NCBI RefSeq assembly: GCF_004022485.1 | Contig: NZ_CP034951.1 | Location: 1,302,001 to 1,366,000 of the forward strand | Length of the DNA: 64,000 bases | Direction of reading: 5' to 3' | Origin: Aequorivita sp. H23M31 | GTDB taxonomy: Bacteria > Bacteroidota > Bacteroidia > Flavobacteriales > Flavobacteriaceae | Shown here: piece after piece, positions 1 through 64,000 of the stretch | How the letters are laid out: each line of letters begins with the position of its first letter | Position numbering within the stretch: the first letter of the stretch is position 1 | Translations under genes and position numbers: made by a program | Notes under the pieces: generated by a model | Seen by the model: only the letters and a program-made list of their open reading frames with translations | Told to the model about the DNA's origin: nothing | Databases searched by the model: none

Positions 1-2
1 GA

Positions 3-3000
3 GATTTGGAATGGGCAACCATTGCCTCTATCGTTCAGGCGAACGAGACCATTACTACATTAATTGACAATGCCAACGGAACTTATACCTATACTTCTGA
101 GGATGGAACGGTAACCATTATAGACGTTCCAGCTTCCGTGGTGGCAAACTTTGAGACCATCGTAAACGACGGTCCGGTTACCATCAACGGGAATACCTAT
201 ACTACAATTGAAGAGTACATCATCAGCCTTGCCAACGCCAGCGTAAACCTGGATGGCGGCGATATGATCACCGTAACCGGTACAGGAACAGCTGCGGATC
301 CGTATGTGGTATCCGTGACTGCGGGTGCTCCTGATTCTATGCTGATCACCAATGCAGCGGGAGATCTGGAATGGGCAACCATTGCCTCTATCGTTCAGGA
401 CAACGAGACCGTTACTACATTAATTGACAATGCCAACGGAACTTATACCTATACTTCTGAGGACGGAACGGTAACCATTATCGACGTTCCAGCTTCCGTG
501 GTAGCCAATTTTGAGACCATCGTAAACGACGGTCCGGTTACCATCAACGGAACTACCTATACTACAATTGAAGAGTACATCATCAGTCTGGCAAATGCCA
601 GCGTAAACCTGGACGGCGGTGATATGATCACCGTGACCGGTACAGGAACAGTTGCGGATCCATATATCGTTTCTGTACAGGCAGGTGCACCGGATTCTAT
701 GTTGATCACCAATGCAGCGGGAGATCTGGAATGGGCAACCATTGCCTCTATCGTTCAGGCGAACGAGACCATTACTACATTAATTGACAATTCCAACGGA
801 ACTTATACCTATACTTCCGAGGACGGAACGGTAACCATTATAGACGTTCCAGCTTCCGTGGTGGCAAACTTTGAGACCATCGTAAACGACGGTCCGGTTA
901 CCATCAACGGAACTACCTATACCACAATTGAAGAGTACATCATCAGCTTGGCAAACGCCAGCGTAAACCTGAACGGCGGTGATATGATCACCGTGACCGG
1001 AACAGGAACAGTTGCGGATCCATATATCGTTTCTGTACAGGCAGGTGCACCGGATTCTATGTTGATCACCAATGCAGCGGGAGATCTGGAGTGGGCAACC
1101 ATTGCCTCTATCGTTCAGGACAACGAGACCGTTACTACATTAATTGACAATGCTAACGGAACTTATACTTACACCAGCGAGGACGGAACGGTAACCATTA
1201 TAGACGTTCCCGCTTCCGTGGTGGCAAACTTTGAGACCATCGTAAACGACGGTCCGGTTACCATCAACGGAACTACCTATACCACGATAGAAGAGTACAT
1301 CATCAGCTTGGCAAACGCCAGCGTGAACCTGGACGGCGGCGATATGATCACCGTGACCGGTACAGGAACCGCTGCGGATCCATATATCGTTTCTGTACAA
1401 GCAGGCGCACCGGATTCCATGCTGATCACCAATGCAGCGGGTGACCTGGAGTGGGCAACCATTGCCTCTATCGTTCAGGACAACGAGACCGTTACTACAT
1501 TAATTGACAATGCCAACGGAACTTATACCTATACTTCCGAGGACGGAACAGTAACCATTATAGACGTTCCCGCTTCCGTGGTGGCAAACTTTGAGACTAT
1601 CGTAAACGATGGTCCGGTTACCATCAACGGAACTACCTATACCACGATAGAAGAGTACATCATCAGCTTGGCAAATGCCAGCGTAAACCTGGACGGCGGT
1701 GATATGATCACCGTGACCGGTACAGGAACAGTTGCGGATCCGTATATCGTTTCTGTACAGGCAGGTGCACCGGATTCCATGCTGATCACCAATGCAGCGG
1801 GAGATCTGGAATGGGCAACCATTGCCTCTATCGTTCAGGACAACGAGACCGTTACTACATTAATTGACAATGCCAACGGAACTTATACTTACACCAGCGA
1901 GGATGGAACGGTAACCATTATAGACGTTCCAGCTTCCGTAGTGGCAAACTTTGAGACCATCGTAAACGACGGTCCGGTTACCATCAACGGGAATACCTAT
2001 ACTACAATTGAAGAGTACATCATCAGCCTTGCCAACGCCAGCGTAAACCTGGATGGCGGCGATATGATCACCGTAACCGGTACAGGAACAGCTGCGGATC
2101 CGTATGTGGTATCCGTGACTGCGGGTGCTCCTGATTCTATGCTGATCACCAATGCAGCGGGAGATCTGGAATGGGCAACCATTGCCTCTATCGTTCAGGC
2201 GAACGAGACCGTTACTACATTAATTGACAATGCTAACGGAACTTATACCTATACTTCCGAGGACGGAACGGTAACCATTATAGACGTTCCCGCTTCCGTG
2301 GTGGCAAACTTTGAGACTATCGTAAACGATGGTCCGGTTACCATCAACGGGAATACCTATACTACAATTGAAGAGTACATCATCAGCCTTGCCAACGCCA
2401 GCGTGAACCTGGACGGTGGCGATATGATCACCGTAACCGGTACAGGAACTGCTGCGGATCCGTATATCGTTTCTGTACAGGCAGGCGCACCGGATTCCAT
2501 GCTGATCACCAATGCAGCGGGTGACCTGGAGTGGGCAACCATTGCCTCTATCGTTCAGGACAACGAGACCGTTACTACATTAATTGACAATGCTAACGGA
2601 ACTTATACCTATACTTCCGAGGACGGAACGGTAACCATTATAGACGTTCCCGCTTCCGTGGTGGCAAACTTTGAGACTATCGTAAACGATGGTCCGGTTA
2701 CCATCAACGGAACTACCTATACCACGATAGAAGAGTACATCATCAGCTTGGCCAACGCCAGCGTGAACTTGGACGGTGGCGACATGATCACCGTGACCGG
2801 AACAGGAACAGCTGCAGACCCATATATCGTGTCTGTACAAGCAGGTGCACCGGATTCTATGCTGATCACCAATGCTTCAGGAGATCTGGAATGGGCAACC
2901 ATTGCCTCTATCGTTCAGGACAACGAGACCGTTACTACATTAATTGACAATGCCAACGGAACTTATACCTATACTTCTGAGGACGGAACGGTAACCATTA

Positions 3001-6000
3001 TAGACGTTCCAGCTTCCGTGGTGGCAAACTTTGAGACCATCGTAAACGATGGTCCGGTTACCATCAACGGAACTACCTATACTACAATTGAAGAGTACAT
3101 CATCAGTCTGGCAAATGCCAGCGTAAACCTGGATGGCGGCGATATGATCACCGTAACCGGTACAGGAACCGCTGCGGATCCATATATCGTTTCTGTACAA
3201 GCAGGCGCACCGGATTCTATGCTGATCACCAATGCAGCGGGAGATCTGGAATGGGCAACCATCTCTTCAGTCATCGTAGCTAATGAGACTGTAACGATCT
3301 TGGTAGATAACGGTGACGGCACCTTTACCTATACTAATGAGGCCGGAGCAGTTGTTACTTTCGACGCCACTAGAGCGAATATTACCGACAATGGAAACGG
3401 AACTTATACTGTAATCGGAGCAGATGGAAATCCCGTAATAATTGATATACCTGCTGACATTATCAACAACTTTGAGAATATAGTATACGGCGGTCCAGTA
3501 ACAGTAGGAGGAAATATCTACAATAACATCGAGGAGTACTTTACTTATCTTGTAGAGCAGAATCAAGCTCTAACCGCCATAATTGACAACGGAGATGGCA
3601 CCTTTACTTATACCGATGAAGATGGAAATAGTGTAACCTTCGACGCCAATACCACTACAATGATAAACAATGGCGATGGTACTTATATATTTACCAATGC
3701 CAATGGCGATTCTATTACTGTAGACGTTATTGGAGATGTAGTAAACAATATTCAAAATAACGGTGCTATATACGATGAAATTATGAATCTGATCAATGCT
3801 GGCTCAGATTCATTAATTGACAACGGAAATGGTACCTACACCCACACGGCTGTGGACGGAACTGTTGTGGTAATCGATGCGAACACTACTTCGGTAACCG
3901 TACTTGATGGAGTTTATACATTTACGGATGCTGCTGGAAACGTGATCACTACGATCGACACCAATGCGGATGCCATTGCTTTTGACAATACTGTTTCTGG
4001 ACTTACCGCTTCCGATGTTCAGGCTGCCATTGATGAACTTGCCAATAACCTGGCTAACACTTCTGATGAGCTGGTTGATAACGGAAATGGAACCTACACC
4101 CACACGGCTGTGGACGGAACGGTTGTGGTAATCGATGCGAACACTACTTCGGTAACCGTACTTGATGGAGTTTATACCTTTACGGATGCTGCTGGGAACG
4201 TGATCACTACGATCGACACCAATGCGGATGCCATTGCTTTTGACAATACTGCTTCTGGACTTACAGCTTCCGATGTTCAGGCTGCCATTGATGAGCTTGC
4301 CAATAACCTTGCTAACACTTCCGATGAGCTGGTTGACAACGGAAATGGAACCTACACCCACACGGCTGTGGACGGAACTGTTGTGATCATTGATGGGAAC
4401 ACTACTTCGGTAACCGTACTTGATGGAGTTTATACCTTTACTGATGCTGCTGGGAACATTATCACTACGATCGATACCAATGCGGATGCGATTGCTTTTG
4501 ACAACACTGTTTCTGGCCTTACCGCTTCTGATGTTCAGGCTGCCATCGACGAGCTTGCCAATAACCTGGCAAACACTTCTGATGAGCTGGTTGACAACGG
4601 AAATGGAACCTACACCCACACTGCGGTTGACGGAACTGTTGTGGTAATCGATGCGAACACTACTTCGGTAACCGTACTTGATGGAGTTTATACCTTTACG
4701 GATGCTGCTGGAAACGTGATCACTACGATCGATACCAATGCGGATGCGATTGCTTTTGACAACACTGTTTCTGGCCTTACCGCTTCCGATGTTCAGGCTG
4801 CCATCGACGAGCTTGCCAATAACCTTGCTAACACTTCCGATGAGCTGGTTGATAACGGAAATGGTACCTACACCCACACTGCGGTTGACGGAACGGTTGT
4901 GGTAATCGATGCGAACACTACTTCGGTAACCGTACTGGATGGAGTTTATACCTTTACGGATGCTGCTGGAAACGTTATCACTACGATCGATACCAATGCG
5001 GATGCGATTGCTTTTGACAACACTGTTTCTGGCCTTACCGCTTCCGATGTTCAGGCTGCCATCGACGAGCTTGCCAATAACCTTGCTAACACTTCCGATG
5101 AGCTGGTTGATAACGGAAATGGTACCTACACCCACACTGCGGTTGACGGAACAGTTGTGATCATTGATGCGAATACTACTTCGGTAACTGTTTTGGATGG
5201 AGTTTATACCTTTACGGATGCTGCTGGAAACGTGATCACTACGATCGATACCAATGCGGATGCCATTGCTTTTGACAATACTGCTTCTGGCCTTACCGCT
5301 TCCGATGTTCAGGCTGCCATCGACGAGCTTGCCAATAACCTGGCAAATACTTCTGATGAGCTGGTTGACAACGGAGATGGTACCTACACCCACACGGCGG
5401 TGGACGGAACTGTTGTGATCATTGATGCGAACACTACTTCGGTAACTGTTTTGGATGGAGTTTATACCTTTACGGATGCAGCTGGAAACGTTATCACTAC
5501 GATCGATACCAATGCGGATGCGATTGCTTTTGACAATACTGTTTCTGGCCTTACCGCTTCCGATGTTCAGGCTGCCATCGACGAGCTTGCCAATAACCTG
5601 GCAAATACTTCTGATGAGCTGGTTGACAACGGAAATGGAACCTACACACACACGGCTGTGGACGGAACTGTTGTGGTAATCGATGCGAACACTACTTCGG
5701 TAACCGTACTTGATGGAGTTTATACCTTTACGGATGCTGCTGGGAACGTTATCACTACGATCGATACCAATGCGGATGCGATTGCTTTTGACAATACTGT
5801 TTCTGGCCTTACCGCTTCCGACGTTCAGGCTGCCATCGACGAGCTTGCCAATAACCTGGCAAACACTTCTGATGAGCTTGTTGACAACGGTGACGGAACC
5901 TACACGCACACGGCGGTTGACGGAACGGTTGTGGTAATCGATGCGAACACTACTTCGGTAACCGTACTTGATGGAGTTTATACCTTTACGGATGCAGCTG

Positions 6001-8465
6001 GGAACGTTATCACTACGATCGATACCAATGCGGATGCCATTGCTTTTGACAATACTGTTTCTGGCCTTACCGCTTCCGACGTTCAGGCTGCCATCGACGA
6101 GCTTGCCAACAATCTGGCAAACACTTCTGATGAGCTGGTTGACAACGGAAATGGAACCTACACCCACACTGCGGTTGACGGAACTGTCGTAATCATTGAT
6201 GCGAACACTACTTCGGTAACCGTACTTGATGGAGTTTATACCTTTACGGATGCTGCTGGGAACGTTATCACTACGATCGATACCAATGCGGATGCCATTG
6301 CTTTTGACAATACTGTTTCTGGACTTACCGCTTCTGATGTTCAGGCTGCCATCGACGAGCTTGCCAATAATCTGGCAAACACTTCTGATGAGCTGGTTGA
6401 TAACGGAAATGGAACCTACACCCACACGGCTGTGGACGGAACTGTTGTGGTAATCGATGCGAACACTACTTCGGTAACCGTACTTGATGGAGTTTATACC
6501 TTTACGGATGCAGCTGGGAACGTAATCACTACGATCGACACCAATGCGGATGCCATTGCTTTTGACAATACTGCTTCTGGCCTTACCGCTTCCGATGTTC
6601 AGGCTGCCATCGACGAGCTTGCCAATAACCTGGCAAATACTTCTGATGAGCTGGTTGATAACGGAAATGGAACCTACACCCACACTGCGGTTGACGGAAC
6701 TGTTGTGGTAATCGATGCGAACACTACTTCGGTAACCGTACTTGATGGAGTTTATACCTTTACGGATGCTGCTGGAAACGTTATCACTACGATCGATACC
6801 AATGCGGATGCGATTGCTTTTGACAATACTGCTTCTGGCCTTACCGCTTCCGATGTTCAGGCTGCCATCGACGAGCTTGCCAATAACCTGGCTAACACTT
6901 CAGATGAGCTGGTTGACAACGGAAATGGAACCTACACCCACACGGCTGTGGACGGAACTGTTGTGGTAATCGATGCGAACACTACTTCGGTAACCGTACT
7001 TGATGGAGTTTATACATTTACTGATGCTGCTGGAAACGTTATCACTACGATCGACACCAATGCGGATGCGATTGCTTTTGACAACACTGTTTCTGGCCTT
7101 ACCGCTTCCGATGTTCAGGCTGCCATCGACGAGCTTGCCAATAACCTTGCTAACACTTCCGATGAGCTGGTTGATAACGGAAATGGTACCTACACCCACA
7201 CTGCGGTTGACGGAACTGTCGTAATCATTGATGCGAACACTACTTCGGTAACCGTACTTGATGGAGTTTATACATTTACTGATGCTGCTGGAAACGTTAT
7301 CACTACGATCGACACCAATGCGGATGCGATTGCTTTTGACAACACTGCTTCTGGCCTTACCGCTTCAGACGTTCAGGCTGCCATCGATGAGCTTGCCAAT
7401 AACCTGGCAAATACTTCTGATGAACTTGTTGACAACGGAAATGGAACCTACACCCACACGGCTGTGGACGGAACTGTTGTGGTAATCGATGCGAACACTA
7501 CTTCGGTAACCGTACTTGATGGAGTTTATACCTTTACGGATGCTGCTGGGAACGTTATCACTACGATCGATACCAATGCCGATGCGATTGCCTTTGACAA
7601 TTCAACGAATGGTTTTACAGCCACCAATGTTCAAGGGGCAATTGAAGAAATCTCAAACACGATAACTTTAAACAAGGGAGATTTAACTGTGGATGGTGGC
7701 TTAGAATTCATTGGGGTTACCGATGGACTTAATAAGCTTCTGGCCGATGCAGGAATTCAAATTGCCGATGGTGGTATCACAACAGATAAAATCTCTGATG
7801 GCGCAGTTACTAACGAAAAAGTTGGTGATGACGCAATCACATCAGATAAGATTTTAGATGGGACCATCTTGCCTGAAGACATTGCAACTGCTGATCCAGA
7901 TCAAGTACTTACCACAGATATAAATGGTAATCCAGTTTGGGTGGATCAATCTGAAGTTGGAGAAATAGTAGACGCTACCAATGGTCTCAATAAGGATGGT
8001 TTGGATATTAAATTAGGAGGTACCTTGATCGAACCGACAACTATTACTACCGATGCAACTAATACCCTTGCTATAGCAGGTTTAGAGGCAGGAACAGTTG
8101 AAGATCGTTTAGTGGTTGTTGAAACGGACGGTACACTAAGAGCGATAAAAGCAGCAATGCCTAAGTTCTTCTATATGCCTGCAATTATTTTTGATACCTC
8201 GGTGAACGGCACCTTTACCCGAAACCTTCACTCAGAATATCAGGCGCAGTTTACAGGAACAGGAAATCCGACTTTAGTGAGTAGTTCAGGGGCAACCAAT
8301 GCAATCCCTACCCTACCCGCAAATGAGTTAGAATACCATATTACATATTATGATACAACTGTATTTGCCAATTTATCTATTGATGCAAATGGATTGTTGA
8401 CTTATGACATCATAGGAAATGCAACGGAAGCATCATATATGACTATCGTTTTTGTAGTGAAATAA
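3..8465 (+). CDS. giant repetitive surface adhesin-like protein (5'-truncated by window)
   Basis: The frame is open at the left edge (codons start at base 3), so the true start and signal peptide lie upstream; the TTG at base 6 is inside a repeat and is not a start. About 2820 residues are visible: nine near-identical 120-residue units, a diverged linker (3249-3806), fifteen 86-residue units, then a unique C-terminal domain (bases about 7680-8465). Both unit types share a sub-module of the form DNGNGTYTYT..DGTV.IID, so they seem to derive from one ancestral beta-rich module. The 120-residue unit also carries a 'D.ML.TN..G.LEW' motif that recurs as 'DQVLTTDINGNPVW' near the C-terminus. No type A or type B T9SS sorting domain is visible; the protein ends in a hydrophobic strand TIVFVVK. 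Neighbouring PorP/SprF and PorE-like genes suggest export to the cell surface, as for SprB-like adhesins of gliding flavobacteria. Function as an adhesin is inferred. Confidence 0.8.
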   Translation, partial: DLEWATIASIVQANETITTLIDNANGTYTYTSEDGTVTIIDVPASVVANFETIVNDGPVTINGNTYTTIEEYIISLANASVNLDGGDMITVTGTGTAADPYVVSVTAGAPDSMLITNAAGDLEWATIASIVQDNETVTTLIDNANGTYTYTSEDGTVTIIDVPASVVANFETIVNDGPVTINGTTYTTIEEYIISLANASVNLDGGDMITVTGTGTVADPYIVSVQAGAPDSMLITNAAGDLEWATIASIVQANETITTLIDNSNGTYTYTSEDGTVTIIDVPASVVANFETIVNDGPVTINGTTYTTIEEYIISLANASVNLNGGDMITVTGTGTVADPYIVSVQAGAPDSMLITNAAGDLEWATIASIVQDNETVTTLIDNANGTYTYTSEDGTVTIIDVPASVVANFETIVNDGPVTINGTTYTTIEEYIISLANASVNLDGGDMITVTGTGTAADPYIVSVQAGAPDSMLITNAAGDLEWATIASIVQDNETVTTLIDNANGTYTYTSEDGTVTIIDVPASVVANFETIVNDGPVTINGTTYTTIEEYIISLANASVNLDGGDMITVTGTGTVADPYIVSVQAGAPDSMLITNAAGDLEWATIASIVQDNETVTTLIDNANGTYTYTSEDGTVTIIDVPASVVANFETIVNDGPVTINGNTYTTIEEYIISLANASVNLDGGDMITVTGTGTAADPYVVSVTAGAPDSMLITNAAGDLEWATIASIVQANETVTTLIDNANGTYTYTSEDGTVTIIDVPASVVANFETIVNDGPVTINGNTYTTIEEYIISLANASVNLDGGDMITVTGTGTAADPYIVSVQAGAPDSMLITNAAGDLEWATIASIVQDNETVTTLIDNANGTYTYTSEDGTVTIIDVPASVVANFETIVNDGPVTINGTTYTTIEEYIISLANASVNLDGGDMITVTGTGTAADPYIVSVQAGAPDSMLITNASGDLEWATIASIVQDNETVTTLIDNANGTYTYTSEDGTVTIIDVPASVVANFETIVNDGPVTINGTTYTTIEEYIISLANASVNLDGGDMITVTGTGTAADPYIVSVQAGAPDSMLITNAAGDLEWATISSVIVANETVTILVDNGDGTFTYTNEAGAVVTFDATRANITDNGNGTYTVIGADGNPVIIDIPADIINNFENIVYGGPVTVGGNIYNNIEEYFTYLVEQNQALTAIIDNGDGTFTYTDEDGNSVTFDANTTTMINNGDGTYIFTNANGDSITVDVIGDVVNNIQNNGAIYDEIMNLINAGSDSLIDNGNGTYTHTAVDGTVVVIDANTTSVTVLDGVYTFTDAAGNVITTIDTNADAIAFDNTVSGLTASDVQAAIDELANNLANTSDELVDNGNGTYTHTAVDGTVVVIDANTTSVTVLDGVYTFTDAAGNVITTIDTNADAIAFDNTASGLTASDVQAAIDELANNLANTSDELVDNGNGTYTHTAVDGTVVIIDGNTTSVTVLDGVYTFTDAAGNIITTIDTNADAIAFDNTVSGLTASDVQAAIDELANNLANTSDELVDNGNGTYTHTAVDGTVVVIDANTTSVTVLDGVYTFTDAAGNVITTIDTNADAIAFDNTVSGLTASDVQAAIDELANNLANTSDELVDNGNGTYTHTAVDGTVVVIDANTTSVTVLDGVYTFTDAAGNVITTIDTNADAIAFDNTVSGLTASDVQAAIDELANNLANTSDELVDNGNGTYTHTAVDGTVVIIDANTTSVTVLDGVYTFTDAAGNVITTIDTNADAIAFDNTASGLTASDVQAAIDELANNLANTSDELVDNGDGTYTHTAVDGTVVIIDANTTSVTVLDGVYTFTDAAGNVITTIDTNADAIAFDNTVSGLTASDVQAAIDELANNLANTSDELVDNGNGTYTHTAVDGTVVVIDANTTSVTVLDGVYTFTDAAGNVITTIDTNADAIAFDNTVSGLTASDVQAAIDELANNLANTSDELVDNGDGTYTHTAVDGTVVVIDANTTSVTVLDGVYTFTDAAGNVITTIDTNADAIAFDNTVSGLTASDVQAAIDELANNLANTSDELVDNGNGTYTHTAVDGTVVIIDANTTSVTVLDGVYTFTDAAGNVITTIDTNADAIAFDNTVSGLTASDVQAAIDELANNLANTSDELVDNGNGTYTHTAVDGTVVVIDANTTSVTVLDGVYTFTDAAGNVITTIDTNADAIAFDNTASGLTASDVQAAIDELANNLANTSDELVDNGNGTYTHTAVDGTVVVIDANTTSVTVLDGVYTFTDAAGNVITTIDTNADAIAFDNTASGLTASDVQAAIDELANNLANTSDELVDNGNGTYTHTAVDGTVVVIDANTTSVTVLDGVYTFTDAAGNVITTIDTNADAIAFDNTVSGLTASDVQAAIDELANNLANTSDELVDNGNGTYTHTAVDGTVVIIDANTTSVTVLDGVYTFTDAAGNVITTIDTNADAIAFDNTASGLTASDVQAAIDELANNLANTSDELVDNGNGTYTHTAVDGTVVVIDANTTSVTVLDGVYTFTDAAGNVITTIDTNADAIAFDNSTNGFTATNVQGAIEEISNTITLNKGDLTVDGGLEFIGVTDGLNKLLADAGIQIADGGITTDKISDGAVTNEKVGDDAITSDKILDGTILPEDIATADPDQVLTTDINGNPVWVDQSEVGEIVDATNGLNKDGLDIKLGGTLIEPTTITTDATNTLAIAGLEAGTVEDRLVVVETDGTLRAIKAAMPKFFYMPAIIFDTSVNGTFTRNLHSEYQAQFTGTGNPTLVSSSGATNAIPTLPANELEYHITYYDTTVFANLSIDANGLLTYDIIGNATEASYMTIVFVVK
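9..3248 (+). repeat. nine tandem 360-bp coding repeats
   Basis: Exact 360-bp period with unit starts at 9, 369, 729, 1089, 1449, 1809, 2169, 2529 and 2889. Units differ mainly at a few codons (QANETI/QDNETV, NGNTY/NGTTY, AADPYVVSVT/VADPYIVSVQ) and at synonymous sites. The unit ending near 360 and the one ending near 2160 share the same rare AADPYVVSVT variant, which points to exchange between units. A tenth, strongly diverged copy begins at 3249. Confidence 0.95.
3807..7676 (+). repeat. fifteen tandem 258-bp coding repeats
   Basis: 258-bp period; unit starts run from 3807 in steps of 258 (4065, 4323 and so on, the last at 7419). Each unit encodes 86 residues from D(E/S)L(V/I)DNG to ELANNLANTS. 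Variation is mostly A/V in 'FDNT[VA]SG', N/D in 'DNG[ND]G' and V/I before IDANTT. The fifteenth unit diverges over its last third (FDNSTNGFTATNVQGAIEEIS). The inserted '..SGLTASDVQAAIDEL..' segment resembles a motif common in phage tail and adhesin proteins. Confidence 0.95.
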
Positions 8466-8477
8466 TAGGTAAGTGAA

Positions 8478-8507
8478 ATGCTGTTGGGATTTTCATCCCA
8501 ACAGCAT
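8478..8507 (+). terminator. hairpin after the giant gene
   Basis: A perfect 12-bp stem, ATGCTGTTGGGA pairing with TCCCAACAGCAT around a 6-base loop, lies 12 bases past the stop of the giant gene. There is no T-run directly after it, so it may act as an mRNA 3' stabiliser or a partial terminator before the next gene. Confidence 0.6.
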
Positions 8508-8551
8508 AACTTATCTAGTTTATTCTAAAAAAACTTAAGAATGCAATTACA

Positions 8552-11500
8552 ATGAAAACGACATTAAATATTAAAATATTAAAATTTCTACCTTCCTTGC
8601 TCCTACTTTGCATTTCCTTGTTTAGTGTGAGTGCTTGGGCAGACGGTTCCAAAGATTTGTATCCTTTAGGAAAGACAGGTCTTCGGGGACATCTAAGAGC
8701 GAACACCGGCACCAACGAATATTGGCCATTTGCAAATAATGGGATCCATTATGTCTATGCCGAAGTCGGGGAAATTCTTACTCTTGCTTCAAGTGCGCAG
8801 AGGTCATCAGGAAATCAACGAATTCGTCTTTACGCACCTGATGGAACGATGCTAATAGATGATCTGTCTGGAGGTAACATTCCAAATCGGGCAGCGGAAC
8901 TTGCAGGACCACTTTTGTTTAATGAACCGGCTGGAGGAAATAAATATTTACCGATTTATCATCCGGTAAGCATCCCGGGAATTTACCGAATAGAATTTCT
9001 AGCTCGCGGCACCAGCAATCCTACAAATCAATATGACGCAAATGCCAATTGGGTTCAACCTAATACAGCAGCAATTATGGCGTGGGATATATCGGTAATC
9101 AATTCGACAAATACTGGTTTTATTCAAGGCCGAGTCTATACTAATGTCCTTAATCTCTCCAATGGAAATCAAGACGTAGTTAATAAGGGTTTTGATGGAA
9201 TAGTATATGTATTAACTAAGGATGGATATACCTACCGAGTAAACAATAATGGAAACAATGGAATTTGGTTCACATTTTATGTAAACAATAATGGATTCGT
9301 AAACGGTTCTACTCAAGAACCACTATATAAGAGTTTGAACAAATCGCAGAATTTTGGGAACCAAGCACATAACCCTAATAGCGCCGACACTCAGAGACAT
9401 ATTACCCATAAAATGTTTTATACCCTCCCCTCAACCGACCTGCCTACCATGGCTTCTGGAGCTGTGCCAGGTGGCAACACTTGGTTAAAGAATGAAGTAA
9501 TAGAGCCAGATGTTTCCGGAGTTGAAATTTATGGGGTGGACGGAACTCTGGGCCAAGTTGGAAATAAAGGTGGATATATAAAATTCTTGGCCGGAGCCCA
9601 AGGACAATATAAAATTACCATTGAGAGCAATGAATCACCCGCAAGATTTGAAACTCGCATACTTTCTGGTTCATCCTCCGCGGGTCAAAACAGCGTTCTT
9701 TGGGATGGAAAGGATGGTAATGGCAATCCGCTGCCTATTGGAGATGCACCATCGAGAGTAACTGTCCAATTGCAGGGTGCAGAAGTACATTTTCCATTTA
9801 TCGACATGGAGTACAATAAAAACGGTACAATAGTGGAATTGTTAGACCACGTAGAATTAACAAATAATGGAAACCAGCTTCCAATATCAGATATCGTTTA
9901 TTGGGATGACTCGGATATCACTTATGGTAATAATGGAAGTATTCCAAATCCTATTAATAATAGCCATCTGGCAGGAAGTTCAGGAATCAGTAGTAATAGT
10001 AACGGACATATTTGGGGCATTGGCGGAACAGGCACGTCAGGTCAGTTCGGAGATGCAAAAGCTATAGACACCTGGACTTTCATCAAAGGCCAGGAGGAGA
10101 CAGTCGAAACTACTGTGGTAGTTAAAATTGCAGATTTGGAAATTCCTTCAATTACGCCAAATATATCAAATTTAACAGCCATTGGAACGGATGTGACTTT
10201 TGTTATCAAAGTAAAAAACAATGGTCCAAGTGATGTTGAGGCAGCACCTTTCAGTTTTATTGTACCAGAAGGATTCGATCCCAGCACTTTTTCCTTTAAT
10301 GCTATAAATGGATGCGGATCAGAGAATACAAGTCTAACATTTAATCCTGTTACCCGCACCTATTCCTCTACTCTAAATTTACCAAACGGTTGTGAGGCGG
10401 AGTACGATGTCACAATGACTGTAAATTCTGATATCACGGTTAACGACTACGAATTTACGGCCACCATCATGCGGCCTAATGACGTAACAGATCCGGACGC
10501 TACAAACCCCGATCCAGAGATCCCTCCAACCGATCCATTTTTTGAGTGTGAGAATAACGGTCTGGGTGGAGTTTGTAATAATATAAAGACAATATCTCTT
10601 CCGTACAGTCAAGTAATAGCTTTGCAAAAACAAGGAGTATTCAATGATGAAAACGGAGATGGTATCTCGCAACCTGGAGAAACCATTACTTACACCCTCA
10701 CCGTAATTAATACTGGAGTTATTGATATTTATGATGTTGTTCTCCAGGATCCGATGCTCGGAGGAGTAATTGCAGCAGCTCCTTCAGGAGACACAAACAG
10801 CGATGGAATTCTGAATATTGGAGAGACTTGGATCTATACCGTACAATATAATGTTACGCAAAACGACATAAACAATAAAGGTGTTTTTAACCTTGCCTCC
10901 GTTAGCGGTAAAAATGAACTGAATTACGATTTGCTCCCGGTAACGTCGTTAGATCCCAATCCATTGGATCCCAATAACATTAATTATGATCCTAGCAGGC
11001 CCGATCATACATTCGTGCCTCTTATATCCGAATTGATTTGTACAGAGGCTGTGGATGGCCAGGCTTTTAAATGGTCTTATGCTAATAGCCCGGATCCTAC
11101 GATTTCAGAAACAATGATTCAGCCAGGTGCCAATGGCGGATTTCAGCTGGATATTTTTGAACTGGACAACTCTTTCAATATGAATATAAATGGAATTCTG
11201 TTGGCTTCCCAAGAAATAGAATTTCAGGCATCCACAGGACTCATACAAAACATTCGCTTTAAGGATGGAACGATTTGGGAACAAGGTGGCATACAGGATA
11301 TTTGGAGATTAAGAGGAGCACCCGGCAAACCTATAGTTAGAGTTATTATCGCTCCTAATGGCAAAGTAAGTATGTATGGCAGCAAGCGCAGTCATACCAG
11401 TTCTAATTATTTTTTAGAGCCTTTGGAACTTTTTAGAGGCAACTCCTTCAATACGATCAATTGGAACCCCGCTTCTACCAATACAATTATTGTAACGCAA

Positions 11501-12034
11501 AATGTGGTTGGAAAAACCTTGATGGATGGTTATGGCACAGGACGTAATATTATTCCCTGTGAAACTTACACCTTAGAAAAGGACGGCATATTCAATGACC
11601 AAAACAACGATGGCATAGCCCAACCCGGTGAAACGATTACCTATACCCTCACAGTTACAAATTTAGGCGATATCGACATTTATGACCTTCAAGTGAACGA
11701 TCCAATGCTCGGTGGAATAATTAATGCTACGCCGAGTGGAGATACTAACGGCGATGGAATCCTGAATACTTATGAAGTTTGGACATATAGCGTTGAATAT
11801 CCAGTAACCCAAACCGATATCGACAACAAAGGTGTTTTTAACTTGGCAACCGTATCGGGAAATAATGTATTGGAGGAAACATTGGATCCAGAAACATCCG
11901 TAGATCCTACCCCATTGGATCCGAACGACCCTATGTATGATCCTTCAAGGCCGGAACACACTTTCGTACCTCTTAAAGGTCGAAGTTTACTGATTACCAA
12001 TCCAAATATTTATCAAAGAGTAAAAAGCAATTAA
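8552..12034 (+). CDS. secreted DUF11-repeat surface protein
   Basis: 1160 residues starting with a clear signal peptide (lysines near the N-terminus, LLLLCISLF core, cleavage near SAWA). Residues 30-500 are beta-rich and unfamiliar. From about residue 528 come three DUF11-type (conserved repeat, Ig-like) modules, roughly 528-690, 690-830 and 1008-1145. The last two share the pattern GVFND.N.DGI.QPGETITYTLTV and the ending DP..P..PEHTFVPL. Between them (about 830-1005) sits an unrelated insert. The C-terminus lacks a recognisable T9SS sorting domain. The stop overlaps the next start by one base (TAATG), so the two genes are probably translationally coupled. A cell-surface structural or adhesive role is inferred from the domains and neighbours; no enzymatic motif was seen. 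Confidence 0.8.
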   Translation: MKTTLNIKILKFLPSLLLLCISLFSVSAWADGSKDLYPLGKTGLRGHLRANTGTNEYWPFANNGIHYVYAEVGEILTLASSAQRSSGNQRIRLYAPDGTMLIDDLSGGNIPNRAAELAGPLLFNEPAGGNKYLPIYHPVSIPGIYRIEFLARGTSNPTNQYDANANWVQPNTAAIMAWDISVINSTNTGFIQGRVYTNVLNLSNGNQDVVNKGFDGIVYVLTKDGYTYRVNNNGNNGIWFTFYVNNNGFVNGSTQEPLYKSLNKSQNFGNQAHNPNSADTQRHITHKMFYTLPSTDLPTMASGAVPGGNTWLKNEVIEPDVSGVEIYGVDGTLGQVGNKGGYIKFLAGAQGQYKITIESNESPARFETRILSGSSSAGQNSVLWDGKDGNGNPLPIGDAPSRVTVQLQGAEVHFPFIDMEYNKNGTIVELLDHVELTNNGNQLPISDIVYWDDSDITYGNNGSIPNPINNSHLAGSSGISSNSNGHIWGIGGTGTSGQFGDAKAIDTWTFIKGQEETVETTVVVKIADLEIPSITPNISNLTAIGTDVTFVIKVKNNGPSDVEAAPFSFIVPEGFDPSTFSFNAINGCGSENTSLTFNPVTRTYSSTLNLPNGCEAEYDVTMTVNSDITVNDYEFTATIMRPNDVTDPDATNPDPEIPPTDPFFECENNGLGGVCNNIKTISLPYSQVIALQKQGVFNDENGDGISQPGETITYTLTVINTGVIDIYDVVLQDPMLGGVIAAAPSGDTNSDGILNIGETWIYTVQYNVTQNDINNKGVFNLASVSGKNELNYDLLPVTSLDPNPLDPNNINYDPSRPDHTFVPLISELICTEAVDGQAFKWSYANSPDPTISETMIQPGANGGFQLDIFELDNSFNMNINGILLASQEIEFQASTGLIQNIRFKDGTIWEQGGIQDIWRLRGAPGKPIVRVIIAPNGKVSMYGSKRSHTSSNYFLEPLELFRGNSFNTINWNPASTNTIIVTQNVVGKTLMDGYGTGRNIIPCETYTLEKDGIFNDQNNDGIAQPGETITYTLTVTNLGDIDIYDLQVNDPMLGGIINATPSGDTNGDGILNTYEVWTYSVEYPVTQTDIDNKGVFNLATVSGNNVLEETLDPETSVDPTPLDPNDPMYDPSRPEHTFVPLKGRSLLITNPNIYQRVKSN

Positions 12035-13278
12035 TGATGAAAAAATCTTTATTAAATATTAGCGCGATTATACTCTTCACCTTCAACGTGATGGGTCAGA
12101 CCACCAATGAAGGGATGCTATATATTAGCGAAAACACCCAATTTTCCACGGTTGAAACCTTGGACAACCTTGAAACCGGTGAATTCTATAATGACGGAGA
12201 AGCCTTTATTTATAGCCATTTCAATAATGACGGAATTTTGGATTTCTATCAGGAAACAGGAACCACACGTTTTATAGGAAGTGCGGATCAAATATTAAGC
12301 GGAGTAAATACCAGTTATCTACAAAACGTCTATTTTAGAAACCGAAGTAGAACTGTGCCTTTCCTATTAACAGGGTTAATTGACATAAATGGAATAGCAG
12401 ATTTTAATGAGGGAGTGGTTGACAACCGAAATTTTGGGGGAGCAATAACCTTTCGGGAAAACGCAAACCATATTAACACTTCAGACCGTAGCCACGTGGA
12501 TGGTGGAGTGAACAAATTTGGAAATACGGGGTTTATTTTTCCTATCGGGCATAAAAAATATTATCGTTTCGGAGGAATTTCAGCTCCGACTGATTCCCAG
12601 GCTAATTTTAAGGGAACATTCTATAATGAAAATTCCGATGAGCTCTATTCCCACACCCTAAGAGCTGGCGCAATAGATAAAATTGACCCTAAAGAATATT
12701 GGACCATTGAAGAGAAAACCACCACTAACGAAGATGTGCTTATCACCCTATCTTGGAGAGATGTTACTACTCCAAACCTTTTTATTCAAGCGGCAGATCG
12801 AGATATCCTAACCATTGTGCGATGGGATGAACCAACAAATATGTGGGTAAATGAAGGTGGAGCAATCGATCACGATAACCAAACAGTTACTACAGCCGTA
12901 AGTGGATACGGAGTTTTCACCTTCGGCATACTTAAGGAAGAAGCTATCTCTCCTGGCGGTCTGACTGTCTATAACGGGGTTACACCCAATGATGACGGTA
13001 TCAACGATTACTTTTTTATCGATATTCCAAATGACGGATCGGTTCGTGATTTACACGTCATGATTTTCAATCGTTGGGGAGTAAAAGTATATGAAAGTGA
13101 TAACTATGGAGTTGGCAACAATTTATTTTATGGTTATTCTGAAGGTCGATCCACAATTAAAGGCAACAAACAACTTCCCACAGGAACCTATTATTATATC
13201 CTAGATTATCAATATGGGGATCCTGTTCAAAACAATCGGCATAAGCAAGCTGGGTTTTTATATTTAAGTGGAAACTAA
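12034..13278 (+). CDS. secreted protein with gliding-motility/T9SS type B C-terminal sorting domain
   Basis: 414 residues. The N-terminal signal peptide ends near NVMGQ. The middle is beta-rich, with features of outer-surface proteins (FPIGHKKYYR, then 'KEYWTIEE'). Residues about 310-414 form the gliding-motility-associated C-terminal domain: 'NGVTPNDDGINDYFFI', 'IFNRWGVKVYES', 'LPTGTYYYILDY' and a final strand. This domain class directs export through the type IX secretion system and is typically paired with a PorP/SprF-family protein, which follows immediately. The start overlaps the previous stop by one base, and a second ATG follows directly. It may serve as the exported, anchored partner of the two large upstream proteins that lack such a domain; that role is inference. 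Confidence 0.9.
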   Translation: MMKKSLLNISAIILFTFNVMGQTTNEGMLYISENTQFSTVETLDNLETGEFYNDGEAFIYSHFNNDGILDFYQETGTTRFIGSADQILSGVNTSYLQNVYFRNRSRTVPFLLTGLIDINGIADFNEGVVDNRNFGGAITFRENANHINTSDRSHVDGGVNKFGNTGFIFPIGHKKYYRFGGISAPTDSQANFKGTFYNENSDELYSHTLRAGAIDKIDPKEYWTIEEKTTTNEDVLITLSWRDVTTPNLFIQAADRDILTIVRWDEPTNMWVNEGGAIDHDNQTVTTAVSGYGVFTFGILKEEAISPGGLTVYNGVTPNDDGINDYFFIDIPNDGSVRDLHVMIFNRWGVKVYESDNYGVGNNLFYGYSEGRSTIKGNKQLPTGTYYYILDYQYGDPVQNNRHKQAGFLYLSGN

Positions 13279-13297
13279 TAAGACAACAACATTCCTT

Positions 13298-14227
13298 ATG
13301 ACAATCAAATTACCAAAAATATCAGTTTTCATAGTGCTCGCACTTTTGTTGGCAACGGTTCACCAAACCCGCGCTCAGCAAGATTCGCAGTATACCCAAT
13401 ATATGTATAACACCATGAGCATGAACCCCGGTTATTCAGGAAGCCGTGGCTCTCTGAGCATGCTCGCTCTTTATAGAAACCAATGGGTAGGATTGGACGG
13501 AGCACCAAAGACACTTAATTTTGGGATGCATTCCCCAATAGGTGTCCAGGGTGTGGGTTTGGGTTTAGGATTTACGAGCGATAAATTGGGTCCTTCTTCC
13601 GAAAGTATAGTAACAATGGATTTTTCTTACACTATTGATTTTGCTCAAGACGTAAAGTTAGCCTTTGGGGTAAAAGGTGGATTATCACTTTTCGATCTGG
13701 ATCCTAATAAACTTACCATTTACAATCCAAATGATTATGACTTAACCAAAAAGAATTATGGATCTCCTGTTGTTGGTGCTGGATTCTATCTATATTCAGA
13801 AAAATGGTATATGGGACTTTCAACACCCAACTTTCTGGAAACGGAATATTATAACGACATTCAAGTTTCAACGGCAACAGAAAAAACGCATATCTATTTA
13901 ATAGGAGGTTACGTTTTTCAGATCAATCCTGATTTTAAACTGAAACCGGCCTTTTTAACCAAAGCTGTCATCGGGGCTCCGCTATCGGTGGATATTTCTG
14001 CCAATGCCTTGCTGTATGAAACCGTAACCTTCGGATTGGCATATAGATGGAGCGCTGCGGTTACTGGAATGGCAGGATTTCAGGTTAACGAAAATATCAT
14101 GATAGGCTATGCCTACGATTATGAAACTACTGAACTTAGCCGTTATAACAGCGGATCGCACGAGATTTTTATTCGGTTTGAACTTGGAACAAGATTAAAA
14201 GGCAAAGTGAATCCACGATTCTTCTAA
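13298..14227 (+). CDS. PorP/SprF-family type IX secretion outer-membrane protein
   Basis: About 309 residues. I place the start at the ATG at 13298, which begins a signal peptide (MTIKLPKISVFIVLALLLA...TRAQQ); a GTG at 13268 overlaps the upstream gene and would add ten residues before it. After cleavage the sequence 'QYTQYMYNTMSMNPGYSGSRG' is the N-terminal hallmark of the PorP/SprF family, followed by alternating beta strands of an outer-membrane barrel and a C-terminal 'FIRFELG' region. Family members act with the T9SS to export and attach specific type B-domain proteins, and usually sit just downstream of their client, as here. Confidence 0.92.
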   Translation: MTIKLPKISVFIVLALLLATVHQTRAQQDSQYTQYMYNTMSMNPGYSGSRGSLSMLALYRNQWVGLDGAPKTLNFGMHSPIGVQGVGLGLGFTSDKLGPSSESIVTMDFSYTIDFAQDVKLAFGVKGGLSLFDLDPNKLTIYNPNDYDLTKKNYGSPVVGAGFYLYSEKWYMGLSTPNFLETEYYNDIQVSTATEKTHIYLIGGYVFQINPDFKLKPAFLTKAVIGAPLSVDISANALLYETVTFGLAYRWSAAVTGMAGFQVNENIMIGYAYDYETTELSRYNSGSHEIFIRFELGTRLKGKVNPRFF

Positions 14228-14283
14228 AAAAACTTACCTAACCGAATTTTGAAGTTAGGATTATTATAAAATGAAATAATCAG

Positions 14284-16213
14284 ATGAAAAACCATATACT
14301 ATCTTTTTTAATTATCTTTCTCTTTGGTATTTTTCCATCTTCTGCCCAGGAAAAAAAAACTGTTGCAAGCCGATGAAAATTATCAGCATTTAGAGTATAT
14401 AGATGCCCAAAAGGTCTATTTGACAGTCGCGGAAAAAGGATTTGAATCTGAAGAACTTTTTACCAAACTTGGGAACACTTTTTATTTTAATGCCCAATAT
14501 GACGAAGCTGCAAAGTGGTACGGTCGCATTTTTGACCTTGGTGAAGAGCCCAAGAATAATATTGTATTACTGCGTTATTCCCAAGCATTACAGGCTATTG
14601 GGCAAGACGAATTAGCTGGACAATTTTACGATTCCTATCTTACAAAAACAGGAACTGAGAAATCCTCAAAAAGAGCCATAGATTATCTGGAATTAATTGA
14701 GCAGAATTCCGGCAGATACGACATTAAAGTATTGGAAAAAATCTATGATGAGAATAAAATCTCCTTCGGAAAAACAATCCTTGGAAACAATCTGGTTTAT
14801 GCTTCTACGCAAACCACCCAGACTTTTGAAAATAAGCGAAGTGCTTGGGATGGCTTAAGTTTTCTTTCCCTATACGAAGTGGAGATTAATCAAGAAAATG
14901 AAGTTGTAGGGAAACCTTCTAAACTGAAAGGGATTCTAAAAAGTGATTATCATGACTCCTCCCCTGTTTTTACGGCCGATGGTAACACCATATATTTTAC
15001 AAGAAGTAATATTACCAGTGCTAGAAAGAACGATCGAAATTTAAAAATTTACCGTTCAAAAAAAGTTGATGGGAAATGGAGTAAGGCTGAAGAACTAAAC
15101 TTCAACAGTGATCTTTATTCATCTGCGCATCCCGCTCTCAACGCAGATGAAACAAAACTGTATTTCTCTTCGGACAGACCTGGAGGATTTGGAGAATCCG
15201 ATTTGTACGTTGCGCAAATAACTCCGGAAGGGTTAATTGGGGCGCCGGAAAATCTAGGTCCAAAAGTAAATACTTCGGGAAAAGAAACATTCCCCTTTGT
15301 TACCGATAAAAATGAACTGTACTTCTCATCCGACGGACATTTTGGTCTGGGAGGAATGGATGTTTTCTATATTAAAATGAATGATAAGGAGTTTGGCAAT
15401 TTATTGAATGTGGGAGCGCCTGTAAACTCTTATGCAGATGATTTTGCTTTTGGAATAGATGAAAGAACAAAACGAGGATTTATAAGTTCAAACCGTACCG
15501 ATTCCACAGGTGTTTTCGTTTACGATAATATTTATTCATTTATTGAAAAAACACCCATCGTAGATTTATACTTCGCGAATATTGAGGGGTATGTTACCGA
15601 TAAGCAGACCGGGAAGCCTATAGAAAATGCCACCATTACCTTTAAAGACCCCGACAACAACCTTTACATTACACTTCAAACCGATATTAACGGCTATTAT
15701 TCTACGGAGACCAATAAGTTCTTAGTTTACAGTATAAGAGCAGAAAAAGAGGATTATGATACCGATGAAAAAATTTCAGAATCAAATTTGGAACATCAGC
15801 GTATAGACTTCCAATTACAGAAAAACAAAGAACCCATTATTCCCGGAACCGATCTTGCCAAAGTCCTTAATATTCCAATTATCCACTTTGATTTCGACAA
15901 ATCGAATATCCGTCCTGACGCTCAAATAGAGATAGAGAAAGTACTTGCAGTCCTTAATGAATATCCAAAGATGCGTTTGGCAATACGATCGCACACAGAT
16001 AGTAGAGGAAGTGATTCCTATAATCAAGCTCTCTCGGAGCGACGGGCTAAATCCACACTTGAGTATTTAGTAAATAAAGGAGTAAACAGGTCAAGGCTCA
16101 CAGCTACTGGTCTGGGTGAGTCCGAACTGGTCAACAGATGTAGCGATGGCGTGCCATGTTCAGAGCAAGAACATCAACAGAATAGACGATCCGAATTTAT
16201 AGTTTTAGATTAA
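14284..16213 (+). CDS. PorE-like TPR / PD40 propeller / OmpA protein, frameshifted after signal peptide
   Basis: The ATG at 14284 opens a good signal peptide ending FPSSAQE, but that frame stops at 14376. The body of the protein is open in the next frame to 16213. The frames meet in a run of nine A at 14351-14359; eight A would read ...SSAQEKKLLQADENY continuously. A TTG at 14324 in the body frame cuts the signal peptide and is an unlikely start. Domains in order: TPR-like helices (about 20-120 of the restored protein), PD40/WD40-like propeller blades (LYFSSDRPGGFGESDLYV, LYFSSDGHFGLGGMDVF), a carboxypeptidase-regulatory-like fold (EGYVTDKQTGKPIENATI), and an OmpA peptidoglycan-binding domain (FDFDKSNIRPDA, SHTDSRGSDSYNQALSERRA). 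This order matches PorE of the T9SS. Either an assembly error, a slippage site or a true lesion explains the frameshift. Confidence 0.85.
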
Positions 16214-16301
16214 AGCCGTAAGATAAACCTATAATTACTCCTCAATAGTTTGATTAACCTCAGCTCTAACTTTACGAAAGAAAGGGCAGTGAACAAGAAG
16301 C

Positions 16302-16327
16302 AAAGCCGAAGTTAAATCTTCGGCTTT
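16302..16327. terminator. bidirectional terminator between convergent genes
   Basis: AAAGCCGAAG pairs perfectly with CTTCGGCTTT around a 6-base loop, with T-rich sequence following on the + strand. It lies between the + strand PorE-like gene and the - strand phosphoesterase gene. Confidence 0.85.
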
Positions 16328-16357
16328 ATTGTTTTTAACGGATTAAGTCAGAATATC

Positions 16358-19300
16358 CTAGAAATCAAATCCCAATCCAAAAGTTATACGGGGACCTTCG
16401 GTAGAGCTGAACCAATTGAAGTTGGCATTAAGGCCTCCAGATCCATTAAACCATACTCCTCCCCCATAGGAATTGTGCCATTTGTCGCTGCTTTCGTTTT
16501 TAAGCCATACTCTTCCCAAATCTACTCCTCCATAAATTCCCATTTGAAGCGGGTAAAGACCAATCTTAATATTGGGTAAGGTATAGCGCAAATCTGCATT
16601 TCCTACCAAAAATGATTTCCCTGTAAACCTCTGGTTCCGGTATCCTCTTAATCCCGTATTACCTCCAAGTTGCGACGCTTGAAAAAACTGGTACTTGTTT
16701 CCTAGAATGACTTCATACTGAATATTAGTTTTAAGCACAAGCTTTTTACTTTTTACAAGAGAGTTATAAAATCCCACACGTGATTTAATAAAACCAAAAA
16801 CATCTTCCGTTTTTTCAAAATTGTCCGTAACCCCCAAATTTAAGTCAAACATCATTCCGATTGTAGGGTTTAGAATATTATCATAACTTCTATAATTATA
16901 GATGCCCTCAATTGTACCGTAAATGGTTGTTTCTCCTTTATCAAAAACATCCACCTGACTAATAAAATCTAATGGAGAATCCTTTACTTCGTATGTATCA
17001 AATTTTGCTCTCAGTTTGAAAAAACTTCCAAAATTACTATTGCGGAGCAAGGCTACGTTTCCGGAAATATTCTGAACTGCTACTCGATTGTAATCGTAGC
17101 CTTTTTCATCTTGTTTGTTTAAAGTTTCATTTCCGTAACCAAAAAAGTTCATTTTATTGTTGGGGCTGGTATATCGACCTCCGAAACTTAGGTTCAAATC
17201 GTTTTTTATGTTTGCAAATTCCCCTTCATAGGAAATATCGAAGCTCTGCGTATCGGTGAAGTAAGCAAAATCCACAGCATGTTTTTGTGAAAAAGGATTC
17301 CGCTGAAAATTATCCACTCTGTATTCATAATGAAGGGCTGCCCGAAAACCATCATCAGGATTATAACCGATAGCAGAAACCAAACCCTGGCTCCTATCCA
17401 ATTGTTTTCGGTAATCGTAGGTGTTTAGATTATAGACATTTGTAAAACGGAAATTACCGCCATTTTTTTCTATAATTGTGTCACTCCTTTTTTCGTAATC
17501 ATAAATTTTTACGCGACTACCATTTTCCAGTTTATAGACATCATTACCCAGACCTCCTATTAAGCGCACAAAGATGGGATTCTCGGGTTTTCCTTTCACT
17601 ACAAATTTGTCGCTACCACCCAACCCATAAACCCAGAGTTCTTTGGTATCCTTGTGCAAAAAGGTGCGGTCGATAAGCGTGTCGGATTTTTTTCCATTTA
17701 TGGTGGTAAAACTTCGCACATTCGTTTTTCCTTCCGGCAATCGGGTAATCTCGAATAAGTCTTCGTAATCCGTACCTACTATGGTTTGTTGAACAGCAAA
17801 ATAAGTATAATACCTATCGGCAATATCTTCTAAGTTTGCTCTGCGTTCCTTTAATTTCTGTTTAATATCCTCCAAGGCTTCATCCTGAACTTCGATTGGC
17901 ACATTGCTAAAAGCCTTATCGATCACCTCATCTGTTAAACTGTCCTGAATCATTTTAGCCAAAAACTTCCACTGTCTTCTGCCAGAATTTCTGATAAGTG
18001 CCCTATCCAGAATAATACCTTCTTTGTTGAACCATTGAAGATCTTTTAAGTCCTTCCCATATACGTGATACTGCTTGGTTCCACTGAAAAGGGATTGGGT
18101 AATATCGAGAATATTGCCCTCAAAACTAGAAAAAGCATTGTCCCTATTTGTAGGAATGGGAACGAAGACATTTTTTTTATATCGATTATAATATTTAGCC
18201 CAGTGCCAATGCTCGGTTTCACGATCCCAATCCCCAATCAACATATCGAAAAGACGGGATTTAATATAATTTTCCTCATCGACATAAACATCTCCGGTTT
18301 TGCGCATTTTGATCAGAATATCATCCGTTGTCTCTACGTCATCTGGATATTCAAATAGTTCCTCGTCTTTACTCTTTTCCGAAGGAGCCACGGAAATATA
18401 GTAAAGCCCATTTCCAAAATTCTCATTATAAATTCCTAGATTTTTCTGTTTTGGAACATAAAATAATTGCGGTGAAGTTGAGAAGATGCCGATAGCTTTA
18501 GCTAAGTCTGGTATAGCCATCTGCGCGTACGGATGGGTAGCTGTATAAAAGTTTATATCCTGGCCTCGCAGCGTTGCAGTTTCAACTTCGCCTTTTTTCG
18601 ATGGCTTTGGATTATCTTCAGAATCAATCTTACGCGAAATGCTGAGTGCATTTTTTGCCATGGCCCGCATTCTATATTTGTTTCCTTTTTTGTCCGTTAA
18701 CAAGAGAGCATTATAATCCTTTCCATTCGCCACACGGGACACCTTTAATCCGCCATACAATGTATCCAACAGGGCAACTTTTGCAGTTACAGGTTGAGAA
18801 TAAGCATCTTTATATTTGGCTCCCCATATCGTTTTAAAAAACAATGCTTCTCTAATACTGTCCTGCCGATAAATGGGAACGGTATATTCCAGGGGATAAT
18901 TTTCAGGATACTCCGTAGTCTCATTCTTTTTGGGTTGTGGAATTACCTCTTTTTGAAAAATAAGTTCGGGCTGCATATTTTTTCCCGCAACAAAATAACG
19001 AACCCACGAAGAACCATCCTTAAAAACATCAAGTACGGCAAAGCCCTGCTCGCCTGTACTAAAATACCCATCGTCTCCCGTGGCAGCATACGATTCTTTC
19101 GATCCGGCACCAGAAACGATCTGATGGAATCCATCCTTTTCAATATACTGCAGATTATGATCGTGGCCAGAAACAAATACCAGTCTTTTGTTCTTCCTTG
19201 CCATTTCCTGCAAACGGTTCATAAAATCGTTATAAAGCTCATTATACCTATCCTGCACAGATACGCCACCTTGCGATCTAATCTGAACCACGAGAGAGGC

Positions 19301-20068
19301 TAAAACGGGCATTGGTATCTTCTTTTGAAAAGGATACAAATGCTTTTCAAAAGCAAAATAACCACCGTGGTTCCCGTTGCTGTACATAGGATGGTGCATA
19401 GCAAAAACCACAGTTTTATTTTGATTTTTTTCTAATTCCAGTTTTAATGTCAACAGAAATTTTTCACGGGTTTTGATGTCGCAATTTTCATTGATGGTTG
19501 GATGCTTGTTCCAATCCTCGAGCATCCATTGGGTATCTACAATAATCAATTGGATATTTTCTGAAATATCGATACTTTCCATACCGCAACCATTGCTAGG
19601 TTTAAAAACATCCGGACTTGAAAAAACTTTTTTAATGTAATTTTCTTCACGGGCTACTCCAGCTACTCCGCCGTTATACCATTCGTGATTGCCAGGAATA
19701 AAAATGGTATGGCCCTTATAATTCTTTACTGCCTTATATTGGGCGTTTATCATATTTTCAGATTGTCCCCTACGTGGACTATCCTCTGGATCCATTCCTG
19801 CGGGATATATATTATCACCTAGGAAAATAGTATAATTGTCGGCTACCTCCTCTTTTTTAAGATAATTTTGAAAAGTCGCCAGGGAATTGCTCATACCGCC
19901 CATGGGCGAAAGCCCGGCATCTCCCACCAAATAAAATGTTTTCTCAACTTCTTTGTGGGAAGGATATGTTGGGTTTTCCCAGTTTTCCTTAAACTGCGGC
20001 GAAAAAGTTGCACAGGAGGAAATAAGAAAAAGCGTGAAAAGAAATAAATAAAATTTTTTAAGAATCAT
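16358..20068 (-). CDS. lipoprotein: metallophosphoesterase fused to Omp85-like barrel (intact catalytic motifs)
   Basis: Start taken at the ATG at 20068 (MILKKFYL), which opens a lipoprotein signal with lipobox LISSC; an upstream in-frame ATG at 20089 adds seven residues. Numbered from that longer start: the calcineurin-like phosphoesterase domain (50-340) keeps D57 (VGDAG), GDN 91-93, GNHE 133-136, HH 232-233 and GHDH 308-311, all metal or catalytic ligands. The middle domain (about 410-900) contains IGDWDRE (619-624) and PIPTNRD (644-650). The last ~330 residues are beta-rich with GLRGYRNQRF, like the Omp85 motif, and end in phenylalanine as outer-membrane barrels do. It lies 156 bp downstream of a tandem paralogue. 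Activity as a surface or periplasmic phosphoesterase is likely; the substrate is unknown. Confidence 0.85.
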   Translation of the reverse strand: MILKKFYLFLFTLFLISSCATFSPQFKENWENPTYPSHKEVEKTFYLVGDAGLSPMGGMSNSLATFQNYLKKEEVADNYTIFLGDNIYPAGMDPEDSPRRGQSENMINAQYKAVKNYKGHTIFIPGNHEWYNGGVAGVAREENYIKKVFSSPDVFKPSNGCGMESIDISENIQLIIVDTQWMLEDWNKHPTINENCDIKTREKFLLTLKLELEKNQNKTVVFAMHHPMYSNGNHGGYFAFEKHLYPFQKKIPMPVLASLVVQIRSQGGVSVQDRYNELYNDFMNRLQEMARKNKRLVFVSGHDHNLQYIEKDGFHQIVSGAGSKESYAATGDDGYFSTGEQGFAVLDVFKDGSSWVRYFVAGKNMQPELIFQKEVIPQPKKNETTEYPENYPLEYTVPIYRQDSIREALFFKTIWGAKYKDAYSQPVTAKVALLDTLYGGLKVSRVANGKDYNALLLTDKKGNKYRMRAMAKNALSISRKIDSEDNPKPSKKGEVETATLRGQDINFYTATHPYAQMAIPDLAKAIGIFSTSPQLFYVPKQKNLGIYNENFGNGLYYISVAPSEKSKDEELFEYPDDVETTDDILIKMRKTGDVYVDEENYIKSRLFDMLIGDWDRETEHWHWAKYYNRYKKNVFVPIPTNRDNAFSSFEGNILDITQSLFSGTKQYHVYGKDLKDLQWFNKEGIILDRALIRNSGRRQWKFLAKMIQDSLTDEVIDKAFSNVPIEVQDEALEDIKQKLKERRANLEDIADRYYTYFAVQQTIVGTDYEDLFEITRLPEGKTNVRSFTTINGKKSDTLIDRTFLHKDTKELWVYGLGGSDKFVVKGKPENPIFVRLIGGLGNDVYKLENGSRVKIYDYEKRSDTIIEKNGGNFRFTNVYNLNTYDYRKQLDRSQGLVSAIGYNPDDGFRAALHYEYRVDNFQRNPFSQKHAVDFAYFTDTQSFDISYEGEFANIKNDLNLSFGGRYTSPNNKMNFFGYGNETLNKQDEKGYDYNRVAVQNISGNVALLRNSNFGSFFKLRAKFDTYEVKDSPLDFISQVDVFDKGETTIYGTIEGIYNYRSYDNILNPTIGMMFDLNLGVTDNFEKTEDVFGFIKSRVGFYNSLVKSKKLVLKTNIQYEVILGNKYQFFQASQLGGNTGLRGYRNQRFTGKSFLVGNADLRYTLPNIKIGLYPLQMGIYGGVDLGRVWLKNESSDKWHNSYGGGVWFNGSGGLNANFNWFSSTEGPRITFGLGFDF

Positions 20069-20224
20069 TGTTCTGTTTTCTGCAACCAAACCAAAGAACC
20101 CTTTAAATTATATCCTCTGGTATTTGGTAGTCCCGGTTCCTAAAAATATGGAAAAGAAATTGATAGTCCTTCTAGCCGTCCCTGATATTAAGAAGAATTT
20201 CAACAATTTAAAAAGATTTTTCTA

Positions 20225-23200
20225 TCACATGGAGACTTTCAATCCCAGTGTAAATCTTATCCCTTCCTCCCCAGCAAAAAGATTTAAGGTAGCACTTAAA
20301 AGGTCGGCAGTGTTTATCCACAAGCCACCGCCATAGGAACTGTGCCAAACATTGGAAGTATCGTTTGGAACCCATACCCTTCCTATGTCATATCCTCCAA
20401 AAACTCCAATTTGTATTGGGGTCAGCGCTGTGCGGAATTGATTAAAGCTATACCGAATATCGGCACTTCCCACCGCTGCTGTTTGTCCACTAAATCGTTC
20501 CTTTCTATAGGCGCGCAAACCGCTGTCGCTACCCAGTTTGGCAGCTTGGAAAAACTCATAATTATCCCCAATATTAAACTGCGCACGCATATCTGTTTTT
20601 AAGACAACTTTTCTATCCCTTGTAATTGCCCCATAAAAGACCAACTGCGGGTTTACATATCCGTACACTCGATCACTATCCTGAATGTTTTGGGTACCAC
20701 CCACTTCCAAGTTGAAATTCATCCCACGCGTAGGGTTCACTTTGTTATCATAGCTTTCATATTGATAACTCCCTTCTACAGTACCATAATAATGGGTTTT
20801 GTCCAGTTCAATGGGCGAGGGCGAATAATCTGTAATAAATCTGTCCGGTGTACTTTCTATTTTAACTCCATAGAATTTTGTTCTGAATTGAAAAATACTT
20901 CCATAAGGCGAATCTTTTTTAATTCCCACGGAAACTCCATAACCGCCAATACGGACGCGGTTATAATCCTTACCGGCATCAAATTCATAATCTGGATTAA
21001 TCGTCTCATTGCCAAAACCAAAGAAGTTTTCCGAGAAGTTGGGATTTTGGAAATAACCGCCGGCAAGAAAATTCCATTTGCCAAAAACATTGGCGAATTC
21101 ACCTTCGTAATTAATATCAAAACTTTCGGTTCCAAAATAATAGCCGGCTGCAAACCTGTGTTGTTGTGAAAAGGGATTCCGTTGAAAACCATGCACAGTA
21201 AATACATCTGTAAGACCTATCTTAACACCATCGTCGGGATTATAGCCAGCCGCAGGAAGCAACAAATTCACGGTCTGTATTTGCTTTTTATAATCGTAAG
21301 TGTTAAAATCGTAATTATCAGTTAGCCGAAAAGCAGCCCCTCCTCGATTTTCGATTGTGTTTTTTCTGCTTTTTTGATCATATACTTTAATCTTTCTGCC
21401 GTTGGCAATTTTGTAAACATCGTTATTCTGACCGCCAATAATTTTTATGGATATTGGATTGCTCCCGTTTCCCTTCACTTCAAAAACGTCGTCATCATCT
21501 AACCCATAGATCCAAATTTCGTTAGTTTCATCCGCACTATATGTTCTATCCAGCATCAAATCTGCTTTTGCTCCTTTCTTAATTCGGTAAGTCTTAATAT
21601 TTGTTTTTCCATCGGGGAGACGGGTAATCTCAAAATAATCGTCCTTATTGGTACCGACAACCGTTTGTAGCTTCGCTAGATAATCATAATATTCCTGGGC
21701 GATTCTTACAATATTATCCCTTCGTCCTTTCAGTTTCTCCTTAATTTCGGAAGCTGTTTCGTCCTGAACCTCTTTGGGAAGATCTTCGAAGGCTTTATCT
21801 ATAACTTGATCTGTAACATTATTATTAAGAAATTCCGCTTGCGCCAGCCATTCATCTTTACCATAACTTTGGATTAAGGCACGATCCAGTTTTATACCAG
21901 CCGCGTTAAACCATTTGGTATGCTTTAGTTCTGCACCATATACCTGAAACTGTCTAGAGGTATTGAAAAGTGTTCGGACTACATCTAGCAAACCTCCATC
22001 AAAATTGGAATATACTTGGTCGCGGTCGCGAGGTATGGGCTCAAAAGTAACGGAGCCGTCTTTGTTGTCGTGTTGAGTAAACCGCCATTGGTCGTTATGC
22101 CTATCCCAATCCCCAATCAACATATCAAAAATCCTAGCTCGGATATAAGCTTTTTCATTTAATGCATATTTCTCATCCCTTTGCAATTTTTCCAGCAGAT
22201 CATCGGTGCTCTCAACATTATCAGGATAATCGAATAGGGGGCCGTCAAATTTTTTGTCAGGCCGTTCTACAATCATATAAAGTTCGTCGCCATAACTTTT
22301 ATTGAATTTACCCAATGCCTTTTGCTTGGGCACATAGAAAAGTTTAGGATTAGTGTGCAAAACCTCAGCAGCATCGGAAAGTTTAGGAATAGTAAATGCC
22401 CCATAAGGATGCGCCGCTGTATAGAAATCTAGGATCAGATCTTCCGGAATGGTATTTTTAAATTCATTTTCAACAATTTTATCCTTGATTATCACATTTT
22501 GAAGAAACTGAACTGCACTTTTTTTCATTCCCCGCATATTGTAGGTCCTTCCATCCTTATCCTCGAGTCGCAATGAACGCGTTTGATGGCCTCCTCCCGC
22601 TCTTACAACTTTTAAACCACCATATAACGTATCCAAAAGGACTGTTTTAGCGGTTACCTCTGTTCCATAAACATTTCGGTAGTGCTCTCCCCAAATAGTC
22701 TTGTAAAATCCAGTTTTTTCAACTAAACTATCTTCATAGATCTTCGCTTTTACGGTTTTCGGAAAATTATTGTGAAGCGTATTAAAGTCATAATCCTTAC
22801 TCGGCGAAAAAATTTCGTGCTGATACAGTAATTGGGAATTGCCATCTTTTTCTGACTTAAAAAATCGAACTTCGGTAGCACTATTTTTATCGATATCCAA
22901 TCTGGCAAATCCTTCCCCACCATAGGAAAACTTTCCATATTGCCCTAGAGTGGCAGCAGTTGAACCAGAGCCCGATCCCGAAACAATCTGTTTTACATTT
23001 CCATTCTCTATATATTGAAGAGATTGATCCAGACCTGAAACAAAAACCAATCGCTCCAAGTCTTTGGTCAATACCCGAACTCTATCTATCAATTCGTTAT
23101 AGCGCTCGTTATAACGGTCCTGTTTGGAAATGGCACCCAGACTCTTAATTGGTTTAATAAGCGTACTAAAAACATCCTTATGGATTAAGGGATATTTCCC

Positions 23201-23902
23201 ACCGTGTTGCCCATAAGTGAGCAATGGATGGTACATTGTAAATATGATGGTTTTGTTGGCGTTCTTTTTTAATTCACTTTCAATTTCGGTGAAAAATTTA
23301 TCCCGGGTTTTAATCTCGCATTTTCTATTCATTTCAGGATAATTATCCCAATCTTCCAAAAACCATTGGGTATCCACTAAAAGTAAATAGATATCTTCTG
23401 AAACATCAATTCCTTCCAACGGACAACCATTGTTTGGTTGAAGAACTCCTTCGCCATCAAATTTATCTTTTAAAAAATCCTCTTCCAATTCCAAACCATC
23501 TACCCCGCCCTGCCATTCCATATTTCCTGGAACAACTAAGATCTTTCCTTTAAAATCCTTTAATGCAGAAAGCTGGGATTGCATAGAGTTAGTGGCCTTT
23601 TTAGTAAGCTCATCCTTTTTAGGCTGCATTCCTTTTGGATAAAAACTATTACCTAGAAAAACCACATAACTATCTTCGGAATTGTTCTCTGCCAAATAAT
23701 TGCTCAGAGATTGCATAGAATTAGAAGCCTTATCAGAACCGTTTCCAGCATTTCCAATGAAGTAGAAGGTTTTAGCAATATCCTTAGAAATCGATTTACC
23801 CTCTGTTTGGCTTGGAGAATTTTTGTATTTCGGATTATAGGATGCGCAGGCTAAAAGTGACACCGAGGCCACAAAAGTTATAAAGATGTTAATTCTATTC
23901 AT
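20225..23902 (-). CDS. lipoprotein: pseudo-metallophosphoesterase fused to Omp85-like barrel
   Basis: 1225 residues, same layout as the downstream paralogue: lipobox LLAC19, phosphoesterase-like domain (45-310), middle domain (about 400-900), Omp85-like barrel with GLRAYRKERF. The ligand motifs have decayed: GNAG (N51 in place of Asp), GNS 84-86 (Asp to Asn), GNME 126-129 (His to Met), YH 224-225 (first His lost) and GLDQ 290-293 (both His lost). The fold should persist but hydrolysis is very unlikely. In contrast, its middle domain has IGDWDRHNDQW (597-606) and PIPRDRD (622-628), a fuller version of motifs degraded in the partner. First gene of the tandem pair; its start is 53 bp from a divergent HD-domain gene. 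Expression as an operon with the partner is likely. Confidence 0.85.
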   Translation of the reverse strand: MNRINIFITFVASVSLLACASYNPKYKNSPSQTEGKSISKDIAKTFYFIGNAGNGSDKASNSMQSLSNYLAENNSEDSYVVFLGNSFYPKGMQPKKDELTKKATNSMQSQLSALKDFKGKILVVPGNMEWQGGVDGLELEEDFLKDKFDGEGVLQPNNGCPLEGIDVSEDIYLLLVDTQWFLEDWDNYPEMNRKCEIKTRDKFFTEIESELKKNANKTIIFTMYHPLLTYGQHGGKYPLIHKDVFSTLIKPIKSLGAISKQDRYNERYNELIDRVRVLTKDLERLVFVSGLDQSLQYIENGNVKQIVSGSGSGSTAATLGQYGKFSYGGEGFARLDIDKNSATEVRFFKSEKDGNSQLLYQHEIFSPSKDYDFNTLHNNFPKTVKAKIYEDSLVEKTGFYKTIWGEHYRNVYGTEVTAKTVLLDTLYGGLKVVRAGGGHQTRSLRLEDKDGRTYNMRGMKKSAVQFLQNVIIKDKIVENEFKNTIPEDLILDFYTAAHPYGAFTIPKLSDAAEVLHTNPKLFYVPKQKALGKFNKSYGDELYMIVERPDKKFDGPLFDYPDNVESTDDLLEKLQRDEKYALNEKAYIRARIFDMLIGDWDRHNDQWRFTQHDNKDGSVTFEPIPRDRDQVYSNFDGGLLDVVRTLFNTSRQFQVYGAELKHTKWFNAAGIKLDRALIQSYGKDEWLAQAEFLNNNVTDQVIDKAFEDLPKEVQDETASEIKEKLKGRRDNIVRIAQEYYDYLAKLQTVVGTNKDDYFEITRLPDGKTNIKTYRIKKGAKADLMLDRTYSADETNEIWIYGLDDDDVFEVKGNGSNPISIKIIGGQNNDVYKIANGRKIKVYDQKSRKNTIENRGGAAFRLTDNYDFNTYDYKKQIQTVNLLLPAAGYNPDDGVKIGLTDVFTVHGFQRNPFSQQHRFAAGYYFGTESFDINYEGEFANVFGKWNFLAGGYFQNPNFSENFFGFGNETINPDYEFDAGKDYNRVRIGGYGVSVGIKKDSPYGSIFQFRTKFYGVKIESTPDRFITDYSPSPIELDKTHYYGTVEGSYQYESYDNKVNPTRGMNFNLEVGGTQNIQDSDRVYGYVNPQLVFYGAITRDRKVVLKTDMRAQFNIGDNYEFFQAAKLGSDSGLRAYRKERFSGQTAAVGSADIRYSFNQFRTALTPIQIGVFGGYDIGRVWVPNDTSNVWHSSYGGGLWINTADLLSATLNLFAGEEGIRFTLGLKVSM

Positions 23903-23955
23903 ATAGAGTACCTCGGTTTTATTTTTTATTACTTTGGAGTATAAATTTATCGTGC

Positions 23956-25140
23956 ATGGAAAACCTAGTTCAAGAAACTGATGATTACATCTTAAAACTC
24001 TTTTCAGAAAAGCTTCCGGGCAATTTTGTTTACCACAATTATACCCACTCCAAGCGTGTTTATAAAAGTATAAATGAAATCATTGAACATTCACAAATTG
24101 GTGTTAAAGATGCACTTATCCTACGTTTAGCAGCTTTGTTGCACGACACGGGATACATAGTTTCCTGCGAAAACCATGAAGCTGAGAGCGCGAAAATAGC
24201 ACGCGAATTTTTGGAATCCAAGAACGTAGAAAAAGATGTTATCGAGGGTGTAGAAAAATGTATTCTAGCCACGGAATTTAAACACACTGATCCTGAAAAC
24301 GAGCTTGAGAAGATAATACGCGATGCAGATTCGTCACATTTTGGAAAAGATTATTTTGAAGAAGCCAGCGAATTTTTGAGATTGGAATTAACATTACAAG
24401 ATCGTCATAAATATACTGCTGAAGAATGGCGAGAAGAAAACATTAAAATGTTAACGGAGAAGCACCAGTATTATACCGCTTACGCCCTTAAGAACTGGCA
24501 GCCCGTGAAGGAGGAAAACTTGGCCGAATTGTTATCCAAACGTAAAAAAACAAAAGAAAAACATCACCGCGATGATGAAAAAGCACGGTTAAAGGCCAAA
24601 TATAAAAACGATAGTCCCGAACGGGGAATCCAGACTTTTTATCGGGTGGCTCTTAGAAACCACATTAAACTTAGCGATATAGCCGATACAAAAGCAAACA
24701 TCATGCTTTCTGTAAATGCCATAATAATTTCTTTGGTACTATCTAATCTTATATCCAAACTAGATAATAACAACTATTTGATTATTCCAACCGCTATTTT
24801 TATTTTGTTCAGCGCAACTACTATGATATTGGCAGTAATCGCGACACGTCCCAACATTACCCGGGGAGAGTTCACTAAAGAAGACGTTGCCAATAAAGCT
24901 GTAAACCTTACGTTCTTCGGAAACTTTCATAAAATGGAATTGTCAGAGTTTGAATGGGCCGTGGAGGAATTATTAAAAGATAGAGGTTATGTATATAAAT
25001 CGTTGACAAAAGATTTATATTTCCTGGGTCAAGTATTGGATAGAAAGTACCGAATTTTACGTATTACCTACACGATTTTTGTGGCAGGAACGATTATTTC
25101 GCTTATTGCATTTGCTGCATTCTTCTATATGGAAATGTAA
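23956..25140 (+). CDS. HD-domain phosphohydrolase fused to Pycsar-effector-like (PycTM/DUF5706) membrane domain
   Basis: 394 residues. The N-terminal HD domain (about 10-200) shows YHNYTH (H31), LLHDTG (H63-D64), H74 and RDAD (D123/D125), the metal-binding set of HD phosphohydrolases. A basic, charged linker (about 185-215, rich in K/R/E) follows. Residues about 225-394 match the PycTM/DUF5706 family: 'LSDIADTKANIMLSVNAIIISL' region, two adjacent membrane helices (about 245-263 and 271-293), a conserved cytosolic stretch, and a final helix (about 373-392). PycTM domains are membrane effectors of the pyrimidine cyclase (Pycsar) anti-phage system, but no cyclase is next to this gene. An HD-PycTM fusion could hydrolyse a cyclic nucleotide or other nucleotide. 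Housekeeping signalling is an equally open possibility. Confidence 0.8.
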   Translation: MENLVQETDDYILKLFSEKLPGNFVYHNYTHSKRVYKSINEIIEHSQIGVKDALILRLAALLHDTGYIVSCENHEAESAKIAREFLESKNVEKDVIEGVEKCILATEFKHTDPENELEKIIRDADSSHFGKDYFEEASEFLRLELTLQDRHKYTAEEWREENIKMLTEKHQYYTAYALKNWQPVKEENLAELLSKRKKTKEKHHRDDEKARLKAKYKNDSPERGIQTFYRVALRNHIKLSDIADTKANIMLSVNAIIISLVLSNLISKLDNNNYLIIPTAIFILFSATTMILAVIATRPNITRGEFTKEDVANKAVNLTFFGNFHKMELSEFEWAVEELLKDRGYVYKSLTKDLYFLGQVLDRKYRILRITYTIFVAGTIISLIAFAAFFYMEM

Positions 25141-25398
25141 GCAGTCAGCCCATTCCGCTCGATCGGTAACTATATTTTTTTAATTCCTCTAAAGAGGTTG
25201 TATTTCTCCGCTTTAAGGGATGGGGACCAAAAACAAAACACCTCCCGCCCGAAACTGATCTGGTTTGGCTTAATTCAATTTAAAACACTTGATCAAAATT
25301 CTTCCCTTTTAGGGGCCGGGGGAAAAACAGAATCCACCTCACCCCAAAGGCCGGAAGTCAAAAAAATAAAATAAAGCCATTGGCATTATAGAATTCTT

Positions 25399-27768
25399 CT
25401 AATCGTGAATTTCCGAAATTAAATCTTCATAGGTATAATATTCCTTTTTCTGCTTATTGTTCTTGGAATATAGAAAACTAACCCTAATAGCTTTCAATCC
25501 GGTAACACCCTGCAAATCTTCCAGTTCTACTGTTTCCACATCATCATCCAATAATTGTTGTGCTTGTAGAAAGCGAATATAGGTCTTGTATTCTTCCTCA
25601 TCTTCAGCTTGTGAATATACAATTGCTAATTTTCCAGGTTTTGTAATGCGCTCATCGGTGTTTTTTATGTGGGCTTTATCCACACGTTTTTTCACAACTT
25701 CGTATCTGGCATTATAGGTACCATCTACGTCAAAGCGTTTTTCGTCCATTCTAAAGCGCAAGGATAACGAGCCATTAAAAGCCAGGATCATGGAAGCCAC
25801 TTCAAGAGGAACGGGCAGTTGGTCTTTAAAACGGGAATAGGTATTTTCCATTTCACAGATTACCTGCAGCTGCCACAACTTTAAATTTTTCAGATAGATA
25901 GTATCAAATACTTTTTCTTTAGTGATAGAGGCGCCAATATAGAGGTTGTGCTCCACGCCATCGGTTTTGAATCTTTCAAAGTAATGCGGAAACATCATTT
26001 GGGCGTGTTGTTGTTTTTTATCCAAAACACCCGCAAGCACCTTGTTAACCTGCATTACAGATTCGTCATAATCCTTTCGGTGTTTATAGACCAGACCCGT
26101 ATTTGGATCAATAAGTCCGTTGTATTCTTCAACAAGTTTTTTGTATTCCTCATTGGTACGGCTAAGGTGATTAAAAAACGGAATTATTTCAGAATTAAGA
26201 AAATTTATTATTCTTCGTTCCGTATCAACTTGGAGGTTCTCAACAATTTCCTCCATAAAACCCGAGATCATAAAATTCATCTGTTCAAAAATAGGCAGCG
26301 CCTCAGAATTGTTCAATTTCTGGATTACGTTGGCCGCATATTTCAATTGTTCAATCAAATCTTGTTTAGTTGCCTCATTTCGTGCCTCAGAAGATCCTTT
26401 AATATCAACCTGTCCATAAAGGGGATGCACATCCTGAAACACGATTTCCCTAAAAATGGCAGGATTGCCTTCTGATATAGATTCTAAATATCTACGCGCC
26501 TCCTTTCTAAACTTCCAATGAACGCTATTATGAATAGAGGTACATTCTTCTTGAACAATAAGTTCCAGTTCATTCTCTAAGTTGGTCTTCGCACTTACTA
26601 CAGATCCCACCAAAAACGGCATAATATCCAGAAGTCTGTTTGCATTTATTGTATTAAGTTCATTTTTCTTCGACGAAACAAGTTCCAAAACTCCAAGGAT
26701 TCTATCATCCGAAACAATGGCAGCAAAAACGGCACTTTTTTTACCTTGATCCAGAAGCTTTTTATAGAGAATATTATTCGGATACAGCTTATGGTAACGT
26801 TCGGCATCAGTAACAACGTAGAACTCCCTTTGTTTAAAAAGAGTGTAATACGAAGAATTGCACAAAGCCTCTTTACTGATAACAGATTTATTACCTCCTA
26901 AAAGAAAACTATTGATTTCACTGAACAAAACCCGTTCAAAAGATTCCGTTTCCTCATTGTAATCCGCAAATCCAATCTGAAGATCGGGCAGATTGAAAAT
27001 AGATCTAAAAATTCTCGTGAAGTCGGTATTTTTAAAATCCTTATTGATCTCCAGATTCAATAAATCGGTTTTAAAATCTGAAATAGAGGTATCCACGGTA
27101 ATATCGATAAGTGTAGCAACTAAGAAACCGTTAAATGTATAGCCTTGGGGAGGAAATTTTTCCTTCCAAACCGCGATTTCGTCAAAACTTTCTAGAAGCT
27201 CGTTGAAATCCTCTTCTTTGAGCTCGGGAGCATCAGGACTCTTTTCTACTTCTACAAATTGGGTGTTATAAAGCACCCTAAAATTGCGCACCAGATCATT
27301 GTTCATCGGAATATTGCAGTGAAAGTCCCGTTGAAAGCCTAAATCCTTTCCATAGTAATGTGAGGCAATGAGACTACAACCCAAGATGTAATATAGATCG
27401 TGGTCCAAATTGATAAGATCTGGATAGAAATTTTTTCCGGCATTTTGGGCAAGTTCCTTATAACCTGCCGAGCTCTTAATAATTATATCCCGAAAGGGAA
27501 CAGTAGCGAACTTAATTTCATTGTCGTCAAAAACGGTAGGAAATAAAGGTTGCATCAGGGCATCAACCTGGTCTGAATATTCGTGTAGCTTTTCAGCATT
27601 GGATACCCCTTTGGAAAGCGCTGGATATTTGTCCGAAAGGGAAAGCATATCCTTTGTCCACTTATTGGAAGGATCCAAATTAAGTTGCTTGCGATAAGCC
27701 TCGAAAACTTTTCCAAAGCCTATTTTTATTTTCATCGGGAAATCCCGTGTGTCCAATTTTTTATCCAT
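25399..27768 (-). CDS. GAF-domain protein of unknown function
   Basis: 789 residues, no signal peptide. An alternative start is M12 (MKIKIGFGKV). A GAF-like region lies around residues 290-400: '..REFYVVTDAERY..', '..SAVFAAIVSDDRILGVLELVSSKK', followed by a long helical segment '..NRLLDIMPFLVGSVVSAKTNLENELELIVQEECTSIH..'. Another conserved-looking block is VHPLYGQVDIKGSSEARN (about 450-470). I recognise this as a conserved cytosolic protein type in Flavobacteriaceae, but its role is not known. It stands alone, convergent with the HD-PycTM gene (258 bp between the stops) and divergent from the TlpA-like gene. Confidence 0.7.
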   Translation of the reverse strand: MDKKLDTRDFPMKIKIGFGKVFEAYRKQLNLDPSNKWTKDMLSLSDKYPALSKGVSNAEKLHEYSDQVDALMQPLFPTVFDDNEIKFATVPFRDIIIKSSAGYKELAQNAGKNFYPDLINLDHDLYYILGCSLIASHYYGKDLGFQRDFHCNIPMNNDLVRNFRVLYNTQFVEVEKSPDAPELKEEDFNELLESFDEIAVWKEKFPPQGYTFNGFLVATLIDITVDTSISDFKTDLLNLEINKDFKNTDFTRIFRSIFNLPDLQIGFADYNEETESFERVLFSEINSFLLGGNKSVISKEALCNSSYYTLFKQREFYVVTDAERYHKLYPNNILYKKLLDQGKKSAVFAAIVSDDRILGVLELVSSKKNELNTINANRLLDIMPFLVGSVVSAKTNLENELELIVQEECTSIHNSVHWKFRKEARRYLESISEGNPAIFREIVFQDVHPLYGQVDIKGSSEARNEATKQDLIEQLKYAANVIQKLNNSEALPIFEQMNFMISGFMEEIVENLQVDTERRIINFLNSEIIPFFNHLSRTNEEYKKLVEEYNGLIDPNTGLVYKHRKDYDESVMQVNKVLAGVLDKKQQHAQMMFPHYFERFKTDGVEHNLYIGASITKEKVFDTIYLKNLKLWQLQVICEMENTYSRFKDQLPVPLEVASMILAFNGSLSLRFRMDEKRFDVDGTYNARYEVVKKRVDKAHIKNTDERITKPGKLAIVYSQAEDEEEYKTYIRFLQAQQLLDDDVETVELEDLQGVTGLKAIRVSFLYSKNNKQKKEYYTYEDLISEIHD

Positions 27769-27863
27769 AGCTTAAAACACTAAATGTACATGTTCTCACC
27801 GCAAAAAATGTTAAGAATTATCCAAATAAAAGATGTAGGGCCTATCTTCTTCGAATATTCGAG

Positions 27864-27871
27864 TATTTTTG
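27864..27871 (+). promoter_or_regulatory. candidate Bacteroidetes -7 promoter element
   Basis: TATTTTTG matches the Bacteroidetes -7 consensus TAnnTTTG and lies 23 bases before the ATG of the TlpA-like lipoprotein gene. No clear -33 TTG is visible at the usual spacing. Confidence 0.35.
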
Positions 27872-27893
27872 CCGAAATTAAATAACCTATATT

Positions 27894-29015
27894 ATGAGAC
27901 AGATTTTTGCATTGTTCCTTACATTGACCTTAACTTTAATGTCCTGTCAAAAGGATAAAAATACTTATACTTTGGAAGGGGATGCCGTCGGATTTGCAGA
28001 TGGATCCGAAATATTGGTTTATACCTTTGAGGATAGACAGGCCAAAATAATCGATACTCTAATTATAGAGAATGGTAAATTCTCAGGAACTTATCCAAAT
28101 GACAACGGCCTTTCCCTTAATTTCTTACGTTCTACAGATGTTAACGGAACGGTAATATATTTCCCTGGCAATGAGGATTTAAAAGCGGTTTTCTATAAGG
28201 ATAGCGTACAGGCATCAAGGGTCACGGGAGGTAAGCAAAACAAGGCTTACAGTGATTTCGTATCCAAAATAAACGAGTTCAACGAGAAGAAGAAGAATAA
28301 TATGGACGCCTTCCGAAAGGCTCAGGAAGAAAATGATGCTGCTGCGATTGCCAAAGTTCAGAGTGACAATTTGAATCTTACCGGAGAGGAGACAAAATTT
28401 AAGAAGGATTTTTTAGCAAATCACGATAAATCTCTTTTCTCCCTAATGCTAATTGCCGAAATGGTTGGCAGAGGGGAAATGACTTCAACTGAAGCGAATA
28501 CTTTTATTTCAGATTTAAGTCCTGACTTAGCTGCAACTGACATAGCTAAAGAATTGAAAATGCAGTTAGAAAAAATGGGCAAAGCCGAGGTAGGAACAAA
28601 AGCTCCCGAATTTAGCGCCCCTACTCCCGATGGAAAGGAATTGGCTCTTGCAGATGCTTTAGGAAAATATACAATCATTGACTTTTGGGCATCTTGGTGC
28701 AAACCTTGCCGTATAGAAAACCCGAATGTGGTAAAAGTGTACAACAAATATCATGACAAAGGTTTGAACATTATAAGTGTTTCCTTGGATAAAGCTGACC
28801 AAAAAGACAAATGGTTACAAGCAATTAAAGATGATAAAATGGATTGGTACCACGTTTCGAATCTTGAATTTTGGAACGACCCTATTGCCCAGCAATACAG
28901 CGTACGTTCAATTCCAGCCACTTTCCTTTTAGATGAAAATGGTGTGATAATAGACAAAAACCTTAGAGGAGATGCTCTCGAGGCCAAAATTGGCAGTTTG
29001 CTTGGAGGAGAGTAG
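27894..29015 (+). CDS. TlpA-like thiol-disulfide oxidoreductase lipoprotein
   Basis: 373 residues. A lipoprotein signal (LTLMSC, C18) is followed by a DUF4369-type beta-sandwich (about 25-130, 'YTLEGDAVGFADGSEILVYTF'), a helical segment (about 130-225) and an AhpC/TSA-redoxin thioredoxin fold (about 235-373). The active site is WCKPC (C269, C272), with the cis-proline in 'SVRSIPATFLLDENG'. This is a common Bacteroidota periplasmic reductase layout, acting on disulfides of secreted proteins or in cytochrome maturation. Monocistronic; a bidirectional terminator follows at 29187. Confidence 0.92.
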   Translation: MRQIFALFLTLTLTLMSCQKDKNTYTLEGDAVGFADGSEILVYTFEDRQAKIIDTLIIENGKFSGTYPNDNGLSLNFLRSTDVNGTVIYFPGNEDLKAVFYKDSVQASRVTGGKQNKAYSDFVSKINEFNEKKKNNMDAFRKAQEENDAAAIAKVQSDNLNLTGEETKFKKDFLANHDKSLFSLMLIAEMVGRGEMTSTEANTFISDLSPDLAATDIAKELKMQLEKMGKAEVGTKAPEFSAPTPDGKELALADALGKYTIIDFWASWCKPCRIENPNVVKVYNKYHDKGLNIISVSLDKADQKDKWLQAIKDDKMDWYHVSNLEFWNDPIAQQYSVRSIPATFLLDENGVIIDKNLRGDALEAKIGSLLGGE

Positions 29016-29387
29016 TTTAGTGATCAGTAGTCAGTAGTTGGCAGCCGTTAGAAAAGTTGCAGTTTACAGTTGCAGTAGGCACTATATTAACTCATAACTT
29101 CGAAATTAGGTAAAAGTCTATAGCTGCAATATTGCTCATTAGATATTTTTCATTATACTTTGCTCCGCAAAACGATATAACTAATAAAAAAACTGGAAGA
29201 AGAACGCTTTAGTTCATTTTCCAGTTTTTTATTATGGAATTTCTAAACGGAATCTAAGTATTACAAACACGTTTTCCGGATCAGACCTTGTTCATTAGCA
29301 AAGTATTTTTGGCTCTTGGCTCTCGGCTCTTACTAAACTCCACATTTCGAAATCTTGGCCGAAGCAAGCGGTTAAACCCTTCTTCTA
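29016..29387. other. intergenic region with short repeats, no gene seen
   Basis: Between convergent genes. It holds low-complexity direct repeats such as 'AGTAGTCAGTAGTTGGCAG' and 'GTTGCAGTTTACAGTTGCAG' (29020-29075) and 'GGCTCTTGGCTCTCGGCTCTT' (29310-29331). The terminator hairpin at 29187-29230 is annotated separately. No open frame looks real. Confidence 0.7.
29187..29230. terminator. bidirectional terminator hairpin
   Basis: AAAAAACTGGAA (29187-29198) pairs with TTCCAGTTTTTT (29219-29230) around a 20-base loop. The A/T tracts on each side give a T-run in both directions, fitting convergent genes. Confidence 0.75.
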
Positions 29388-30071
29388 TCAATTCAATAAA
29401 AAACTTACATTGACGGTAGTTCTAATTTCCATTTCTCCAAGTGAAATTGTCTGTCCATCCCCAGCTGAAGTTGATTCCATCGCCGTCATTTTATACATTG
29501 GACGCGGATCGGGAGAGTTCCTGAATTCACTAATGGAAACAGCTTTCCCAACATTTTGATTGAGTACCGAAGCATATTCCTTGGCTTTCATCAATGCATT
29601 TTCCACTGCTTTTTTTCTAGCTTGGCTCTCCAATGATTCCTTTTGCGAGGAAGAAAAATCTATTCCATCAATTCGGTTAATGCCTGTTTCCAATAATCCA
29701 TTAACCACTTGTTCATACTTACCCATATCCCGTAATTTCACAGAAAGCGATTGGTTTGCAGCGAACGTGTAGGTCTTCGTATTATAATCATAGTTTTTGG
29801 TCAGGTTCATATATTCAGTTCGCACATCCTTGTCCGCAATTTTCATCTGTTTTAAAAACTTCAACACCTCACTTACGATAGCATCATTTTGCTTTTTCAA
29901 AATTTGCGTATTTTCTCCAGTATTTTCCACCCGAATGTTGATGGTTACTTCATCAGGAACCACTTTCACTATCCCTTCACCCATAACATCAATTGTGGGA
30001 GGTACGTTATTCTGTGCCATCATTACGGTAGTTGTAATTGCTAAAATTAAAAAAGTTTTTAGAGTCTTCAT
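29388..30071 (-). CDS. SIMPL (DUF541) domain periplasmic protein
   Basis: 227 residues. The signal peptide ends near TTVMMAQ. The rest is the SIMPL/DUF541 family: 'IDVMGEGIVKVVPDEVTINIRVENTG' at the start, 'RTEYMNLTKNYDYNTKTYTFAANQSLSV', and 'ARKKAVENALMKAKEYASVLNQNVGKAVSISE'. Family members form oligomeric rings in the envelope; some are linked to oxidative stress, but the molecular role is uncertain. It lies 107 bp downstream of the rhomboid gene on the same strand. Confidence 0.9.
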   Translation of the reverse strand: MKTLKTFLILAITTTVMMAQNNVPPTIDVMGEGIVKVVPDEVTINIRVENTGENTQILKKQNDAIVSEVLKFLKQMKIADKDVRTEYMNLTKNYDYNTKTYTFAANQSLSVKLRDMGKYEQVVNGLLETGINRIDGIDFSSSQKESLESQARKKAVENALMKAKEYASVLNQNVGKAVSISEFRNSPDPRPMYKMTAMESTSAGDGQTISLGEMEIRTTVNVSFLLN

Positions 30072-30177
30072 TTTTTTTAAATTTATTTAGGGTTGTTAGT
30101 CGGTGGTCGATAGTTGGTAAAATTCTAGTTATAAAGGGATACTTACCTAAGCACTAAATATCTCAGGGATTCCGGTC

Positions 30178-30828
30178 TCACAGTTTTCCAGCTTTGTGCA
30201 TTATAAACAAAATTATTAATGGTACTGCCAAGAGAATAACAATCCAAAGGCTTGATTGAAAAAGAATGGGTGCAAAGAGCAAGGTTAATACATATCCACC
30301 AACGGCGCCACCAATGTGGGCATCGTGACCAATATTTCCAACTCTGTTTTTCATTCCATAAATAGAATACAACAAATATGCCATTCCAAAAAGCCAAGCG
30401 GGAATTGGAATCGGGATAAAGAAAATAAAGAGTGACATATCTGGGTAAAATAAAATAGCACTGTAAAGAATTCCCATCACCGCCCCACTTGCACCAATGG
30501 CACTATAATGCGGTTCATCTTTATGAAAATAGAATGCAAGCAGGTTTCCAGCCAACAAACTCGCCACATAAATTATTACAAAATACATAACGCCAACTTG
30601 ATCTATGACTACATCGGCAAAAAAATAGAGGGTAAGCATATTGAATAGCAAGTGTGAAAAGTCTGCATGTAAAAAAGCAGAGCTAAACATTCTAATCTGC
30701 TCTCCTCTACGGATACCGGCAACATTGAATTTATATTTTTCAAAAAACGATAAATCGTTAAACCCCTTCATCGAAATAATGACGTTGGCGGCGATAATAA
30801 TGATTACGGCTATATGTGGGATTTGCAT
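30178..30828 (-). CDS. rhomboid-family intramembrane serine protease
   Basis: 216 residues with six hydrophobic segments. The catalytic pair is visible: GASG with S114 and 'GHDAHIGGAVGG' with H171. The oxyanion-type motif HADFSHLLFNM (54-64, N63) is also present. This is the bacterial rhomboid core, a membrane protease that cleaves transmembrane segments; the substrate is unknown. The upstream 300 bp hold no gene. Confidence 0.93.
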   Translation of the reverse strand: MQIPHIAVIIIIAANVIISMKGFNDLSFFEKYKFNVAGIRRGEQIRMFSSAFLHADFSHLLFNMLTLYFFADVVIDQVGVMYFVIIYVASLLAGNLLAFYFHKDEPHYSAIGASGAVMGILYSAILFYPDMSLFIFFIPIPIPAWLFGMAYLLYSIYGMKNRVGNIGHDAHIGGAVGGYVLTLLFAPILFQSSLWIVILLAVPLIILFIMHKAGKL

Positions 30829-31128
30829 TTTTTTTAGAAAATTTAAAGATCAAATGCGAAGTTAGAAATAAGAAATTATAAATAAGTGATTTTTGAAATT
30901 TTGGTCTGATAAATCCTTATTCGAATTGATTGACCTTAAAATAAATTACAACAAAAGAATTTCGGAGCTCAGAATTTTTTCTGAAATAAATTAAAACCCG
31001 AAGACCTCAGAAATGGAGGGTTAAAAATCATTTTCTGAAATTTTTCATTGCTCCTTATAAAACGAAGAGATGATATGCTAGTTTCAATTTCGCAGTTGGC
31101 ATTCCCCTTTTCGGAAGATAAATTTGAG

Positions 31129-31136
31129 TAGTTTTG
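31129..31136 (+). promoter_or_regulatory. candidate Bacteroidetes -7 promoter element
   Basis: TAGTTTTG fits TAnnTTTG and lies 14 bases before the ATG at 31151. It supports the ATG over an upstream TTG at 31124, which would place the promoter inside the coding region. Confidence 0.35.
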
Positions 31137-31150
31137 CCGAATCTATTTCT

Positions 31151-32026
31151 ATGCAAAAACTGCTCTATTTATTGGTCTATCCATTTCTGTGGCTCCTTTC
31201 TAAGTTGCCCATGCAGATATTGTATATCAAATCGGATGTACTGTTTTTTCTAATGTATCACGTATTTGGATATCGCAGAAAGGTAGTAAATGAGAACCTC
31301 GCTTTGGTTTTCCCAGAAAAGACGGAAAAAGAAAGAAACGAAATTGCAAAAGAATTTTTTAAACATCTCTGCGATATAATTGTTGAAACGCTAAAAGCAT
31401 TTACTATTTCCGAAAAGGAAATTCGAAATCGTTTCGTGGTTACCAATGCGGAAATTCTCGACAACTATTACCAAAACAATCGCAGCATCCTTCTTATGGC
31501 AGGCCATTACGGCAACTGGGAATGGAGTGGCATCTTAAACAAACTAATACCTCATCAAGCCCACGCCGTTTTTAAAACGCTTGCAAACCAATACTTTAAT
31601 TCTCTGGTTAAAAAAACAAGGGAACATTTTGGAGCAACGTTGGTCACAAATAAAAAAATAGTGAGCGTGCTGTATAGAAAGTGGAAAAAAGGCGAAAAGA
31701 CCTTGACCTATATTCTTTCTGACCAAACCCCAAAAATGGGCCATTTTAAATACCATGATACCTTTTTGGGTGTAGATGTACCAATGTTCACTGGGACGGA
31801 GGAATTGGCAAAAAAACTTGATTTTACCGTTGTGTATTTGAAAGTTGAAAAATCGAAACGGGGATATTATAAGGCTACATTAATCCCGATGACAGATAAT
31901 CCCAAGGAATACCCCGATTATCAAATAACACGAATGTTTTTTGATCTATTAGAAAATCAAATTCGGGAAAAGCCGGAGTTTTATCTATGGTCGCATAAAC
32001 GCTGGAAGCATAGAGATAAGGTTTAA
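31151..32026 (+). CDS. LpxL/HtrB-like lysophospholipid acyltransferase
   Basis: About 291 residues from the ATG at 31151 (MQKLLYLLVYPFLWLLSKLPMQ), a membrane-anchor helix. A TTG at 31124 would add nine residues but overlaps a promoter-like element. The catalytic motif GHYGNWEW carries the HX4(D/E) signature of LpxL-type acyltransferases, and 'ILSDQTPKMGHF' and 'MFTGTEELAKKLDFTVVY' are typical downstream blocks. It likely transfers a secondary acyl chain to lipid A or to an aminolipid at the inner membrane. Monocistronic. Confidence 0.9.
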   Translation: MQKLLYLLVYPFLWLLSKLPMQILYIKSDVLFFLMYHVFGYRRKVVNENLALVFPEKTEKERNEIAKEFFKHLCDIIVETLKAFTISEKEIRNRFVVTNAEILDNYYQNNRSILLMAGHYGNWEWSGILNKLIPHQAHAVFKTLANQYFNSLVKKTREHFGATLVTNKKIVSVLYRKWKKGEKTLTYILSDQTPKMGHFKYHDTFLGVDVPMFTGTEELAKKLDFTVVYLKVEKSKRGYYKATLIPMTDNPKEYPDYQITRMFFDLLENQIREKPEFYLWSHKRWKHRDKV

Positions 32027-32041
32027 TTCTGAATTCAGAAT
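32026..32041. repeat. 16-bp perfect palindrome at a gene end
   Basis: ATTCTGAATTCAGAAT is perfectly palindromic and begins at the last base of the acyltransferase stop codon. It is followed by 'TCAGAATTTAGAATTTAGAAT' imperfect repeats. Possible cruciform or weak terminator. Confidence 0.6.
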
Positions 32042-32545
32042 TCAGAATTTAGAATTTAGAATTATGGAAGAAGGACCAAGGGTTTAGGCCCGGAAAACTT
32101 ATCGGTTTAGAATCTTACATTACTGGCAGTGTTCCTTTCGGACAATTTAACTGTAAGGCTCTAACATATTGAAAGCTAAAATCTCTCATTTAATATTCAT
32201 TAATGAACATCTGAATATTATTGACCTCCCATAATCCATGAATGCATATTCTCAATGTTGGTAAGTTTAAGCCAAACGGAATCCCGAATTTCTTGGTTAA
32301 GACGGATAGGATTAAAAGTGGGAAGAAAGTTGAAATCTAGGACTTTCAAGAGATTCTCATTTTAAACCGGAAAAAACTGTTTCATTTCCTGAATTCTGTT
32401 AATTTAAAAATCCATTCTGTTTAAGGACGAATTAAGAATTTTACTTTTAATACTAAAATTATTCTTAGTGAGGAACTATATTATAGATATTCACTTTCTC
32501 TTCTTTTTCCATTATCAATATTTATAAAGTGTTGTGGAACCCAAC
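32027..32545. other. 519-bp intergenic region, no gene seen
   Basis: Between the convergent acyltransferase and ABC permease genes. Apart from the palindrome and repeats next to 32026 I see no coding remnant. In particular no Walker A or ABC signature of the missing export ATPase was found in a visual reading. Confidence 0.6.
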
Positions 32546-33412
32546 TTAAACAGTATCGATAAAACTTTTTTCTGTTCTATTAAAAATTATTAATCCCACT
32601 AGGAACACAACAACACTCACAACCAGCGTGTAGAAAAAGCCCCACCAACTAAAGCTACCTGTACTCAACATCATATATCGGAACCCCTCGATAATTTGTG
32701 TTAGTGGATTATAAGCCACAAAGTCCGCGACCCAAGTTGGAAGTTTTTCCCGAGCTTCCGATAGAGGATAAGGCACCGAAGAAACGTACATCAATAAGGA
32801 AACAGCAAAACCCACCAGCACATTCAAGTCACGATATTTAGTAGTCATCGAGCTTACGATCATCCCTAATCCCAATCCCAAGAGGGCCATCATAAGAACA
32901 TAAACAGGGAAAAGAAATAAATGGAGATTGGGACCCAATTCAAAGCCTCGAAATAAAAAATAAAAATAAAAAACTATAAAGATCAGCAGTTGTATGCCGA
33001 ATTTCATGAGGTTTGAAATGGTTATAGACATTGGCATGATTACCCTTGGAAAATATACTTTCCCAAAAATACCAGCATTAGTCCTAAAAGTGTCGGATGT
33101 TCCTGTAAAACACGCAGTAAAATAATTCCAGGCAGTGATTCCTGCCAGGTTAAATAAAAAAGGAGGAATGCTTCCGGTACTGATACTTCCTAAATTATTA
33201 AAAACTAAAGTGAATATTATGGAAGTAAAAAGAGGTTGTATGAAAAACCATAGAGGCCCAAGAATAGTCTGTTTATAGACCGTGGTAATATCTCTCTTTA
33301 CGAAAAGGACTAGTAAATCACGATAGCGCCAAACTTCTGGAAGGTTCAGGTCTAATACTTTTTTTTTTGAAGAAATTTCGTATAGCCAGGTATCGTCTTG
33401 ATCGGTGACCAA
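32546..33412 (-). CDS. ABC-2 type polysaccharide export permease (Wzm-like)
   Basis: 288 residues with six hydrophobic spans and the characteristic start of polysaccharide permeases: 'EVWRYRDLLVLFVKRDITTVYKQTILGPLWFFIQPL'. Later comes 'FRTNAGIFGKVYFPRVIMP', then 'SSVPYPLSEAREKLP..VAYNPLTQIIEGFRYMML'. Members export O-antigen, teichoic or capsular polymers with a dedicated ATPase (Wzt). That ATPase normally follows directly, but neither side of this gene encodes one. It lies about 7.7 kb from the EPS locus and could serve it. Confidence 0.88.
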   Translation of the reverse strand: MVTDQDDTWLYEISSKKKVLDLNLPEVWRYRDLLVLFVKRDITTVYKQTILGPLWFFIQPLFTSIIFTLVFNNLGSISTGSIPPFLFNLAGITAWNYFTACFTGTSDTFRTNAGIFGKVYFPRVIMPMSITISNLMKFGIQLLIFIVFYFYFLFRGFELGPNLHLFLFPVYVLMMALLGLGLGMIVSSMTTKYRDLNVLVGFAVSLLMYVSSVPYPLSEAREKLPTWVADFVAYNPLTQIIEGFRYMMLSTGSFSWWGFFYTLVVSVVVFLVGLIIFNRTEKSFIDTV

Positions 33413-33692
33413 TGTGGGTTAAGTTTTAGATGAGGCTAATATAGGAAAATTTGAAGTAAAGGGCAGCAGAGATTATAGGTCACTTATCAATAATCGAGAA
33501 TTGGTTATAGTAACCTAAAGTGATTGTTTTTTACATTCAGAATAAGCCGAGTTCAACTATGAAATGATCGCTTTGGGAAAGGATAAAAGACATAAGAATT
33601 GACTCGTGATAAAAATTTAAGAAGCGTAGTAAAGGATTAATTATCCTTGCAAAAAATAAATATTCAATTACCACGCTGGTTACACGACTACT

Positions 33693-34976
33693 TTACGGGT
33701 TTTCAGTGGGATTATAGGAATATGATTTTTCTTTTGGTTGTCCGTATAATTCTGGCACCAGGTATTTTCCTCTTTTTTCTCCCTTATCCACTTCGACATT
33801 TCGCTTTTCTGGATTTTGTTGAAAATAGGGATCATTTCGTTCAGCGGTTAATGTCCAAGATATTTTTTTGCCAGGCACGCCTCCTGCAATAACAAAGGAT
33901 CCTCCTTCAATTTCCTTTTCTATATGAAGATTGGGCATAGCGGCTCCAATCGGGGTAAGTTGATAGGATGCATTTTTATTAATAGCTTCATAGTAATCGG
34001 GCAAAGTTACGGTTACGCTCCCAGTAGAACCAAAGGTATCAGTACCCCTATATACATTGAGAACTTCATTGGATTCCATACAAAAATGTTTTAATATTTT
34101 ATTGGCCGGATCACGAGGATCATCAATGGCAAAATTCTTGCTACCACCAGCGGAAAAGTCCCCCGTTACATGAAAGTCCCCCGTTACATGTAGGTTTCCA
34201 CCAACCACTAAGTCATTAGTTACATCAATATTCCCACTGGCTTTAATTTTCATTCTTTCAACTCCAGCTGTAGAAAAACCAAGAATATTTGTTCCACCTC
34301 TAAACATTCCAATACCTGTGTTATCCGCCCATGAATAGAAAGGAAATGATGCTGTTCCATCCTTGGTGGCATGCACTTGTTCCGCATTTGGAATTCGAAA
34401 TTTCTCGACTCCATTAGTGGCAAAAGCCAATGCATTGGCACTTCGTTGAAACATTCCCGTACCAGGATTATTTATAAAGGAGTAGATAGGATAAATTTCA
34501 TCCCCATCGTTAGTGGCCCTCATTCTCCCTCCGCTACTTGCGGTTCCCGCGGTTATCTCGAAACGAGAATCATTAGATGTAATAAACGATATTGCACGGT
34601 TATCTAATGTTCCCATACGTTGTATTCCAGTGCCTACATTTCCGCCCAACTTCACGTCCTTCTCTCCATCAATACCAACCCAACGTCCTAAATGACTCCA
34701 ATAAACGAAACCCGGTCCGGTAGTGGTATTTTTATTATACACCAACATACTTTCTATTGGGTTAGGTATGGGTTGGTTACTCGATAAATCTGGAATATCG
34801 ACCCGAGGTATGAGAATTCCCTTATTTTGCACTCCAGAAGAACGGATGTCCAGCAATGAGGATGAATTAGGGTTGGTATTTCCTATCCCAACTTGGGCAA
34901 AGGTGTTTAAGAAAAATAAGAAAAATAGGCCCCAAAGTAAAAGTCTCCTCGACTCGAATAGATGTACTCTTTTCAT
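33693..34976 (-). CDS. secreted 'QVGIGNTNP' family protein with fibre-like repeats
   Basis: 427 residues. Signal peptide LLLWGLFFLFFLNTFAQ, then 'VGIGNTNPNSSSLLDIRSSG' as in the neighbouring secreted genes. The middle has repeated 'GTGMFQRSANALAFATNGVEKFRI' / 'GIGMFRGGTNILGFSTAGVERMKI' blocks and short 'GNLHVTGDFHVTGDF' repeats, as in phage-tail-fibre-like beta helices. The C-terminal ~140 residues (from 'IDDPRDPANKILKHFCMES' to '..GKYLVPELYGQPKE..') form a domain I recognise from Bacteroidota surface proteins, but it has no assigned function. Probably exposed on the cell surface. Confidence 0.75.
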   Translation of the reverse strand: MKRVHLFESRRLLLWGLFFLFFLNTFAQVGIGNTNPNSSSLLDIRSSGVQNKGILIPRVDIPDLSSNQPIPNPIESMLVYNKNTTTGPGFVYWSHLGRWVGIDGEKDVKLGGNVGTGIQRMGTLDNRAISFITSNDSRFEITAGTASSGGRMRATNDGDEIYPIYSFINNPGTGMFQRSANALAFATNGVEKFRIPNAEQVHATKDGTASFPFYSWADNTGIGMFRGGTNILGFSTAGVERMKIKASGNIDVTNDLVVGGNLHVTGDFHVTGDFSAGGSKNFAIDDPRDPANKILKHFCMESNEVLNVYRGTDTFGSTGSVTVTLPDYYEAINKNASYQLTPIGAAMPNLHIEKEIEGGSFVIAGGVPGKKISWTLTAERNDPYFQQNPEKRNVEVDKGEKRGKYLVPELYGQPKEKSYSYNPTENP

Positions 34977-35629
34977 AACTGAAATAGATTTTTAATTAAA
35001 CAAAATCCCATCAAGCGTTAGGGGAGGAATCCCAATGGAAATGCTTTCTTTTTGAGGAGTTCAATAAAAATCAAGGTGTAATACCTTTGTTATAAATTAA
35101 CAATCCTGAGGAGTTATTTAGGATACCGAAAGATAATAAATTAAAACTATAAAAAAAGAAAATCTCATATTATTCAACACAATTTTAAAATATTCTCTAC
35201 TATAAGGTTAAATACCTATAAACAAAGTGATTATCAATGCTCAAAATTGAGATTCTTTAGTATTGAATATTAGAATTTAGAAAAGGAGGATATTTTTGGT
35301 CGATGACTCGATGAGTCGATGAGTTGTTGAGTTAATATGTTGAGAGTAGAGGAGTTTAGAAATTTAACTGTGAATAAGGTTAGAACCTATATTCGATAAG
35401 TTTGGGAGCTTAAAGTTTAAAGCGAATAAATTGGGTACAAACTCTTATCCCAAACTTTTGGATGGAGTTGAAGGGAGGGAAGTTGAAGATTTGAGGAAAT
35501 TAGATTACTAAATCCATAAATCAGATTTTAAGCTTTTGAGCATTATAGAGAGAAACAGGGGGTTTCTATGCGGAAATTTTTGACTACCTATAAAGCAGAA
35601 AAACTTGACCAATCCCTAAGTACTATCGG
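34977..35629. other. 650-bp intergenic region, no gene seen
   Basis: AT-rich region between two secreted-protein genes. It contains imperfect repeats such as 'CGATGACTCGATGAGTCGATGAG' starting near 35301. The in-frame continuation of the next gene's C-terminus occupies 35630-35791. Confidence 0.6.
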
Positions 35630-35791
35630 TTATTTGCTTTTTTCAAGTAATTGATTGAGAAGCAACTCCAATTTCGCAATTCTGGCCTCTTGGGAATTAA
35701 TTATATATTGTTGTTCTTGAATTGCCTCGGTTAGAATTGGGATTAGACCATCATAATCAACCATATAATAGCCTGACACAGATTCACTTTT

Positions 35792-36904
35792 CTAAAAAGC
35801 GTCCATTTTCACCTTGGGATCAGGGATAGTCTTGGAAACTACCAGATCAGGAAAAATCTCCTTTAACTCCTGCGCCAAAAACCCAAAAGATCTTTTATTT
35901 GGGTCAAAGTTCATTCCGGGAAATTCCGCAGCTCTCCAGTTATATGACTTGGGATTTAACTTCATTACCTTTTCGAGTATTTTAGCATCTTCCTGCAAAG
36001 AAAGAATATTGGTTTTCCATCTTTCATCAGAATGAATAAAATAGCCATTGGACACTACCCCACCTGAAAAATACCCAGCAAAACCTCCCGAGGCGTTAGT
36101 GGTCCGACCGTAAACTCCATAATATCCAGTTGCAACCGTCCCTGTTCCAAACGAAGAATTCGGATTAAAAAATTCGGCGGCAGCCCACTGAGAATCGGGA
36201 ACGGTTATTTGAGAGATAAATGCGGGAGCAGCATTGGAATCAAATGCAACATGCAATCGGGTTAAAGGGTTGATACCTATCCCTACATTGCCAGAATTGG
36301 TTATTCTCATTCTCTCGGCTCCTGAGGTTGAAAATCCCAGCGAATTGGAACTTATCCGAAAGATTCCCATATTCTTGCCATTGGTTCCGGCCCAAGAATA
36401 GGTAGGCTGTAGCGCATCTCCATCATTATAACTTCTTAACCTTCCGTTGTTCGTGAAATCGAAACGAGCTGAATTTTTTGTACGAACCTGAAATGAAACA
36501 TCATCCGTCGTACCGATAAAGTGATTATCAGGATCAGTTCCCTCGTTTCCAGTAAGCTTCCACCTACCATTTGGAATAGAATCATCTTCAAGACGCATCC
36601 ATTTTGCGCCATTATGATAATAAAAACCTGGTGTAACCCGATTTTCTCCAGTACCCGAAGTAGCAGTATTATAAACAGTCATCCCCGCCTGAACAGGCGG
36701 CACCAGAGGTGCAGGGTTATTTGTAGCTAATAGCCCAAGTCTGGGCAATAGTAAACCTCCAGATCTATTTGAGGCATCGATATCCAAAATCGCGTTTTCA
36801 TTCGGGCTCGTAGTTCCAATTCCTACTTGTGAACTGCCATTAAATGACCAAACAAAAAGAAAAACAGGACATAGGATTTTATTGACATTAAAACGATAAA
36901 TCAT
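35792..36904 (-). CDS. secreted protein with S74 endosialidase-chaperone domain, cut by in-frame TAG
   Basis: I place the start at 36904 (MIYRFNVNKI..., signal peptide ending SFNGSSQ); an ATG at 36979 would add 25 residues before the signal. After cleavage comes 'VGIGTTSPNENAILDIDASN', then 'GIFRISSNSLGFSTSGAERMRI' blocks like those of the 427-aa neighbour. The C-terminus is a Peptidase S74 / intramolecular chaperone domain: 'SDERWKTNI', 'NPKSYNWRA', 'RSFGFLAQELKEIFPDLV'. Translation stops at TAG (35792-35794) after KVKMDAF. The same frame then stays open for 53 more codons to TAA at 35630, encoding '..GYYMVDYDGLIPILTEAIQEQQ..', the normal coiled-coil end of S74 proteins. The gene is therefore interrupted by a nonsense codon, or the base is an error. 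Confidence 0.82.
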   Translation of the reverse strand: MIYRFNVNKILCPVFLFVWSFNGSSQVGIGTTSPNENAILDIDASNRSGGLLLPRLGLLATNNPAPLVPPVQAGMTVYNTATSGTGENRVTPGFYYHNGAKWMRLEDDSIPNGRWKLTGNEGTDPDNHFIGTTDDVSFQVRTKNSARFDFTNNGRLRSYNDGDALQPTYSWAGTNGKNMGIFRISSNSLGFSTSGAERMRITNSGNVGIGINPLTRLHVAFDSNAAPAFISQITVPDSQWAAAEFFNPNSSFGTGTVATGYYGVYGRTTNASGGFAGYFSGGVVSNGYFIHSDERWKTNILSLQEDAKILEKVMKLNPKSYNWRAAEFPGMNFDPNKRSFGFLAQELKEIFPDLVVSKTIPDPKVKMDAF

Positions 36905-37050
36905 TGTTTGTGAGGAGTTAATTCTTACGTTTCTCAATAATAAGTTTTTTATTCTCTCCCCGAGAAATTTTAACATCAAAAATTTTCCTTATACACATAG
37001 ATAAATTTCTCATTCTAATAATTAAAATAACCAAAGAGTGTTGATAGATT

Positions 37051-37962
37051 TTAATCTAGAATAGTAATACTTCGATGACAACGGTTCCTAGAAGAAGACG
37101 GATTAGAATATAAACTTCCAAAATCCTGACCACCCACTCGCCATTGCAGTTGAATTGAAATTGCTTCCCCAGGAGTTACTTCAACAGGAAACATAACCAA
37201 TCTTGAATTCCAAGCCGTTTGGGTAATAGAACTATAATCCACATCCGAAGCGAGGCTGGTAAATGCTGTAATGGGCGTAGAAACTGACCCGATAGTTTTT
37301 ACCAACTGAAAATCCGCATACCCATGAGAGGCCTTATTCGCAGCTGTTAATGGGTCCATATAGCCGGCGATACTTACATTAATGTAAATTCTAGATTTTT
37401 TAGGAATCAGGCTTATAACCATTTCATCCATATCTATAAAATTATTGGAATCATTACTTATATCGGTGTTCCCGATTGATGAATAAATTCTGTTTTTAAA
37501 GCTAGCATCTGAAGATGCCACGGTAATCCATCGCTGTATCGACTTTATATATTGTAAGGTTACGCTATTATAAATCCCTTTTAAAATAAGATTTCCATTA
37601 CTGGTACATAATATACCACTAGGTCCTCCAGCGGAATTATGTACTATTTTCATTTTATGTGGAGTAGTATTTACCAAAGTTATAATTTGACCATCCACCT
37701 CCGTCAAAGGGTGTATGCCATTTATGCTAAAGTCAGTGGTTGGTCCAGAAATATTGTAAAGAGAAAGATCGGCGGCAACGATATTATTTTCTCCATCGAC
37801 AAGCGTTAAAAATCCGGCCTTTAGGGAAATATTCCCGTTAATATCCAACATAGTTTGAGGATCCTCGGTGTTGATTCCTACTTGCCCCCATAGAGAATTT
37901 AGTTGAAATAAGTACAGGATGGCGAAGACATAAATGGATAAGGGCATTCTGAGCATACTCAC
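37051..37962 (-). CDS. secreted 'QVGIN' family protein, short paralogue without CUB domains
   Basis: 303 residues: signal peptide ending NSLWGQ, then 'VGINTEDPQTMLDINGNISLK'. It shares with the upstream 707-aa protein the blocks 'DGQ..TL.NTT..KM.IVH.S', 'VTLQY....QRWI', the IGNTDIS region, 'ASHGYADFQLV', and a closing domain 'TAWNSRLVMFPVEVTPGE...IQLQW...RNRCHRSITILD'. No enzyme motif was seen. It starts 6 bp after the upstream stop, so the pair is an operon. Surface or secreted role inferred. Confidence 0.75.
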   Translation of the reverse strand: MSMLRMPLSIYVFAILYLFQLNSLWGQVGINTEDPQTMLDINGNISLKAGFLTLVDGENNIVAADLSLYNISGPTTDFSINGIHPLTEVDGQIITLVNTTPHKMKIVHNSAGGPSGILCTSNGNLILKGIYNSVTLQYIKSIQRWITVASSDASFKNRIYSSIGNTDISNDSNNFIDMDEMVISLIPKKSRIYINVSIAGYMDPLTAANKASHGYADFQLVKTIGSVSTPITAFTSLASDVDYSSITQTAWNSRLVMFPVEVTPGEAISIQLQWRVGGQDFGSLYSNPSSSRNRCHRSITILD

Positions 37963-37968
37963 AAGGTT

Positions 37969-40092
37969 TTAATCAAATATGGTTAAACTTCGATGGCTTC
38001 TTTCGGCTTCGGAGGTAACGTTATTTCTTAAAACATCCGCTTGACCATCTGAACTGTCCCTCGACCACTGAATTTTAATTGTTGTCTCTTCACCGGGAAT
38101 GACTTCAACAGGGTACATTACAAAACTTGAATTCCATGCCGTATCCAAATTATAAACCGTTACGGAATTGACACATGCCTTCCAACCTGGGCGGGTATTT
38201 GAAACATCAGACCGAAATACAAAGGTCAATTCTCCACCCGGTGCAGAAGATGTAAAAATTTTCTCTTCTGCCGAATAAGCTTCCGTTCCCGTCCATGCGC
38301 CATTCGGACAATTTGTTCTTCCATAAGTGGAACCAGAAGAAATTACCGGCGCCGAGGTATTTGATCCATCATAGACCATGAGACCATCCCAGCCCTGCTC
38401 CGTATTAAATGATAAAAATTCTACAGAAACTTTTTCGCCGGCGTTGGTGGGCAAAAAATTGTAGGTGATATTTTCATAATTTTGATATTGTCCGTTTTCT
38501 CCTCCACTATCGTAAAATATTTCCCTACAGTCCAAGGGAACTGGAATAATAGAATTAACGCAAGCCATCCATCCCGAACGTTGAATATAACCATCAGATC
38601 GGAACTCAAAGTATAATTGACCACCAGGAACGGTGGAAGTAAAAGATTTTCCTGCCGCTGAATAGGATCCAGTACCAGACCACGCACCATCAGGGCAAGT
38701 TGGTCTACCAGATGTAGAACCAGAAGAAATGATGGGAGAAGAAGCATTAGGACCATCATATATCATTAAACCATCCCATCCTTCCTCTGTATCGAAGCCC
38801 ATAAACCTAACCGTCACTTTTTCTCCCGGATTTGTAGGAGAATAGAGTTTGGTAAAAATATCATTATTGGGATATTGACCCGCGGCACCTCCCCTATCAT
38901 AAAACATCTCCCTACACGGATTGGGCGGTTCAGTCCCGGAGGTTACACAGGCTTCCCACCCAAAGTAGGTTAAGGATGAGTCGGATAAAAATCTGAAAGT
39001 GAGAGCGCCGCTACTGTGGGTGGAGGTAAAGACCCTTCCAGCGGGCGAAAAAGCGCCAGTTCCGGTCCAAGCTCCTGCAGGCCTGGGATGATATGATTCT
39101 GGTATAAAACCAGACGAAATAATTGGTGAGGAGGTCGTAGGCCCATCATATATCATAAGACCGTCCCATCCATTTTCTACATTGAATGTTATAAATTCTA
39201 CGGAAATTCTTTCACCTGGATTGGAAGGAAGAAAGCTGTGGGTATCATCCTCATTATGGCCGTAGTTACTTGTAGGCCCCCCGGAATCATAAAACATTTC
39301 TCTGCAATCATAGGGTGTAGAGGAAGAAGTTGTTTCTACAGGAATATAGCCACGATCTGAGGCCAGGGTGGTGGCTCCTGCCATAGTAACTCCATTCTTT
39401 ACCAACTCAAAATTGGCATAGGCCTGCGCATTCATGGCATCTCCCTTGTCCATGGTGCCACTTGCACTAAAATTTACAAATATCGTCTCATGCTTTGGAG
39501 TAAAAACAATTTCCATATCTGCCATATCCTCTGCAGTGGAGGAATTTGTAGAAATGTCGGAAACTCCTACCTTACTGTTAACATTTTTTCCATACCCCCC
39601 AACATCCGTAGAGCCGTTTACAATCCATCGCTGCAATAGAATGTTATATTGTAAGGTAACCACGGTATTTTCTCCTTCCAATTCAAGATCTTCCCCGTTG
39701 GGACAAAATATCCTTCGTTGCAACTCTCCTGCAGAACCCGAATCGTGAACAATCGTCATTTTGTAGGAAGTTGTATTATCCAAGGTTAGCATTTGGCCAT
39801 CACTTGCAGAGACACCAATGGGAGTATTAAAAGATTGAATATTAAAATTATTTGTTGGGCCGGTTATTCGGTAAATCGAAAAGACAGTTGGGCCCAAATC
39901 GATGTCTTCGTTATCATTATTAGCCAATACTAAAGCCGGTCCCTCTCTTAAAGAGATTGCTCCACTGACGTCGAGCGAACTTTTGGGATCTGTATTACCT
40001 ATTCCTACTTGTGCAAGGCCGCTAAAAGAAAAGACAAGAAAAAAAAGGCCACCATAAAAAGTAAACCCACGGGAGAAGTAGTTTTTTTCCAT
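37969..40092 (-). CDS. secreted 'QVGIGNTDP' family protein with three inserted CUB-like domains
   Basis: 707 residues. Signal peptide ends FSGLAQ, followed by 'VGIGNTDPKSSLDVSGAISL'. Residues 1-250 and 645-707 align with the 303-aa paralogue downstream. Between them lie three tandem CUB-like domains at about 262-383, 392-512 and 521-642. Each starts with DCRE(M/I)FYD.GG, contains 'F..EEGWDGLMIYDG...S.PIISSG' and ends 'F.SD....GW.ACV' with a cysteine at each end. CUB domains are extracellular ligand- or sugar-binding modules, so this protein may bind glycans or partners. Probably the first gene of the secreted-protein cluster. The sorting signal is unclear. Confidence 0.8.
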   Translation of the reverse strand: MEKNYFSRGFTFYGGLFFLVFSFSGLAQVGIGNTDPKSSLDVSGAISLREGPALVLANNDNEDIDLGPTVFSIYRITGPTNNFNIQSFNTPIGVSASDGQMLTLDNTTSYKMTIVHDSGSAGELQRRIFCPNGEDLELEGENTVVTLQYNILLQRWIVNGSTDVGGYGKNVNSKVGVSDISTNSSTAEDMADMEIVFTPKHETIFVNFSASGTMDKGDAMNAQAYANFELVKNGVTMAGATTLASDRGYIPVETTSSSTPYDCREMFYDSGGPTSNYGHNEDDTHSFLPSNPGERISVEFITFNVENGWDGLMIYDGPTTSSPIISSGFIPESYHPRPAGAWTGTGAFSPAGRVFTSTHSSGALTFRFLSDSSLTYFGWEACVTSGTEPPNPCREMFYDRGGAAGQYPNNDIFTKLYSPTNPGEKVTVRFMGFDTEEGWDGLMIYDGPNASSPIISSGSTSGRPTCPDGAWSGTGSYSAAGKSFTSTVPGGQLYFEFRSDGYIQRSGWMACVNSIIPVPLDCREIFYDSGGENGQYQNYENITYNFLPTNAGEKVSVEFLSFNTEQGWDGLMVYDGSNTSAPVISSGSTYGRTNCPNGAWTGTEAYSAEEKIFTSSAPGGELTFVFRSDVSNTRPGWKACVNSVTVYNLDTAWNSSFVMYPVEVIPGEETTIKIQWSRDSSDGQADVLRNNVTSEAERSHRSLTIFD

Positions 40093-40278
40093 TTTAATTG
40101 AGGAATTAATAAATAAAACTAGCGTGGGGATATACCAATATTAAAACAATTTAAAATCTATTCCTAATTATTTATAATAAAGGTACCAAAATTTCCCAAG
40201 TTTGTACAGCATTCATAAATATGAGCAATTTCTAGTGCATTATCTGTTTGCAAAAACCTTGTGGTGGCTGGGATTTTT

Positions 40279-40400
40279 GATTGACGATTGACGATTTACG
40301 ATGTACGATGTACGATGTACGATTTACGAATAATCATTAACGATTGAAGTTACGAGTTACGATTTTACGATAGACGATGTACGATTTGAATATCGATTGA
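40279..40400. repeat. ACGATNTACGAT-type short tandem repeats
   Basis: Irregular runs of GATTGACGATTTACGAT and ATGTACGATGTACGATGTACG, about ten copies of an 8-10-base core, continuing more loosely to about 40400. Confidence 0.8.
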
Positions 40401-40625
40401 ACAACTATAAATGGGTGAACCTAGGCTTGTGGAATTTGGTTGTACCTGTTTCGTGAGTCATGAGTTGTGGTTCCTGAAGTCCTGGTTCTTGGTTCCTGAT
40501 TGGTGATCGGTCATCGGTGTTCGAGTATAAGTGATCGGTTATCAGTGATCGGAAGTTGGCAAAGCGTGGCATGAGATGCTTGCTTTCTGTGTTTCCGTTG
40601 AATTTGTTTTTTTAATGGGTTTAAA

Positions 40626-40706
40626 TGGACTATCCGTGGACTATCTATTGACTGTCTATGGACTATCTATGGACTATCTTTGGACTATTTTTGGACTATC
40701 TTTGGA
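40626..40706. repeat. GGACTATCTNT short tandem repeats
   Basis: About seven copies of a 12-base unit close to TGGACTATCTAT (variants CTATTGAC, CTTTGGAC, TTTTTGGAC). Confidence 0.8.
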
Positions 40707-41119
40707 GTTGGCAAGACACAAGACTTTAGTTCCCAATGAAAATGGGACAGGCTCTAGTATGATTGTTAAAGAATAAAATCAATCTATTTTGATTTAAGAT
40801 TAAGTATCTGATGCGTTTAAATAGTATTTAAATAGCTTACAAAAAGCATTTTATATAACACATAAATTTATCAACTAAATTGAAGACCCGCACTCAATTC
40901 AAATCAAAAACAACTAAATGCTTTGGAAAACCTTTATATAGTAATTTACATAAAAATAAAGAATTTTTAACGCATCATAATTAATTAAGGATTTTCGATT
41001 GATTTATCACCAAAGGAATATATTTTAGCTAAACAAATATATTGACAAAAGCCAATGTAGCATTTGGCTTCGTTAATTTAGCTTTTGAGCTTAAAGATGA
41101 TAATTAATTTGAAAATGAT

Positions 41120-42094
41120 CTATTCAGTAGTATTTATGGGATATGCACTGTGGGCAGAATAATCTACAATTCCAAAGTAATCGAAAATATCCTGAATTCT
41201 TTTTAAATAATCATTGTCAAAATAATTGAGGAAAGATTCTAATTGAATAGATGGGTTGCTGTTATAGTTCTTTTGAGAATCCGTTTTGCTCGGTTTTTTA
41301 AAATTGATCTTTTTAAAATCTTCGGGTGAAAACGGTAAATTAAGATTTTTAAGAATCATGGAGAATTCCTCTTCAGGATTTAAGACCAAATTCTCATAAT
41401 AAACCATAATCCAATTATCTCTTTTTGGATGGTTAATGACGTCTTTATTATCTATACACCACAGAGCAATCTGTCTTTCTAAGGGGGAAGTTAAGGAATT
41501 AATATAGGATTGATTTTCTATATATCGCTCATTATTGAAACAATCTGGAGCAATATACATGGTGGGTTCGGCATATGGCGCTGACAGTGCATCACGTTCA
41601 AATCTATGGAAATTCTGCAATTGGGAGGAGCATGTGGTTATTGGATGTCTTAATAATAAAATAGGCTTGTGCTGCAATGGGAGATTGGCGGTAACCCACG
41701 GCAACAGTCCGTTGGCTCTAACAAATTTAGTTATAACATATTTGCTTGAAAATATTTCATTAAATGCGATAAATCGAGCAGTCCAATTAGTGAAGGTTTT
41801 CATGGTTAAAAGATCATGAAAAAAATCTTTCAAAGCTTGGGAATCATTAGCGGGTTCAATAAAAACTCTTGACCCAAAATTATAATGTTTCGGAACTACA
41901 CCTTTATTTGGATGTAGCGGTTCCCAATTAATAACGGAGTTGGGCATTTTTCCGAATACTTCCATTAGCCATGTGCTTCCGCTGCGTGGATCGCTAGTTA
42001 TAATTATAGCATCATTAAAGGAATAATTTTTTGTGGAAAGAGGCAGTTGAATAAATATATGCCTAAATTTTCTTTTTATTGTAGTAATATCCAT
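41120..42094 (-). CDS. sulfotransferase family protein
   Basis: 324 residues. The 5'-phosphosulfate-binding loop is visible as SDPRSGSTWLMEVF (PRSGSTW, 36-42), and the 3'-phosphate-binding region as LLRHPITTCSSQLQNFHRF. The C-terminal part has 'WIMVYYENLVLNPEEEF', typical of PAPS-dependent sulfotransferases. It likely sulfates a sugar of the polysaccharide made by this locus, in the cytosol. It is the last gene of the - strand EPS region, with 916 bp before the preceding gene, so it may have its own promoter. Confidence 0.85.
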   Translation of the reverse strand: MDITTIKRKFRHIFIQLPLSTKNYSFNDAIIITSDPRSGSTWLMEVFGKMPNSVINWEPLHPNKGVVPKHYNFGSRVFIEPANDSQALKDFFHDLLTMKTFTNWTARFIAFNEIFSSKYVITKFVRANGLLPWVTANLPLQHKPILLLRHPITTCSSQLQNFHRFERDALSAPYAEPTMYIAPDCFNNERYIENQSYINSLTSPLERQIALWCIDNKDVINHPKRDNWIMVYYENLVLNPEEEFSMILKNLNLPFSPEDFKKINFKKPSKTDSQKNYNSNPSIQLESFLNYFDNDYLKRIQDIFDYFGIVDYSAHSAYPINTTE

Positions 42095-42553
42095 TCACTA
42101 AGGGTTTACATTATAAGGGCAGACATTTCGATCCAAACAAAATTTTCGGTTGGAATTTTATAATTTTGACTTTAAGTTAATCTTGAATAAAGCTACTGCC
42201 GTAAAAAAATCACAGTGGATTTTAAACTAAACCAGTAAATTTAAACCATAATCTCATAGAGTAATCCGAAGAACAGCAAAGTCCCCCACCCTGAAATCCG
42301 TCCTGAGATCAAAATTAATAAATTTTAACAAATGGCACATTAAATAAATTAAAAGACCCAAGTAATGAATATTGGGATTTCAGCAAAAATAGAGAAAAAT
42401 AGAGAACATCTTGAAAAGCGGAGGAATAAAACCATGGAGTCATTAAGGCTTAGTACTTAAGGTGTTTAATTGAAATTAAAAGATAAGGCCTTCACTCGGT
42501 TCCGCCGGAGATCACGTACTTTATCCAACTTGGATTCAAAGTACCGCCACGAA

Positions 42554-42573
42554 CCCGCCTGCCGGCGGGCAGG
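42554..42573. repeat. GC-rich REP-like palindrome
   Basis: CCCGCCTGCCGGCGGGCAGG contains two overlapping inverted repeats (CCCGCC/GGCGGG and CCTGCC/GGCAGG). A related TTGGCCGGCAGG lies about 20 bases downstream. Confidence 0.75.
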
Positions 42574-42712
42574 TTGCACTAACCAGCCTGTTGGCCGGCA
42601 GGTAGACATGAATTATTTCTTTCTTAAAAATGAAGACGCCAATAGAGTCCTTTAATTTCACTAACCCTGGCGGCAGGCAAGTGGCACCGGCCTGTCTATT
42701 GTGCCTTGGCCG

Positions 42713-42728
42713 GCAGGCTTCGGCCTGC
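42713..42728. repeat. GC-rich hairpin with TTCG tetraloop
   Basis: GCAGGC-TTCG-GCCTGC, a perfect 6-bp stem with a stable TTCG loop, embedded among further GGCCGGCAGG and GGCAGGCAAGTG segments (42668-42728). Confidence 0.75.
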
Positions 42729-43010
42729 ATGAGTGGACTTTAATCCATAACGGTTTAGGAGAATATGCAACTTACCTATTATAAGTTTCCTATAAATGCA
42801 TTTAGATGAGAGGCACTTCAAAATGCAATTATTTCAATAAAGAGTATCATTCCGAAGAATAAACCAATACTTCTACATCCCGATTAGAGGGCTTTAATAA
42901 ATAATGCCAGGAATAAAGGTTGCAACCCCATCCATCCGCTGGTGCGCAATCGCGCGGGACCGGGGGTGAAAAACGGATAAACTATTTTTTCCCATACCGA
43001 AAAATGATGG

Positions 43011-43940
43011 CTATAACCTGCAAGGGAAGGAAGAAATGGGAGAATGCTTTATTAAATAATTTACAATCTCTGCCGTAAAAATAATCGCACCTCTTTTTTG
43101 TAGATGGGTCTCGTCGTAAAAATAAGCCTCATCCTTATATACGGGGTCGGAACGATCATAGATATAAAAGAAGACCTCATCATCGGATAAAAACCTAATT
43201 CGGCGTTCAAAAGATTTGCCATGTCTTTCAAAATTTGGGGGGAAAACTATGAGCAAATTTATTTTATTCTCAACGCAAATTTTTTGAAATTTAATAAAAG
43301 CCTCGAGCTTCGAAGCTGATTCACCGGAAACATCATAACTTACGTCCTTACCGTAATCGAAATTGACATCATTCTGTTGAAATGACAATGGCATAGACTT
43401 ATTCTTTCCCAGAGAATCTAATTTACTGAATTTTCTTCTTCTTAAATCAAAATTCTTTTTGTTGATTCTTGCTAAAACAAAAATCTTAGACAGAAAAGTT
43501 TTCTCTCCTCTATCTATTAATTCATTGTTAATATAATTATATTTTGACAATGGATATAGTCTATCATATCGAAAGCTTATGTGATTTGTAGGCAACAATT
43601 CATAAGGGTCGTCAACCACGAGTATAACATTTTTAGGAGAAGTATTAAACTTAGTGATTGATCTTAATAAAAATTCATGGAATTCAATATCTGAGCCGGG
43701 GTATGATAGGTTATAAGACGAAATATTTAGAGAATCTTCTATTTGGGAGGCAATTATATTTCTAGCTCCTCGGGAAGAACCGATTATAATTAAATCTTTA
43801 TTTACTTCTCCATTTATTACTTTTTCCAGGCGGTTGTCTACTTCCAGTTTCGGAGAGATAATAAGAAAAATGTAAAGTAATTTTTCCAAAATGAAAAAGG
43901 CTATTCCGAAAGTCAGACATAAATATAAAAATCTTCTCAT
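43011..43940 (-). CDS. SGNH-hydrolase-like partner of MBOAT acyltransferase
   Basis: 309 residues. One N-terminal membrane helix (FLYLCLTFGIAFFILEKLLYIFLI) is followed by a predicted periplasmic domain. 'LIIIGSSRGARN' (GSSRG, 54-58) resembles block I of SGNH/GDSL-type proteins and 'YDETHLQKRGA' (about residue 280) resembles the DxxH block with catalytic His. It starts 3 bp after the MBOAT stop. Such pairs (like AlgI with AlgJ/AlgX) move acyl groups onto exported polysaccharides, the MBOAT bringing the acyl group across the membrane and the SGNH-like protein transferring it. Confidence 0.7.
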   Translation of the reverse strand: MRRFLYLCLTFGIAFFILEKLLYIFLIISPKLEVDNRLEKVINGEVNKDLIIIGSSRGARNIIASQIEDSLNISSYNLSYPGSDIEFHEFLLRSITKFNTSPKNVILVVDDPYELLPTNHISFRYDRLYPLSKYNYINNELIDRGEKTFLSKIFVLARINKKNFDLRRRKFSKLDSLGKNKSMPLSFQQNDVNFDYGKDVSYDVSGESASKLEAFIKFQKICVENKINLLIVFPPNFERHGKSFERRIRFLSDDEVFFYIYDRSDPVYKDEAYFYDETHLQKRGAIIFTAEIVNYLIKHSPISSFPCRL

Positions 43941-43943
43941 GAT

Positions 43944-45392
43944 CTAAAATTGAAAATAAATAAATTCTTGTTCTCTTCCACTAAATATGAACATTAAGGC
44001 GATGAGGGCAAAATAAAAACCCCATCTATAGGGTCTATTCCATTTGACAGCAATCTTGCTTATTCCGAATTCTTCATCGCGGCCCAACCATTCTATACAA
44101 AAAAACAGAGCCACAAGAAAAAGCGTTACCAAAGCATAAGTAATATCTGGAAAATTTGGAATTGAAAAAAAAGAAGCGGAAAGGATCTTTTTGATAATAG
44201 AAAAAGCATGCCTTAAATCATTCGCCCTAAAAAATATCCAGGCAAAAACAGTTAGGCCAAACGTTACCAAAATGGATAAAAATTCTCTTAGGTCTGGAAA
44301 TAATCTTCCTTCCGCAACCGCGTCTAGATTTTTACGGTTATTGTTTGTCAATAAGAGTGGCAAAAAATACATTGCATTTAAAGCCCCCCAGACGACAAAT
44401 GTCCAATTTGCACCATGCCAAAATCCACTTACAATAAAAATAATAAAGGTATTTCTTACTTTCATCCAAGTTCCTCCCCGGCTTCCTCCTAAAGGGATAT
44501 AAAGATAATCTCGAAACCAAGTAGAAAGCGAAATATGCCATCGGCGCCAAAATTCTGCGATATCTCTGGAAAAATATGGAAAATGGAAGTTTCGCCTTAG
44601 GTCAAAACCAAATAATCTAGAAGTACCAATTGCTATATCGGAGTAACCAGAGAAATCACAATAAATTTGAAAGGTAAAAAACAAAGCTCCGAGGGCCAAT
44701 GTACTTCCAGAATAATCACCAGAATTATTAAAGATTTGATTTGCGTATTCCGCGCAATTGTCCGCAATTACAATTTTCTTAAACAATCCCCAAAGGATTT
44801 GCCGCATCCCATCCACAGCTTTTGCAAAATCAAAACGACGCTTTCTATAAAATTGGGGCAACAAGTGGGTTGCTCTTTCAATTGGACCTGCCACCAATTG
44901 GGGAAAAAAACTGACGAAAGCAGAGAAGGCAATAAAGTCGGTTGTGGGTTCTAATTTTCTTCTATATACATCTATGGAGTAGCTCAAGGTTTGAAATGTA
45001 TAAAAACTTATTCCTACGGGAAGAATGATGTTTAGAGAGTTGGCCTTGATTTCCATCCCAAAGAAGGTAAAAGCCGTAATAAAGTTATCCAGAAAGAAGT
45101 TATAATATTTAAAGAAGCCCAGAAAACCTAAGTTGACTACGATACTGGACCAAAGTAAGATCTTTCGATTAATCTGCTTTTGTTCCGTCTTTAGTTTTCG
45201 GCCAATCAGATAGTCCACCAAGGTGCTGAAGAGAATCAAGGCCAGAAAACGCCAATCCCACCAGCCATAAAAAACATAACTGGCTATAACAATTAAAGAG
45301 TTCTGAAGTTTAAGTTTTTTATTTGTGACAAACCAATAAAGCAGAAACACTGTAGGTAAAAAGATCGCAAAGTCAATAGAATTAAATAGCAT
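43944..45392 (-). CDS. MBOAT-family O-acyltransferase (AlgI-like)
   Basis: 482 residues, about ten membrane spans. Family motifs: 'VGISFYTFQTLSYSIDVYRRK', 'FVSFFPQLVAGPIERA', 'CDFSGYSDIAIGTSRLFGFDLRRNF', 'FWRRWHISLSTWFRDYLYIPLGG' and the active-site 'SGFWHGANWTF' with H326 (H286 is the second conserved His). It probably acetylates the polysaccharide with the SGNH-like gene that follows. No adjacent acetyl-CoA or carrier-protein gene was seen. Confidence 0.93.
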   Translation of the reverse strand: MLFNSIDFAIFLPTVFLLYWFVTNKKLKLQNSLIVIASYVFYGWWDWRFLALILFSTLVDYLIGRKLKTEQKQINRKILLWSSIVVNLGFLGFFKYYNFFLDNFITAFTFFGMEIKANSLNIILPVGISFYTFQTLSYSIDVYRRKLEPTTDFIAFSAFVSFFPQLVAGPIERATHLLPQFYRKRRFDFAKAVDGMRQILWGLFKKIVIADNCAEYANQIFNNSGDYSGSTLALGALFFTFQIYCDFSGYSDIAIGTSRLFGFDLRRNFHFPYFSRDIAEFWRRWHISLSTWFRDYLYIPLGGSRGGTWMKVRNTFIIFIVSGFWHGANWTFVVWGALNAMYFLPLLLTNNNRKNLDAVAEGRLFPDLREFLSILVTFGLTVFAWIFFRANDLRHAFSIIKKILSASFFSIPNFPDITYALVTLFLVALFFCIEWLGRDEEFGISKIAVKWNRPYRWGFYFALIALMFIFSGREQEFIYFQF

Positions 45393-45736
45393 GTATACAG
45401 TTTATCGCCCGAGGAATCAAGGGGCAAAAAGGAGATAACGTTTTTCCAACTCACATATTGAAAAATTGTATTTTTTAGGCTGTTAAACATTCTATAATAT
45501 TATACTAAAGGCATATCCAAAGAAAGACACAGGGGATAAGGTTTGCATCAACATCTCTTTAGGAAAATAAATCTTTCTCCAATTCGCACATTTTGTGGTC
45601 AGCAAAAAATACTTCGGGAGCCGTGCTCAAGTTGAGGTCTTACCTATTATTCCATAAGGGGCAACCTTGCCAATTGCTTAAACACATCGTAGTCGCAAGA
45701 CAGCTCAAGAGGATGATCCTCTATTAGTGAAAGAGA
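45393..45736. other. 344-bp intergenic region, nothing recognised
   Basis: AT-rich spacer upstream of the MBOAT gene, after the ATP-grasp gene. No hairpin, repeat or open frame of note; it may contain the promoter of the MBOAT/SGNH pair. Confidence 0.6.
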
Positions 45737-46807
45737 TCAGCCCAAGTTTTTTATTTTTCTTAAAAGGTCCGGTTTTTTTCTAACCATAGGCTCTATATCA
45801 ACATCCCGTAAAAATAAATAATCATGATCATAGCCATTGAACTTTTCAATAAGTTCGGTTTGACCTTTAATATATTTTACGGAATCTTCAATTAAATCAA
45901 AACCTACCTGTGCCATCACACCTGTATACGCCATATGACGAATATTGATTTCGGTTACTTTCAGTCTTCCTTTATCATCTTCCTTTAAATCAAAACTATA
46001 AACCGCGTGTGGAGGCACTTGTAGCTTATCGGCAATAACAGACATTACTTCTTCGCAAAAATCCAATAGTTCCTGTTCATTGATGAACTTGCCGTAAGAA
46101 GTATTACCTGTCACTTTCGATGGGGCGATATCGGCCATTACATAATTAACACAGTGCAAACCGGCATTTTTAATACATTCTCCGTTTATATATAGCATCT
46201 CGTTTGCCAAATGTCTTCCCGTTAAAAATTCACTTACGGTGAATTTCTCAACATTTTTATGTATAAAAAGCCAAGCCTCCAGTTCATGCCTGCTATGGAT
46301 TTTTAAAGAACCCAAGCCTCCAGAACCAACTGCCGCCCTTATCCAGCATGGATATCCTATTTCAGCTTCCACTTGCTCATAATTGGGTGCAGATGGGGTT
46401 ATTTCTACAGTGATTGGGATAAAATCGGTATCCTTGAGAAGCGCTGCCATATTTGCCTTATCCATTAAGCTCTTGGTGTACTCAACCGGTGGAATAAATG
46501 TAGGGCAGATGTATTCATTGTGCTCCTTAAAATATTCTCCCCACTTTAACACTTCAAGTTCGGGTTGGATAAAAGCGTAGTCTACCTGTTCATCGGCGAT
46601 AATTTTTTTCATTATTGACCAATAGTTTTCGCTATCTGCCCTTGGAACAAGATATTTCTTATCCAAAAGACCATCCAAATGAAAGCCGATGGCTCTTTCA
46701 TTGATGTCGGTGCCAATAAGTATAGCATCCGGATAAAGTTGTCGTAATCTTAAAGCTATTGACCTGGGGGTTGGTCCACCTATTCCTGTTATTAAAATTT
46801 TATCCAT
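45737..46807 (-). CDS. ATP-grasp ligase of glycan locus
   Basis: 356 residues. An N-terminal pre-ATP-grasp Rossmann-like domain (KILITGIGGPTPRSIALRLRQLYP) is followed by ATP-grasp blocks: 'YPCWIRAAVGSGGLGSLKI' (ATP-binding loop region) and 'VTEINIRHMAYTG' (metal-binding E-x-N). It resembles carbamoyl-phosphate-synthase-type ATP-grasp proteins found in polysaccharide clusters, which ligate an acid and an amine. The substrate is unknown. It overlaps the formyltransferase gene by 8 bp, so coupled translation is likely. Confidence 0.8.
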   Translation of the reverse strand: MDKILITGIGGPTPRSIALRLRQLYPDAILIGTDINERAIGFHLDGLLDKKYLVPRADSENYWSIMKKIIADEQVDYAFIQPELEVLKWGEYFKEHNEYICPTFIPPVEYTKSLMDKANMAALLKDTDFIPITVEITPSAPNYEQVEAEIGYPCWIRAAVGSGGLGSLKIHSRHELEAWLFIHKNVEKFTVSEFLTGRHLANEMLYINGECIKNAGLHCVNYVMADIAPSKVTGNTSYGKFINEQELLDFCEEVMSVIADKLQVPPHAVYSFDLKEDDKGRLKVTEINIRHMAYTGVMAQVGFDLIEDSVKYIKGQTELIEKFNGYDHDYLFLRDVDIEPMVRKKPDLLRKIKNLG

Positions 46808-47384
46808 TTACTATTTCATTAAATGTTTCTAAAAGAATTTGATCAGAATTTTCCATATACCTCTTATCGATATCCTCAAAAGTGTCGTTCTTGAAAAAAC
46901 GAATGGGTAGTTGGGCTATAATTTTACCTTTGTCCATATGCATATCGATAAAATGAGTGGTAATACCAGAATAGGCAACCCCATATTCCATCGCTTGCTG
47001 AATAGCCTTATGTCCTTTAAAGGCAGGTAAGAGAGAAGGATGAATATTGATAATTCTATCCGCATATTGCTTCAAAAGATCGTGTTTTATAAGATAGCTA
47101 AAAGCCAGTAAAAAGATGTAATCTATTTTGTTTTCAGTCATTACATCCAATAGTTTTTGCTCAAAAGCTTCTCTGGTTTTAAAGTCTTCTTTATTTACAC
47201 GTACGGTTTTGATACCCAAATTATCTGCATATTCGGCTGCACCCGAAGGAAGATTTTGATATACCACCACCTCGATATTCACATTGTCCGGCAATTTTTT
47301 TTCCTCCCACAATTTTAAAACACGTATGGCCGACCTACCATAGTTAGTGGAGAGGATAGCAAAGTTTATTTTATTTTGAATCAT
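46800..47384 (-). CDS. formyltransferase-family protein (PurN-like fold) in glycan locus
   Basis: 194 residues. The catalytic triad of 10-formyl-THF formyltransferases is visible: N113 and H115 in IINIHPSLLPAFKG, and D151 in HMDKGKIIA. The N-terminus 'INFAILSTNYGRSAIRVL' matches the glycinamide formyltransferase type (PurN) rather than the longer ArnA/WbtJ type. Because it is embedded between a sugar-phosphate transferase and an ATP-grasp gene, with 14-bp and 8-bp overlaps, it more likely formylates a sugar amine or a small amine than serving purine synthesis. It lacks the extra C-terminal domain typical of many sugar N-formyltransferases. Confidence 0.8.
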   Translation of the reverse strand: MIQNKINFAILSTNYGRSAIRVLKLWEEKKLPDNVNIEVVVYQNLPSGAAEYADNLGIKTVRVNKEDFKTREAFEQKLLDVMTENKIDYIFLLAFSYLIKHDLLKQYADRIINIHPSLLPAFKGHKAIQQAMEYGVAYSGITTHFIDMHMDKGKIIAQLPIRFFKNDTFEDIDKRYMENSDQILLETFNEIVNG

Positions 47385-48009
47385 TTACCAACGATTTTTT
47401 ATATTTATCAAAATCAATCATTTTTGAAGCCGCATTTACCTCATTTTCCTTGGCGCTAATCACCTTGTACACCGTTTTAAGGAGAATTTGGAGATCGAAC
47501 AACAAGCTCGCATTTTCAGCATATTGCACATCCAATTTCAGCCGTTTATCCCAGAAAAGTTGGTTTCGACCAGCTACCTGGGCCAAGCCGGTAATGCCAG
47601 GCCTAACGAGAAATCTCTTTTTTTCAATCTCGTCAAAATAGGGAAAATACCTCACGGGCAGAGGTCGGGGCCCTATAAAGGACATTTCTCCCCTAATTAC
47701 ATTTACTAACTGTGGAAGCTCATCTAGAGAAGATTTTCGAACCAATCGGCCCAAGGATGTCAAACGATCTGCGTTGGGAAGTAGATTGCCTTGGTCATCC
47801 TTTTTATCATTCATAGTTTTAAACTTGATGACGTTGAAAGATTTGCCGCCTTTTCCATTTCTTGCTTGGAAGAAAAAAGGACTTCCCTTAAAATCCCATG
47901 CCAGGATAATTATGAGGAGGATGATTATGGGAGAGAATATGATTAAAACCAGAAGGGCAACGACAAAATCCAGAAAGGGTTTTATAAATAGAAGATAAAG
48001 TTTTCTCAT
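47371..48009 (-). CDS. undecaprenyl-phosphate sugar phosphotransferase (initiating, PglC/WcaJ-type)
   Basis: About 212 residues from the ATG at 48009, which overlaps the upstream stop by one base (TAATG); a further upstream start (48078) would run 23 codons into that gene. The membrane-dipping N-terminus 'KLYLLFIKPFLDFVVALLVLIIFSPIIILL' is followed by 'GSPFFFQARNGKGGKSFNVIKFKTM', 'LVRKSSLDELPQLVNVIRGEMSFIGPRP' and 'RPGITGLAQVAGRN'. These are the classic motifs of enzymes that start a repeat unit by moving a phosphosugar onto undecaprenyl phosphate. It is the short form, without the large N-terminal membrane domain. Confidence 0.93.
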   Translation of the reverse strand: MRKLYLLFIKPFLDFVVALLVLIIFSPIIILLIIILAWDFKGSPFFFQARNGKGGKSFNVIKFKTMNDKKDDQGNLLPNADRLTSLGRLVRKSSLDELPQLVNVIRGEMSFIGPRPLPVRYFPYFDEIEKKRFLVRPGITGLAQVAGRNQLFWDKRLKLDVQYAENASLLFDLQILLKTVYKVISAKENEVNAASKMIDFDKYKKSLVNDSK

Positions 48010-49019
48010 TAATAATATTTTTCCAGTTTTGATTTTAAACCTTTTTCTATTGGCAATTGCCAGACTAGTTTGCACCAATCGTGATTACCTTCAATCAGCA
48101 CAGGCTTTTCATTGGTAATGCCTATGTCCCAACCTACGGATTTATTGTACTCGGACATCATTTCAGCTGCTTTTGTTGTCAAATCAATAACCTCCTGCCA
48201 ATGAGGTAGTTCGTAACCAATAAATTTTATTCCACTTACAGGATGATGGGATACTGGTTTTTTGGTAATATCACTATATACCCCGTCAGTATTCACTTTT
48301 CCGGAATCCAAATCTATTCCCACCACGATATTTCCTGCGGCCAAATTATCTACTATTGAATTAACAGAAACCCGCAGTCGTGAATCGACGACATATGCAT
48401 TTCCATTTTCATCAATTTGTGTAATGACCCTTATGGTATTAAGAGCGCTGGAGGAAAGCTTATTTAAGGAATCATGCTGGTCCACAAAATCCTCGGCTAA
48501 GTGATTACCTGTGCTTTCCATCCGATTTATCAGATCTTGATTGGATATTTTATTCAAATCCAGTATTTCCAAACCTTTTCCACATCCTCCCGCAATCTCT
48601 TTAATTACTACCTTCTGCGCCTTGTTTTTAAAAACCTCTATACTTTTCTGCTTGTTCTTCAATTCCTCTAAAGTAGCAAAGGCTCTTCCCGTAAGATCGC
48701 CATAGAATTTGAAAAAATGGACTTTATCCTCCAATACCTCTCTTTTACTCCTTGGATTCATTTTCAATTGGTATTCATACATAAAACCTGACCCGGCCCA
48801 TTCCGCTCTTTCCCGAGCACTTTTTTCGAAGAAACGAAATTGAAAATACTCCAGAAGGGAAATATTGTATTTATAAACACAATTAATGGCATCCATCCAC
48901 AAGCTCATTTTCCCTCGACCGGTTAATTTTGAAGTATGGGTCAGGAACTTATTCAGAAGTCCCCAATTCATTTTTTTGAAATAATACCCAAGATAAAGTG
49001 TTCGGTCAATGGCTTTCAT
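48009..49019 (-). CDS. sugar-transfer-associated ATP-grasp protein
   Basis: 336 residues. Helical N-terminal domain (about 1-130), then an ATP-grasp fold: 'KVVIKEIAGGCGKGLEIL' (ATP loop), 'LNTIRVITQIDENGNAYVVDSRLRV', 'GYELPHWQEVIDLTTKAAEM' and 'VGWDIGITNEKPVLIEGNHDW' (metal-binding E-x-N). This matches the sugar-transfer-associated ATP-grasp family, found beside sugar transferases in polysaccharide loci; its reaction is not established. It is the first gene of a tightly overlapping four-gene run (48009, 47371-47384, 46800-46807). Confidence 0.82.
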   Translation of the reverse strand: MKAIDRTLYLGYYFKKMNWGLLNKFLTHTSKLTGRGKMSLWMDAINCVYKYNISLLEYFQFRFFEKSARERAEWAGSGFMYEYQLKMNPRSKREVLEDKVHFFKFYGDLTGRAFATLEELKNKQKSIEVFKNKAQKVVIKEIAGGCGKGLEILDLNKISNQDLINRMESTGNHLAEDFVDQHDSLNKLSSSALNTIRVITQIDENGNAYVVDSRLRVSVNSIVDNLAAGNIVVGIDLDSGKVNTDGVYSDITKKPVSHHPVSGIKFIGYELPHWQEVIDLTTKAAEMMSEYNKSVGWDIGITNEKPVLIEGNHDWCKLVWQLPIEKGLKSKLEKYY

Positions 49020-49307
49020 AGATGATTTTTGATGGTCAATATAAAACTACTTCTTACAGCAAACTAATAAGCCCGCCTACAATTATATTAATTTATTCAG
49101 GTTACTGATTTAGCCCCAATATTTTTGTCAAATTTAGCTATAAAGATTTGCTTCGAGGTATATGAATGTAAAATTATCTCCTCTTCTTTTCCGCCAATGA
49201 AAAGGTAAGTTCTAACATTAGCACCTTCAAAATTCCCTACTCTCTTTTAAATTTTAAAGTTTTAATAAACCTATAAAAGTATTTCCGATTGAACTAGGAT
49301 TTTTTTT

Positions 49308-50416
49308 TTATAAAATAGACTCTGCCATTTCATCACCATTCATAAACTCCACATCCGGCCATCTCTCAACTATTTTCTTCAACAGATAACTCAATTGTCC
49401 CAAGCCATTATCTCTGTATGTTTTGTCAAGTTGACCCACAAAATTTACCCGATGCGAACTTATCAACGCCGGCGCGCCCCATCGAAAAGCGCTCTCAATA
49501 TTTTTTAGGCATTCGTTGGCAACTCTATTATCATCTTTGCCTTCAGGTTCAAACTGACAATTGCGAACAATATATTTTTGACCTTCAATATTTTTCTTTC
49601 CATTATATAGAAATTTTTTTCTGAATAGGCCTTCCCCAATGGATAGGAAAAATATCTTTGAACATGAATATATTTTATTCCACACTCTGCAAGAATTGGT
49701 TCTAATGCCGGACTATAAATTCCAGCTCCAGGGGTAAACTGTTTAGATCTAAAACCGAATAAACCTTCAAACAATTTTGTTCCAAATTTCACATCTTCTG
49801 CAAGTTTTTTGTTTTCCTCTGAAGCTTCTATAAAAAATGTTGTTGTAGGTTGTTTAATCTCCATCTCCTCAGGAAAATGCGGAATAGCAACAGATTCATG
49901 CTTAAATGCCAAATGAACGGATTTAATACCTCCCTGTAAAGCGTCCATAAACCTTTTTACATTTATATGTTCCGTTCCATGGTAGGCGGGATAGAAAATA
50001 TTTTCATCTATTCCCTGCTTCCATAAGTCATACACACCGTCATAAGCAGGTCCATATCTTTGCAGGGTTCGGGTAAAGGGCTCCCTATAATATTCCTTAA
50101 AACCTGAAGCCTCGATTTTTTCGAAATCGGGGTTGGCCGCAATGGCCAAAGGGGTAAAGCAGGCATGATTTCCTTGTGAATCTTTTACAGAGGTAAGGAC
50201 ATCAAAAAGTTTATGGAAATCTTCCTTGTCTGCAAGTGTATCATATTGCGAGAATCGGGTTTCATCCATAGGAATTCCCGCAGATTTTAAATTATTATAG
50301 GCAGATTTATCCTTAATTCTAACACTCCCATAATCATCTACATAAAAGACAACAATCTTTCTTTTTGTTTTTTTTCCAGGAAGGTTCTTTAAATTTCTAA
50401 TAATCAAATCTTTCAT
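49308..50416 (-). pseudogene. polysaccharide-deacetylase-like protein, split by frameshift
   Basis: Two overlapping frames make one protein. 50416 downward gives 'KIVVFYVDDYGSVRI', 'YHGTEHINVKRFMDAL', 'FTPGAGIYSPALEPILAECGIKYI'; the second frame (to 49308) gives 'GQKYIVRNCQFEPEG', 'ALISSHRVNFVGQLDK', 'ERWPDVEFMNGDEM'. The frames meet at seven A on the coding strand (49614-49620 as T on +); one extra A would read SEKKFLYNGKK and join them into about 369 residues, close to the 376-aa paralogue at 60419. The motifs resemble the NodB-type deacetylase fold (acidic pair near the N-terminus, HGxEH) but are not canonical. Cytosolic, no signal peptide. Confidence 0.75.
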
Positions 50417-50483
50417 ATTTAAATGAGCTCTACCAGATATTATTGACCGTTATAAAAAAATGGACAAAGAAGGCACCAATTTC

Positions 50484-51584
50484 TTAAGCGGTTTCGGGGT
50501 ACTTCCTATCCAGTACCTGGATAAACTGTTTGCCATTTACCCCCGCCTTATTCAGGATGTACTCGATATATCCTTCGCCAAAATCCAAGCTGTCCTCCAG
50601 CTTATCTTTTGCCTCTTCCTTGGATATTTGTCCATCCCTAATTAGGTAACTTAAATCTACGTGCGTATCATTATAGCCCAGGGTACGGTAGAAAAGGTAT
50701 TGCCGAAGGGTATCGGCCTCACAACCAAATCGAGAGGAATTTATTTTTCCTTCTGGGAGTTTCCAATTGAGTTCATTGAACAAAATCTCTTCAAGTTCAT
50801 CTTCCACCCAGTGAACATAATCATAAAATGGATAAACAATAGTAAGGTCATTTTCCTCGATTAGCTTTTGTTTCCATTTATTTACTGTAAATTCTTTATA
50901 CTGCAACTTTAGGCAAAAGAGATTGGAAACCAAGGCAGGGTTCAGAAGCACTTGTTTACCATAGCCCATTATCCAATCCATCTTCCCTTGCCTACCGGGA
51001 CTTTTGGATAGCTTGATAAGTTCGCTTTTATACCTTTCCTCCTCCTGAATGGGAGTACGGCCCCCAAAAATAAGATGGACTCCTTCCTTAACAGCAGTTT
51101 CTTCCACCAAGGTTTCATAACCAATACGCTCGCCAACATTAATTACCGCTAATGATTCGGGAACGGGACGCCTAATCCAAGCTTTCAGGTGATGCGGAAG
51201 GCATTTTTTCAAGTTGTCGTGTTTGATTGTACGTAGATCAACATCAAGGATACGGCAGGTATTCTCCATGTTTTCATAAACGATTTCTGGAATAAACAAA
51301 TCATCAGAAAATACAGCTAGAGGACGAAGTTTAAGTTTTTTCACGACATACCATAATAAATACGTACTATCTCTACCACCTGAATAACCAACTACGCAAT
51401 CATATTTTTTCGATTGATTGCGTTTCAGTGGTTCCTGAACCAATTCCAACAACTTTTCAGGCCCTAAGAATTCAGTCTTTGAAAAATTGCGGCAATGCTG
51501 GCATATTCCTTTATCATCTATTTCTATGTTAAGATAATCCGTTGGGAGTAGGCACTTTTTACAGGTTTTTTTCATTGAAGTCAT
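50484..51584 (-). CDS. N-acetyl sugar amidotransferase (WbpG/PseA-like)
   Basis: 366 residues; M4 at 51575 is an alternative start. The N-terminal zinc-ribbon cysteines C8, C11, C28 and C31 (CKKC, CQHC) precede the PP-loop GYSGGRDSTYLLW (SGGRDS, 68-73), an ATP pyrophosphatase. Downstream 'IYPFYDYVHWVEDE' and 'SSRFGCEADTLRQYLFYRTLGYND' are typical of this family, which converts an N-acetyl sugar to its amidino form using ammonia from a HisH/HisF-like pair. No such partners are in the window. Confidence 0.88.
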   Translation of the reverse strand: MTSMKKTCKKCLLPTDYLNIEIDDKGICQHCRNFSKTEFLGPEKLLELVQEPLKRNQSKKYDCVVGYSGGRDSTYLLWYVVKKLKLRPLAVFSDDLFIPEIVYENMENTCRILDVDLRTIKHDNLKKCLPHHLKAWIRRPVPESLAVINVGERIGYETLVEETAVKEGVHLIFGGRTPIQEEERYKSELIKLSKSPGRQGKMDWIMGYGKQVLLNPALVSNLFCLKLQYKEFTVNKWKQKLIEENDLTIVYPFYDYVHWVEDELEEILFNELNWKLPEGKINSSRFGCEADTLRQYLFYRTLGYNDTHVDLSYLIRDGQISKEEAKDKLEDSLDFGEGYIEYILNKAGVNGKQFIQVLDRKYPETA

Positions 51585-51595
51585 TGGTGTAGTGT

Positions 51596-52750
51596 TTAAG
51601 TTGTTGGTTGTAAATCATTACGATTAACGGCATCTACTATAATATTCGTATTGGATGAGGTGAATTTTTTAGCCGTCGCCCTTGATTGCTCCCGATAAAA
51701 AAGCTGCATTTCTTTGTCCGCACTTAGCATGTCTATAAAATCCGTGATTTCTTGAATTTCTCCAGATTCAAAAACTCTTCCCACATCATAGTTCTCAACC
51801 AATGTTGCGAGATCAGATTTTTTACTGGTAATGGCGAGAATCGGATTTCCCACGGCCATATTATTGAAAATTTTACTGGGAATAGAACGATTAGCCTCTG
51901 ATCCTGCTAGACTAACAACCGCTATGTCTGCAGAAGTTAACGAAAAAGGCAGCACATTTGGTTCTTGCCACGGCAAAAATAAACAATTATTTAAGCGATA
52001 CTCTTCTTTCTTTTTGATTAAATCCTTCTTTCTCAATCCTTCTCCAACGATTAAAAAAAGGATATTTTTATTCTTTGTTCTATTGGCAACTTCTAAAAGT
52101 GGTTCCACCCCACTTGATAAACCTAGATTACCAGAATACATTACGACAAATTTGTCTTCCAAATGGTGATCTTTTATAAAAGAATTATTCTCCCTAAGTA
52201 CAGGCTTAAAATCAGAATAGGTAGTCCAAAGAGGCATAACTATAACTTGCTGGCCTATGGTATATTGCTGCAATATTTTTGCCATCCCATCTGTAATGGT
52301 AAAAACGCCCTTAGCGTCACTGAGTACTTTTGTTATAATCCTTTCCCACAAAATTCTCAAGGGCTTCACTTTTTTTACAAAACCAATGTCGAGAACCCGT
52401 TGAAGGTCCAAATCAAACACCAATTGATAATAACCGTTTGAACAAAAAAGCGGAAGCAAAGGAGCGAGGGGTGGATTACCCACGATAAAAAGTTCCTCCT
52501 TTCGGTATTTAAAAATCACTTTATACCAAATTTGGAAAAAACTATAAACCCAAGTAAAGATTCTATTAAAAACAGTGTCTTTTCGATATTTGACTATTTT
52601 ATCTATTCTTACCTTTTCATTTAGAGGGTTTTTAACCTCCACAAGTCTACCCGTTATTAATACACATTCGTATCCTCTATCTACAAATGTATTAATCAAA
52701 TCAATCATTAGATATGCTACATCCTGATTGATAAACACCATTTTCTTCAT
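51596..52750 (-). CDS. glycosyltransferase family 4 (WbuB-like)
   Basis: 384 residues, GT-B fold. 'VVMYSGNLGLSSGVEPLLEVA' begins the C-terminal Rossmann domain, followed by 'LFLIVGEGLRKKDL', 'LFLPWQEPNVLPFSLTSADIAVVSL' and 'SIPSKIFNNMAVGNPILAI', the nucleotide-sugar-binding E/K loop region of GT4 enzymes. Proteins of this type often sit with the amidotransferase and sugar-epimerase genes. It lies 11 bp upstream of the amidotransferase. Donor and acceptor are unknown. Confidence 0.88.
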   Translation of the reverse strand: MKKMVFINQDVAYLMIDLINTFVDRGYECVLITGRLVEVKNPLNEKVRIDKIVKYRKDTVFNRIFTWVYSFFQIWYKVIFKYRKEELFIVGNPPLAPLLPLFCSNGYYQLVFDLDLQRVLDIGFVKKVKPLRILWERIITKVLSDAKGVFTITDGMAKILQQYTIGQQVIVMPLWTTYSDFKPVLRENNSFIKDHHLEDKFVVMYSGNLGLSSGVEPLLEVANRTKNKNILFLIVGEGLRKKDLIKKKEEYRLNNCLFLPWQEPNVLPFSLTSADIAVVSLAGSEANRSIPSKIFNNMAVGNPILAITSKKSDLATLVENYDVGRVFESGEIQEITDFIDMLSADKEMQLFYREQSRATAKKFTSSNTNIIVDAVNRNDLQPTT

Positions 52751-52790
52751 TTATTTTCCCTTTTCAAATAACTTCCTTTCTTTCTGAAAA

Positions 52791-53936
52791 TTATTCCGCT
52801 TGGTTCAATATTTTATGACCATTGGCAAGAAGGATGAGATCCTTCTTAAAAATTGCGATATCCGAAAGCACCATTTCCTGTACCAATTCCGGAAGATTAT
52901 ATTTTGGCTTCCAGTTTAATTGTTTCTGCGCCTTTGAGGAATCGCCAATCAACAAATCAACCTCCGTAGGCCTAAAGTAGCGTGGATCCACAGCAACCAC
53001 ATCCTTTCCTATTACACAGCCAACATCCACAGCTTTAACCCCCGTTCGAGATTCGAAAAACTGCTCATCGATGGAGTCTATATATCCCATTTCTTCAAGC
53101 CCTTCACCTTCAAAACGCAACTGGATTCCCGTTTCGAGAAATGCCATCCTTATAAAATCCCTGACCTTGGTTGTAATCCCAGTTGCAATTACATAATCCT
53201 CTGGTTCCTCTTGTTGTAGGATTTTCCACATAGCTTCCACATAGTCCTTGGCATGGCCCCAATCCCTTTTGGCATCCAAATTTCCCATATAAAATTTGTC
53301 CTGCAGTCCTAAAACAATTTTGGAAACTGCTCTGGTAATTTTTCGGGTTACAAAGGTTTCTCCTCTCAAAGGGGATTCGTGATTAAATAATATTCCATTG
53401 CAGGCAAACATATTATAAGCCTCTCTATAGTTTACTGTGATCCAGTAAGCATAAATTTTTGCAACTGCATAGGGAGAACGTGGATAGAAAGGTGTAGTTT
53501 CGGACTGGGGAACTGCCTGTACCAACCCGTATAGTTCGGAGGTAGAAGCTTGGTAAATTTTGGTCTTTTTTTCCAGGCCCAATAATCGAACAGCCTCCAA
53601 TATTCTAAGAGTTCCGATTCCATCGGCATTGGCGGTATATTCCGGCGTTTCAAAGCTAACCTGAACGTGGCTCATGGCTGCGAGATTATAAATCTCATCA
53701 GGTTGTGTTTCCTGAATTATTCGGGTAAGGTTCATCGAGTCTGTCAAATCGCCATAGTGAAGTTTTAATCTAATGTCCTCTTGATGCGGATCTTGATATA
53801 AATGATCAATTCTGTCCGTATTGAAAAGAGAGGCTCTTCTTTTTATTCCGTGGACCATATAGCCTTTTTCCAATAATAATTCCGCTAAATATGCGCCATC
53901 TTGACCCGTTATTCCCGTAATTAATGCAACTTTCAT
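52791..53936 (-). CDS. gmd: GDP-mannose 4,6-dehydratase
   Basis: 381 residues, the usual length. Nucleotide-binding TGITGQDG (7-14), GDP-mannose-type specificity motif '[16 protein letters not shown]', catalytic STSE (131-134), Y156xxxK160, and '[21 protein letters not shown]'. It converts GDP-D-mannose to GDP-4-keto-6-deoxymannose in the cytosol, the first step of GDP-fucose synthesis, and lies directly beside the GDP-fucose synthase gene. Confidence 0.97.
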
Positions 53937-53969
53937 AATTTATATTTTTTAACTTCTTTATAATCGTCC

Positions 53970-54926
53970 TTAAATTTTGACTTTTCTATATTCTGTTTGG
54001 TGTTCCCTAAACCAATTATAGGTATTTTTAATACCCATTGTTAACCCAACGGAGCTTTCCCAACCGGCTTCTTTCATCCTCGAAACATCGAGCAACTTTC
54101 TGGGAGTGCCATCCGGTTTATCCGAATCCCAAACGATTCGACCTTGGTGGCCTACAATCTCTTGAATGGTTTCAGCCAATTCCAATATGGAGATATCCTT
54201 CCCTGTACCGATATTATAAAGATTTTCTTTTAAATCATTTTCAAGAGAAAATTTAACTGCATCTGCCAAATCATCGACAAAAAGAAATTCTCTTTTGGGA
54301 GTTCCCGATCCCCATAATTTTACAGGAGCATTATTATTTAATTTTGCTTCGTGAAATTTTCGTATCATTGCTGGTAGCACATGAGAGGTTTCCAGATCAA
54401 AATTATCATGAAAGCCATATAAATTTGTCGGCATCAAACTTATAAATTTTTTTCCATATTGCTTTTGTATTGCTTCACAAGCCTTTACTCCGGCAATTTT
54501 GGCTATGGCGTACCACTCGTTGGTGGGCTCCAAAGGTCCAGTAAGAAGGTACTCCTCCTTTAAGGGTTGTGGCGCCATTTTAGGATAGATACATGAACTT
54601 CCCAAGAAAACAAACTTTTGCACCTCACTATTTACCGCAGCATCGATAAGATTATTTTGAATCTGCAGATTTTGCATCAAAAATGTATAGGGGTTATCAT
54701 TATTTGCCAAAATACCACCCACACGAGCTGCGGCATCAATAACGATCTCCGGATTTTCTTGTTCAAAAAATGAATTCACGGCTTCTTGATTTCTTAAATC
54801 CAGGTCTTTACTGTTCTTTCCCAACAGGTTGTTATATCCACTTTTCTCCAAGGCACGCCATATAGCCGAACCCACCATACCGCGATGTCCGGCTATATAT
54901 ATTTTACTTTCTTTTGTCATATTCAC
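53970..54926 (-). CDS. fcl: GDP-L-fucose synthase
   Basis: 318 residues (M3 may be the real start). NADP-binding 'IAGHRGMVGSAIWRAL', SSCIYP (110-115), catalytic YAIAK (139-143) and 'LMPTNLYGFHDNFDL' identify the GDP-4-keto-6-deoxymannose 3,5-epimerase/4-reductase. It completes GDP-L-fucose after gmd, 33 bp downstream. The start overlaps the upstream glycosyltransferase gene by 23 bp. Confidence 0.97.
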   Translation of the reverse strand: MNMTKESKIYIAGHRGMVGSAIWRALEKSGYNNLLGKNSKDLDLRNQEAVNSFFEQENPEIVIDAAARVGGILANNDNPYTFLMQNLQIQNNLIDAAVNSEVQKFVFLGSSCIYPKMAPQPLKEEYLLTGPLEPTNEWYAIAKIAGVKACEAIQKQYGKKFISLMPTNLYGFHDNFDLETSHVLPAMIRKFHEAKLNNNAPVKLWGSGTPKREFLFVDDLADAVKFSLENDLKENLYNIGTGKDISILELAETIQEIVGHQGRIVWDSDKPDGTPRKLLDVSRMKEAGWESSVGLTMGIKNTYNWFREHQTEYRKVKI

Positions 54927-56031
54927 TTATCTCTTTGCATATTTTTAAATATTTCTCAGCTCTGGTCCTTGCGGAATCAAACTGATGCAATTGTTTTAAT
55001 CCCTTTTGAACCAATGTTTCTGCCAGGTCCCTTTCATTTATCAAGCGGAGAATAGCGTCCGCCGCCGCATTAGCATCTTTGGCTTTATAATACAAAGCCG
55101 CCTCTCCACAAATGGATTTTGCAAAACCTAAATCAGTTGTTATAATCGGCTTTTCCATAATCATAGCTTCAGGATAAGAAGCGGAAAAACATTCGGCCAA
55201 GGTAGGCAAAAACATAAAATCACATTCCTTATATAAAGAAGGACATTTCTCGGGGTTCAGAGGGCCCACATTGGTTATTCCCGAAGCACCCCCTAATATT
55301 TTATGAAAATCCTCTTCCTTCAAAGTTACTACAAAACGAATATTATTAAATCCTTTATTCTTTAAATGCCCTATAATTTCTGGAATTATTTCAAGATTTT
55401 TATGAGGATAGTAAGAACTAACCGTCAATAGTCGTAGCTCTCCTTCCTTGCGTTCTGGCAAAAGATTGGGAAAAACGTCCTTCCTTTTATAGAAATTACT
55501 GTATGTATTCGTTACGGTATAAACTTTATTGGTTTTAAAAGCTTTCTTTACCCTTTCTCTTACATCATCGGTTTGAGTAACAAACGCAGCGGCTTCTCTC
55601 TTAAAAAAATAGTAATGCAGTCTCTTCTTTAGATAAAGTTTCAACTTTTTCTTAAGACTTAATTCTTTTAAATATGGGGACTCAGGATAAATATACAAGG
55701 GTAAATTGAAACCAATAATTTGCGGGGACAAACTTTTGAAATAGGAAGGCCCAGAGGTGGCAATTATTACGTCAGGCTTTATCTCTTTTTCCTGAGCCAA
55801 GAGTATTCTGTGAATTTTTTTTGTTGAGGAAAGGCTAATGACACCGAAATCAAAATAGGTAAATGTAAAGTTACTCGGAAAGTCACTTTCTATAAGCGAC
55901 TTTTTTATACCTGGTCCTGCCCAAACATGATATTCATGTTCTGGAAAATGGATACATTCATAAATAAAAGAAAGGGCAACCTGAACCGACCCCCCGAAAC
56001 GTTGAGTAGCGGTATTTATAACTATTTTCAA
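54904..56031 (-). CDS. glycosyltransferase family 4
   Basis: 375 residues. The GT4 C-domain appears as 'LLTVSSYYPHKNLEIIPEIIGHL', 'YKECDFMFLPTLAECFSASYPEAMIMEKPIITTDLGFA' (E-x7-E region) and 'GEAALYYKAKDANAAADAILRL'. It belongs to the retaining GT-B class. Placed immediately before the GDP-fucose genes and overlapping fcl by 23 bp, it is a candidate fucosyl or mannosyl transferase, but the donor is not readable from sequence. Confidence 0.88.
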   Translation of the reverse strand: MKIVINTATQRFGGSVQVALSFIYECIHFPEHEYHVWAGPGIKKSLIESDFPSNFTFTYFDFGVISLSSTKKIHRILLAQEKEIKPDVIIATSGPSYFKSLSPQIIGFNLPLYIYPESPYLKELSLKKKLKLYLKKRLHYYFFKREAAAFVTQTDDVRERVKKAFKTNKVYTVTNTYSNFYKRKDVFPNLLPERKEGELRLLTVSSYYPHKNLEIIPEIIGHLKNKGFNNIRFVVTLKEEDFHKILGGASGITNVGPLNPEKCPSLYKECDFMFLPTLAECFSASYPEAMIMEKPIITTDLGFAKSICGEAALYYKAKDANAAADAILRLINERDLAETLVQKGLKQLHQFDSARTRAEKYLKICKEISEYDKRK

Positions 56032-56043
56032 ATTATTATTGAG

Positions 56044-57135
56044 TTATTTGTTCAAGATAAATTGATAAAACTTATCTGCAATCTCTTCGGCGGCAAATTT
56101 AGCGATTTTTTGTCTTGCATTTTCACCCATCGCAATCCTTTTATCTTTATCCAGCATCAAGATTTTTAATTTCTCTTTAAATTGCCCTTCATCAAATAAG
56201 GGAATTAGATAGCCTTCCGTCCCATTCTCAATCATATCTGATGGTCCCGCTTCACAGTCATACGCAATTACTGGAAGGCCAGCCGACATTGCTTCCCCAA
56301 CAACATTTGGGAACCCTTCGGAGCTGGAGGTGAATGCAAAAATTTTACTGTTTGAATAATATCTGTTTACATCTTTTTGAGTTCCTACCAGTTCAATTTT
56401 ATGCTCCAATCCCATTTTTTTTACAAGAGACCGATATTCTTCAATAAGATTCATTCTTTCATCATTGCCACCCACTATAACCAATTTCCAATTAGGAACA
56501 TCGCAGTCAGAAAAAATTCTAATCAACTGGTCAATATGTTTTTTCCTGATCAATCTTCCCACTGTCAAAACAATATTTTCCTTAAGAGACTCAGGTTGCC
56601 ATTCAACTTCTTGAATGGGATTGCCTATGATTTGTATGTTTTTATTCCATCCTTTTTTCATGGCCACCTCCCTTGCTCGCTCTGTTTGAGCGATGATTCC
56701 CGAAGCGTTAGGGTATAGTTTGTTCCTTAAAAAATTCTGTACCTCTCCAAGGTTTTTGTTTGGTCTACTTCTGTCTGAAATAAAGACAGGCGTGTTGAGA
56801 TTATAGAGTGACATTAGAACCAAATTGTTCCAATATTCACCGAAACTTAGAACTGTATTGGGATCGATCTCCTTAACAGTCTTTCTAATAAAACGAATTG
56901 TTTTCAGGGTTGTGATTGTCCTTTGGCGCGAATTAAAGGGAAAACTTGGACTGTACACTTTTATCCCACTATTTAGTTGAAAGTCTATTTGACGGGTTTT
57001 GCCTATTAAAATAAGGCTAACCTCCACATTCTCTTTGGTGCTAAAATGATTTATTAAAAGAGCCATTACCCGTTCCATCCCTCCGAGGGAGAGAGAGTGG
57101 ATAATACAGGTAATTTTAATCATATAATTCATCAA
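56044..57135 (-). CDS. glycosyltransferase family 4
   Basis: 363 residues; M5 (57123) may be the true start, as 'IKITCIIHSLSLGGMERVMALLINHF' is the usual GT4 N-terminus. The C-domain has 'VLTVGRLIRKKHIDQLIRIF', 'LVIVGGNDERMNLIEEY', 'FAFTSSSEGFPNVVGEAMSAGLPVIAYDCEAGPSDMI' and 'ENGTEGYLIP'. Likely adds one sugar of the repeat unit. It ends 12 bp before the next GT4 gene. Confidence 0.92.
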   Translation of the reverse strand: MMNYMIKITCIIHSLSLGGMERVMALLINHFSTKENVEVSLILIGKTRQIDFQLNSGIKVYSPSFPFNSRQRTITTLKTIRFIRKTVKEIDPNTVLSFGEYWNNLVLMSLYNLNTPVFISDRSRPNKNLGEVQNFLRNKLYPNASGIIAQTERAREVAMKKGWNKNIQIIGNPIQEVEWQPESLKENIVLTVGRLIRKKHIDQLIRIFSDCDVPNWKLVIVGGNDERMNLIEEYRSLVKKMGLEHKIELVGTQKDVNRYYSNSKIFAFTSSSEGFPNVVGEAMSAGLPVIAYDCEAGPSDMIENGTEGYLIPLFDEGQFKEKLKILMLDKDKRIAMGENARQKIAKFAAEEIADKFYQFILNK

Positions 57136-57154
57136 AAATTAATAATACTATTTG

Positions 57155-57805
57155 TCAATTTGAATTGTTGGCCTCTTCTATGCTATTATAGAACTTCAAG
57201 TCCTTTCCCAATTTTAAGGACATTGCATTTCTAAATATTTTGTTTTTAAAATATGTCGATTCCTCTTTATGGACAGATTTATTGGTATGTGGAAATTTTG
57301 AAAAATCGAAGTTTAGGCCACAAGAAATGAGAATGGTTTCTAAATCCTCCGAGAGGTTCTCGAAAATTCCAATCTTATCAACAATCAGATTTCCCTTTTC
57401 CCCTACAAAATAAATCCGATTAGCTCGATAGGGATAAATCAGGGCCCAAGGTTTAAAGGGCATAATCTGGGTGAATTTTATTTGAAGTTTTTGAATCAGA
57501 GGCCTATCTCTGTCAACATTTTTCCAAGGTTTTGCTCCTTTTTTTAAAAAAAAGTAACTTGACACCACCCTAGAATATGGATTACGCACAAAACCTATTA
57601 CAGTATAATCGTCATAGTGTTTTCCTAACACGGCCTTTATTTCCAATGCGGTGCTATGCCCTTTAAACTTATATTGCTTGCCGTCTATTTCGACGCCATT
57701 TTTAGTGGCGGTCTCGTCGCTATCCATCAAAAATTTCTCGACGGAAGTTGTGCCTGTTTTGTCAACAGCCACATAAATGTATTTATGAACTTTAGAAATA
57801 ACCAT
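57155..57805 (-). CDS. sulfotransferase-2 family protein
   Basis: 216 residues. PAPS-binding motifs: VDKTGTTS (15-21 region) for the 5'-phosphosulfate and 'VIGFVRNPYSRVVSSYFFL' (RNPYSR, 74-79) for the 3'-phosphate, as in carbohydrate sulfotransferases of the Sulfotransfer_2 group. The C-terminus contains 'FPHTNKSVHKEES' typical of the family. It probably transfers sulfate to a sugar of the EPS. It lies 19 bp upstream of the GT4 gene at 56044. Confidence 0.88.
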   Translation of the reverse strand: MVISKVHKYIYVAVDKTGTTSVEKFLMDSDETATKNGVEIDGKQYKFKGHSTALEIKAVLGKHYDDYTVIGFVRNPYSRVVSSYFFLKKGAKPWKNVDRDRPLIQKLQIKFTQIMPFKPWALIYPYRANRIYFVGEKGNLIVDKIGIFENLSEDLETILISCGLNFDFSKFPHTNKSVHKEESTYFKNKIFRNAMSLKLGKDLKFYNSIEEANNSN

Positions 57806-57929
57806 ATGGATTAAATTTTACTTATAGAAAGAATATAAATTGTAAATTGCTTTTTAGAGATTTTTTAGAGAAAAGACTTATAAATTTTCTCCGCATTTTT
57901 ATATGCCGGAATTTTATGCAACTTTTCTT

Positions 57930-58538
57930 TTAAAGTTCTTTTAAGTCTTTCTTTTCAGGATTTGGCTTTGAAGATCCAAAAGTTTCGGTTGCGCCCCTAT
58001 AAGAATTAATTGCTTTTTCCATTTGGGCCGAACCAATTTCCAGCTCATTTTGATATACTTTATTATTTATGTCAGCAATAAATTGCTTGGGATTTCTAAC
58101 TAAATCCCGGAATTCTATAATTTCCAGTTTGTTCTTTTTTTGTTGAACATATTTATAATATTCCACATATTGGTTTGTTAGTTTTTTTAAAAGTTTCGTA
58201 TTAATTTCTTTTGGGATGGGCTTACGCTTAAAGGAATACCATTTTAGATAATAGGAGGTAATTGCCTCTTCAGGTTCTCGTATTAAAATGAATGCCGGAA
58301 TATTTTTTCTTAATGAAACCTTTATAGGGGCAATGGCATGAAAATGATGAATAAACACATCTTTTCCAAAAATATTCTTTACTAGGCTGGTTGCAAAAGT
58401 ATTTCCCGACCTAGGATAGCCGTCGAGCGAAAATTTCGTTTTTTGACTAAAGTAATCGATTTTAAGACCCCTATTTTTTCTAACAAGGTGGTACCAGATA
58501 TAAAATAAAAAAGGGCTTGATTCTATTATTTTCCTCAT
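57930..58538 (-). CDS. sulfotransferase-like protein, C-terminus likely frameshifted
   Basis: 202 residues as read. YPRSGNTFATSLVKN (PRSGNTF, 42-48) is the PAPS loop and 'FILIREPEEAITSYYLKW' the 3'-phosphate region; 'LEIIEFRDLVRNPKQFI' also fits. The frame ends at 57930 after '..KPNPEKKDLKEL'. In the next frame the sequence continues protein-like ('TLKEKLHKIPAYKNAEKIYKSFL') to a stop at 57865, the usual helical end of such enzymes; one extra A in the A-rich 'GAAAAGAAAG' would join them (about 224 residues). The cause may be a base-call error or a real lesion. Confidence 0.75.
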   Translation of the reverse strand: MRKIIESSPFLFYIWYHLVRKNRGLKIDYFSQKTKFSLDGYPRSGNTFATSLVKNIFGKDVFIHHFHAIAPIKVSLRKNIPAFILIREPEEAITSYYLKWYSFKRKPIPKEINTKLLKKLTNQYVEYYKYVQQKKNKLEIIEFRDLVRNPKQFIADINNKVYQNELEIGSAQMEKAINSYRGATETFGSSKPNPEKKDLKEL

Positions 58539-58576
58539 TATAATTCTAATTAATTTTTAATATCTATTCTATCTGA

Positions 58577-59449
58577 TTAAGCCCAAAATGGAAATATCCT
58601 ATCAAATAAGGAAGCTACTCTCAGTTGTTTTTTGGTAAGACGGTCATAATTTAATCCTAGGTTTTTGTCCACCACTATATCTTTTTTCAACCGCAATGCA
58701 TTTCCAGCTAACATATGCTCCGCAAAAAATTTCTGATTCAATGTTGAAATGTCCATTTTGGGATGAATTTCTCCAATCGATTGAACATTTACTATGAATT
58801 TAGTGTATTTGAGTCTAATGGAAGGCACTCCTAAAGTGAAAATCTCGGTTATCAGATTAATATAAAACCAATCCAATAAAGTTTTCGAGGTGCGCCGTAC
58901 TGGCGAGTCAGCTTCTCGGCCCATCCTTAAATCCTTTTTAGATGACTTTTTTGCAGAGTTCAAAACACCTTTGGCATTTCGACATAGATGAATAACTTTT
59001 AGTTTGGCAAATTTATTGAGCATCGCAATACGTTGTGGATATTTAGAGGAATCTACTATTACGCTTTTTCCAGTAACCTTTTTGATGGCTTCAAATAATA
59101 AATGGGTAGCTTCACAATAATTCTTAAAATCGCGAGAAGGATTTAGTTTATAGAACAACACGATTGGAGTAGCCTTATTTCGCTCGAAGTTTTGGATTAA
59201 CCTTCTATATTCCTCCAAAGTGATGGGAGATTTCTCCGACCAATTCTTCATCACTTTTGACCAGACCTCACACTCGCCTATCAACTGCCCGCAAGAACAA
59301 TATTCTTCAAATATGGAATTTCGGGTAATCTTGGTGAGTTCTCCGGCACTAAAGATATCTGTGCTTGCGCCCAAAATAATATCCAAAAGGGTAGAACCCG
59401 AGTGGCCATTACCAGCTATATAAATTACCGAAATATTTTTTATCTTCAT
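58577..59449 (-). CDS. sulfotransferase family protein
   Basis: 290 residues. The N-terminal 'IYIAGNGHSGSTLLDIILGA' holds the PAPS 5'-phosphosulfate loop (GHSGST, 15-20). 'VIVDSSKYPQRIAML' and 'LKVIHLCRNAKGVLNSAKKSS' are the following strand and 3'-phosphate-binding region of the Sulfotransfer_3-like group. A Cys-rich 'CSCGQLIGECEVW' segment near residue 52 is also a feature of this subgroup. One of three consecutive sulfotransferase genes. Confidence 0.85.
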   Translation of the reverse strand: MKIKNISVIYIAGNGHSGSTLLDIILGASTDIFSAGELTKITRNSIFEEYCSCGQLIGECEVWSKVMKNWSEKSPITLEEYRRLIQNFERNKATPIVLFYKLNPSRDFKNYCEATHLLFEAIKKVTGKSVIVDSSKYPQRIAMLNKFAKLKVIHLCRNAKGVLNSAKKSSKKDLRMGREADSPVRRTSKTLLDWFYINLITEIFTLGVPSIRLKYTKFIVNVQSIGEIHPKMDISTLNQKFFAEHMLAGNALRLKKDIVVDKNLGLNYDRLTKKQLRVASLFDRIFPFWA

Positions 59450-59554
59450 TTTGGAATTTAGCGATTCGTTATTTTACATGTTCGACTGTCAGGCAGACAA
59501 ATTCATTCGGGCGGGCGGTCAGAGATTTGTTAATTATTAACCCTAAATAAGGTT

Positions 59555-60157
59555 TTAAATATGTTTAATTATTCGTTTGATATCCACTTTCCCTATCTCT
59601 TTGGCGGGAACCCCACCTAATACCATGCCTTCGTTAAAAAAGGTTTTCTCCACGGCAGCGTTCGCTGCAATGGCACAATTATTAGGAATCAATATTTCTC
59701 CATAGATTTTTGCTCCTGGTCCAATGTACACATTATCTCCAATAATTGGCGCCCCCTCCTTTCCACCTGAAGTCCCAATATTTACACAAGCGTGGATCCT
59801 GCAATTTTTCCCAATCCTGACTGCATCATTTATTATGATAGTACCGTAATGGAGGATAGCCAAACCTGGACCAAAAACATTTTCAGGAATTGAAAATCCC
59901 AATTCTAAAGATTTACTTTTAAACCTCCTCTTAATGATGATATAGCTTACTTTTCCAATAAAGGATTGTTTGCTTTTAACATTTTTATAATATTCAGATT
60001 TTCTCAATAAACGTTGAAATTTCCAAATTAAATCTATTTTCAAATATTCCTTTACGCCGTGAAAAAACGAATATTCAGGTTTGCCCAGAGCTATTCTGTC
60101 AGCATTCAAATAATATAAATAATCTTTTTTGGAATTAATCATTTTTATTAAAAACAA
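59555..60157 (-). CDS. serine-acetyltransferase-like hexapeptide acyltransferase
   Basis: 200 residues; M6 may be the true start. The C-terminal left-handed beta-helix repeats run from 'FGPGLAILHYGTIIINDAVRIGKNCRIHACVNIGTSGG' to 'IIGDNVYIGPGAKIYGEILIPNNCAIAANAAVEKTF' and end 'VLGGVPAKEIG', as in CysE-type acetyltransferases. In this position it more likely acetylates a sugar of the EPS than serine. The helical N-terminal part is shorter than in housekeeping CysE. Confidence 0.85.
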   Translation of the reverse strand: MFLIKMINSKKDYLYYLNADRIALGKPEYSFFHGVKEYLKIDLIWKFQRLLRKSEYYKNVKSKQSFIGKVSYIIIKRRFKSKSLELGFSIPENVFGPGLAILHYGTIIINDAVRIGKNCRIHACVNIGTSGGKEGAPIIGDNVYIGPGAKIYGEILIPNNCAIAANAAVEKTFFNEGMVLGGVPAKEIGKVDIKRIIKHI

Positions 60158-60418
60158 AACTTTACTTGCAGAGCATTATTTTCAATCCCATTTTTATCTA
60201 AGTTCAGACTACGGTAGATCCGTATTAATCTTTATAAAACCTATATTCTTTGCAATGATAAGAACTTTAATAATCTTAACGCCTAAAAAAATCATAGATT
60301 TCCGAATGTTAAAACTAAAAGCTAATCAAATATTTTGAATGTTTCAATAGGATTTTTAGAATCGATGAAGGATAGCAATATAGATGATTTTGGACTCCCC
60401 AATCTACTAAAAACCTCT

Positions 60419-61549
60419 TTAGTGTTCTTCATTCATAACATCGACTAATTCATCACTTGATAAAAATTCGACCTCTGGCCATTTTTTTATAATTTGATAG
60501 AGCAAATTTTTCAACATACTCAAGCTACGGATTCGGTTTTCTTTATCAATGCTTCCTACGTAATTCACCCGATGGCTGTTAATAATCGCTGGTTTGTGCC
60601 ATAGAAAGGAGTTGCCGATATCCTTTAAGCATTCACCAACGTTATCCATTCTTTTGGGCATTTGTGAAGGTTCCAACATAGCATTACGAACGGTGTATCT
60701 TTGTTGGTATTCATTTCTCTTTCCGGTATAGATTACTTTTGTTATTAGGGAAGCATTTTCTTGAGGTATTTTCTGTTTCCTCATACCTTGAATTCCAATT
60801 ACCCCACAATCGTGAAGACCCGAATTTAATTCTTCTGGATAGGTATAATTGCTAGGGATAAAAGTTTTGGACTTAAAACCAAAAATATCTTCAAACAATT
60901 GAAGTCCTTCCCGAATGTTTTCTCTGTAAAATTCCAACTGTTGAAGATCGTAACTTCCAAAAGCAGCTTGAATACTTATATTACTTTTTTCATAAAAAGT
61001 TTTAGGAATTCCCCAAAATCCCATCTGGAAAGCATCCAGAAGTGGTTTATTGCCCCTACTTAAATGGGCGAGCCAAGAGTGTACATGAACGTGTTCGCGG
61101 CCATGAAATTGAGGTTGTATTAGTTTTTCATCTATCCCCTGCTTCCAGAGTTTAAATACATTTTCATTCGGATAATATCGGTTTAAAGTCTCAGGAAATG
61201 GTTCATAAAAATATTCTGAATAATCTGATTTTCTAATCTCTTTGAAGATCGGGTTCGCCATAACCGTATTGAAAGTGAACTTGGGATGACGTCCATCCCT
61301 GCCCTTAAACATTCTCAATATTTCAAATAGCGCATTTAAGTCCTCCGTATTGGCCAAGGTGTCATATTTGCAATAAGGACTGGAATCGATATTATATCCC
61401 AAATTTTTATAGGCATCATAAACATCTTTGTTAGGCATTCTTATACTTCCCCAATCATCACTTTCAATAACTACTATTTTGCGACTAGTACGCCAACCCC
61501 ACACATTTGTTATATTTCTGCTCAATATGGGTTTAATCTGGTGAATCAT
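60419..61549 (-). CDS. polysaccharide-deacetylase-like protein, full-length paralogue
   Basis: 376 residues, cytosolic, no signal peptide. Conserved blocks shared with two paralogues in this window: 'KIVVIESDDWGSIRMPN' (DDW, 31-33), 'YCKYDTLANTEDLNALFEIL', HGREH (H149, H153), 'YTVRNAMLEP', 'IINSHRVNYVGSIDKENR' (S325-H326-R327) and 'KKWPEVEFLSSDELV'. The acidic pair plus HxxxH recalls the metal site of NodB/CE4 deacetylases, but the TFDDG motif is altered. It may deacetylate a lipid-linked or nucleotide sugar. I know this protein type from flavobacterial EPS loci, without a proven function. Confidence 0.72.
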   Translation of the reverse strand: MIHQIKPILSRNITNVWGWRTSRKIVVIESDDWGSIRMPNKDVYDAYKNLGYNIDSSPYCKYDTLANTEDLNALFEILRMFKGRDGRHPKFTFNTVMANPIFKEIRKSDYSEYFYEPFPETLNRYYPNENVFKLWKQGIDEKLIQPQFHGREHVHVHSWLAHLSRGNKPLLDAFQMGFWGIPKTFYEKSNISIQAAFGSYDLQQLEFYRENIREGLQLFEDIFGFKSKTFIPSNYTYPEELNSGLHDCGVIGIQGMRKQKIPQENASLITKVIYTGKRNEYQQRYTVRNAMLEPSQMPKRMDNVGECLKDIGNSFLWHKPAIINSHRVNYVGSIDKENRIRSLSMLKNLLYQIIKKWPEVEFLSSDELVDVMNEEH

Positions 61550-61709
61550 TTGGTTCTAAATATCATTAAATATTGTCAATTGGAGAAACACATAAATTCA
61601 ATCATACCGACGGGCCAAATTCCATCTCTTTAGAGGCTTGTAATTAAGTATTGAGGATTTATTCATCTTAAAATAAAAATTTTTCATTCGCTAATTGGAA
61701 ACACAAAGT

Positions 61710-62837
61710 TCATACTTGAAACAGACTGTTGTATTTTTCCATGACAATCTCGTCACTAAAAATCTTACTTCTTTCTATTGCATTGTTTCTAAGAACTTCT
61801 ACAACGGCCGGCTCACTTATACACTTTGCCATCGCTTGGAAATATTGATTTTCATCTCGTTCGCACATAATTCCGAATTTTCCATTATCGATAAGCTCCC
61901 TACATCCTGGAACATTGGAAACAATTACCGCTTTTCCAAGAATTAAACTTTCACATAAAACAGTCGGCAAACCTTCAACTATAGACGACATTATAAATAC
62001 ATCTGCATTTTTTATCCACGGATATGGGTTCTTTTTAAAACCATGCAAGCTAACAAAGGCTTTTAGGTCTAAGTCGTTTATTAACTGCTCCAATTGATTT
62101 CTCAAGGCTCCATCTCCTAAAATATGGAGATGGAAATTATAACCTTTATTTTTCAATAGGGCGGAGGTTCTAATTAGCAAATCAAAACCCTTTACCGGAT
62201 TTAGACTTCCCACTGCTACAAATTGAATGCAATTTCTTTTCATTTCCTCTGGAATCCCCTCCCTCGATTTCTGAACAATATCAGGCACATTGATAGGGTT
62301 ATAAATTACCTCTACATCATATTGATCCCCAAACAATTCTATAAATTCTGATTTTGACTCCTTTGAAACACAAATAATCTTGTCCAACTTATCATAACGC
62401 TCACACATAGCAATTTTATATTTGCCCTTAATAAATTTGGATCTATTAGTATAAGACTTATAGCTACTATGCACTACTGCAATTTTTTTATTCAACTTTA
62501 ATTGTTTCCCAAATAATAACTCGGTAAATATCGAATCCAGAAAAGAAATACCCACATCGTAAGTTCCTCTAAATTTGTATCCTAAGAGCCAAAATAAATT
62601 TATATTAGTCCTCCTAAAGATCAAAGAAAGTCCTTGGATAATATAAGGGTTAATATTTGCATGTTTTTTATTGACATTGGCAGGAATACTATCCCATAAT
62701 TCCCCTTTTGCAATGACGGTCATTAAATCGATAGTGTACTCCTTAGAATCGAGGAGGTTAATTAAATTTATCAAAACCCTTTCGGCACCTCCACCCCACA
62801 TGGCAGGCACAATAAAGAGTAATTTCTTTTTTTCCAT
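61710..62837 (-). CDS. glycosyltransferase family 4
   Basis: 375 residues. N-terminal 'LLFIVPAMWGGGAERVLINLINLL'; C-domain 'CIQFVAVGSLNPVKGFDLLIRTSALLKNKG', 'LHILGDGALRNQLEQLI', 'NADVFIMSSIVEGLPTVLCESLILGKAVIVSNVPGCRELI' and 'DNGKFGIMCE'. These are the standard GT4 donor-binding blocks. It probably adds a sugar to the repeat unit; donor unknown. Flanked on both sides by deacetylase-like paralogues. Confidence 0.92.
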   Translation of the reverse strand: MEKKKLLFIVPAMWGGGAERVLINLINLLDSKEYTIDLMTVIAKGELWDSIPANVNKKHANINPYIIQGLSLIFRRTNINLFWLLGYKFRGTYDVGISFLDSIFTELLFGKQLKLNKKIAVVHSSYKSYTNRSKFIKGKYKIAMCERYDKLDKIICVSKESKSEFIELFGDQYDVEVIYNPINVPDIVQKSREGIPEEMKRNCIQFVAVGSLNPVKGFDLLIRTSALLKNKGYNFHLHILGDGALRNQLEQLINDLDLKAFVSLHGFKKNPYPWIKNADVFIMSSIVEGLPTVLCESLILGKAVIVSNVPGCRELIDNGKFGIMCERDENQYFQAMAKCISEPAVVEVLRNNAIERSKIFSDEIVMEKYNSLFQV

Positions 62838-63147
62838 ATTGAAGAATATTAACTAAATCAAACGGTTTTTTGCGTTAATAAAAAATTAAAAACGGGAGAT
62901 TCACTCGTTTCACAACTATATTATAGTAACCAAATAACGCCTTGAGGGAATTCCTGTTTTAAATACCAAGTAAGTGCTAAAGCCTGGGATTGGCATTCTT
63001 CGGAAACTATTATTAATTTAATTTGGTAACCGAAGCCAAAGGTACATTCAAGTCGACATAAAACCTCAATTTAATTACAAAGAATTAAATTTTTTGGTCC
63101 GATCCTTTCAAGTTTTTATAATTTTCGACAACCTTAAAAATGACCAA
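62838..63147. other. 310-bp intergenic region, nothing recognised
   Basis: AT-rich spacer upstream of the GT4 gene at 61710, after the deacetylase-like gene. No hairpin or repeat stands out; it may hold a promoter. Confidence 0.6.
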
Positions 63148-64000
63148 TTATTTCTGGTCTGAAATTATTGATCCCAATATATCGGAACTCATAAATTCCA
63201 CATCTGGCCAACGTTTGACAATTTCTTCTAAAAGTGTTTTTAACAATTTCAAATTTTCTCTACGATTAACTGGATGTAAGGATCCGATGTAATTTACACG
63301 GTGAGAGCTAATAATTGCCGGTTTCCTATAAGCGAAGGAAAGTTCTATCTCTTTGAGAGCATTCTTAACTGCATTATGTGGACCAAATTCAGTAGGTTCG
63401 AAATTACAATTTCTCACTAAAAAATATTGACCCAGTTTATTTCTTTGCCCTGTGTAATGGTATTTTTTTTTGAATTTAAAAGTTGCATTATCAACCGGTT
63501 CAATCTGCACGTAGGTTCCCTGAAGGTACCTTACTCCCTCTTCCTTTAAAAATTTTTCAAGAGATGAATGCCAAGTGTAGCAGGGAGCAATGAAGGATTG
63601 CGATTGAATTCCCCAAGTTTCTTTAAAAATTTGTTGAGCTTCTCTAATTAAATCGGGATAATTAAAAAAATCTCCAGTGAGAGTCTTATTTCCAAAAGCA
63701 TCAAGATTAAAACGTCGGCCGCTAACTATCCCTCTTTTATGCACTGAATACATTTTTTGTTTAAAAGCATCAATGGTTACAGGATCTCCATGTTGTAAGC
63801 GCTGGAACCACAGTCGTAAATTTATATGTTCTCGGCCATGTAATTGAGGCTGGAAAATATTTTTTGAAATGCCCTCTTTGAACAAGGATAAGACATTTTG
63901 AGAGTCGGTTTGTCTTTCTAGGGTTTTAGTGAAAGGTTCATAGTAATATTTTTCAAAGTTTTCCTTTTTAATTTTTTCAAAATCTGGATTTGCAACTATA
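63148..64000 (-). CDS. polysaccharide-deacetylase-like protein (5' end outside window)
   Basis: The frame is open to base 64000; the sequence upstream of an internal TTG at 63885 reads 'IVANPDFEKIKKENFEKYYYEPFTKTLER', matching the paralogues, so the gene continues beyond the window. About 284 residues are visible. Shared blocks: HGREHINLRLWF, 'SFIAPCYTWHSSLEKFLKEEGVRYLQGT', 'YFLVRNCNFEPTE', 'ISSHRVNYIGSLHPVNRREN' and 'KRWPDVEFMSSDI'. It differs from the 60419 copy in the specificity region between HGREH and YFLVRN. Third copy of this family in the locus. Confidence 0.75.
   Translation of the reverse strand, partial: IVANPDFEKIKKENFEKYYYEPFTKTLERQTDSQNVLSLFKEGISKNIFQPQLHGREHINLRLWFQRLQHGDPVTIDAFKQKMYSVHKRGIVSGRRFNLDAFGNKTLTGDFFNYPDLIREAQQIFKETWGIQSQSFIAPCYTWHSSLEKFLKEEGVRYLQGTYVQIEPVDNATFKFKKKYHYTGQRNKLGQYFLVRNCNFEPTEFGPHNAVKNALKEIELSFAYRKPAIISSHRVNYIGSLHPVNRRENLKLLKTLLEEIVKRWPDVEFMSSDILGSIISDQK

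Follow-up and report, generated by a model that had tools for sequence, protein, structure and literature searches.

Two adjacent genes of the marine bacterium Aequorivita sp. H23M31, upstream U and downstream D, appear from their residues to be better read as two complementary single-function enzymes than as a catalytic and a non-catalytic partner. They lie in a 64,000-nucleotide window, the whole stretch of DNA analyzed here, which covers positions 1302001-1366000 of a 3.68-Mb single-contig genome. The reading that we favor, with a probability of about two in three, is that an ancestral two-site lipoprotein was duplicated and that the copies lost opposite sites, U becoming a putative writer and D a putative eraser of phosphate on the same substrate.

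Domain Architecture of U and D

As an earlier sequence-only reading had proposed, U and D are tandem paralogues: the genes are adjacent on the minus strand, their products are 43% identical across the full length, and both carry a lipobox followed by phosphoesterase-type, middle and Omp85-type regions. The features of the locus, with coordinates in the window, are as follows.

16301..16328, minus strand, terminator-like hairpin past D from a sequence scan; weak, because shuffled sequences gave a mean of 7.1 terminator-like sites and the real sequence gave 6
16358..20068, minus strand, D, with ATG at 20068 (listed TTG at 20089); intact phosphatase, degenerate kinase-like domain, Omp85-type barrel
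16361..17422, minus strand, Omp85-type β-barrel region of D (residues ~890-1243), homologous to the modeled U barrel
17795..18907, minus strand, middle domain of D (residues ~395-765); kinase motifs gone (VANGKDY, GDWDRETEHW, PIPTNRDN)
18974..19957, minus strand, phosphatase domain of D (residues ~45-372); GDAG, GDNIY, GNHE, HHP and GHDH retained, PF00149 at 39.4 bits
20225..23902, minus strand, U, a 1225-aa lipoprotein with a ligand-less phosphatase domain, an intact kinase-like domain and an Omp85 barrel
20228..21295, minus strand, Omp85 β-barrel of U (residues ~870-1225), with 16 long strands in the model
21668..22780, minus strand, middle domain of U (residues ~375-745), with an atypical kinase fold by AlphaFold2 model, VIA-align and Foldseek
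22016..22039, minus strand, putative metal-binding motif PIPRDRDQ of U (residues 622-629; D626 and D628)
22085..22114, minus strand, putative catalytic loop GDWDRHNDQW of U (residues 597-606; D600, H602 and Q605)
22580..22600, minus strand, glycine-rich loop AGGGHQT of U (residues 435-441; presumed role)
22838..23770, minus strand, purple-acid-phosphatase-like domain of U (residues ~45-355); ligands gone (GNAG, GNSFY, GNME, YHP, GLDQ)
23956..25140, plus strand, conserved divergent neighbor, an HD phosphohydrolase with a PycTM membrane domain (Pfam PF01966 and PF18967)
25399..27768, minus strand, conserved neighbor encoding a 789-aa protein, whose homologue in Mucilaginibacter matches GAF weakly and below cut-off

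The lipobox, with its cysteine after the signal peptide, could be read directly as LLAC in U, a predicted lipoprotein, and as LISSC in D. In the predicted structure, U ends in a C-terminal 16-strand barrel of the Omp85 superfamily; the barrel region of D contains GLRGY (16640-16654) and scored 63 bits against NCBIfam NF047779, below that model's cut-off of 200. Domain scans of U and D, which covered the kinase-barrel region within whole proteins only, gave no POTRA match, and the scan of the 156-nt gap between the genes found no minus strand terminator-like site. The closest relatives of U among named GTDB contigs were from Aequorivita (top 79%), and the protein was present in 182/249 and 286/397 sampled genomes of the window's family, its own genome counted.

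Phosphatase Site

The metal-ligand motifs of purple acid phosphatases are GDxG, GDxxY, GNH[DE], xHH and GHxH. D carries all of the ligand motifs and is a predicted purple acid phosphatase-like metallophosphoesterase (PF00149); U lacks them and retains the predicted fold alone, and its ligand losses are as the sequence-only reading had given them. All 48 intact-ligand domains scanned matched PF00149 (the first 48 of 64 non-redundant domains, out of 136 with intact ligands), and the profile of such domains matched tartrate-resistant acid phosphatase (TRAP/PAP) chains in the PDB with an E value of 3.1e-11.

A tree of 223 homologues was built from their middle and barrel regions; in it, the U and D orthologues form clades of 28 and 34 members, respectively, both with support of 1.0. 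Every phosphatase ligand motif is present throughout the D clade (34/34). No member of the U clade keeps the ligands: GN replaces GD in the second motif and at least three of the seven ligand residues are missing in 28/28, and each of the 28 genes is a single uninterrupted frame. Because the loss is conserved, the frames are uninterrupted and the ligand-less domain shows a dN/dS of ~0.06, recent decay of U was ruled out. Outside this clade, locus L054 consists of two overlapping frames, the N-terminal piece being nearer to D and the long piece nearer to U, as if tandem copies had recombined.

The sequence-only reading took the two proteins as catalytic and non-catalytic partners in a possible two-subunit or regulatory assembly. 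On such a view D would be the enzyme and U a purely non-catalytic regulatory subunit, whose middle domain would be a structural linker. The absence of phosphatase ligands from all U orthologues, in a domain on which purifying selection still acts and whose predicted fold is preserved, speaks for that view, which we nevertheless consider very unlikely in the light of the middle domain.

Kinase-like Middle Domain

In the AlphaFold2 model of U, compared by VIA-align, the middle domain adopts with confidence a kinase fold across its whole length (PI4KII/CotH/HipA/Fam20 class), the closest match being a lipid kinase, level with a protein kinase. Foldseek TM-scores for this domain were low (TMq 0.14-0.34), and the PI3K/PI4K class was absent among the 50 matches listed for the full-length model, where the phosphatase and the barrel occupy the list. 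A PDB sequence search with the middle-domain profile gave no credible match, and a Pfam scan of 62 middle domains gave chance-level matches only, among them Fam20C at E 0.16. When aligned with CotH by hhalign, the catalytic Asp and the wDxD motif coincide; Q605 lies opposite a gap, at a distance of two residues from the conserved Asn of CotH, and it is a putative metal ligand only, because it is unaligned in this single profile alignment. Residues D600, Q605, D626/D628 and GGGHQT of U are invariant or nearly so in the family, with candidate roles taken from that one alignment, and the H, the Q, the first Asp and the GGG are altered in D.

Membership in the CotH or HipA families was rejected because there was no Pfam match. 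CotH (PF08757) did not match U or D at E≤1, and 1 of 10 stand-alone middle-domain homologues matched it, with 16.1 bits against a cut-off of 23.8; the top score of these ten against HipA (PF07804) was 13.9 bits against a cut-off of 30.5. By hhalign, HipA aligned at E 9.2e-5 with the stand-alone homologues and at 0.0054 with the fused domains. This weak HipA match, like the fold support for the Omp85 and phosphatase regions, has no bearing on activity. One stand-alone homologue (L011/L218), at 850478-851524 of the same genome, has one in-frame stop, and uninterrupted copies occur in five relatives. Residues 583-734 of U match the PADLOC family PDC-M03A (E 1.5e-4), for which D gave no match.

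The kinase-like domain led us to reject a plain catalytic/non-catalytic pair: the loss of the phosphatase ligands in U stands, but U keeps a complete set of putative atypical-kinase motifs and it is D that is degenerate there. In the D clade the Asp of DRH is kept in 34/34, the conserved Lys in 33/34 and the last Asp of RDRD in 31/34 (one D-type copy, L155, still carries RDRD), and residual activity is therefore possible.

Reciprocal Loss of the Two Sites

Each homologue was scored as P by the seven phosphatase ligands and as K by the His of DRH, the Q/N and both Asp of RDRD; these labels describe residues rather than activity, and tree tips are not independent. Either Q or N was accepted in the K score, since Q alone would mark as altered the three Salinimicrobium extra copies (L263, L264 and L265) that have Asn for Gln in DRHxDQ. 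The 223 proteins comprised 101 P+K+, 85 P-K+, 35 P+K-, two P0K+ (without a phosphatase domain) and no P-K-, counts that are not prevalences because the loci were selected for their resemblance to U or D. Five fragments in which no phosphatase domain could be read had been dropped before this count: L113, L054 with its two frames, L075_14332 with masked bases, L163_1 at a contig end and the truncated L170. Kinase motifs are altered in L075_14332, L163_1 and L170. The 85 P- copies have lost two to six of the seven ligands; six have lost only two, which makes calling them dead less sure.

Nine positions of the phosphatase domain and nine of the kinase-like domain do not vary among the 101 P+K+ proteins, except the last Q of RDRDQ (98/101). 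We considered whether the middle domain, instead of transferring phosphate, might sense a nucleotide or a lipid or catalyze another chemistry, as kinase-fold proteins can perform other reactions and AMP or glutamyl transfer occurs in some of them. The presence of Gln where kinases usually have Asn (82 Q and 3 N among the 85 P-K+ copies), a lipid kinase tied with a protein kinase as top fold match and the lack of an evident phosphate donor outside the cytoplasm would fit such a role. It is, however, unlikely given that all two-site proteins (101/101) have the same Lys, DRH, Q and RDRD residues, that Q changes to N in some lineages, as expected for a metal ligand, and that the partner domain belongs to a phosphate-removing family.

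The change of constraint is reciprocal. Among columns that are near-invariant in 98 two-site proteins, those changed in most U proteins were 9/46 in the phosphatase domain, 1/48 in the middle domain and 0/34 in the barrel, and those changed in most D proteins were 0/46, 13/48 (including the GGG loop, the H, the Q and the first Asp) and 2/34, respectively. The contrast between 1/48 and 13/48, together with the confident kinase-fold model, argues against U being a subunit with a mere linker in its middle. Mean identity between ten Aequorivita and eight other-genus proteins was 0.545 (phosphatase) and 0.716 (middle) for U, and 0.625 and 0.562 for D, and the phosphatase-to-middle divergence ratio was higher in U than in D in 44/45 pairs of the ten Aequorivita. 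The dN/dS values were 0.059 (phosphatase) and 0.038 (middle) in U (6 and 6 pairs) and 0.024 and 0.040 in D (6 and 7 pairs), the middle-domain difference between D and U being small in Aequorivita (0.040 vs 0.038); pairs were limited to dS 0.05-1.5, which left, for each domain, between 3 and 7 of the 15 Aequorivita pairs and 9 or 10 of 10 Altibacter-type pairs. Each degenerate domain evolves faster than its neighbor domain in the same protein, yet remains constrained, as a scaffold would.

On the tree, the phosphatase ligands were lost approximately eight separate times, one loss group (n=15) being placed with a support of only 0.294, whereas losses of K occurred twice, one in the D clade and the other in Sphingobacteriaceae. 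A third tandem copy follows D in several genera (L043, L044, L069, L071, L074 and others), with an intact kinase motif and phosphatase ligands lost by changes unlike those of U.

Co-occurrence in Genomes

Forty genomes were tallied: 20/21 and 19/21 from two sets, in which all first-look candidates were scored, plus G230, scored with only two candidates considered per genome. The tally omits G190 (locus L054), two genomes from other families (G408 and G409), stand-alone middle domains, a truncated fragment in G416 and a contig-end piece in G398 below the length limit. A P+K- copy was found in 21/40 genomes; a P-K+ copy accompanies it in all 21, a P+K+ copy in none, and 18 others combine P+K+ with at least one P-K+ copy. 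The remaining genome, G202 (68% complete), contains a P-K+ copy plus a fragment and is the only one tallied without a full phosphatase-intact copy. There were 28 single-match genomes, and the protein was P+K+ in all 26 whose sequence was examined. A separate sample of 120 database proteins contained 81 P-K+, 34 P+K+, one truncated and four P+ proteins. The latter four have DRD in place of DRH and are intact at every other position tested, and its replacement in 4/38 phosphatase-intact proteins indicates that the His of DRH is not absolute. Among the 120 best of 1929 database matches, those that carry a name are listed as phosphoesterase, metallophosphoesterase, BamA/TamA family protein, phosphohydrolase or hypothetical.

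These data bear on whether U and D are simply redundant duplicates that drift, the loss of either site being neutral and a double loss leaving a pseudogene. The repeated phosphatase-ligand losses would be expected in that case, some of them in tandem copies of one genome (L050 in G230 and L164 in G337, pairs in which one copy lacks the ligands and the other has both sites). We regard it as quite unlikely, since the degenerate domains are strongly constrained (dN/dS 0.040-0.059), the D-type copies have a distinctive motif in common (E in 32/34, H in 31/34 and N in 30/34) and a two-site copy is kept in 0/21 tallied genomes with a D-type copy.

Neighboring Genes and Sphingobacteriaceae Loci

Gene neighborhoods were compared for Flavobacteriaceae loci flanked by 4 kb of sequence or more. 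Of 81 phosphatase-intact loci, 73 have the HD-PycTM gene no farther than 2.5 kb away, and 74 have the GAF-like gene no farther than 6 kb away. Each gene is near only 2/13 loci that have P- copies only; these two are probably L070 and L075, in which the D copy is cut off or masked. These neighbors therefore track the phosphatase-intact locus. The HD and PycTM domains presumably reflect nucleotide signaling at the inner membrane; PycTM is found in Pycsar defense effectors, and the HD-PycTM setting here looks like housekeeping.

The HD-PycTM and 789-aa genes recur in Sphingobacteriaceae loci, most of which, among those analyzed, group HD-PycTM, an SdiA-regulated lipoprotein, a phosphatase gene, the GAF-like gene and a kinase-Omp85 gene. 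Some of these loci encode the phosphatase as a full fusion, with an altered kinase motif in L267, L300 and L301 (DQQ or DQR) and L303 (DRR), and with an intact one in L299, L302 and L304; the adjoining kinase-Omp85 genes have DRHxxQ with DRD[QK]. A second split occurs in nine loci (L305-L313), where the phosphatase-only gene encodes 359-383 aa and keeps the ligand letters in 9/9, and the kinase-Omp85 gene beside it has DRHxDN with DRDK in 9/9. The presence of the two predicted activities on separate chains argues that both can work in trans, and a phosphatase without the middle domain in cis, next to a gene that keeps this domain, again speaks against a linker role. A tenth locus, L314, has a 493-aa frame, and L315 (genome G442) has a 1856-aa frame, a fusion with degenerate phosphatase motifs and an intact kinase motif beside a kinase-Omp85 gene.

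Discussion

The domain architecture, the predicted folds, the opposite losses of residues and shifts of rate, the co-occurrence pattern and the second split in Sphingobacteriaceae are computational results. We infer that U phosphorylates and D dephosphorylates what may be one common substrate and that the two proteins may meet physically. According to the duplication model, the ancestor would have been one outer-membrane lipoprotein on an Omp85 barrel with two opposed active sites, a purple-acid-phosphatase-like site in front and a PI4KII/CotH/HipA-class atypical kinase in the middle. After duplication and loss of opposite sites, U would be left as a phosphate writer with its phosphatase domain as scaffold only, and D as a phosphate eraser with its kinase domain as scaffold only; the degenerate domains may be kept for folding, contact or substrate binding. 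U and D would then do in trans the work that single-copy relatives do in one chain, reversible phosphorylation at the outer membrane, with U most likely adding phosphate to a common outer-membrane or periplasmic target and D taking it off again. The presumed scarcity of ATP outside the cytoplasm and the other chemistries of kinase-fold proteins speak against this reading. A wider proposal, to which we give slightly less than even odds, is that Bacteroidota possess a dedicated outer-membrane reversible phosphorylation, with a bifunctional kinase/phosphatase-Omp85 ancestor beside HD-PycTM and GAF-like genes that split into writer and eraser in at least two lineages, one split yielding full-length paralogues whose dead domains are complementary and the other yielding separate genes.

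The analysis assigns a predicted kinase fold to a large unannotated domain that is common in the window's family and provides a clean natural example of reciprocal subfunctionalization with degenerate domains retained as scaffolds. If both sites share one substrate, phosphate would be added and removed at the outer membrane, and the natural split would make each activity a separately deletable gene. The pair points to an undescribed route for phosphate addition and removal at the bacterial surface. We found no printed description of this protein in the open-licence literature, nor is it described in the available excerpts of PMC12611786, PMC12045153, PMC10281475, PMC10202324 and PMC9758233.

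Among known systems, the purple acid phosphatase/TRAP family is the counterpart of the N-terminal phosphatase domain. The Omp85 superfamily (BamA, TamA/TamL) shares the barrel, from which U and D differ by enzymatic modules in front, without a POTRA match; PlpD is a patatin-type member of that superfamily. The CotH spore-coat kinases (PF08757; PMC7821199) and the PI4KII lipid kinases have a fold like that predicted for the middle domain of U; the excerpted text of PMC7821199 mentions no phosphatase or barrel fusion for CotH, and its hosts and substrates differ from those of U and D. As to the arrangement of opposed activities, PFK-2/FBPase-2 is cytosolic with a known metabolite substrate and has folds unrelated to those of the U and D domains, whereas U and D are outer-membrane lipoproteins on Omp85 barrels. 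In the excerpted text of PMC9721465, PFK-2/FBPase-2 joins opposed kinase and phosphatase domains in one chain, and yeast PFK26 and FBP26 retain both domains with one activity lost in each (PMC9721465), which is, by analogy, a precedent for the proposed split between U and D.
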